Source: Clostridiales bacterium
GTDB taxonomy: Bacteria; Bacillota; Clostridia; UBA1381
DNA length: 33,530 nt
NCBI GenBank assembly: GCA_029226975.1
Contig: JAQXZB010000029.1
Span: 1-33,530, forward strand
Direction: 5' to 3'
The notes beneath the pieces were generated by a model. The model saw only the letters and a program-made list of their open reading frames with translations. It had not been told where the DNA came from and ran no database searches. Within the stretch, counting starts at the first letter, position 1. Each line of letters starts with the position of its first letter. Shown here one piece after another: positions 1 through 33,530 of this stretch. A program made the position numbers and the translations under genes.

Positions 1-289
1 GTTGCTCCTCAGCATTGCCGTACCCTGTCAAGCGGTAAAAGCCAATAGTTATTATTGACAGATTATATTAAGCTTATACCTGTAATTTTCGCCTTGTCGA
101 GTTTTGTCAGATATTGCTTACACAACTTTTTCCGCAGACCCCATATTTTTGATTGTTGTCGGCAGTTTGAAGTGTTGGGGACTTTGCCCCCGTCTGCTTT
201 CCGTTTCTTCGTAAATGTCCGCACCCTAACCCGGAATAATTTCTGACCGTTTTACCCATTCAAAAACCGCGCTAATTCTATCAATTTTG
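1..289. other. Stretch without a supportable gene
   Basis: I see no reading frame with a credible start, ribosome binding site and family resemblance. On the minus strand an open but start-less, very basic stretch ends at a stop at 63-65. Another open stretch runs off the left edge (ending LTGYGNAEEQ). Either could be the tail or head of decayed mobile-element genes, but nothing is recognisable. Confidence 0.3.
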
Positions 290-805
290 CTAACAATTAT
301 TGATCATTATTATATGTTTTTTCTTTCTTTGTGCGTATTCATATGCTATTCTTGTTCCGCTTTTTGGCTGATAGTCCGTCAAATCTCGACGGCTATTCTT
401 TCTTCTTGGCGGTGCGTAGCCGTCTTTATAATATACAATACAGATGTCGGAACAATCAATCATAATTTGGTTGCGTTCTACGTAAGCTGCGCGCCCCGAA
501 CCTGAAATCTGATCCGGATAGTATGTGTCATCATAACTTTGTAAAAGGTATGCTTTGTAGTCGTCATTGATGTGTTGAAATTCCGCACGAACATAAACAC
601 GCTGTATATGCGGGTATTTATCCTTTAGTTCCGTAACGACGGCAAGGCACAATTTGTCAAAGTCACTCTTGCTCCCGAAAAGAAATGTATCTATATATTT
701 ATATGTAATCAAATTTTCGATGACTTCATATAGCTTTTCTCGCAATTCGTCCGCCGTTGCTATTTTCCGATGCCCTAAAAAACAGCAGGTCTTTTTTTCT
801 TCCAT
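290..805 (-). CDS. SLOG (YpsA/DUF1273-like) family protein
   Basis: A 171-aa protein starting CCFLGHRK, followed by an FGSKSDFD segment and a late SDICIVYY strand. This is the pattern of the SLOG/DUF1273 (YpsA-like) Rossmann fold, which is thought to bind nucleotides or nucleotide-derived ligands. The exact reaction is unknown for this family. The ATG is preceded at a normal distance by AGAGGT. No membrane segment or signal peptide is visible, so it is probably cytoplasmic. Such genes are frequent on integrative elements and plasmids of gut Firmicutes. Here it stands alone, with no convincing gene between it and the left edge of the window. An unusual leader (805-1072) with a small ORF and a terminator precedes it, suggesting attenuation control. 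Family assignment is fairly secure; function is not. Confidence 0.75.
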   Translation of the reverse strand: MEEKKTCCFLGHRKIATADELREKLYEVIENLITYKYIDTFLFGSKSDFDKLCLAVVTELKDKYPHIQRVYVRAEFQHINDDYKAYLLQSYDDTYYPDQISGSGRAAYVERNQIMIDCSDICIVYYKDGYAPPRRKNSRRDLTDYQPKSGTRIAYEYAQRKKKHIIMINNC

Positions 806-820
806 ATCATACCTCTGTAA

Positions 821-860
821 TAAAAAGTGCGCAGCTTCACTTGAAAGGAGAGCTACGCAC
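821..860 (-). terminator. Intrinsic terminator/attenuator in the SLOG leader
   Basis: Read on the minus strand, a 10-bp stem (arms 851-860 and 827-836, with one G-U pair) closes a 14-nt loop and is followed directly by five T residues. It ends only about 15 nt before the SLOG start codon and lies after the predicted promoter, so it would stop the SLOG transcript unless disrupted. Flanking bases around 868-888 can pair with parts of the loop and 3' arm, giving a possible antiterminator. Confidence 0.55.
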
Positions 861-884
861 CAAAAAAGCGAAGTGACTCAAGTT

Positions 885-986
885 TCAAATGTTGCTACAC
901 ACTTTTACCAATAATACAGACAAGTTGCCTAAGAGGTACGACGAAACAAGAGTGTACGCCTTTTTACAAAGGTAGCGTACCCCCAT
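885..986 (-). CDS. Putative 33-aa leader peptide upstream of the SLOG gene
   Basis: An ATG-initiated 33-codon ORF (starts MGVRYLCKK, ends VCSNI) lies in the untranslated leader between a predicted minus-strand promoter (1044-1072) and the SLOG start. Its start codon is inside one arm of a long imperfect stem (977-990 with 927-939). Its early codons form a second stem (954-963 with 968-980), and the two stems share bases so they exclude each other. It has no strong ribosome binding site. The arrangement of small ORF, switching stems and terminator is typical of translation-coupled attenuators. Whether it is translated is inference. Confidence 0.4.
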   Translation of the reverse strand: MGVRYLCKKAYTLVSSYLLGNLSVLLVKVCSNI

Positions 987-1043
987 AGGCACAAAAATAT
1001 TTACTTGTCCATATTAAAAATAATAAAAGTTTGTAGCATATAT

Positions 1044-1072
1044 ATTATAACACATTCATATTAAAATTACAA
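1044..1072 (-). promoter_or_regulatory. Predicted sigma-A promoter for the SLOG leader
   Basis: On the minus strand a TTGTAA -35 element (1067-1072) and a perfect TATAAT -10 (1044-1049) are separated by 17 nt. Transcription would start near 1037 and run through the 33-codon ORF and the attenuator-like terminator into the SLOG gene, giving a leader of about 230 nt. Confidence 0.55.
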
Positions 1073-1217
1073 TATAAAAAACAAAAAAGTTACACCATTA
1101 TTATGATGTAAACTTTTACTCTGCTTTTTTCTGTATAAAATCCAATAAGTAAAACTGGGGGTTGTTTGTGTATTTTGCTGTTTTTGTTTTAAAGGAAGAT
1201 TTAATGTATCTGAACTC

Positions 1218-1246
1218 TTGACATAGTGCCGCTAATAGTGTATAAT
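1218..1246 (+). promoter_or_regulatory. Consensus sigma-A promoter for the riboswitch-SLH transcript
   Basis: Perfect TTGACA (1218-1223) and TATAAT (1241-1246) boxes with an optimal 17-nt spacer. Transcription should begin near 1253, giving a leader of about 230 nt before the SLH gene. Such a strong core promoter fits control being exerted downstream, at the riboswitch. Confidence 0.85.
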
Positions 1247-1274
1247 AGATAATACACAGAAGGATTTCACAGTT

Positions 1275-1337
1275 ATGGAAAAGAACAATAACTTTTGTAA
1301 AAACCCATTAACGGGTTTATGGAAAGTGTTATCCTAA
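1275..1337 (+). CDS. Putative 20-aa upstream ORF in the riboswitch leader
   Basis: ATG at 1275, preceded by AGAAGGA (1258-1264) at 10-nt spacing, opens a 20-codon frame (MEKNNNFC... WKVLS) that ends at 1337, just before the riboswitch aptamer. A 6-bp hairpin (AGTTAT with ATAACT) would cover the start codon, and an AACCC/GGGTT hairpin lies within the frame. I recognise no family. It could be a regulatory upstream ORF or chance; the ribosome binding site is the main support. Confidence 0.3.
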   Translation: MEKNNNFCKNPLTGLWKVLS

Positions 1338-1345
1338 ATGAAACA

Positions 1346-1420
1346 AGTGAAAAGCAAACCTATTGTGAAATAGGGACGCAAAGCCAAGGGACTTGAATTG
1401 TTTGAGTTAGCCGGTTGCCG
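1346..1420 (+). ncRNA. c-di-GMP-I (GEMM-I) riboswitch aptamer
   Basis: The segment contains the GEMM-I core: GCAAACC, a CCTATT/AATAGG helix (1359-1364 with 1369-1374) capped by a GTGA tetraloop of the GNRA class, then GACGCAAAGCC, a second helix region, and TAGCCGGTTGCC as the 3' closing segment. These are the conserved features that bind cyclic di-GMP and dock the tetraloop into its receptor. It lies between a consensus promoter and an SLH-anchored surface protein, a class of target well known for this riboswitch in Clostridia. Identity is confident; whether ligand switches the gene on or off is not determined. Confidence 0.92.
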
Positions 1421-1421
1421 C

Positions 1422-1447
1422 ACCACAAAAAGTGTCTTTTTTGTGGT
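1422..1447 (+). terminator. Riboswitch expression-platform hairpin
   Basis: A perfect 10-bp inverted repeat (1422-1431 with 1438-1447, loop GTGTCT) begins one base after the aptamer and is followed by a T-rich but interrupted tract. It is the likely expression platform. The stem is A/T-rich at the loop end, so termination may be weak. The ribosome binding site at 1472-1478 lies outside it, favouring transcriptional over translational control. Confidence 0.6.
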
Positions 1448-1485
1448 ATATTTATTTTCTCGAAAAATATAAAGGAGGCTCTAAA

Positions 1486-3981
1486 ATGAACGGACTAAAA
1501 AAAATCATTTCAAAAATTATGGCTGTTTGCTTGTGTGCATCATGTGTTAGTGTTCTGCCGGCGGCTGCGGATAACGAGAATTACTCACTGCAGAACAGCG
1601 GTTTTGAGCAGCCGGATATTGGTAACGTTGCATATCAGCAGCCGTTAGATTCGTCGGTGCCTGACTGGAGCACAACGGCATACGGAAAGAAAATCGAAAT
1701 ATTAAAGAAAAATAACGGTGTATATATTAAAAATTATACCTTAACTCCGCGGGCGGGCTTGCAGGCGGCTGAATTGAATGCGGATGAGCAGAGCTCATTG
1801 TATCAGAGCATAAAAACAACGCCGGGCAGCTTTGTAAAGTGGGGCATATCGCACCATGGAAGAAACGGCTATGACACAATGCTTTTGGTAATAGGACCGA
1901 AGCAGTCGGTAGATCCGGCAAAGAAAGCAAAGGCCGACTATGACCAGTTTATGAAGATGGGTCAGTATATAAAGGGAAACAGTTCTCTTGCGGCTCTTAT
2001 TCCCGACGGGGCCGGCGCGAGCCAGGAGTTTGTGCTGTATTCACCGAAGTTTGCTCAAAACGGCGGTTTTGTAACGGGCGAGAATGCAAACTTTACAACC
2101 TACAGAACCGTAAGCAATACGGAAAAGTGGCATATTTGGTTTATAAGGTCAAATAATGATAAGTGGTATGATTACGGCAGCAATGTAGCGGCTGATACTT
2201 CTGCTCTGGGATATAATAACATCTATGAAGTTCCGGAGGGTCAGACGGATACAACCTTTGCGTTTACCGCATATGAAAGTGCGGTAAAGACAGACGGTAC
2301 TATGGATTTGACATACGGCAACATTATAGACGATATAAGCTTCGGACTTTTGTATAATGTATCGGTGCATACATTGACCGGCGGAAGCGCAAGCGTTACG
2401 GCTGACAATGCCGCTGATTTATCGGTTTCATATAAGGGCAATGATTTTGCAGAGGATAAGTATAAGTCGGACAGCGTTGTTACGCTGACGGTAACTCCCG
2501 ATGATGCCGCAGATTACATATTTGCGGGTGCAACCATAAACGGTACATTGTTCGGCTATAATGATTTTGCCGCAAACAGCACAAATACGGTGTATACAAA
2601 GGATATTACGGTAGATGAAGCAAAATATGTAAAGCTTGCCTTTGCGAGAAAGGGACATATTTTGTATGACCCCAATGGCGGCAGCTACAAGGGAAAGACA
2701 GATGTCACCGATAAAGAATATTCTTATTACACGAACGGTGTTTCGGAAAGTGAAATTCCCTTAAATGATTCCGCAGCTTTTACGGAATGGACTTTGTATA
2801 CAAATGACGGTGAACATTCGGGCATAACCATACCGGCAAATCATACCGTTAAATACAGTGCGGAGGATACTGAAAGACCTGTTCTTGAGATTTCATGGAC
2901 AGATACTGAAGGTAACTCAAAGTCGGTTACTTTGCCGGCAACCAGAGAAGACGGAGTTTTGCTTGTTGCAAATTATGACTTTAAGCATGAGGCTATTGCG
3001 CTGACAGACGGCGGAACTGTTAATATAGCAAATACAACAAAGGAAAAAGCGGTAAGCGGTGACGGAAAGCATAGGACTACTGCCGGTGAAGAGGGTGATA
3101 TTATTACCGTATCGGCGGCTGTTGAAGACGGGTATCAGTTTGACGGCTGGTTTGAGGAACAAACGGGCGAAGCTGTAAGCAAGGCTCTGGAATATTCGTA
3201 TGTGGTTACGGGCAACTCTGTAATATATGCTAAATTCTCAACCAAGGTAGAGGAAGAGATCAAGGAGGATGTGAAGGACCCCATACCGCCTAAAGAAGAG
3301 GAAAAAGAGAATGTTCCTCCGTATACGATTCCGGAGTTCCATAATAACTATGCGTATATCTACGGTTATGATGACAGCACCATGGCTCCCGAAAACAACG
3401 TTATAAGAGGAGAGGTTGCTGCAATGCTGCACCGTTTGGTGAAGCAGAATAATAGGCTGGGCGGATTTGTGTACAATAAATCCAATCCTGCGGCATTTGA
3501 GGATATAGACGGACAATGGTACAGAAGTGCTATTGAGTATTTGACCTATAAAAATGCTTTTGACAAATCGGAAAGATACTGTTTTGCCGACAGAGATATA
3601 ACCCGCGGCGATACCTTTAGGTTTGTTTGCTTGGGCTTGGGCTTTACATCTGACTATACATTGACAAATGAGCAGTACGGAGCGATCTTAAAAGATGCCA
3701 ATGTTATAGAGGGATATGATGACGGCTCGCTTGGACTTGATGATAATCTCACAAGAGGTCAGTTCTGTAAGATGTATAACAGAATTATAGGAAGAAGCAA
3801 CGCTTTGCTTATAACAGCTTCGGGAGAAGAAGTTACGGCGCAGACATACGGCTTTGATGACCTGCACGAGGAGTGGTATTATGCAGATGTTTTAAGGGCT
3901 ACAAGCGCTTATGACGATAACGGATATGTTGATATTGAAAAACGTGCAGTAAGGAATAATCTTGACGATTATGAGGATTAA
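1486..3981 (+). CDS. SLH-anchored surface protein with InlB-like repeats, c-di-GMP controlled
   Basis: An 831-aa exported protein. The ATG at 1486 is chosen because AAGGAGG lies 7 nt upstream and a typical signal peptide follows (about 1-29, ending LPAAA). An earlier in-frame start at 1432 would lie inside the riboswitch hairpin. Residues about 30-300 form an N-terminal region (starting NSGFEQPD) that resembles carbohydrate-binding-like modules of secreted clostridial proteins. An InlB/Listeria-Bacteroides-type segment begins near 387 (YDPNGGSYKG). A divergent bacterial repeat occupies about 505-585 (DGWFEEQTGE). An E/K/P-rich linker follows (585-612), then about three SLH modules to the C-terminus (IYGYDDSTMAP, EGYDDGSLGL). 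SLH modules attach proteins to the wall polymer, so this is probably an adhesin or matrix-type protein. The c-di-GMP riboswitch links it to the sessile/motile switch. Confidence 0.88.
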   Translation: MNGLKKIISKIMAVCLCASCVSVLPAAADNENYSLQNSGFEQPDIGNVAYQQPLDSSVPDWSTTAYGKKIEILKKNNGVYIKNYTLTPRAGLQAAELNADEQSSLYQSIKTTPGSFVKWGISHHGRNGYDTMLLVIGPKQSVDPAKKAKADYDQFMKMGQYIKGNSSLAALIPDGAGASQEFVLYSPKFAQNGGFVTGENANFTTYRTVSNTEKWHIWFIRSNNDKWYDYGSNVAADTSALGYNNIYEVPEGQTDTTFAFTAYESAVKTDGTMDLTYGNIIDDISFGLLYNVSVHTLTGGSASVTADNAADLSVSYKGNDFAEDKYKSDSVVTLTVTPDDAADYIFAGATINGTLFGYNDFAANSTNTVYTKDITVDEAKYVKLAFARKGHILYDPNGGSYKGKTDVTDKEYSYYTNGVSESEIPLNDSAAFTEWTLYTNDGEHSGITIPANHTVKYSAEDTERPVLEISWTDTEGNSKSVTLPATREDGVLLVANYDFKHEAIALTDGGTVNIANTTKEKAVSGDGKHRTTAGEEGDIITVSAAVEDGYQFDGWFEEQTGEAVSKALEYSYVVTGNSVIYAKFSTKVEEEIKEDVKDPIPPKEEEKENVPPYTIPEFHNNYAYIYGYDDSTMAPENNVIRGEVAAMLHRLVKQNNRLGGFVYNKSNPAAFEDIDGQWYRSAIEYLTYKNAFDKSERYCFADRDITRGDTFRFVCLGLGFTSDYTLTNEQYGAILKDANVIEGYDDGSLGLDDNLTRGQFCKMYNRIIGRSNALLITASGEEVTAQTYGFDDLHEEWYYADVLRATSAYDDNGYVDIEKRAVRNNLDDYED

Positions 3982-4084
3982 TGTGAAAAATACACTGCGC
4001 ATCTCATCTCGAAAGTCTACCTTGAAGTATACACATACGTCGGCGGTAGCCTTTCGAGCGACCTGCTTGTGTCTTTTCCACATT
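3980..4084 (+). repeat. Long imperfect palindrome in the 3' region of the SLH gene
   Basis: Two nested helices fold this stretch on itself. The outer arm 3980-3995 pairs with 4069-4084 at 14 of 16 positions. The inner arm 4008-4021 pairs with 4045-4058 at 13 of 14. A 23-nt terminal loop is left. It starts in the stop codon of the SLH gene. No run of T follows, so it is not a standard terminator. It could be an mRNA-stabilising structure, a small RNA, or a dispersed palindromic element. Confidence 0.6.
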
Positions 4085-4089
4085 GTGAT

Positions 4090-4116
4090 TAATGCCGCCG
4101 CATTGCGGCGGCATTA
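4090..4116. repeat. Perfect 12-bp GC-rich inverted repeat
   Basis: Arms 4090-4101 and 4105-4116 are perfectly complementary around a 3-nt loop (TAATGCCGCCGC...). The hairpin is strong enough to halt polymerase but lacks a T tract, so it is more likely an mRNA 3'-end stabiliser or a transcriptional barrier between the SLH gene and the polysaccharide operon. Confidence 0.6.
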
Positions 4117-4128
4117 AGGGTATATGAG

Positions 4129-4165
4129 AAATTCAAGGATTTGTATATGACAGATCCTTGAATTT
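4129..4165. promoter_or_regulatory. Perfect 12-bp inverted repeat overlapping the predicted EPS promoter
   Basis: Arms 4129-4140 (AAATTCAAGGAT) and 4154-4165 are perfectly complementary with a 13-nt spacer. The right arm contains the TTGAAT that serves as the -35 of the predicted promoter at 4158-4187. It could be an operator for a dimeric regulator or an RNA hairpin; the overlap with the -35 favours the operator reading. Confidence 0.4.
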
Positions 4166-4187
4166 GCTGTTTAAAAGGGAATATAAT
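4158..4187 (+). promoter_or_regulatory. Predicted promoter of the polysaccharide operon
   Basis: TTGAAT (4158-4163) and a perfect TATAAT (4182-4187) with an 18-nt spacer. The start would be near 4194, giving a leader of about 135 nt before the first glycosyltransferase. The leader holds a 6-bp hairpin (4221-4226 with 4249-4254) but no recognised riboswitch or clear terminator. Confidence 0.5.
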
Positions 4188-4329
4188 TTTAACAAACGCC
4201 AAAGCTTTCAGAAAAACATTGCTTGCCGCAAAAAAATTAACAATATTCGCAAGCTGTTTTGTTGTAATAGTTTTAAACAGAGCGGATGATTTGACTTGTC
4301 GATTGGTTTGAAAGGTGGATTTAAAAACG

Positions 4330-5154
4330 ATGAAAAAGATTTCGATTATAATTGCCGCCTATAATGCGGAAGCATATATTGAACGGTGCATCAATTCGGT
4401 ATTATTGCAAAAAGGTGCCGAGCTTGAAATTATTGCCGTAAATGACGGTTCAACAGATAATACATATGATATACTCCGCAAATTCGGCAGCAAAATAACA
4501 CTGATAAATAAGAAAAATGCCGGAGCGGCGGCGGCGAGAAATGACGCTTTGAGGGTTTGCACCGGTGATTATGTGATGTTTTTGGACAGTGACGATTATC
4601 TGCCGGACGATATAATTAAATACTATATGGATATATGCGAAGCTTATGATCCCGATATAATACGGGGCAATTACAGAGTCGTTTTTGATGACAGAACGGC
4701 TGTTCCCAAAAAACGCATAATGAATAACGAATTTATTGATAAAAAGCAGTTTAAACATGATGTGTATCCGCATTTGATAAAAGATATAATGTTAAATTCC
4801 TGTTGGGCAAATCTCATAAAACGTGAAATAATACAAGCCGAGTTCCGTTCGGATATGCAGACGGGTGAGGATATGGTTTTTATGATGAACATATACACCA
4901 ATGCGAAAAATGTATATTTTACTGACAGAATAGTGTATAATTATTATAAAAACGAGATGGGGCTTACCGGGAGAGGCTTGAAGGCATGGAATAAGTTTAT
5001 ATGCAACTGTAAAATAAGCCGGGAAATTTTACATAAACTGAAATTATGGGATATGTATAATATTGTATGGATGGTAAGAGCGTGTATAAGACCGCTTGCG
5101 ATTACATTCAGCAAGCTCCGGAGATTGTTCGGTGACGCCTATGAAAAAGATTAA
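4330..5154 (+). CDS. Family 2 glycosyltransferase
   Basis: A 274-aa GT-A fold enzyme predicted to transfer a sugar from a nucleotide-sugar donor to a growing repeat unit at the cytoplasmic membrane face. It begins with ISIIIAAYNAEAYIERC, has the NDGSTDNT donor-binding motif near residue 38, and the metal-binding LDSDD at about 85-89. A TGEDMVF segment further on fits the catalytic acidic region. The ATG at 4330 is preferred over the GTG at 4315, which lies inside the AAAGGTGG ribosome binding site. It is the first gene of the operon and overlaps the polymerase gene by 14 nt. The donor sugar cannot be predicted. Confidence 0.88.
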   Translation: MKKISIIIAAYNAEAYIERCINSVLLQKGAELEIIAVNDGSTDNTYDILRKFGSKITLINKKNAGAAAARNDALRVCTGDYVMFLDSDDYLPDDIIKYYMDICEAYDPDIIRGNYRVVFDDRTAVPKKRIMNNEFIDKKQFKHDVYPHLIKDIMLNSCWANLIKREIIQAEFRSDMQTGEDMVFMMNIYTNAKNVYFTDRIVYNYYKNEMGLTGRGLKAWNKFICNCKISREILHKLKLWDMYNIVWMVRACIRPLAITFSKLRRLFGDAYEKD

Positions 5155-6382
5155 AGGCTTTTTTTCACACATAAGCATTGATTGCCTGGCTGCGTGTCTG
5201 TACTTTTTATGTATGCCGTACACCATTGTAACAACATCCTTTGGCTCGCTTTTAAAGGTTATTACATTTCCGGTAACTGCCTTACTGCTGGTAAAATTGT
5301 TCTTGGGCAATACAAAGCCTTTAAGATTTAACAGCGTACATTTGGTATACAGCTTGTATATTATAATAAGCTTCTGCGGTCTGCTTATGCTGAGAACACC
5401 GGAATCGATTACATGTATTAAAGATATGATGCTTTCATATGTTGTTATAATGCTCGTTACAATGAGGACATACAATAAGTACGAAAAAGAGCTGATTGAC
5501 AGCACATGGATAGCGGTAGGAGTAATTTGTATATGGCTTTGTCTTACAAGCAACAATGTATTGAATGAATTTGAAAACAGGACAGTGATTTACATATTCG
5601 GCTTCACTGAGGATCCAAATCAATTCTGCGCATATTATATTATGCCCGTAATGGTTGCTATGAAGCGAATAGTTGAAAAGAGGAAAACGCTGCCGTTATA
5701 TATAATAATGCTCGTTTTAATATTGTATGCAATTCTAAAAACCGGTTCGCGGGGCGGACTGCTGGGTGTGCTTATAGGCATGTTTTGCTTTATAATATTC
5801 GGCACAAAAAGTATTAAAGCAAAATTAGGAATTACGGTTACCGCAATTATTGCGGGTATACTCGTGGCAGTGGTGATTTTCCCTATACTTCCGGAAGATA
5901 TACAGACACGCTTTACCGTTGAAGATGTAGCAAAGAGCGGCGGAAGCGGCAGAACGGAGATATGGGAATATTTAATTGAATATACGGGAGAAACTCCCGG
6001 CAGAATGATTCACGGCTCAGGGATGTTATCGACATATCCGATAATGGAGGCAAATAAGAATGCGGGAAATGCATTTGATCACGGAAGGGTTGCGCATAAC
6101 CAATTTGTGCAGGTATTTACCGACCAAGGCTTAATTGGGTTATTGGGCTTTGCGGCTTTAATAATGGTATGCATATTCAGGAATATAAAAAAAGAACCGT
6201 ATATTACGGCTTCGTTCGTATCGGTTATATCATTTGCAATGTCTTTGACAATGTATATATTTAAACCGTACTTGAATATAATCATGATGTGTGCGATGAA
6301 TTTTATCGATGAAGATGATGAGGTTTTAAATGAAGATAAAGTTTATGATGATAAGAAAGAGAACAAGAAAATTGCTGAATAA
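5141..6382 (+). CDS. O-antigen polymerase/ligase-like membrane protein (Wzy/WaaL family)
   Basis: A 413-aa polytopic membrane protein with about ten hydrophobic segments. It carries KTGSRGGLLG in the first half, then a large extracytoplasmic loop (about residues 255-335) with SGRTEIWEYL and AHNQFVQVFTDQGLIG. These are hallmarks of the Wzy_C/O-antigen ligase family, which joins lipid-linked repeat units or transfers the finished chain outside the membrane. The ATG at 5141 follows the previous gene's reading frame with a 14-nt overlap; an upstream TTG start at 5096 is less likely. The charged C-terminal tail (ENKKIAE) overlaps the next gene by about 50 nt. The surrounding glycosyltransferases and Wzz-like genes point to a polymerase in a Wzx/Wzy-type pathway. 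Confidence 0.85.
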   Translation: MKKIKGFFSHISIDCLAACLYFLCMPYTIVTTSFGSLLKVITFPVTALLLVKLFLGNTKPLRFNSVHLVYSLYIIISFCGLLMLRTPESITCIKDMMLSYVVIMLVTMRTYNKYEKELIDSTWIAVGVICIWLCLTSNNVLNEFENRTVIYIFGFTEDPNQFCAYYIMPVMVAMKRIVEKRKTLPLYIIMLVLILYAILKTGSRGGLLGVLIGMFCFIIFGTKSIKAKLGITVTAIIAGILVAVVIFPILPEDIQTRFTVEDVAKSGGSGRTEIWEYLIEYTGETPGRMIHGSGMLSTYPIMEANKNAGNAFDHGRVAHNQFVQVFTDQGLIGLLGFAALIMVCIFRNIKKEPYITASFVSVISFAMSLTMYIFKPYLNIIMMCAMNFIDEDDEVLNEDKVYDDKKENKKIAE

Positions 6383-7706
6383 ATATAGCTTTATAAGAAA
6401 AAAATATATTTTGATTGTATTAGCGGCTATTATATTTTTATCAGCATTGTCTGCCGTTTATACATATTATAAAAATGCATATATAAGTTATTTTACGGTT
6501 ACGTTAAACTATTCCGAGGGCAGAGTCGGACTCAATCCGGAGGGCGGAAGATTTAATATTGCCGATATAAAGAGTGATGAGGTGATACGGGGAGCTATCG
6601 ATATAATGGGTGATGATACGCTTACTGTGGAGGATTTAAAGCAGAGAATCAGTATCGATACGGTTGTTCCGAAAAGCTCCGTTGACAATGCCATTTCGGC
6701 AATATCGGATAATACTTATTATAGCTATTCTCCGTCCGAATTTGATATATACTATTCTCAAAAGGATAAATTTGCAAAAAACGAAACGGAAGCATTTTTG
6801 AAGGCTTTGTCGGAGTCATATACCAATTATTTTAATGAGAATTATGCGCATAAAAACAATGTGCTGGCATTTGATATAGGTGAAGATTTGAAGGACTGCG
6901 ATTATAATGAGAAATATCAAAGAATATACGATAAGCTTTCTGCTATGCAGCGGTTCTTAGACAAGCGCGCAAGTGAAAACAATACCTTTAAATCAAAGGA
7001 AATGGGCTATACATACAGCAACATCGGTTCTCTTTTGAACAATGTAAAAAACGGTGATTTGGAAAAGCTGAATGCTTATATCAAGCAAAATAAGATAACA
7101 AACGATAAATCCGAATTTATCCGTAAGAATGAATTTGCAAGAGATAAGGTCCTTTTAAAATATAATATCAATGCAGACGGCTCAAAAATAGCACAGGAGG
7201 CAATGGGGATATACAATCCGTATATAACAAGCGTTGCGTTTATCCCTACGGTTGACGAGAATGACGAATTTTACATGAGCCGCACAAAAACCGGCTTGGA
7301 TACATTGGTGAAGGATTCATATTCTCAAGGCTCTGCCGCAATTAATTTTAAAAAGACCATAGATGAGTATGATTATCTTTTGGAAAGATACAAGGACGCA
7401 AAAGAAACCGATGATGAAGTTAAAGGAAAAGCCGATGAAATGGTAGAAAATATATGCGGTTATTTAAGCAAAATATCGGACATTGCAATAAAAACCGATA
7501 ACGAATATTTAAAAGAAAATAACAAGAACTATATGACCTTTTATTTCCATCCGAAATCGAAAACGGCATATGTAAAAAAATTCATAGTAAATATGATTTT
7601 GTTCTCTGTTATTGCGTGCATTCTTGCGGCGGTTTATGTAAAATTCAGAGATAGAGTGGCAAAACTTTTTATGTTATTGAATGGAGATAACGATAATGAA
7701 GCTTAG
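6330..7706 (+). CDS. Wzz-like polysaccharide co-polymerase, first of two paralogues
   Basis: A 458-aa protein with one membrane segment near residues 25-46 (ILIVLAAIIFLSALSAVY), a long extracytoplasmic, partly helical domain rich in charged residues, and a second membrane segment close to the C-terminus (about 420-440), followed by a short tail. This two-helix topology with a large periplasm-type domain is that of Wzz/CapA chain-length regulators. Proline-rich signatures of classical Wzz are not obvious, so it is a divergent member. The start overlaps the polymerase gene by about 50 nt, implying translational coupling. No kinase domain is fused and no CapB-like kinase is encoded nearby. The neighbouring paralogue has the same architecture, suggesting duplication or a hetero-oligomer. 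Confidence 0.72.
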   Translation: MKIKFMMIRKRTRKLLNKYSFIRKKYILIVLAAIIFLSALSAVYTYYKNAYISYFTVTLNYSEGRVGLNPEGGRFNIADIKSDEVIRGAIDIMGDDTLTVEDLKQRISIDTVVPKSSVDNAISAISDNTYYSYSPSEFDIYYSQKDKFAKNETEAFLKALSESYTNYFNENYAHKNNVLAFDIGEDLKDCDYNEKYQRIYDKLSAMQRFLDKRASENNTFKSKEMGYTYSNIGSLLNNVKNGDLEKLNAYIKQNKITNDKSEFIRKNEFARDKVLLKYNINADGSKIAQEAMGIYNPYITSVAFIPTVDENDEFYMSRTKTGLDTLVKDSYSQGSAAINFKKTIDEYDYLLERYKDAKETDDEVKGKADEMVENICGYLSKISDIAIKTDNEYLKENNKNYMTFYFHPKSKTAYVKKFIVNMILFSVIACILAAVYVKFRDRVAKLFMLLNGDNDNEA

Positions 7707-9051
7707 TATATGGGATATTTTTAAATACATATATAAATGGAAGCTGCTGATTGTGTTCAGTGTTGCTGCGGCAATAGTCCTGTCCGTATTTTACACAAAC
7801 AGAAATCAAAGCTATGAGTCCCAGGTGGTTATAAAGTTTAACGACGCGTGTATAAAAGAGGGCAAAACTCCGAAAAATGAGGAATTTGATCCGTATGAGA
7901 TAATTTCTCCGGATGTGATAACGGCCGTTATAGAAGACCTGAATATGACAAGATCGGTTGAAGGCTTAAAATCGAGAGTGAAAATCAAAGCAATAATTCC
8001 AAAGACGGAAGAAACACGTCAGGAGTCTGTAATAAAGGAAGGCGAGGAATATACATATCATCCCGATTCATATACCGTTACATATAAGGGCAGGGTCGGT
8101 GAATCAGATGCCATGGTCAGAGATATTTTAGACTCTATAGTTAAGAACTATCTCAATACATATGTGCATAACTATGTTGATCAAATCTCAGTCAATGATT
8201 TTACTTTTGATGAGGATTTCAGCAATCAGGATTACATAGAAATAGCGGAGATCATGAGTAACAGAATCGATACAATAATATCCTCCCTTGAGAACTATTA
8301 TTCCAGCGACTCATCCTTCCGCTCCTCAAAAACCGGCATGAGTTTTTTGGATATTGAAACGGAGTATAAGCATTTGAGGGATTTTACAATTCCTAAAATT
8401 TATTCAAACATATATGAAGGTCAAATTTCAAAGGACAAGGACCTTTTAATTAAGAAGTACAGACAGAGAATAGACGAATACAAACTACAGGAAAAGAATT
8501 TCAGCGAGAAGGCTCAGATGACAAAGGAGCGTTTGGAAAGCTTTGCACAAGCAAATGTGGACGTGCCCAATGCGTATAATGCAAAGACGGATGATGTTGA
8601 TATCATACAGGATGTATACGGCAAATGGGAGGACGAAAATAATCGTAACGTCACAACCACTTATGATGATTTGATAAAAAAATATGTATCCGACTCAACG
8701 GCGGCAAACAATGCAAGGCTTAATGCAGATGAATGTGAAAAGGTTATTTCAAAGTTTACCGCTCCCATAGAAACGGATGCGGACAAAGAGGAATTGACCG
8801 AGCAGATAAAGTCCGATATAGCATACACAATGGATAAGCTCAACAGTATATATGACGATTTGCATGAAACGGTGGAGGATTTTAACAATGCCAATGCTAC
8901 AACTCATTTAAGTGTTCTTACCGGTGTACGCTATTACGCAATGAAGAGCCTTTCGTTATATGCGGTACTATTTAGCGGTGCCGCCGTTATGATGTCGGTA
9001 TTCTTTGCGCTGGCATATGAACTGATAAGGAGATATTTAAAAGAAGCTTGA
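7696..9051 (+). CDS. Wzz-like polysaccharide co-polymerase, second paralogue
   Basis: A 451-aa protein resembling its upstream neighbour. It has an N-terminal membrane segment (about 16-36, KLLIVFSVAAAIVLSVFY), then an extracytoplasmic region with YESQVVIKFN and DVITAVIEDLN, which matches the start of Wzz-type domains better than the first copy does. Coiled-coil-prone helices rich in K/E/D follow, with a terminal membrane segment near 420-440. The ATG at 7696 is chosen over 7681 because GGAG at 7683-7686 sits nine bases upstream. It overlaps the first copy by 11 nt. Shared segments (VDNAISAI/VITAVIED-type; SYSPSEFDIYY versus TYHPDSYTVTY) indicate common origin. Probable role: setting polymer length together with the Wzy-like protein. 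Confidence 0.78.
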   Translation: MKLSIWDIFKYIYKWKLLIVFSVAAAIVLSVFYTNRNQSYESQVVIKFNDACIKEGKTPKNEEFDPYEIISPDVITAVIEDLNMTRSVEGLKSRVKIKAIIPKTEETRQESVIKEGEEYTYHPDSYTVTYKGRVGESDAMVRDILDSIVKNYLNTYVHNYVDQISVNDFTFDEDFSNQDYIEIAEIMSNRIDTIISSLENYYSSDSSFRSSKTGMSFLDIETEYKHLRDFTIPKIYSNIYEGQISKDKDLLIKKYRQRIDEYKLQEKNFSEKAQMTKERLESFAQANVDVPNAYNAKTDDVDIIQDVYGKWEDENNRNVTTTYDDLIKKYVSDSTAANNARLNADECEKVISKFTAPIETDADKEELTEQIKSDIAYTMDKLNSIYDDLHETVEDFNNANATTHLSVLTGVRYYAMKSLSLYAVLFSGAAVMMSVFFALAYELIRRYLKEA

Positions 9052-9089
9052 ATAAGCAGGTTTTGTGAAGGGAGTCAACGGTCAGAAGA

Positions 9090-9938
9090 ATGAAGAAAAT
9101 TTTCCTGATATTCATTATTGTATTACTTATTGCCGCAGGATATACGGTATTTGACAACAACCGGGTTGTTACCACCAAATATTCGGTAAGCTCGGATAAA
9201 ATACCGCCTGAATTTAACGGCTACAAAATAGCACTGCTTACCGATTTTCATAACGAGTCCTGTTACAAAAAGGTAATAAAAAAAATGAAAGCGCAAAAGC
9301 CGGATATTATATGCATTGCAGGCGATATTGTGAATATGAATACAACCGATTATACGAATACGGAGGAGCTTTTGAGAGGACTAACTCCAATCGCGCCTGT
9401 GTATTATGTTTATGGCAATCATGAGCAAAATAACATGATATTAAACAATTACGACAAGCCTGAAATATATAATATTTTATGCGATTACGGTGTAACAATT
9501 CTCGAAAACGAGAATGTGGTGCTGGAAAAATCGGGAGCGAAAATAAATTTAACGGGATACATGGATAATAATTTTGATGACACGAATACATATTTCAAGG
9601 AGAAGGCAAAAAGAGAGCTGACATCAATATCAAAATCCTTTGACAGCTCGTTATACACAATATGCCTTATACACAGAGGACAGTATTTTGATTATTTAAG
9701 TGAAATGCCTTATTATGATTTGTATCTTTCGGGGCATCTTCACGGCGGACTGATAAATATTGGGCCGATAAGAGATATGATTTTGGAAAAACACGTCGGA
9801 ACATCAAAATACAGCAAGGGTATGTACACAGAGAACGGGAAAACCGAAATTATAAGCGCCGGAATTGCCAATGATGACGGAATACCGAGAATATTAAACA
9901 CACCCGAAATTGTAATTGCAGAGCTTTTGACAAAATGA
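9090..9938 (+). CDS. Membrane-anchored calcineurin-like metallophosphoesterase
   Basis: A 282-aa protein with an N-terminal hydrophobic anchor (about 3-20), so the catalytic domain is predicted to face outside. It carries the metallophosphoesterase signature in order: DFH (D52, H54), GD (78-79), GNHE (109-112), an IHR near 193, and SGHLHGG (214-220). It is closest in layout to the YkuE/YaeI group of membrane-linked phosphohydrolases, some of which act on lipid-linked sugar phosphates or lipid A-like substrates. Lying between Wzz-like and glycosyltransferase genes and joined to the latter by an ATGA overlap, it may recycle undecaprenyl phosphate/pyrophosphate or trim a phosphorylated polymer. 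That role is inference. Confidence 0.85.
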   Translation: MKKIFLIFIIVLLIAAGYTVFDNNRVVTTKYSVSSDKIPPEFNGYKIALLTDFHNESCYKKVIKKMKAQKPDIICIAGDIVNMNTTDYTNTEELLRGLTPIAPVYYVYGNHEQNNMILNNYDKPEIYNILCDYGVTILENENVVLEKSGAKINLTGYMDNNFDDTNTYFKEKAKRELTSISKSFDSSLYTICLIHRGQYFDYLSEMPYYDLYLSGHLHGGLINIGPIRDMILEKHVGTSKYSKGMYTENGKTEIISAGIANDDGIPRILNTPEIVIAELLTK

Positions 9939-11092
9939 AAATACTGATAGTAAACAATAATATGCACATAGGCGGCATACAAAAGGCTTTATTAAATCTT
10001 TTAAATGAAATATATGATAAACACGATGTAACCTTGCTTCTGTTTCATCCGGCGGGCGAGCTTAGGGAGGATATTCCCGATAAGGTAAATGTGATATGCG
10101 GCAATCGTTTTACGAGGATTTTGGGCATGAGCCAAGCAGAAGCCAAGGCTGACGGATTGTTTTTGGGGCTTTGGAGAGCATTCTTTGTGATTTTAACAAA
10201 GCTGTTGGGAATAAAAATCAGCTTTGGTATATTATCTCGTATGCAAAAGCTTGACGAAACATATGATGCCGCGATTTCATATATGCAAAACGGGTACTTT
10301 AAAATGTTTTATGGCGGCTGCAATGAATTTGTAATAAACTCCGTAAAAGCAAAGCGTAAAATATCGTTTGTGCATTGCGATTTCTTGAATTATGAGGGAA
10401 ACAACAAATACAACAGAGATTTTTATAAGAATTTTGATACCGTTGCTTGTGTTTCAAAAAGCGTCGGAGACAGATTTTTAACTGCGTCGGGGCTGGATAA
10501 AAATAAAATCCGATGTGTTTATAATTGCTGCAATTATAATCAAATAAAACTGCTTGCCGATGAATACACAGCGGATTACAGACCGAATTGTATCAATATA
10601 TTTACGGCGGCAAGGCTGAGCGAAGAAAAGGGCATTTTCCGTATGCTTGAAATATTGAGGGATATAAAGGACGGCGGATTAAGCTTTGTTTGGAGAATTG
10701 CCGGAGACGGTCCGCAGCGTGAAATGATTAAAAACAAAATCAAGGAGCTTAATTTGGAAGATGATATTATCATGCTCGGAATGCTGAAAAATCCGTATCC
10801 GTATTTTAAAAGCTCCGATTTGCTGCTTGTACCGTCATACAACGAAGCGGCACCGATGGTTTTTAGTGAGGCTGAGGTGTTGGGGATACCGGTACTGACG
10901 ACCGATACAACCTCGGCAGGTGAGCTTGTCGGCGGGCGCGGTATAGGTGTTGTATGCAAAAACGATGAAAGTGCGTTAAAATCGGCATTGACCGATATAA
11001 TTAAAAATAGGCTTAAGAGGAATGATATAAAATCATTTTCAAATGAAACGGCAGTAAAACAGTTTAACGATACGGTAGGGTATAAGAAATGA
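9935..11092 (+). CDS. Family 4 glycosyltransferase
   Basis: A 385-aa GT-B fold enzyme. The N-terminus reads MKILIVNNNMHIGGIQKAL, the usual GT4 opening with a GG-containing loop for acceptor/donor contact. The C-terminal half has FTAARLSEEKGIF, AGDGPQREMI and the EX7E donor-binding motif (E304 and E312, EAAPMVFSE). GT4 enzymes retain anomeric configuration and use UDP/GDP sugars. It is the only GT-B enzyme in the cluster. The start overlaps the metallophosphoesterase stop as ATGA, and its own stop overlaps the next start the same way, so the three are translationally coupled. Confidence 0.9.
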   Translation: MKILIVNNNMHIGGIQKALLNLLNEIYDKHDVTLLLFHPAGELREDIPDKVNVICGNRFTRILGMSQAEAKADGLFLGLWRAFFVILTKLLGIKISFGILSRMQKLDETYDAAISYMQNGYFKMFYGGCNEFVINSVKAKRKISFVHCDFLNYEGNNKYNRDFYKNFDTVACVSKSVGDRFLTASGLDKNKIRCVYNCCNYNQIKLLADEYTADYRPNCINIFTAARLSEEKGIFRMLEILRDIKDGGLSFVWRIAGDGPQREMIKNKIKELNLEDDIIMLGMLKNPYPYFKSSDLLLVPSYNEAAPMVFSEAEVLGIPVLTTDTTSAGELVGGRGIGVVCKNDESALKSALTDIIKNRLKRNDIKSFSNETAVKQFNDTVGYKK

Positions 11093-11748
11093 ATATTTCA
11101 ATTATAAAAAGAAATGTAAAAAATCTGATTTTAAAATTGACCGCCAAGAAAAAGGAGAAATATTTGGAATTTATTCGCAGCTGCTATGACTACAGCAAAG
11201 CTACACCGACAATTCTGTGTTCGACCTGTATAGGTGGTATGATATATCATAATCTCGGACTGCAGTTCATGTCACCCACTATCAATTTATGGTGTGATGC
11301 TGAGGATTTATCAAAAATTGCGGAAAATCCCGATAAATATCTGTCCGGTCCGATTGAGTTTGAGGAAAACGATGAATTTGATTATCCTGTCGGGAGGATA
11401 TATGATGTGCCGATTTATTTTACTCATTACAAAACGAGAGAAGAGGCGGCTCAAAAATGGCAGGAACGCAGTAAGCGCTTTAATGCCGATAATTTATATA
11501 TCATAACAGATGATAACGGCTTGACCGATGAGGGCAGACAAAGGCTTATTGATTCTAAGCATAAAAGGCTTATAATATTCACTGATAAGGAAACGAAGGA
11601 TGAATACGGATTTAAGGTGGAAAAAGGTTATTCAAATCCTTACAGTGTTCGTGATATTTGGGGATTTGCTCCGTTTGAGAGAGAATTTAATTATGCCGCA
11701 TGGCTTTCGGACAAGGATAATTACAGAATGGCAAGGAATAAATGGTAG
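11089..11748 (+). CDS. DUF1919 family protein
   Basis: A 219-aa protein matching DUF1919. It has a short basic N-terminus, ILCSTCIGGMIYHNLGLQF, then SPTINLWCDAEDL, PVGRIYDVPIYFTHYKTREEA, and WQERSKRFN, all characteristic of this family found in capsule and exopolysaccharide loci. The biochemical role is not established; association with glycosyltransferases and acyl/acetyl modification genes suggests a tailoring or transfer step. No signal peptide or clear membrane segment is visible. It overlaps the GT4 gene by 4 nt (ATGA). Confidence 0.82.
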   Translation: MNISIIKRNVKNLILKLTAKKKEKYLEFIRSCYDYSKATPTILCSTCIGGMIYHNLGLQFMSPTINLWCDAEDLSKIAENPDKYLSGPIEFEENDEFDYPVGRIYDVPIYFTHYKTREEAAQKWQERSKRFNADNLYIITDDNGLTDEGRQRLIDSKHKRLIIFTDKETKDEYGFKVEKGYSNPYSVRDIWGFAPFEREFNYAAWLSDKDNYRMARNKW

Positions 11749-11808
11749 AGTGAAACGGAAGAAAAAATATATATTGGCATTTTATGCCGAAAAGAAAGCG
11801 AGGAAAAT

Positions 11809-12606
11809 ATGACTCTGCAGGTTTTAGTTGCGACAATGCATCAGACAGATTACAGCATAATCGAAAAAATGAATATTCAATCCGATGCGGTTATTGTAAA
11901 TCAGTGTGATTGTGATTCGGTAACTGTATTTAAAAAGAACGGATATTCCATAACCTGGATATGCACTAAAGAACGCGGTGTAGGAAGAAGCCGCAACAGA
12001 GCAATTTTAGCATCTACGGCGGATATTATACTTTTTGCGGATGAGGATGTGGTTTATGAGGACGGATATAAGGATAAAGTATTATCTGTTTTTAAAAACC
12101 ACAGAGATTATGCTTTGGTGACCTTTAATTTGAAATCAACAAATCCGGACAGACCGGAGTATTTAACGCAAAAAGACAGTAGAATTCATATTTATAACTG
12201 CCTTAGATACGGTGCCTGCAGAATGGCGGTAAAAAGATCCGTTCTTTGTTATAAAAATGTCTGGTTTTCTCTTTTGTTTGGCGGCGGAGCAAAATATCAA
12301 TGCGGTGAAGATAATATTTTTATGACTCAATGTTTGCAAAACGGAATAAAATGTTGGGCAAGCAGTCAAACGATAGGAATTGTTTGTCAGGAACAGTCAA
12401 CGTGGTTTAAAGGATATAACGATCAATACTATTATGATAGAGGTGTTTTGTTTAGTGTTATGTATAGGAAATGGGCTTTTGTCTATTTGTTTATTTTTGA
12501 ACTGAAAGAAACAATTCTAAAAAAGAAAAGCAACAAAACTCTCTTTCAAAAATATAGATTGGGAATGAATGGAATAAGGGATATAAAAAAAACAACTTTG
12601 ACGTAA
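11809..12606 (+). CDS. Family 2-type glycosyltransferase, divergent
   Basis: A 265-aa protein with a compact GT-A-like layout. There is an N-terminal strand (LQVLVATMHQTDY), a KERGVGRSRNRAI segment equivalent to the GT2 ARN loop, and FADEDVVYE as the DXD-type metal site. GGGAKYQCGEDNIF is the likely catalytic/acceptor region. It lacks the NDGSTDN motif seen in the other copies, which marks it as a separate subfamily. The ribosome binding site GAGGA precedes the ATG. A 60-nt gap separates it from the DUF1919 gene, and codon use is noticeably A/T-rich. Confidence 0.78.
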   Translation: MTLQVLVATMHQTDYSIIEKMNIQSDAVIVNQCDCDSVTVFKKNGYSITWICTKERGVGRSRNRAILASTADIILFADEDVVYEDGYKDKVLSVFKNHRDYALVTFNLKSTNPDRPEYLTQKDSRIHIYNCLRYGACRMAVKRSVLCYKNVWFSLLFGGGAKYQCGEDNIFMTQCLQNGIKCWASSQTIGIVCQEQSTWFKGYNDQYYYDRGVLFSVMYRKWAFVYLFIFELKETILKKKSNKTLFQKYRLGMNGIRDIKKTTLT

Positions 12607-12682
12607 AAGAAGAGAGGCTTTTATTAAGCAGTGCTTACGCGTTGATTTTATGTCGCCGCAAAACGGCAGAATGGAGAATATG

Positions 12683-13675
12683 ATGAAAAAACAAATCAAT
12701 TCGATTGTGGTTTTGAGAGCCGCTGCAACAATGATGGTTGTAATGATACATTGTCTGCCAAACCAAAACCGCGGGGTTATGACAGATTTTTCAACAGCAA
12801 TGGTTACATTCTTTCATGGAATATTGGATGTAGGCGTATCTGTTTTTATAATGATTACGGGCGCATTATTGATTCCGAGAAATGAAGGATATAAGAAATG
12901 CTTAAAGCGCGCATTGCGTATTGCGGTTGTGCTGTTTGTGTTCGGAACGGCAATGTCGTTGGCTGAATTTATATTTACGGACGGGGTTTCGGCTGCGGCG
13001 TTAATAAAATCAATAACAGCGGTTATTTCCGGCAAAACATGGGATGTTATGTGGTATTTGTATATGCTTATAGGGATATATCTTGTTATGCCGATTATCA
13101 GCGGCTTTGCCGCAAGCTGTGACCAAAAGACATACAGATATATTCTTGCAGTCCTGTTTATATTCAACGGTGTAATTTCGGTCATAAACAGTCAATTTGG
13201 GGATATAATCGCTTTTTATCTGCCATGCGGTTCCATGAGTATGTTTTATGTGCTTATGGGCAACTACCTTTATAAGTACAGACCGGATATCAATAAAATA
13301 CTTGTTGCTGCCGGTATTATAATTCCGGCAACGGCAATTTTCATTATATCAATAAACGGTATATTATTGAAATCCGTAGCTATATGGCTTGAATGCAGCT
13401 CACCGATTATTGCGGTTATGAGTGTATCGACGGTATTGCTCTTTATGAACATTGAAAAAGAAAATAAATTTTTTAGCTTTATTGCGGACAATTCATTTGG
13501 AATATATGTTATTCACTGTTTCTTTATACATATTATAAATAAAATATTCCACATATATCCGGATATGTATCCCATATATCTGTCGGTACCGATAATATTT
13601 ATTGTTGTGTTTGGTGCGTCGCTTATAACTGCATTTGTTATCAGAAGAATAAAAACGGTGCGAAAATTTATCTAA
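12683..13675 (+). CDS. Acyltransferase family 3 membrane protein (probable sugar O-acetyltransferase)
   Basis: A 330-aa protein with about ten hydrophobic helices. The first contains the R...H signature of acyltransferase-3 enzymes (IVVLRAAATMMVVMIHC). WDVMWYLYMLIGIYLVMPII matches the conserved YL..L..Y...P region, and the late GIYVIHCFF is also typical. Such enzymes move an acetyl or other acyl group across or onto sugars at the membrane. The ATG at 12683 is chosen because GGAG lies six bases upstream and the family alignment begins there; the ATG at 12650 would add an unrelated hydrophilic tail. Within this cluster it most likely decorates the repeat unit. Confidence 0.87.
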   Translation: MKKQINSIVVLRAAATMMVVMIHCLPNQNRGVMTDFSTAMVTFFHGILDVGVSVFIMITGALLIPRNEGYKKCLKRALRIAVVLFVFGTAMSLAEFIFTDGVSAAALIKSITAVISGKTWDVMWYLYMLIGIYLVMPIISGFAASCDQKTYRYILAVLFIFNGVISVINSQFGDIIAFYLPCGSMSMFYVLMGNYLYKYRPDINKILVAAGIIIPATAIFIISINGILLKSVAIWLECSSPIIAVMSVSTVLLFMNIEKENKFFSFIADNSFGIYVIHCFFIHIINKIFHIYPDMYPIYLSVPIIFIVVFGASLITAFVIRRIKTVRKFI

Positions 13676-13688
13676 AGGAGGCGGTAGG

Positions 13689-14732
13689 ATGCTTGTAAGT
13701 GTAATTATGCCTGTTTATAATGTCAGGGAATATCTGGAAAGAGCGGTAAATTCGGTATTAAATCAGGAGCTGCAGGATTTTGAATTGATATTATGCGATA
13801 ATTCAACCGATCCCGAATGCAGAGAACTGTGCAGACAGCTTGAAAAAACTCATGACCGTATTAAGCTTTTGTGTCTGCCCATGCAGTGCGGCCCGGGTGT
13901 GGCGCGCAATGCCGGTCTTGATATTGCTCGTGGGAAATATATATATTTTATGGATTCCGATGATTGCATCAAAAAAAATCTGCTGTCGGATAATGTTGCG
14001 ATAGCTGAAAAGTATGGATGTGATATGGTAAAATTCGGATGCACTTCTCTTGTGGCGAATAATAACGGAAAGATAGTTTCAAAAACCGATATAATTCAAT
14101 CCTTGGAAGGACTTTATTCATTTGATATGCTGAAGAAGCATTTTACAGAATATCTTGAAGGAACTCCGAATTCCGTATGTTTGCGTCTGTATAAAAATGA
14201 CAGTATTCAAAAAATACGATTTGAGGATTATACAACGGCAGAGGATGGAATATTTAATACGGATATATTGATTAACGGTATTAAAAGTATTTATTTTAAC
14301 CGTAAGTCGTATTACTATTATATCGGCAGACCGTCATCGATAATGGGGCAATACAACCCTAACCGGTATCAAGATGAGCTTGAATTGCTCAAACACATGG
14401 AAAGGGCGGTAGAAAATTGGAGCAACCGCGATGAATTGATGAAGAAAATAGATGAAATGTATTTACAGTCGTTTTTGATGGAATACAACAATTTCACCCA
14501 TTCAAGCTGTGATTTAAAGGTTGCCGAAGCTGCAAAAATTGTCGAGGATATATATAACAGACCCGAAATACAAAGAGCCCTAAAATCTGTATCAAGCATA
14601 AAGAAAATACCGCCCTCAGCAAGGATAAGCTATATATTATCTGTCCGCAAAAAATTTAAGGCGGCGGTGCTGTTTAAAAGGATATATATACCGATAAGTT
14701 ACTTTATCAATAGATTGAGAATGAAGATATGA
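13689..14732 (+). CDS. Family 2 glycosyltransferase
   Basis: A 347-aa GT-A enzyme starting at an ATG preceded by a strong AAAGGAGG. It has VSVIMPVYNVREYLERA, CDNSTDPE in place of the usual NDGSTD motif, GVARNAGLDIARGKYIYF, and the metal-binding MDSDD. TTAEDGIFN is the probable catalytic-acid region. The C-terminal ~120 residues are helical and end in a basic amphipathic tail (SYFINRLRMKI) that may touch the membrane. The altered donor-site motif suggests a different donor preference from the other two GT2 proteins. It ends just before a short stretch that looks like a decayed gene. Confidence 0.88.
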   Translation: MLVSVIMPVYNVREYLERAVNSVLNQELQDFELILCDNSTDPECRELCRQLEKTHDRIKLLCLPMQCGPGVARNAGLDIARGKYIYFMDSDDCIKKNLLSDNVAIAEKYGCDMVKFGCTSLVANNNGKIVSKTDIIQSLEGLYSFDMLKKHFTEYLEGTPNSVCLRLYKNDSIQKIRFEDYTTAEDGIFNTDILINGIKSIYFNRKSYYYYIGRPSSIMGQYNPNRYQDELELLKHMERAVENWSNRDELMKKIDEMYLQSFLMEYNNFTHSSCDLKVAEAAKIVEDIYNRPEIQRALKSVSSIKKIPPSARISYILSVRKKFKAAVLFKRIYIPISYFINRLRMKI

Positions 14733-14818
14733 AATTTAACAGCGCGCATGGCAATTCGGGGATTTTGAACTTATAAAGAGCGATTGCGCTTTGCTGTCAC
14801 CGGAAGTGCTATTATGAG
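14729..14818 (+). pseudogene. Possible decayed gene start
   Basis: An ATG overlapping the previous stop (ATGA) opens a frame MKFNSAHGNSG that ends after 15 codons. Adding one base after NSG would continue as DFELIKSDCALLSPEVLL, then stop at about 14818. The ATGA coupling, the otherwise gene-free 160 nt in a cluster of overlapping genes, and the readable shifted continuation suggest a remnant. The parent family is not recognisable from so short a piece. Confidence 0.25.
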
Positions 14819-14892
14819 TGGAAGTTCGTTTAAAGTGAGAAATTTAAGAATTTGATGCTGATAAAAGATATAATGAGAGAAAGGAGAAGATA

Positions 14893-15882
14893 ATGGAAAT
14901 ACAGTTAAACGGATATTATGATAAAAATTTGGGTGACGATATAATGCAGAGGATAATTGTTCGCGCGTTTCCTCAGCATACCTTTTATGTAAAGCCCATA
15001 CAGAGGGAAATGGCGGCGCATTTGGAAAATGAGCCGAATGTAAAATACGGGACCTGTGACGAGGTAATGATTAACGTAATCGGTACGGGATTTTTGTTTA
15101 ACAGTCGTATGGCTAAGCTTTCAAGACTGCTGTCTAAACCAAAAATGAAGTATAGGCACTGCGCTGTGGTTGACTGCTCGATAGAATTGGTAAACGACAG
15201 GCTTTCTGCGCTGTTTACGAGGGATGCCTTAATGCAATACGACCATGTAAGCTGTCGGGACGGCTATTCTTACGATTTTATTCGTAAATATACAAAGAAA
15301 AACAATGTTTTTTGTTATCCGGACATTGTTTTTTCAGAGAATGTCCCCAAAAGCTTCGGCGACTGCTTAGGGATAGCGCCCGTTCGCAGAATGTACGGTG
15401 ATGTGAATTACAGCTATTATAAAAAGCTTGCATCTGCGGCGGACAGCTTTGTTGAAAGATATGACCGCAAGGTGCTGCTGTTCGCCTTTGATAACGGTAT
15501 TGAAAACGATATTTCTGCCTGCGGCAGTATTAAAAATATGATGAAGTACGGTGACAGTGCGGAAATAGTTATATATAACTCGGATATAGATTATTTTTAC
15601 AGCCGTATTGCGGAGTGCGCAAAAATGATTGTGTCGCGTTTTCATGCCGCCGTTTTGGCACTGCTTTGTGAAATTCCGATTATATGTGTGTCCGACACAA
15701 ACAAGGTGCGTGATTTGTGCGGCGTGTTCGGCATGACTTATCTTGGCAGAGATGATAACAGTAGGGCAGTTTTTGATTTTATAGTGAATAATGATGAAGC
15801 AGTTAAAATACCGGATAGGATAAAAGAAGAAGCAAAAAAGCACATAAGCTCGCTTAACAGGTGGTTAGAGGAGATAAAGTAA
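14893..15882 (+). CDS. Polysaccharide pyruvyl transferase family protein
   Basis: A 329-aa protein of the PF04230/CsaB-like group, which transfers pyruvate from phosphoenolpyruvate to sugar hydroxyls to make ketals. It shows the N-terminal YYDKNLGDDIMQR element, VSCRDGYSYDFIRKY (the usual S.RD..S region), YPDIVF, and the C-terminal SRFHAAVLALLCEIPII, which is the best family marker. The ATG has AGGAG upstream. Pyruvylated wall polymers are the classic ligands of SLH modules through CsaB. Two SLH proteins are encoded in this window, so a link between this enzyme and SLH anchoring is possible. Position inside the polymer cluster also allows it simply to decorate the secreted chain. Confidence 0.85.
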   Translation: MEIQLNGYYDKNLGDDIMQRIIVRAFPQHTFYVKPIQREMAAHLENEPNVKYGTCDEVMINVIGTGFLFNSRMAKLSRLLSKPKMKYRHCAVVDCSIELVNDRLSALFTRDALMQYDHVSCRDGYSYDFIRKYTKKNNVFCYPDIVFSENVPKSFGDCLGIAPVRRMYGDVNYSYYKKLASAADSFVERYDRKVLLFAFDNGIENDISACGSIKNMMKYGDSAEIVIYNSDIDYFYSRIAECAKMIVSRFHAAVLALLCEIPIICVSDTNKVRDLCGVFGMTYLGRDDNSRAVFDFIVNNDEAVKIPDRIKEEAKKHISSLNRWLEEIK

Positions 15883-16836
15883 ATGGTATCGGTAATCGTT
15901 CCGGTGTTTAATGCCGAAAAAACAATAGAACGTTGCTTAAAGTCACTTATCAATCAAACCTTGACGGAATTGGAGATTATTGTTGTAAATGACGGCTCAA
16001 CCGACAATACGGTGAACGTTATAAACAGCTTAAAAAGCGATAAAATAAAGCTTGTAAATCAAGAAAACCGCGGTCAGGGTATTGCGCGAAATAACGGAAT
16101 AAAGCTTGCAAAGGGCGATTATATAGGCTTTGCGGACGCGGATGACAGTGTTGATTTGAATATGTATAAATCAATGTATGCGGCGGCGGTTAAATATGAC
16201 GCGGAATTGGTTCAGTGCGGCATAATCGACATAAGAGGTAATCAATCGCAGGCAAGAGCGGCGGATGTTGAGGGCTTGGTAACGATTAATGACCGCGAGG
16301 AATATGCCGTAAATTATTTTATGGCTTTGAAGCATACAAACGAGGTCTGCAACAAGCTGATAAAAAAAACGTTCCTGCTTGACAACAACCTGCAATTTGA
16401 CGATACAAGGCTTGTATTCAGCGAGGATTTGCTGCTTAATATCAAGATGCTGTCGCATTTAAACAGAGTATATTATATAAATAAACCCTTTTATTTCTAT
16501 AATATATCAAATGACGGGCATTGCTTAAAGGGCGGCAGAGAGCGGCTTGAGAAAATATGTACGTTATTTAAAGCAGGAGCGGAGTACAGTGCGGATAATA
16601 TCAAACCGTCGGTCAGGTGTGTGGCATGTAGTGTTATTTGGGAGTATTGCGCCAAAGCGGGGAATGACGATGTTTGTATGAGGGTATTAAAATACGATTT
16701 TGTAAAAGCGTGCATGAGAACGTCCATGAAGTATAAAGCGACATTACATCACAGAGCTGTTATGGGCATTGTTTGTGTTTTGCCGGTTAAAATGAAGTTG
16801 AAGGTTATAAAATACATTGTTAATAACAAATGGTAG
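15883..16836 (+). CDS. Family 2 glycosyltransferase
   Basis: A 317-aa GT-A enzyme that opens with VSVIVPVFNAEKTIERC. It has VNDGSTDNT (D37), GQGIARNNGIKLAKGDYIGF, and ADADD (85-88) as the metal site. FSEDLLLNIKM gives the ED catalytic pair. The start codon follows the preceding stop with no gap, and a GAGGAG ribosome binding site lies within the end of the pyruvyl transferase gene. It closes the operon. The C-terminus ends with a short basic, hydrophobic stretch (KMKLKVIKYIV) likely to associate with the membrane. Confidence 0.9.
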   Translation: MVSVIVPVFNAEKTIERCLKSLINQTLTELEIIVVNDGSTDNTVNVINSLKSDKIKLVNQENRGQGIARNNGIKLAKGDYIGFADADDSVDLNMYKSMYAAAVKYDAELVQCGIIDIRGNQSQARAADVEGLVTINDREEYAVNYFMALKHTNEVCNKLIKKTFLLDNNLQFDDTRLVFSEDLLLNIKMLSHLNRVYYINKPFYFYNISNDGHCLKGGRERLEKICTLFKAGAEYSADNIKPSVRCVACSVIWEYCAKAGNDDVCMRVLKYDFVKACMRTSMKYKATLHHRAVMGIVCVLPVKMKLKVIKYIVNNKW

Positions 16837-16848
16837 GACAAAATTCGC

Positions 16849-16888
16849 ATATACAAAAAACCGCATAGATATGCGGTTTTTTGTATAT
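16849..16888. terminator. Bidirectional intrinsic terminator between the EPS operon and tRNA-Leu
   Basis: A perfect 18-bp inverted repeat (16849-16866 with 16871-16888) has a 4-nt loop. The A6 and T6 runs flank a CCGCAT/ATGCGG core, so either strand yields a hairpin followed by U. It would end both the plus-strand polysaccharide transcript and the minus-strand rpsF-ssb-rpsR-tRNA transcript. Confidence 0.9.
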
Positions 16889-16889
16889 C

Positions 16890-16976
16890 TGGTGCCGATG
16901 ACCGGGGTCGAACCGGTACGGTATCGCTACCACCGGATTTTGAGTCCGGCGCGTCTGCCAATTCCACCACATCGGC
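16890..16976 (-). tRNA. tRNA-Leu (anticodon CAA)
   Basis: An 87-nt class II tRNA on the minus strand. Its GCCGATG/CATCGGC acceptor pair is followed by A and an encoded CCA. It has a D arm with GGCAGACGC, an anticodon stem CCGGA/TCCGG around CTCAAAA (anticodon CAA, reading UUG), a long variable arm GGTAGCGATACC, and a T arm with GGTTCGACC. It lies 33 nt downstream of rpsR and directly before the shared terminator, so it is probably cotranscribed with the ribosomal-protein operon or has a promoter within it. Confidence 0.95.
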
Positions 16977-17009
16977 GTATGGGCTGCCAAAGCAGCCTCT
17001 TATATGCAA

Positions 17010-17255
17010 TTATTCGGCAATAAACGGCAGTAATGCAATCTGTCTTGCTCTCTTGATAGCTGTTGTAAGCTGTCTTTGATGCTTTGCACATGTACCGCTG
17101 ATTCTTCTGGGAACAATCTTGCCTCTCTCGGATACATACTTTCTGAGCTTTGCCGTATCCTTGTAATCAATATGCTCAACCTTATCCACACAGAACAGGC
17201 AGACCTTCTTCTTGGGTCTTCTTGCTCTCTGGGGTCTGTCATTTCTTTCAGCCAT
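17010..17255 (-). CDS. rpsR: 30S ribosomal protein S18
   Basis: An 81-aa basic protein of standard S18 length. It has CLFC followed by [37 protein letters not shown], and a terminal [11 protein letters not shown]. The CxxC plus downstream cysteine resembles the zinc-binding (C+) form of S18. It assembles with S6 on the 16S rRNA platform. The ribosome binding site AAGGAGG precedes the ATG. It is the last protein gene of rpsF-ssb-rpsR, the usual bacterial order. Confidence 0.97.
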
Positions 17256-17284
17256 GAGTTTTTCCTCCTTATCAATTTAAATCA

Positions 17285-17791
17285 TTAAAACGGTAAATCG
17301 TCCTCGCTGCCGTCTATCGAGCCAAAATCCATGTCCTCGAAATCGTTGTCAAACGACGGCTCCTGGGAGATTTGCGGCGCGGCGCTTTGCTGCGGCGGTG
17401 CCTGATAGCCTTGGTTATAGGTCTGATTATAGCCCTGGCTGTAACCTCCGCCTGCCTGGCCTGTACCTGTTTCGGCTCTTGAGCCGGTGAAATATGCCTC
17501 ATCCACACTAACCTCTGTGGAGAACTGTCTTTTACCGTCCTTGTCGTCCCAGCTTCTTGACTGCAGACTTCCTACAACCGCGATCATGCTTCCTTTATGG
17601 AAGTATCTGCTTATAAATTCGCCCGTCTGACGCCATGCTACACAGTTTATAAAATCTGCTGTCTGCTGTGCGTCCTTTGCGGCAAATCTTCTGTTTACCG
17701 CGATTGAAAACCTTGCAACGCTTACTCCCGACGGTGTCTGTCTTATATCAACATCTCGGGTTAAACGTCCCATGAGAATAACTTTATTCAT
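17285..17791 (-). CDS. ssb: Single-stranded DNA-binding protein
   Basis: A 168-aa SSB with an N-terminal OB fold (MNKVILMGRLTRDVD..., FINCVAWR, GSLQSRSWDDKDGKR) over about 1-105. A flexible G/Q/Y-rich linker follows (about 112-150), then the conserved acidic C-terminal tip DDLPF, which recruits replication and repair partners. It lies between rpsF and rpsR as in most Firmicutes. The SSB binds and protects single-stranded DNA during replication, recombination and repair. Confidence 0.97.
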   Translation of the reverse strand: MNKVILMGRLTRDVDIRQTPSGVSVARFSIAVNRRFAAKDAQQTADFINCVAWRQTGEFISRYFHKGSMIAVVGSLQSRSWDDKDGKRQFSTEVSVDEAYFTGSRAETGTGQAGGGYSQGYNQTYNQGYQAPPQQSAAPQISQEPSFDNDFEDMDFGSIDGSEDDLPF

Positions 17792-17810
17792 TCTTACACC
17801 TCAAAAGACA

Positions 17811-18113
17811 TTACTGCTCGTCTTTTCTGATAATGATAGTTCTGAGGATACCTTCCGTAATCTTGTACTGTCTGTCAAGCTCCTTCGGGAACTCTGAATC
17901 AGCCTTGAAGTTTACCAGGTAGTAAATACCCTCTGTTCTGTCATTGATTTCGTAAGCCAGTCTTCTCTTGCCCCACTCGTCAACGGACTCAAGCTCGCCG
18001 TTTGCTTCGATAAGCGATGTAAACTTATCCTTAAGCGCAGCTGTCGCTTCTTCCGTAAGTGTTGCGTCAATGATAAAAATTGTTTCATAGCTGTTTAAAA
18101 TCTTTTCAGCCAT
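17811..18113 (-). CDS. rpsF: 30S ribosomal protein S6
   Basis: A 100-aa S6 protein. The start at 18113 (MAEKILNSYETIFII) is chosen because AAGGAGG sits just upstream and the family begins there; an earlier ATG at 18164 would lie inside the structured leader. It has WGKRRLAYEINDRTEGIYYLVNF, the central conserved block of S6. It binds 16S rRNA together with S18 in the small-subunit platform. First gene of the rpsF-ssb-rpsR operon with its own promoter. Confidence 0.97.
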   Translation of the reverse strand: MAEKILNSYETIFIIDATLTEEATAALKDKFTSLIEANGELESVDEWGKRRLAYEINDRTEGIYYLVNFKADSEFPKELDRQYKITEGILRTIIIRKDEQ

Positions 18114-18130
18114 TTTCTGCACCTCCTTAT

Positions 18131-18184
18131 GGACTTTAGTCCCGGAACACTTTGCTCCGGGCAAGGATTGTCTGTATCACAGAC
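18131..18184 (-). promoter_or_regulatory. Structured rpsF leader, possible S6:S18 autoregulatory site
   Basis: On the minus strand the leader holds GTCTGT/ACAGAC (18179-18184 with 18170-18175), then CCCGGA/TCCGGG (18156-18161 with 18141-18146) with a 9-nt loop. A GGACT/AGTCC palindrome (18131-18142) overlaps the second stem. Many bacteria have an rpsF leader that binds the S6:S18 complex through a CCG-containing hairpin. The CCG-containing stem and its position fit, but I could not check the bulge geometry. Confidence 0.4.
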
Positions 18185-18190
18185 CAGTAC

Positions 18191-18219
18191 ATTATACACC
18201 CAAAACAGGAAAAAGTCAA
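18191..18219 (-). promoter_or_regulatory. Sigma-A promoter of rpsF-ssb-rpsR
   Basis: On the minus strand TTGACT (18214-18219), a 17-nt spacer, then a perfect TATAAT (18191-18196). The start would be near 18184, at the beginning of the first leader hairpin. Confidence 0.8.
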
Positions 18220-18245
18220 TAACTTTTTTAAAATTTTTGAAAAAA

Positions 18246-18620
18246 TTATTCCTTTTCCTCAAAATCTGTTTCAAATAACTGCCCGGGATTGTACTTTTTA
18301 TCGGTATACTTTTTCTGTGAGAGTAAAAAAGCATACATCTCATGCAGCATTTCAATGCCTCGGCAGTTTAATCTGCCCAAATCTATCGTAGTGTCAAGCA
18401 TACTGTTGTTGCGGCGTTTTTCGGATATGCCGATTATGTAATCTATCGACACATCGAAAAGCTTCGACAGCTTGGAAAGGGTGCTGCAGCCGGGAAGCCG
18501 TTCTCCCGACTCCCACATGGCAATGTTTGAACGGCTTGTTCCCATTGCCTGTGCAAGCTCGGTCTGGCTCATTCCAACGGCGTTTCTGAGCTGTTTGATG
18601 TGGTTTGCTGATTTTGACAT
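18246..18620 (-). CDS. XRE-family helix-turn-helix regulator
   Basis: A 124-aa protein with an N-terminal XRE/Cro-type HTH (about 7-64: [20 protein letters not shown], then TSRSNIAMWESGERLP and LSKLFDVSIDYIIG). A C-terminal ~55-residue part has no recognised domain, and the end is acidic. The ATG has AGAGGAAG upstream and lies within the 3' end of ftsH in another frame, an overlap of 52 nt, so it is probably translationally coupled to ftsH. Its target is unknown; a link with the FtsH stress/proteolysis function is possible. Confidence 0.85.
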   Translation of the reverse strand: MSKSANHIKQLRNAVGMSQTELAQAMGTSRSNIAMWESGERLPGCSTLSKLSKLFDVSIDYIIGISEKRRNNSMLDTTIDLGRLNCRGIEMLHEMYAFLLSQKKYTDKKYNPGQLFETDFEEKE

Positions 18621-20569
18621 TGAACTTCCTCTGCCTGTTTGCGCTGTTTTTTGACCTCATTAAATATCTGCATAAATTCCGTTCCCGTAATGGTTTCGCG
18701 GCTTATCAGAAATTCAGAAATGCGGTCTAAGGCGTCGCGGTTGTCCGTTAAAAGCTTCATTGCCTTTGTGTGGCATTCGTCAAGCACCTTGACGATTTCG
18801 CGGTCAATCTCCGTTTTGGTTTCGTCTGAGCAGTGGGAAACATTGGTGCCGTCAAGGTATTTGTTCTGTGTGCTTTCAAGCCCCGCCATACCGAATTTGT
18901 CGGACATTCCGTACTGGGTCATCATATTCCTTGCAAAGGCTGTGGCGCGCTCTATATCGTTTGCCGCGCCGGTGGTTTTGGTGTTAAAGACAAGCTCCTC
19001 TGCCGCACGTCCCGCCAAAAATACGGTAATCTGGTCGAGTATTTCGTCCTTTGACATCAAATACTTTTCCTCCTCCTCGGGCATCTGCATGGTATAGCCC
19101 AAGGAACCCATGGTACGGGGTACAATGGTGATTTTCTGTACCGGCTGGGTATTTTTTTGCAAAGCGGTGGCAAGAGCGTGACCCACCTCGTGAAAGGCTA
19201 CGATTTTCTTTTCGCTCTCCGATAAAATTCTGTCCTTTTTCTCCTTGCCGGCAATGATTATTTCAACCGCCTCCATTAAATCCTCCTGAATAACAAGCTT
19301 TCTTCCGCAGCGTATCGCCCGAAGTGCGGCTTCGTTAATCATGTTTGCCAAATCCGCACCCACAGCGCCGCTTGTGGCAAGCGCCATTGCGTGCAGGTCA
19401 ATGGAGGAATCCATTTTAACGTTTTTGGCGTGGACCTTTAAAATATCCTCGCGTCCCTTAAGGTCGGGCTTTTCAACGATTATACGCCGGTCAAAGCGTC
19501 CGGGTCTTAACAGTGCCTTGTCAAGCACGTCCGGGCGGTTTGTCGCCGCAAGAATGACTATACCCTTTGAGGAGTCGAAGCCGTCCATTTCCGCAAGAAG
19601 CTGATTTAAGGTCTGCTCTCTTTCATCGTTTGAGCCAAGCTGATTGTCCCTTGATTTTCCTATTGCGTCAATCTCGTCTATAAAGATTATGCAGGGGGCT
19701 TTTTGGTTTGCCTGCTTGAATAAATCCCTTACTCTCGAAGCACCCACGCCCACAAACATCTCCACAAACTCCGAGCCTGAAAGAGAGAAGAAGGGAACGT
19801 TCGCCTCGCCGGCAACCGCTTTGGCAAGCAGGGTTTTACCCGTTCCCGGCGGCCCTACCAAAAGCGCACCCTTGGGCTGCTTTGCGCCTATGGCGGTGTA
19901 TTTTGCGGGATTGTGCAAAAAGTCAACAATTTCGTCAAGGGACTCCTTCGCTTCCTCCTGTCCCGCCACATCGTTAAAGGTAACGTTGGTTTTGTTTTGC
20001 ATATTGTACATTTTTGCGTTGGACTGACCTATGCCCATTATTCCGCCGCCCATTTTCTTGGACATGGAACGGGTGAGCAGGAAAAACAGCAGATAAATTA
20101 CCACTAAGGGAAGTATCCATGTAAGGAAGAAATCCAACAGGGGATTGGAATACTTCACCGGTGTGGAATAGCTCACTCCATGCTCGTCAAGCATGGCAAG
20201 AAGCCTGTCGTCGCGAATGTAGCCGGTATAGTAAACACTGCGCTTTTCCTTGTTAGCCTCCTCGACTGCCCTTGAGGCGTTTATGCCGAACATTTCAAGA
20301 AGCTCCGAGGTCTGCTTTGACGGAGCTGCCGCAATATCCTCGGGAATTTTTTCATATATAATATAGCGATCCGAGCTTATTACAACCTCGTCCACCTTGT
20401 CCTGACGCACCATGTCAAGAAATTCGTTATATCCTATCTCAACCTCCTTTGACGATGAAACCGAACTTATCACCAAATTCAATATAATTGTCGCCGCTAT
20501 GGAAATCATAAGAAATATAAACAGCGGTCCCTTAAGGGGGGATTGGCTGTCCTTTTTTTTATCGTTCAC
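18569..20569 (-). CDS. ftsH: ATP-dependent zinc metalloprotease FtsH
   Basis: A 666-aa membrane-bound AAA+ protease. Two membrane helices (about 14-36 and 144-166) flank a ~105-residue extracytoplasmic domain. The ATPase module has Walker A GPPGTGKT (239-246), Walker [12 protein letters not shown], and the second region of homology [19 protein letters not shown]. The peptidase module has the zinc-binding HEVGH (460-464). It forms hexamers that degrade misfolded and regulatory membrane and cytosolic proteins. The C-terminal tail is Q/S/T-rich and overlaps the start of the XRE gene. AGGAGG lies upstream of the ATG. Confidence 0.97.
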
Positions 20570-20602
20570 TGTGTAACCTCCTGTTTTGATTATGCTATGC
20601 CT

Positions 20603-20631
20603 ATTTTATCACATAAAACGGATTATTTCAA
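20603..20631 (-). promoter_or_regulatory. Predicted ftsH promoter
   Basis: On the minus strand TTGAAA (20626-20631), a 17-nt spacer, and TAAAAT (20603-20608). The start would be about 25-30 nt before the ftsH start codon. The rest of the 320-nt divergent region up to the SLH gene is A/T-rich with no gene or strong hairpin. Confidence 0.6.
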
Positions 20632-20808
20632 TGCATAAAGAAAAAGTTTTGAATAAATTTACATTTTGTATATGTTTTTTTCATAAGCCGCGGCACATTC
20701 ACAAACAAAAGGGCGGGGGTTTTGGGAAATGTACTTAAAAAATATGTGCTGAAATTGTGGAAAAAGACGAAAAGCCCAAAAAAGCAAATCAATAATATAT
20801 AAAATGTG

Positions 20809-20837
20809 TTGACTTATGGCGCAAACAATGATATAAT
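20809..20837 (+). promoter_or_regulatory. Sigma-A promoter of the large SLH protein
   Basis: TTGACT (20809-20814), a 17-nt spacer, and a perfect TATAAT (20832-20837). The leader is only about 45 nt, with no riboswitch, in contrast to the first SLH gene, which fits constitutive high expression. Confidence 0.8.
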
Positions 20838-20889
20838 TGTAAATAATGCTGCTTCAGCAATAAAAAAATCGAAAGGAAGTACAGAATTG

Positions 20890-23800
20890 ATGAAAAAGCA
20901 CATTTCTTTGGCTTTGGTGCTTACTATGCTGATAACGGCAATATTCTCGAATACCGTCTTTGCGGCATTCCCGGATGTTGACGCAACAAATAAGTATTAC
21001 AAGGCCATCCTCACACTTCAAAATCTTAAGATTTTGGACGGAGACGAATCGGGGAAATTCAATCCCCAAAACCAGATAACCAGAGCGGAGTTTACCAAAA
21101 TGCTGGTATGCGCTATGGGATACGGTGATTTTACAACAGAGCCTACAGAGTTTTCCGACCTTTCGGATCACTGGGCTAAATGCTACATAAAGACAGCTTA
21201 CGATTTGGGCATCGTAGACGGCTTTGATGACGGAACCTTTAAGCCCAACGACCCCGTTACCTATGAGCAATCCTTAAAGATGATGGTATGCGCCATAGGC
21301 TATGACGTAAACGCAAAGGACAAGGGCGGCTGGCCGAACGGATATATTCAGCAGGCTTCGGATTTGGGTATGACAAAGGGCATATCGGATCAGAAGAACA
21401 ACGAGCCGGCTTTAAGACAGATTATCGCACAGGTAGTTTACAACTCTCTTGAGGTATACAAGCAGGAGCTTCAAAACAACGGCTCAGTTGAGGTTACCAC
21501 CAAGACGCTGTTAAACGATAACCTGAAGATTTACAAGCTTAAGGGTACTCTTGTGGGTGTTGAAACAAATACCACAAACGATTGTACTTTGGCTCTTAAC
21601 CAGTATCAGATTGACATAAAGGCTGATAACGGCGAGGAAACCGTAATAGATATGTATGAGTATGCAAAGACCATGACCGTTGCGGAAATGGCAAAGCAGC
21701 TCGGTAACTACATGACTGTATATTATAAGCAGGCAAGCAATGTAGACGATAAAGAGCTTGTTATTGTGGATTTGGAAACAACCACAAATACTACCTATAC
21801 TATATCCTATGACGATATTATAGAGTATGACGGCTCACAGTTCAAATACTATCTGCCCAAGTCAAGCACAAAGAAATATTTGAAGGTTGACGCTTCGACA
21901 GTTACCGTAAGATACAACGGTCAGACCCTTGAGGCGGGCAAGACCTATACAATAGAAAGCAAGTCCGGCACGTCCACAAAGACCGTAACCAAGGAAGAGG
22001 CTGTAATGGAGTGGTTTGACCCCAACAGCGAGTATTTCATCTACGGTGACGTTACAATGACGGACAGCGGCTCAAAGGGCGAGATAAGTCTGCTTTCCAT
22101 AAACGACTATGAGGTTATGATTGCTCTAAAGACACCGGTAACAACGGATTACAGACTTCAGAACAAGCTTATAACCGGTGATTATCTTGACCTTAACCCC
22201 AACCAGGTGGACAAGGATGTTTATATTGAGAAGAACGGCAAGGCTGTACAGGCAACGTCAATTTCGGCAAACGATATAGTTTCCTATACGGAAAGCCTTG
22301 ACGGAGCGACCTTAAATCTTTATATCAATACCGATAACAAGATTACAGGTGCGGTTACAAGCATCAATACAAGCGATTACAAGATTACCATAGGCGGAAC
22401 AGAGTATAATTTAGGCAAGACCTGCCTTGATGACGTATATGCAAAAGAGGGCAAGAACATAACAACCAACTCAAATATCACAGCATATACGGATAAGCTG
22501 GGAACGGTTGTATACGCAACGGTAAACACAACCGATGAAATACCCTATGCTTATATTTCAAACGTAGCAATCGATATGGGTACCGACGAGGCGAATATTG
22601 TGGTATTCCTGCCCAAGACCTCGGCAACATCGGCAAAGAAATATCCTTTGGCAAACAAGGTAACCGTTTCGGCAAATCTGACGGGTACATATGAAACAAA
22701 GACCTACAGCAGCGCTGAAGAGGTTGCAAATGTCTTAAAACAGACAGCCGCTTACAGCAATGACGATGCAAATTTTGCGGATAAGATTTACGGTGCGGGC
22801 AAAGCTCCGTCAAATACGGACTATTCGCAGATTGCAAGAGTTAAGGTAAATTCAGCCGGCGAGGTTTCGGAGATAGTTACTCTTGACAATGCGCAAAATT
22901 CAAAGCAGAACGAGGATAATCAGTTTATCGCAAAGTATTATCCGCTGCAGAAGTATTACTATACTTCAAACTCCTTTAAGGAAAATTCAAGCAGCTCGAC
23001 TCTGTTCTCGATGAACTCGAACACGCTTATTATATATGTTCCTCAGGACAGAAGCCTAAAGGATAAGTACGCGAAGAAGGCAGCTTCATCATCAACCTTC
23101 ACCTCCGGCGAATCCTACTGGGTAGAAGCCTATGACGTTAACTCGTCAAGATATTCAAACGTAATCATTCTTTACGGTACAAGCGGTTCGGTTACTACGG
23201 TTTCAAAGACCACCGAAATATCGGTTGTAGGAGCAACCCCGTCCCAGTACTATGATTCGGATACGGGCGATACCGTTCAGAAGGTGTCTTTCTATACGGC
23301 TTCAAATGCCGTAAAGGAATGGACAACGGCAACAGCAACAGAGTTTGCAGACGTTGTTCCGGGTGATGTAATGCAGTTTGGCTATGACGCGGATCAGAAA
23401 ATCCAAGGCCGCAAGAAGGTAATAGACTATGCGGACATCAAGACAATTCTTGATGGCAAGACCACCGATGCGGTTTATACCACCGAAGAGGGCGAGCAGA
23501 CGATAAGCGAGTTGTATAACTGGACAGAGGAAATTGACCAGACAGCGGAAAACAGATACCAGAAGTATATGTTTGACTTCCGTTATCCCAAGGACAGCGT
23601 AAAGCCCCCGACAGATAACTATTATCAGACCTATACAAGCACCACCTACGGCGAAATTCCGTATACACAGGCTTGTATGTATAATGTATACAAGGTACTG
23701 ACGGACAGCAATAAGCTTCAGGTAACCAAGGAAGGCTTTGACGCGTCGACAAATCAGATGCGTGACAGCGAGAAGGTTGATATTGAAGAATACACAATCT

Positions 23801-23985
23801 CGGCAAGCACGAAGATCATAAGAATGGAGGACAATGAAACCTCATTCTCCAAGTATGTGGACGGTACACAGACAGAGCTTACTGTAACAGACCTTAAGGC
23901 AGCGGTTGATTACGGTATTGACTGCTCAAAGATTCTTGTCTGCGCAAAGACAGGTACGGTTAAGCTTATTGTAATATACGATTGA
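20890..23985 (+). CDS. Large SLH-domain surface protein, possible S-layer protein
   Basis: A 1031-aa exported protein. The ATG at 20890 is chosen because a signal peptide starts there (LALVLTMLITAIFSNTVFAA, cleavage after about 26) and AAGGA precedes it. Three SLH modules occupy about 27-195 (AFPDVDATNKYY, FNPQNQITRAEF, FSDLSDHWAKCYI, VDGFDDGTFKPND). The remaining ~830 residues are rich in T, S, N, D, K and Y with predicted beta structure and no recognised enzyme motif. N-terminal SLH plus a long beta-rich body is the layout of S-layer proteins. Codon choice is strongly skewed to AAG, AAC, CTT and ACA, unlike the polysaccharide genes, suggesting heavy expression. A strong promoter and a strong terminator frame it as a single-gene unit. 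Confidence 0.85.
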   Translation: MKKHISLALVLTMLITAIFSNTVFAAFPDVDATNKYYKAILTLQNLKILDGDESGKFNPQNQITRAEFTKMLVCAMGYGDFTTEPTEFSDLSDHWAKCYIKTAYDLGIVDGFDDGTFKPNDPVTYEQSLKMMVCAIGYDVNAKDKGGWPNGYIQQASDLGMTKGISDQKNNEPALRQIIAQVVYNSLEVYKQELQNNGSVEVTTKTLLNDNLKIYKLKGTLVGVETNTTNDCTLALNQYQIDIKADNGEETVIDMYEYAKTMTVAEMAKQLGNYMTVYYKQASNVDDKELVIVDLETTTNTTYTISYDDIIEYDGSQFKYYLPKSSTKKYLKVDASTVTVRYNGQTLEAGKTYTIESKSGTSTKTVTKEEAVMEWFDPNSEYFIYGDVTMTDSGSKGEISLLSINDYEVMIALKTPVTTDYRLQNKLITGDYLDLNPNQVDKDVYIEKNGKAVQATSISANDIVSYTESLDGATLNLYINTDNKITGAVTSINTSDYKITIGGTEYNLGKTCLDDVYAKEGKNITTNSNITAYTDKLGTVVYATVNTTDEIPYAYISNVAIDMGTDEANIVVFLPKTSATSAKKYPLANKVTVSANLTGTYETKTYSSAEEVANVLKQTAAYSNDDANFADKIYGAGKAPSNTDYSQIARVKVNSAGEVSEIVTLDNAQNSKQNEDNQFIAKYYPLQKYYYTSNSFKENSSSSTLFSMNSNTLIIYVPQDRSLKDKYAKKAASSSTFTSGESYWVEAYDVNSSRYSNVIILYGTSGSVTTVSKTTEISVVGATPSQYYDSDTGDTVQKVSFYTASNAVKEWTTATATEFADVVPGDVMQFGYDADQKIQGRKKVIDYADIKTILDGKTTDAVYTTEEGEQTISELYNWTEEIDQTAENRYQKYMFDFRYPKDSVKPPTDNYYQTYTSTTYGEIPYTQACMYNVYKVLTDSNKLQVTKEGFDASTNQMRDSEKVDIEEYTISASTKIIRMEDNETSFSKYVDGTQTELTVTDLKAAVDYGIDCSKILVCAKTGTVKLIVIYD

Positions 23986-23992
23986 TATTAAG

Positions 23993-24025
23993 TTATCCTC
24001 CGCCGAAAGGCGGAGGATAATTTTT
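23993..24025 (+). terminator. Intrinsic terminator of the large SLH gene
   Basis: A perfect 12-bp stem (23993-24004 with 24009-24020) capped by a GAAA tetraloop and followed by five T residues, eight bases after the stop codon. Confidence 0.95.
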
Positions 24026-24036
24026 AGGGCGAAACA

Positions 24037-24075
24037 AAACACAGCATGACTTTTGCGGAATGTCATGCTGTGTTT
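24037..24075 (-). terminator. Terminator of the VTC-DUF4956 operon
   Basis: A perfect 14-bp stem (24037-24050 with 24062-24075) with an 11-nt loop. On the minus strand it is followed by TTGTTTC, and it lies about 100 nt after the DUF4956 stop codon. A weaker GTAGAA hairpin sits between them around 24093-24113. Confidence 0.7.
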
Positions 24076-24179
24076 ATATATATATAGGATAAAAGGGTAG
24101 AATTCGTTGTTTCTACACATCCTATTATAACATAATATTTACATGATTGCAAGCTTTTTTTAGAAAAATTACAAGTTTA

Positions 24180-24869
24180 TTACATTTTGCCGTAGGGCAT
24201 ATCCGCCGCAAGGGATAAAACAATGGTCAGATTGCCATTTCTGCACCGAAGCTCATCTATGAATTTTTTCTCATCGGCATTTTTGTTTAAGGAAATATCA
24301 TATGTAAGCTCATAAAGAGAGCCAAGCTCCGTTGTTTTGATTTTGGACAGAGTGTGGGTGTGGGTGAATTTCTCGAAAATCGGGTCAAATGCACCCTCAT
24401 AATCCAAATCCTCCGGTATTGTGATTTTTAAAACCCTTGCGGCACTGTACTTTTTGCCGAAATGGGTAAAATGCAAAATAAGCATGAAAGCGCATACAAC
24501 AACCACAAACAGCGCGCCGTAGGAAATCATTCCCACTCCGCCCGCAAGCCCCGCCGCGGTTGCAAAAAAGATATAGGCAATGTCCTTGGGGTCGCCGGGT
24601 GCGCTTCTGAAACGGACAATGGAAAGCGTTCCGGCAAGGGAAAATGCTCTTGCCACATTCGAGCCCACAAACATTATAATCACCGTTAAAATAACCGGCA
24701 GCATGGTAAGCGTTACCGTAAAGCCCTGCTGATATGCTTTGGTTGTTTTCATATATGTAAAGGCGATAATAAGACCGAGAATTATTGCGCCTATCATCGA
24801 TAAAACCGTTCCCGAAACGGTTATTGCCTCCGATGCGAATGTGAATTGATTAAAGATATTGTCTAACAT
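24180..24869 (-). CDS. DUF4956 membrane protein
   Basis: A 229-aa protein with an N-terminal half of about four membrane helices (about 19-40, 52-70, 97-134) and a soluble C-terminal ~90 residues. The conserved SIVRFRSAPGDPKDIAYIFFATAAGLA block (83-109) identifies DUF4956. Its biochemical role is unknown; genes of this family commonly sit beside VTC-domain polyphosphate polymerases, as here with a 13-nt gap. It may serve as a membrane channel or anchor for the polymerase, by analogy with membrane subunits of the eukaryotic VTC complex. The start at 24869 is chosen for its GAGGAAG ribosome binding site; an upstream in-frame ATG would extend into the neighbouring gene. Confidence 0.85.
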   Translation of the reverse strand: MLDNIFNQFTFASEAITVSGTVLSMIGAIILGLIIAFTYMKTTKAYQQGFTVTLTMLPVILTVIIMFVGSNVARAFSLAGTLSIVRFRSAPGDPKDIAYIFFATAAGLAGGVGMISYGALFVVVVCAFMLILHFTHFGKKYSAARVLKITIPEDLDYEGAFDPIFEKFTHTHTLSKIKTTELGSLYELTYDISLNKNADEKKFIDELRCRNGNLTIVLSLAADMPYGKM

Positions 24870-24882
24870 AATTAAAACTTCC

Positions 24883-25662
24883 TCATATGCGGCAGCCGGC
24901 AGGCTGCGGTATAAATATATATTTTTTCTCGTAATCGGGACGGGCAAGCTTTTTTATGTACTGCTTGTACTCCGTTCCGTATTTTGAAAAGCTGCTTCGG
25001 TAAATCCTTTGCTCATCTATCAGCTCCACAAGCCATAAGGGCATTGCGCGGGAGGTTTTTATCTCCATAACCCACAGCCCCGGCGCGATAAGCCCCTCGC
25101 CCTCGTCACCGTATTCAAAGGACAAATCGTGACGGCGGGCTCTTAGGTTGGTGTCAAAGGAAATGCGCAAATCATCATTGCCCCGCTCAAAATATGCCAG
25201 ACGGTCATAGGCTATGTACACCTTCGGAGCAAGGCACTCACTGCGCTCCCAAAGATATTCTATTTCCTTTAATACCTGCTTGTTTATATAAGACCGGCTC
25301 TCGTCCGGATATATGCCATTTTCGATAAAGGCATACGCTTCGCGGGGACAAAGCTGTGTGCGGCGCTTGTTGACAAGTCCCTTGTATTTTTTCTTTATCT
25401 CCAAAAAGAACATGGAATTTTCATTAACTGTTCCGTATGAGCGCAGGCGAAGCTTCTCCTTGTACACCGGCTTGTTCAGCGAACGGCGTATGAGCGCGTC
25501 GTCGGGGGTGTCGCAGTAAAGGTTTGCAATGGTGTACAGACTGTGATTTTTGCAGTATTTGTCCACTACCATGTGTAAATCAAGTGCATCTGTGATTTTC
25601 TCAAAGGTTTTTTGGTCTATTATGTACTTATATTCATAACGATTAAATACTTCAATCGGCAT
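24883..25662 (-). CDS. VTC-domain polyphosphate polymerase
   Basis: A 259-aa protein of the VTC catalytic-domain family, a triphosphate-tunnel fold that builds polyphosphate from ATP. It shows RYEYKYIID near the start, VYKEKLRLRSYG and FFLEIKKKYKGLVNKRR (basic and acidic tunnel residues), KVYIAYDRLAYF, ISFDTNLRAR, and a late VMEIKTSRAMP. GGGAG precedes the ATG at 25662; a start at 25704 would fall within the regulatory region. Transcribed with the DUF4956 gene. Divergent to a PhoPR-like two-component system, which suggests synthesis is tied to phosphate or envelope conditions. Confidence 0.85.
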   Translation of the reverse strand: MPIEVFNRYEYKYIIDQKTFEKITDALDLHMVVDKYCKNHSLYTIANLYCDTPDDALIRRSLNKPVYKEKLRLRSYGTVNENSMFFLEIKKKYKGLVNKRRTQLCPREAYAFIENGIYPDESRSYINKQVLKEIEYLWERSECLAPKVYIAYDRLAYFERGNDDLRISFDTNLRARRHDLSFEYGDEGEGLIAPGLWVMEIKTSRAMPLWLVELIDEQRIYRSSFSKYGTEYKQYIKKLARPDYEKKYIFIPQPAGCRI

Positions 25663-25690
25663 ATAATCATCTCCCTTCCGTTTTACAATC

Positions 25691-25724
25691 ATTTTACAAT
25701 ACATAGCTTAAAAGAGCCTTAAAA
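25691..25724 (-). promoter_or_regulatory. Direct-repeat operator and -10 of the polyphosphate operon
   Basis: Reading the minus strand, TTTTAAG, 4 nt, TTTTAAG (25718-25724 and 25707-25713) form a tandem heptamer with 11-nt periodicity, followed after 10 nt by TAAAAT (25691-25696). The repeat takes the place of a -35. This is the layout used by OmpR/PhoB-family activators, which bind head-to-tail on repeats one helical turn apart. Confidence 0.55.
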
Positions 25725-25748
25725 AAAATAAGGAATTTTTTGAACAAA

Positions 25749-25781
25749 TTTTAAGCCATTTTTAAACTTTTGTGATATAAT
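25749..25781 (+). promoter_or_regulatory. Direct-repeat operator and -10 of the two-component system
   Basis: TTTTAAG, 4 nt, TTTTAAA (25749-25755 and 25760-25766) followed after 9 nt by a perfect TATAAT (25776-25781). There is no -35 at the proper distance. It mirrors the box at 25707-25724, so the response regulator may activate its own genes and the polyphosphate genes from one intergenic region. Confidence 0.55.
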
Positions 25782-25813
25782 GTATATATAAAGTAAAAAA
25801 GGAGAGTTTTGGT

Positions 25814-26497
25814 ATGCGTATATTGGTTGTTGAGGACGAAAAGCATCTTGCGGAGGCCTTGGGTCATCTTCTTAAAAAGAATAATTATACCGTAGATATT
25901 TCCAATGACGGGGAAAGCGGGCTTGACAATGCCTTAAGCGGTATATACGATGTTATAGTTTTAGACGTCATGCTGCCCAAGTTAGACGGGATTTCCATAT
26001 TAAAGGAAATACGCGGGGAAGGGCTGGACGTGCCGGTTATAATGCTGACTGCCAAGGGCGAAATTTCGGATAAGGTTCTGGGTCTTGACAGCGGTGCGGA
26101 CGATTATTTGGCAAAGCCCTTTAATACAGAGGAGCTTTTGGCAAGAATACGCGCGTTGGGCAGACGCCGCGGCGAAATAATTACGGAAAGCGCACTTTCC
26201 TTTGGCAATACCTCGCTTGATACGGGCAGCCTTGTGCTGAAAAACGGAACGGAGGAGGTTGCGCTGACCCTTAAGGAATGTGAGCTTATGGAATTTCTCA
26301 TGCTAAGAAAAAACCTTGTTGCGTCAAAGGAGCAGATTATAGAGAAGCTGTGGGGCTTTGAAAGCGAAGCGGAGGCAAATCATGTTGAGGTCTATGTTTC
26401 CTTTCTGAGAAAAAAGCTTAAATTCGTACATTCCAATATATCCATTAACGCAATTCGCGGAGTGGGTTATAAGCTGGAGGTGTGCGCGGATGTTTAA
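25814..26497 (+). CDS. OmpR/PhoP-family response regulator
   Basis: A 227-aa protein with an N-terminal receiver domain (VVEDEKHLAEAL; phospho-acceptor D51 in VLDVMLPKLDG; T79; K101 in LAKPF) and a C-terminal winged-helix DNA-binding domain (LTLKECELMEFL, VEVYVSFLRKKL, IRGVGYKLE). The ATG has GGAGAG upstream. It overlaps the kinase gene by 8 nt. It very likely receives phosphate from that kinase and binds the direct-repeat boxes in the adjacent intergenic region. Confidence 0.95.
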   Translation: MRILVVEDEKHLAEALGHLLKKNNYTVDISNDGESGLDNALSGIYDVIVLDVMLPKLDGISILKEIRGEGLDVPVIMLTAKGEISDKVLGLDSGADDYLAKPFNTEELLARIRALGRRRGEIITESALSFGNTSLDTGSLVLKNGTEEVALTLKECELMEFLMLRKNLVASKEQIIEKLWGFESEAEANHVEVYVSFLRKKLKFVHSNISINAIRGVGYKLEVCADV

Positions 26498-27746
26498 AAA
26501 GCTCAGAAACCGTATGCTTTTGGTAAATATGCTTATAATCGGCGCGCTTATACTGGGCAGCTTCAGCGCGATATACACGGTTATTTCCCAAAATACCTTC
26601 CATAATATCGAACAGCGCCTTGACCGGGCGGCAGGCTTTGCCCGTATGCAGCAAAGCCCCCGGCAGGGCGAACCGCAGCGCCGGGGAACGCAAAAGCCCT
26701 CACCCGAGGAGGGGCAAAAATTCAGCTTTGAGCCGACAATTGCACTTACAATTGATGAAACGGGCGAAATAATCGCAAAAAGCTCCGACTGGAATATGGA
26801 GGAAGCTGACGAGGAGCAGCTTGCCGCGGCGGCAAAGCAGATAATGAAAAGCGAGAAAAAGCATGGGAGCATAACTATGATGTCGGCGCGCTGGGATTAT
26901 AAGCTGTTTAAAGAGGGCGGTGTGTACATTGCCGCAATGGGACAGTTTGCCACAGAGCATAGAATGTTATATACGCTTCTTATAGCCTTTTGTTTGGGCG
27001 GTGCGGCGGTAATGGCGGCGGCGTTTTTTATATCGCTCAATATCTCAAACCGCAGTATACGTCCGATTGAGGAAAGCTATAACCGTCAGAAGCAGTTCAT
27101 TGCCGATGCGTCCCATGAGCTAAAAACTCCGCTCACTACAATAAATACCAATGTGGACGTGCTGCTGTCCCATAAGGACAGCACAATAGGCGAGGAGCAA
27201 AAGTGGCTCTATTATATAAAGGGCGAGGCTCAGCGTATGTCCCGGCTTACGGATGACCTTTTGTATCTGGCAAAGCTTAATCACGATGAGAATGAAATAT
27301 TTTCGCGGGTATCCTTTTCCGATAATGCCGAAAGCGTCATTCTCGCAATGGAAGCGGTCGCCTTTGAAAAGAATATATTGATTGAGGACAATATTGCGCC
27401 TGAGGTATATGTAAACGCGTCCGACACGATGCTTAAGCAGCTTATGATGATACTTCTCGACAATGCCATAAAATACACTCCGCCCGCCGGGAAAATCAGC
27501 GTTGTACTGACCTCGGAGGGAGTGCTTAGGGTCAGAAATACCGGTGAGGGAATAAGCGAGGAGGATCAAAAGCGGATATTCGAGCGTTTTTACCGTTCCG
27601 ACAAGTCCCGCGCCAGGGAAAGCGGCGGCTACGGACTGGGGCTTGCCATAGCAAATGCGATATGCACCCGCTTCGGCGGCAGTATCTGGGTTTCCTCGGT
27701 TTTGGGCGAGTTTACGGAATTTACGGTAAAGCTTGATGTATTGTAA
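26490..27746 (+). CDS. Sensor histidine kinase
   Basis: A 418-aa membrane kinase with two helices (about 8-30 and 159-183) enclosing a ~128-residue extracytoplasmic sensor. HisKA follows with DASHELKTPLTTI (phospho-acceptor H209). The HATPase module has MILLDNAIKYTPP (N box), VRNTGEGISEED (G1), FERFYR (F box) and GGYGLGLAI (G2). The sensor begins with a Q/P/R-rich segment (about 53-77) likely to be disordered, then a PAS-like or Cache-like region starting IALTIDETGEIIA. It is translationally coupled to the response regulator. Confidence 0.93.
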   Translation: MFKKLRNRMLLVNMLIIGALILGSFSAIYTVISQNTFHNIEQRLDRAAGFARMQQSPRQGEPQRRGTQKPSPEEGQKFSFEPTIALTIDETGEIIAKSSDWNMEEADEEQLAAAAKQIMKSEKKHGSITMMSARWDYKLFKEGGVYIAAMGQFATEHRMLYTLLIAFCLGGAAVMAAAFFISLNISNRSIRPIEESYNRQKQFIADASHELKTPLTTINTNVDVLLSHKDSTIGEEQKWLYYIKGEAQRMSRLTDDLLYLAKLNHDENEIFSRVSFSDNAESVILAMEAVAFEKNILIEDNIAPEVYVNASDTMLKQLMMILLDNAIKYTPPAGKISVVLTSEGVLRVRNTGEGISEEDQKRIFERFYRSDKSRARESGGYGLGLAIANAICTRFGGSIWVSSVLGEFTEFTVKLDVL

Positions 27747-27754
27747 AGTAACTA

Positions 27755-27783
27755 TTGCTTTTTTGCGGTTTTTCTGATATAAT
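27755..27783 (+). promoter_or_regulatory. Sigma-A promoter after the kinase gene
   Basis: TTGCTT (27755-27760), a 17-nt spacer, and TATAAT (27778-27783), 27 nt before the next start codon. It indicates that the downstream membrane protein and S26-like peptidase form their own transcript. Confidence 0.65.
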
Positions 27784-27809
27784 AAAGAAAAAAACATAGG
27801 AGTGAAAAT

Positions 27810-28547
27810 ATGCTGTATTTAAGAAGATTTTTTGACCTGCTGCTTATAAGCGTTATTCCGTCGCTTCTTTCCATGTTCTTCATGTGGCAATTAGGGTCGT
27901 ATTATATGTGGATTTCCACAGCGGCAGTATCGGCATTTTTGTTCTATGCCTGCGATATACTGCTTTTAAGACGGTTTATTTACGATATTAAAAGCCCTGC
28001 AAGGTATTTTACGGTGCAGCTTGTGGCATGGGCGCTTAACTCCGCCCTTGCGTTTTTCCTGTTGTATATGCGCTTTGCAAACGTGCTGTCGGGTATGTTT
28101 TTCTACTCAAGAGTGTTTGAGGTGCTTTCCACAAACGAAGCAACCAAGCTTGCGGCACTGCCGACCAGGTATTCAATGATGATAAGCTTCGGAATAAACC
28201 TTGTTTTGATTTTTGTGATGTATCCGGTATTTTCATCAACAAAAAAGAAGCTTATGCAGGAAGAGGAGCTTGACAGCGTACACATTACAAATCGCGAGGT
28301 TATGGAAGCAAAGCGTGCCGCCGATGAGGATGAACAGCAGGAATTTCATCTTAGAAACGCTGTTGTGGAGCGTACCGCAACGGGCTTCTGGGGGCTTGTG
28401 CTGAATATGTGGTCATACGGATTTTACCAAGCCATAATAACCTGCGCAGATGAGGGACGCGACCCGCGGCCCATGATAAAAAATTACTTAAAGCGCAGAT
28501 TTACCGGAAGCAGTATATCAACAACAAAAATAAGAAGAAAGCGCTGA
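27810..28547 (+). CDS. Uncharacterised four-helix membrane protein
   Basis: A 245-aa protein I do not recognise. The N-terminal ~145 residues have four hydrophobic helices (about 8-27, 31-51, 66-87, 122-142). The third and fourth are linked by a segment containing EVLSTNEATKLAALPTRYSM. The C-terminal ~100 residues are soluble and charged (NREVMEAKRAADEDEQQEF), then have an aromatic patch (GFWGLVLNMWSYGFYQ) and a basic tail (KIRRKR). The ATG follows AGGAG. It is followed after 4 nt by the S26-like peptidase, so the two are probably cotranslated. GtrA-like topology was considered, but family motifs are not clear enough to assert it. Confidence 0.7.
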   Translation: MLYLRRFFDLLLISVIPSLLSMFFMWQLGSYYMWISTAAVSAFLFYACDILLLRRFIYDIKSPARYFTVQLVAWALNSALAFFLLYMRFANVLSGMFFYSRVFEVLSTNEATKLAALPTRYSMMISFGINLVLIFVMYPVFSSTKKKLMQEEELDSVHITNREVMEAKRAADEDEQQEFHLRNAVVERTATGFWGLVLNMWSYGFYQAIITCADEGRDPRPMIKNYLKRRFTGSSISTTKIRRKR

Positions 28548-28551
28548 AAAT

Positions 28552-29004
28552 ATGATAAATGAAACGCTCATAGAGCAGTATATAAACGAAAACGGCGAAT
28601 TTATCGCCACGCCCCGCGGTACAAGTATGTGGCCCATGCTGCGCCACTGCCGCGATACGGTTTATCTTAAAAAGTTTGACGGGGATTTAAAAAAATACGA
28701 TATTCCGCTCTATAAAAGAGATGACGGCACATTGGTTCTGCACCGCTGCATAGGCAAAAACGCCGACAGCACATACTCCATGTGCGGTGACCATCAGTGT
28801 CAGCGCGAAACGGTTAGGGAAGAACAGATAATTGCCGTAACGGAGGGCTTTTATCGTGACGAAAGGTATGTCCCCTGCACAAATCCCGTATATAAGCTGT
28901 ATTCGAGATTTTGGTGCATGAGCCTTAGGCTTCGGGGGTATATGCTTAGGGTACTGCATAAAATTTTTGACCTGCAAAAGGTTATAAATTATCCGAACAA
29001 ATAA
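28552..29004 (+). CDS. S24/S26-family signal-peptidase-like protein
   Basis: A 150-aa protein with PRGTSMWPML (catalytic-type Ser25 in the SMxP box) and LVLHRCIG (His64), then CGDHQ, the order seen in compact S24/S26 peptidases. A histidine at the second site resembles the Ser/His form of signal peptidases rather than the bacterial Ser/Lys form. There is no N-terminal membrane anchor; instead the C-terminal ~35 residues form an amphipathic, partly basic helix. It may mature a specific secreted peptide or regulator; no candidate substrate is visible nearby. Confidence 0.72.
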   Translation: MINETLIEQYINENGEFIATPRGTSMWPMLRHCRDTVYLKKFDGDLKKYDIPLYKRDDGTLVLHRCIGKNADSTYSMCGDHQCQRETVREEQIIAVTEGFYRDERYVPCTNPVYKLYSRFWCMSLRLRGYMLRVLHKIFDLQKVINYPNK

Positions 29005-29006
29005 TT

Positions 29007-29027
29007 TAACCGCTCAAAGAGCGGTTA
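29007..29027 (+). terminator. Short hairpin after the S26-like gene
   Basis: A perfect 9-bp stem (29007-29015 with 29019-29027) with a 3-nt loop directly after the stop codon. Only a weak T-rich tract follows (TTGTGC), so it may act as a partial terminator before tyrA. Confidence 0.45.
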
Positions 29028-29054
29028 TTGTGCTGTATAACATGGAGGGATTAT

Positions 29055-29894
29055 ATGAAAATAGCAATAATCGGTTTGGGACTTATCGGCGGCTCCATAG
29101 CCCGCCGTTTGCGCGGCTTTCATGACTGTACCATAGCCGCCTACAACCGTACCTACGAAACACTTGTGCTTGCAAAGCATGACGGTGCCATTGACGAGGG
29201 CTATACCGACCCGGCACAGGCAATTGACGGTGCGGATTTGATAATACTGTGCCTGTATCCTCAGCTTAATGTGGATATAATACGGGATAATCTTTCACAT
29301 TTAAAGGACAAAGCGGTCATAACGGACGTTTCGGGAGTTAAGCAGTTTATGGTGGAGGAGCTTGAAAAAATACTGCCGGAGGGCGTGGATTTTGTGGGCG
29401 CGCACCCCATGGCGGGCAGAGAGGTTTCGGGCTACCAAAGCTCTACAGACGAGCTTTTTGACGGTGCATCCTTCCTTATGACGCCCACAAAGCGCACCAA
29501 GCCCGAAAGCACTGCGCTTATAAGGGAAATGGCAAAATACATAGGCTGCAAGCATATCGTTACCACAACGCCCAAGGAGCATGACGCGGTGATTGCCTAC
29601 ACAAGCCAGCTTATGCACGTTGTGGCGGTTGCATTGTGCGACAACCCGATGATTGAACGGTCAACCTATTTCAGTGCCGGCTCATTAAGGGACTGCACCC
29701 GCGTAGCGGTAATAAATGCAGGTATGTGGAGCGAGCTTTTTGTGGAGAATAAGGAGGAGCTTTCAAAGCGTATCGATGAAATGCAGCAAAGCCTTGAAAA
29801 AATAAAAACTGCCGTTAAAAACAGCGACAGGGAAACCCTTGAGGAGATAATGCAGCACGCGACAAAGCAAAAGCTTAAATGGTTGATGGAATAA
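29055..29894 (+). CDS. tyrA: Prephenate dehydrogenase
   Basis: A 279-aa NAD-dependent enzyme converting prephenate to 4-hydroxyphenylpyruvate in tyrosine synthesis. The Rossmann motif [10 protein letters not shown] is at the very N-terminus. [21 protein letters not shown] and [11 protein letters not shown] follow, all typical of TyrA; the length matches single-domain forms without an ACT domain. The start at 29055 is chosen for GGAGGG upstream. It is 13 nt before queF, so it probably shares the queuosine-precursor transcript. Confidence 0.93.
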
Positions 29895-29907
29895 CGGAGG
29901 AAATATT

Positions 29908-30387
29908 ATGCCGAGAAATGAAGAAGAAAAGCAGGGTCTTACGCTTTTGGGGAACAAAAAGACGGTATATTCCGATAATTACGCGCCGGAGGTTTTGGAG
30001 GTGTTTGTGAACAAGCACCCCGAAAACGATTACATGGTGACCTTTAACTGTCCGGAATTTACCTCCCTTTGCCCAATAACCGGGCAGCCGGACTTTGCAA
30101 AAATTATTATAAATTATGTTCCCGATGTGAAAATGGTCGAGTCAAAATCTCTGAAGCTGTATCTGTTCAGCTTCCGTAACCGCGGCGATTTCCACGAGGA
30201 CTGCATAAACATTATAATGAAGGACTTAAAAAATATTATGGACCCGAAATATATCGAGGTCAAGGGAATATTCACGCCCAGGGGCGGAATTTCCATTTAC
30301 CCCTTTGCCAATTACGGCAGACCGGGTACAAAATACGAAAAAATTGCCGAAAAAAGATTATTTGACAGCTTGGGGGCGATGGAATGA
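29908..30387 (+). CDS. queF: NADPH-dependent 7-cyano-7-deazaguanine (preQ0) reductase
   Basis: A 159-aa QueF of the short (Bacillus-type) class. It carries [16 protein letters not shown] with catalytic Cys55 and Asp62 (same numbers as the Bacillus subtilis enzyme), the substrate-binding [14 protein letters not shown], and GDFHED with the active-site histidine and glutamate. It reduces preQ0 to preQ1. An AACGGAGG ribosome binding site precedes the ATG. Its stop overlaps the queC start as ATGA. Confidence 0.96.
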
Positions 30388-31043
30388 GAAAAGCATTGGT
30401 TGTATTGTCCGGGGGACAGGATTCGACTACCTGTCTGTTTTGGGCAATAGATAAATTCGGAAAGGAAAACGTGTCGGCAGTGGGCTTTGACTACGGTCAA
30501 AGACATAAAAAGGAGTTAGAGTGCGCAAGGGAAATATGCAATGAGGCGGGAGTTTGTTATGAGGTTATCCCGACCCCGATTATAAATCAGTTAAGCGCAA
30601 ATTCCCTGACCCGCGCGGATATTCCCGTTGAGGAAACAAAGCCCGAGGGCGCAGTACCCAACACCTTTGTTGAGGGAAGAAACCTGCTGTTTCTTTCCTA
30701 TGCGGCAATTTTTGCCAAAACTCACGGCATAACCGATTTGGTTACGGGCGTGTGCGAAACGGATTTTTCCGGTTATCCCGACTGCCGCGATATTTTTATA
30801 AAATCATTGAATGTAACCTTAAATTTGGCTATGGATTACAATTTTGTTATTCACACGCCGCTTATGTGGATTGATAAGGCACAGACCTGGGAACTGGCGG
30901 ATAAGCTGGGTGTTATGGATATAATCTATAACAAAACCCTAACCTGCTATAACGGCGTTTTGGGCGAGGGCTGCGGCCACTGCCCGGCGTGTACGCTGAG
31001 AAGACGAGGCTATGAGGAGTATATAAAAAAATGTACGAAGTAA
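30384..31043 (+). CDS. queC: 7-cyano-7-deazaguanine synthase
   Basis: A 219-aa ATP-dependent ligase that turns 7-carboxy-7-deazaguanine and ammonia into preQ0. It has the PP-loop [10 protein letters not shown] at the N-terminus, [13 protein letters not shown], and a C-terminal zinc site [15 protein letters not shown]. The standard length is met. Overlaps queF by 4 nt and queD by 13 nt, so the three are translationally coupled. Confidence 0.97.
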
Positions 31044-31369
31044 AAAAACGGCTTGAAATAAGCGCGGCGCACCGTCTTAGATTGGATTATGACTCAAAAT
31101 GCACCAATTTTCATGGTCATAACTGGATTGTAGACGTATATTTAAGAAGCCGAAAGCTTGATAAAAACGGCATGATTATGGATTTTACCCATATAAAGCA
31201 GAAAATTCTCGATAAATTCGACCATAAGGTGATAAACGATGTGGTGGATTTTAACCCCACAGCGGAGAATTTGGCAAAATTCATATGCGATGAGCTTGCG
31301 CCCTGCTGCTACAGAGTTGATGTTCAGGAGAGCGAGGATAACATCGCGTCGTATATAAAAGAGGATTAA
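31031..31369 (+). CDS. queD: 6-carboxy-5,6,7,8-tetrahydropterin synthase
   Basis: A 112-aa QueD. The zinc ligands are in SAAHRL and FHGHNW, and [20 protein letters not shown] contains the catalytic histidine/aspartate region. TAENLAKFI and ES EDN-type C-terminal glutamate (QESEDN) complete the family pattern. It uses dihydroneopterin triphosphate, the product of the FolE encoded two genes downstream. A short form of the family. Confidence 0.95.
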
Positions 31370-31372
31370 AAA

Positions 31373-32050
31373 ATGCGCATTGTTGAGATTTTTGACAGTA
31401 TAGACGGCGAGGGCATAAGAACGGGAAAGGCAGTTTCCTTTGTGCGTACCGCGGGCTGTAATTTGAGGTGCAGCTACTGCGATACGCTTTATGCGCTGTT
31501 CGGCGAGGAGGAGCCCTGTAGTTATGAGGATATGAGCGTTGACCGGGTTATGTCGCGGATAAATCCGCGCTTTCGCCGAGTAACCTTAACAGGCGGCGAA
31601 CCGCTTCTTGACCCGGATATGCCGGCTTTGACAAACCGGCTTTTGGAGGAAGGCTTTGAGATAAATATTGAAACCAACGGCGCGGTGAGCATAACGGATT
31701 TTTTAAAGCGAGTAAAGCCGGGGAATTTGTTTTTTACCATTGATTATAAGCTGCCCTCATCGGGTATGACGGATAAAATGCTTTGGAGCAATTTTTTGTC
31801 CTTGCGGGAATGTGACGTAATCAAGCTTGTGGTAGGCTCGGACGCGGATTTTGACGAGCTTGTGCGCGTGGTGTCGGAGATGTCAGCCCATTATAAAACT
31901 ATGCCCCATATCTATATCGGAGTTGTATACGGAAGCTATGATCCCGCCCGACTTATTGAGAAAATGATGAACACCCAAGTTTTGACGGACGCGGTATACC
32001 AGATACAACTGCACAAGTATATATGGGACCCCGACGCCAGAGGAGTGTAA
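31373..32050 (+). CDS. queE: 7-carboxy-7-deazaguanine synthase (radical SAM)
   Basis: A 225-aa radical SAM enzyme with the CNLRCSYC cluster motif (CX3CX2C), SIDGEGIRTGKAVSFVRTAG at the substrate side, LTGGEPLLD, and IETNGA. It rearranges 6-carboxytetrahydropterin into the deazaguanine core. GAGGA within the end of queD acts as ribosome binding site. The cluster loop is of the standard length, with no insertion. Confidence 0.96.
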   Translation: MRIVEIFDSIDGEGIRTGKAVSFVRTAGCNLRCSYCDTLYALFGEEEPCSYEDMSVDRVMSRINPRFRRVTLTGGEPLLDPDMPALTNRLLEEGFEINIETNGAVSITDFLKRVKPGNLFFTIDYKLPSSGMTDKMLWSNFLSLRECDVIKLVVGSDADFDELVRVVSEMSAHYKTMPHIYIGVVYGSYDPARLIEKMMNTQVLTDAVYQIQLHKYIWDPDARGV

Positions 32051-32094
32051 CGAACGCCGTAAGCGGCGCATCTTACCCTTGTTAGGAGGTAAAA

Positions 32095-32673
32095 ATGAAG
32101 AAAGAATTTGACCATGAAAAAATAAAAGAAGCGGTAAGAATGCTCATTAGAGCTGTGGGCGATGACCCCGAAAGAGAGGGTCTTGTTGAAACGCCCGACC
32201 GCGTAGCCCGTATGTATGACGAGATTTTCGAGGGCATGCGTTATACAAATGACGAGATAGCCGAAATGTTCGGCAAGTGCTTTGAGGATGTGAATACAAG
32301 CGATTTGGTGCTTGTAAAGGATATAGAGGTGTTTTCTTACTGCGAGCATCATTTAGCGCTTATGTATAACATGAAATGCCATGTGGGATATATCCCCAAC
32401 GGCAAAGTCATAGGGCTTTCGAAGATTGCCAGAATATGCGATATGGTATCGAAGCGATTGCAGCTTCAGGAGCGTATCTGTGCGGATATTGCAGATATAA
32501 TGCAGAAGGTCTGCAATACCGAGGACGTTATTGTCATAATCGAGGGCGAGCACAGCTGCATGACCGCCCGCGGAATAAAGTCCCGGGGAGCAAAGACAAG
32601 AACCAGCGCGATAAGAGGACTTTTCGATACCGACCATGAGCTTAGAAATGAGGTATACGCGCTTTTAAGATAA
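32095..32673 (+). CDS. folE: GTP cyclohydrolase I
   Basis: A 192-aa FolE, with [12 protein letters not shown] (zinc/active-site Cys and His), [25 protein letters not shown], and the C-terminal [20 protein letters not shown]. It converts GTP to dihydroneopterin triphosphate, feeding both folate and the QueD step. Its placement right after queE supports a role in the queuosine branch. AGGAGG precedes the ATG, and a small CGCCG/CGGCG hairpin lies in the 44-nt gap after queE. Confidence 0.97.
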
Positions 32674-32685
32674 GGAGAATTTTTT

Positions 32686-33336
32686 ATGCGAATGAGAAAG
32701 AAAAAGAACTGCCCGGCAAGAATGGAGCGATGCTCCAAGGTCTGGGTAAGAGAGCCGCAGCTTCATAAGGGAAGCTGGGCGAAGCTGTTTCAAAACGATA
32801 ACCCTATCCATATCGAGATAGGCTGCGGAAAGGGTGATTTCGTTGTGGGAATGGCAAAGCTGCACCCGGATATAAATTTCATAGCCATAGAAAAGGTTGA
32901 GGACGTAATAGTTATGGCTATGGAAAAAACCGTTGAAGCCGGGCTTGATAATGTGCTGTTCATGGACATGGACGCGGAGCGGATAGAGGAATTTTTCGAG
33001 TACGGGGAGATTGAGCGCATATACCTAAATTTCAGCGACCCTTGGAAGAAGAACAAGCAAGCCAAACGCCGCCTTACTCACAAACGGTTTCTTGACCGGT
33101 ATAAAAAGGTGCTTAAAAACGGCGATTATATCTGGTTTAAGACCGATAACAAGGCGCTTTTCGAGTTTTCCTTAAATTCTTTTTGCGCCGAGGATTACAA
33201 GCTTTCAAATATTACCTTTGACCTGCATAATTCGGGCTTTGAAGGCAATGTAATGACCGAATACGAAAAACGCTTCTGTCAGCTGGGAATGCCCATATAC
33301 CGCCTTGAAGCGACCTATCCCGGAGACAGAGCATAA
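32686..33336 (+). CDS. trmB: tRNA (guanine-N7-)-methyltransferase
   Basis: A 216-aa TrmB that forms m7G46 in tRNA. It has the SAM-binding IEIGCGKGDFV, IAIEK at the end of the second strand, YLNFSDPWKKNKQAKRRL (the family SDPW motif), and TEYEKRF at the C-terminus. Only 12 nt separate it from folE with AAGGAG as ribosome binding site, so it is likely the last gene of the operon. Confidence 0.96.
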   Translation: MRMRKKKNCPARMERCSKVWVREPQLHKGSWAKLFQNDNPIHIEIGCGKGDFVVGMAKLHPDINFIAIEKVEDVIVMAMEKTVEAGLDNVLFMDMDAERIEEFFEYGEIERIYLNFSDPWKKNKQAKRRLTHKRFLDRYKKVLKNGDYIWFKTDNKALFEFSLNSFCAEDYKLSNITFDLHNSGFEGNVMTEYEKRFCQLGMPIYRLEATYPGDRA

Positions 33337-33340
33337 AAAG

Positions 33341-33374
33341 GAGCTGCCGCAAGTTTTTTGCAGCAGCTCTTTTT
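33341..33374 (+). terminator. Intrinsic terminator after trmB
   Basis: A GAGCTGC/GCAGCTC stem (33341-33347 with 33363-33369), with possible inner GCAA/TTGC pairing, is followed by five T residues. It closes the tyrA-que-folE-trmB transcript. Confidence 0.85.
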
Positions 33375-33376
33375 AT

Positions 33377-33418
33377 CTATCAGGAAATTACTACTCATAT
33401 GTTGTAATTTCCTGATAG
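33377..33418. repeat. Perfect 15-bp inverted repeat
   Basis: Arms 33377-33391 (CTATCAGGAAATTAC) and 33404-33418 are perfectly complementary around a 12-nt loop. No gene lies here. It is the second of four hairpins in the last 190 nt of the window. Confidence 0.7.
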
Positions 33419-33419
33419 C

Positions 33420-33468
33420 AAAAAAGCTTACCTTGCGCCAAAGGCGCAGCTTTGTCAAAAGCTTTTTT
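33420..33468 (+). repeat. Nested hairpins with alternative pairing
   Basis: An outer AAAAAAGCTT/AAGCTTTTTT pair (33420-33429 with 33459-33468) encloses a TGCGCC/GGCGCA stem (33434-33439 with 33443-33448). The 3' part can instead form AGCTTT/AAAGCT (33448-33453 with 33458-33463) followed by a T run, which would be an intrinsic terminator on the plus strand. Confidence 0.55.
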
Positions 33469-33478
33469 ATAACATAGG

Positions 33479-33505
33479 AAATTGCTCGTTTTGAGTGAGC
33501 AATTT
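33479..33505. repeat. 9-bp inverted repeat near the right edge
   Basis: AAATTGCTC (33479-33487) pairs with 33497-33505 around a 9-nt loop. It shares a GGAAATT left flank with the repeat at 33377-33418. No gene is visible from 33337 to the end. Confidence 0.5.
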
Positions 33506-33530
33506 TGCTTGTTCAAAAAAAGCGTACCTC

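Follow-up and report, generated by a model that had tools for sequence, protein, structure and literature searches.

A CiaR-like direct-repeat operator and its probable two-component regulator at a clostridial VTC-DUF4956 operon

Introduction

In the phosphate regulons of PhoB and PhoP, the -35 element gives way to a direct repeat of 11 bp, on which an OmpR-family regulator acts and whose half-site differs from TTTAAG. The PmrA/BasR-type box of enterobacteria, YTTAAK-N5-YTTAAK, has the spacing of the repeat analysed here and very similar half-sites. The nearest described operator is that of CiaR in streptococci, TTTAAG-N5-TTTAAG, with the -10 element ten nucleotides further (PMC3091779; reviewed in PMC8317062), and the published recognition helix of CiaR is VVEVYVSKVRKKL (PMC3091779). 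The csRNAs, small RNAs under CiaR control, carry regions complementary to ribosome-binding sites and AUGs (PMC8186281). The type of operator, and the principle by which it works, is already known.

To our knowledge, it is not established what VTC-DUF4956-CotH genes do in the physiology of bacteria. Gram-positive Pel clusters have cotH-PPP-DUF4956 as accessory genes (PMC7112168), and the same set of CotH, a polyphosphate-polymerase-like protein and DUF4956 recurs in the present work. Here we describe a direct-repeat operator in a window of 33,530 nucleotides (the whole stretch of DNA that was analysed) from a Clostridiales bacterium, where it lies between a VTC-DUF4956 operon and a divergent operon for a response regulator and a histidine kinase (RR-HK).

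Results

Two divergent promoters carry direct repeats in place of a -35 element

The first-pass annotation had described mirror-image TTTTAAG-N4-TTTTAA(G/A) boxes that replace the -35, 10 nt (minus strand) or 9 nt (plus strand) before the -10, and the window sequence bears this out. The minus-strand box, TTTTAAG GCTC TTTTAAG, spans 25724-25707 and is followed by 10 nt and TAAAAT; the plus-strand box, TTTTAAG CCAT TTTTAAA, spans 25749-25766 and is followed by 9 nt and TATAAT. The repeat period is 11 nt in each, and each occupies the -35 position (Table 1). A consensus scan for standard sigma-70 elements gave no -35/-10 pair for either promoter. Set against the CiaR operator, NTTAAG-N5-TTTAAG, the VTC side is exact and the regulator side has one mismatch, its second half-site ending in A rather than G, together with N9 spacing. 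Since the same promoter in G001, a genome of the same genus, has an exact box (TTTAAGCCATTTTTAAG-N10-TATAAT), the plus-side copy of the window looks slightly decayed; G001 has the weak third half-site as well. A second repeat of 11-nt period, TTGTAAAATGA/TTGTAAAACGG, overlaps the VTC -10 and leader on the minus strand (25672-25694), possibly by coincidence.

Table 1. Features of the VTC-DUF4956 and RR-HK locus, in window coordinates
Feature	Position	Strand	Remark
DUF4956 membrane protein (PF16316), second gene of the operon	24180..24869	-	start 24869 inferred from homologues
VTC-domain protein (PF09359), VTC4-like tunnel fold	24883..25662	-	
-10 TAAAAT of the VTC-DUF4956 promoter, operator 10 nt away	25691..25696	-	window sequence
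Operator of the VTC promoter, TTTAAG-GCTCT-TTTAAG, half-sites 11 bp apart	25707..25723	-	exact match; kept upstream of VTC in relatives
Weak third half-site TTTGAA, 11 bp upstream of the plus operator	25739..25744	+	2 mismatches over the pair
Operator of the regulator's own promoter, TTTAAG-CCATT-TTTAAA, one mismatch	25750..25766	+	window sequence
-10 TATAAT of the RR-HK promoter, operator 9 nt away	25776..25781	+	window sequence
OmpR-type response regulator, recognition helix HVEVYVSFLRKKL	25814..26497	+	
Sensor histidine kinase, gene overlaps the regulator gene	26490..27746	+	

The motif alone proves nothing, because the bare 18-mer with up to 2 mismatches finds as many matches across the window genome (162+154) as its reversed control (163+175), without enrichment. 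When a -10 is required, the window genome holds 3 exact matches, as opposed to 0 for the exact reversed control. The 151-bp intergenic region was shuffled 60,000 times with its dinucleotide content preserved; no shuffle contained a divergent pair of boxes with -10s (0/60,000), and an exact box at N10 arose at a frequency of 3e-5.

The box is conserved and tracks the regulator

Conservation was followed in a family sample of 70 genomes, mostly draft assemblies and related to one another. In a first set, made up of the window genome and 40 relatives, with orthologues of the regulator called at an E-value of at most about 1e-70, the exact box was present in all 12 regulator-positive genomes and in 0/29 genomes without the orthologue. 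Across all 70 genomes, the exact box with a -10 has 81 matches against 5 for the reversed control, and it occurs in 29/29 regulator-positive but only 1/41 regulator-negative genomes (Fisher p=7e-19, genomes treated as independent), the sole exception being G053, an 81%-complete draft. Common ancestry alone is insufficient for this pattern, because the genera g1, g4, g14 and g15 contain genomes of both kinds. Where the family-wide search left positions unconstrained, the matches spell TATAAT at the -10, favour G and TT within the spacer and show a C-A step some 7 nt beyond the -10.

Boxes with at most one mismatch lie within 250 nt of VTC in 20/27 VTC loci of regulator-positive genomes. The VTC box is somewhat further upstream in G055, G056 and G058, a box precedes the MBL-fold gene upstream of VTC in G051, and in G024 a box with one mismatch stands before an upstream gene for a secreted protein. 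The regulator gene often lies away from VTC, so nearness of the two genes does not account for the conserved VTC box. At the regulator's own promoter, a box with at most one mismatch is found in 21/28 assessable orthologues; the remaining seven are G049, with two mismatches, and six g15 genomes, which have the regulator and a box elsewhere (at VTC in five) and none before the regulator. The boxes are kept at VTC and regulator promoters in relatives and follow the presence of the regulator, which was the conservation check proposed in the first-pass annotation; the self-activating switch that it had predicted agrees with most of the orthologues and is not universal, as g15 illustrates.

Half-site and regulator vary together

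The VTC promoters of regulator-negative genomes, G053 aside, have a different half-site: 15/20 carry NYTAAT-N5-TTTAAT-N10-(-10) or a TTAAC form. Family-wide, TYTAAT-N5-TTTAAT has 36 matches, compared with 4 for the control, and 33 of the 36 come from genomes that lack the regulator. G010 and G078 have the TTTAAT form at the promoters of both VTC and a diverged regulator, and the TTAAC form is found at both promoters in G085. A second regulator type, with helix NVVDVYIRYLRKKI, is preceded by the TTTAAT form in G062 and G067 and probably in G069 too, where the ORF that was picked is antisense; regulators with this helix also lie downstream of VTC-DUF4956, for example in G005, G010, G076, G078 and G079. 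Within a given regulator-negative genome, the half-site change is consistent at VTC, MBL and regulator promoters. The last half-site base changes together at separate promoters of a genome, which is what would be expected of boxes read by a single regulator.

Regulators 43-55% identical to that of the window are encoded a few kb from VTC and/or DUF4956 in Romboutsia weinsteinii, Lachnospiraceae and other Clostridia, in a scan of named genomes that returned mostly distant OmpR-type regulators, and no streptococcal locus, among the matches listed. Similar repeats stand at both the linked regulator and VTC promoters in three such loci (L251, L256, L257) and are less perfect in a fourth (L252). 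HlyD-like proteins are found behind a TTTAAT box (L350, G067:C141, with a MacB-like ABC protein downstream) and behind a TTTAAG box (L112, G013:C234), which suggests that they may be a target shared across the regulator switch.

The regulator resembles CiaR in its recognition helix

As the first-pass annotation had it, the adjacent response regulator is of PhoB/OmpR type: it has receiver and Trans_reg_C domains and is paired with a kinase. Its recognition helix is identical to that of CiaR at 10/13 residues (HVEVYVSFLRKKL in the window, VVEVYVSKVRKKL in CiaR). Of the PhoB/OmpR-type repeat claimed earlier, the OmpR-type direct repeat stands, and the place of nearest described operator passes from PhoB to CiaR; the regulator misses the cut-off of the PhoB model. 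It also falls below that of the PmrA model and its targets are unrelated to those of PmrA, although the PmrA/BasR box resembles the present one further in the G/T freedom at the last position between lineages. With the CiaRH regulon the locus has in common the sequence of the operator, its 11-bp period and its distance from the -10, as well as predicted autoregulation and ORF-less targets ending in terminators. Streptococci, however, belong to another bacterial class, and CiaR targets htrA, lic, dlt and the like, whereas the targets here are VTC-DUF4956, Cthe_2159/CotH and MBL genes; the likeness is one of operator and helix, the RNAs being candidates only. Downstream of the two-component system, the window reads as a queuosine-precursor run (QueF, QueC, QueD, QueE and a GTP cyclohydrolase-like gene, 29908-32673).

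The boxes precede surface-protein genes

Targets of the 81 exact matches were grouped by sequence clustering, with part of the products annotated by family search. The matches precede 29 secreted/surface proteins (one large linked cluster), 21 VTC genes, 11 regulators, 4 MBL-fold proteins, 2 DUF4405 proteins and a few singletons, including one DUF4956 and one HlyD-like protein. In the window genome, the set consists of RR-HK, VTC-DUF4956, a DUF4405 gene (L040), a Cthe_2159 gene (L043) and an ORF-less promoter (L041). The surface protein L043 joins Cthe_2159 (PF14262) to a copper-amine-oxidase N-domain, and its box, with one mismatch, is outside the 81. Other members of the surface cluster look CotH/LTD-like by reading. 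The first-pass annotation had looked to pst and other phosphate genes as hits of the box; among the targets of the 81 exact matches, as far as these are annotated by family search, none was recognisable as pst, pho or ppk, and a PhoB-like phosphate regulon was rejected. The regulon has the look of a programme for the cell surface, not one for phosphate.

The VTC protein has a VTC4-like fold

The VTC gene likely starts at ATG 25662, behind GGGAGATG, as judged from homologues and the ribosome-binding site, for which a start at 25704 was set aside. The protein model (pLDDT 90) has VTC4 as its best match (Foldseek E 3.6e-14, profile E 8e-18); a PDB search with the single sequence gave no match, and the profile search did. 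Basic and acidic tunnel residues are invariant in 27 homologues, as in the VTC fold. Fold and conserved residues are those of the yeast polyphosphate polymerase VTC4, from which the bacterial protein differs in having no SPX domain and in having a separate DUF4956 membrane partner, and its polymerase activity is a prediction. Because the window genome also encodes a full-length PPK1 (G000:C22:16304-18316), VTC is not its sole possible polyphosphate synthase. Of the predicted switch for VTC polyphosphate synthesis, the regulation of VTC is strongly supported by computation, and a polyphosphate product is conjectural, given PPK1 and the surface co-targets. In contrast to the Pel clusters, no pel genes were seen next to the window operon, and adjacent two-component regulation is not mentioned in the excerpted text on those accessory genes (PMC7112168).

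Candidate small RNAs behind ORF-less boxes

Nine assessable exact matches have no credible ORF behind them, and 8/9 of these have a strong terminator within about 60-120 nt, as opposed to 2/71 ORF-associated matches. CCCCC stands in a loop or unpaired stretch in 7 of the ORF-less candidates, and UUCAUA precedes the terminator in most. The candidate of the window genome, L041 (G000:C112:4946-5110), with a predicted length of about 120 nt, is outside the window, between prfA and a convergent oxidoreductase gene; behind its exact box are two hairpins, GCCCCCAA, CCCTATTTCATA and a terminator. A similar RNA, L083, is found at a different location in G001, and between these two g1 sequences the single-stranded motifs are kept and the stems differ. 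Other terminator-ended ORF-less candidates occur in g14 (L096, L158, L162, L334), g10 (L094, L119) and g15 (L181), several of them with the CCCCC and UUCAUA motifs. The orthologous RNAs of g14 have 9 predicted pairs with pairing-preserving two-sided changes, counted over three sequences with one terminator slightly misaligned. The candidates had no Rfam family match at gathering score, L073 and L096 being searched at a permissive threshold, and an RNA model, R1, recovered one further homologue in G050, on a contig that ends before the box. The motifs suggest that the candidate RNAs could cover ribosome-binding sites and start codons.

Discussion

Judged from sequence, the boxes very probably function as operators, and the protein that most likely reads them, and activates from them, is the adjacent regulator. 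Two back-to-back promoters without a normal -35 would be read through TTTAAG-N5-TTTAAG repeats of 11-bp period by the adjacent OmpR-type regulator. The kinase would phosphorylate the regulator in response to some signal, a phosphorylated dimer would bind the repeat head-to-tail, some 10 bp ahead of the -10, and the bound regulator would recruit RNA polymerase. It would switch on both divergent operons, RR-HK (its own) and VTC-DUF4956, drive a small scattered surface regulon of Cthe_2159/CotH-type, MBL-fold and DUF4405 proteins, and probably drive the short terminator-ended RNAs as well. We hold this reading, in which the adjacent regulator reads both boxes and activates all of these targets, with considerable confidence. 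Computation strongly supports the regulatory half of the original prediction, because the box co-occurs with the regulator, the VTC box is kept where the regulator is distant, and the half-sites co-vary with the regulator. The mismatch and N9 spacing of the plus-side box, and the six g15 genomes with no box at the regulator promoter, speak against it.

The sign of regulation is the first point at which the boxes could be read differently: they would still be operators of this regulator, with VTC and/or the regulator itself repressed or with a promoter-dependent sign. We infer activation, rather than repression, solely from the position of the box relative to the -10, and CiaR itself represses manLMN (PMC8317062). 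This alternative is nevertheless improbable, as the box replaces the -35 at a near-constant N10 at nearly all promoters, like activated CiaR promoters, and most CiaR promoters listed in the review are activated (PMC8317062). A second regulator, always co-inherited with the first, may read the boxes and would be compatible with the co-occurrence. Less likely still than repression is ownership of the boxes by another OmpR-type regulator, with the neighbouring two-component system merely a target. NTTAAK-N5-NTTAAK-like repeats are indeed used by several OmpR-type regulators, of which the genome has many (28 first-look candidates were scored), but it is this orthologue that predicts the exact box (29/29 against 1/41), even within g1, g4, g14 and g15, and the half-site switches where the orthologue is absent. 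Chance repeats in AT-rich sequence, with promoters relying on other elements, would fit the behaviour of the bare 18-mer in the window genome and have a negligible probability, being contradicted by the shuffle test and the co-occurrence with the regulator and refuted by conservation, since with a -10 and across relatives the box is enriched.

A search of the open-access literature turned up no paper that connects a two-component system with VTC genes of bacteria. Nor did it yield a description of the VTC-DUF4956 link, of the regulon in Clostridia, of the change of half-site from lineage to lineage or of the RNA candidates in Clostridia. We lean slightly towards a broader picture, in which a CiaR-like global switch with csRNA-like RNAs would govern a clostridial VTC-DUF4956/Cthe_2159/CotH surface programme that was handed to other regulators (TTTAAT/TTTAAC) in sister lineages. 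Tying the VTC-DUF4956-CotH genes to a two-component system gives them a genetic handle, in the form of a kinase, a regulator and an operator, together with a set of genes that would be co-regulated with them. The pairs of operator and regulator, with G, T or C at the last position and differing helices, are a natural experiment in specificity change. Additionally, csRNA-like candidates in other bacteria would broaden a mechanism that the papers cited here describe from streptococci only.
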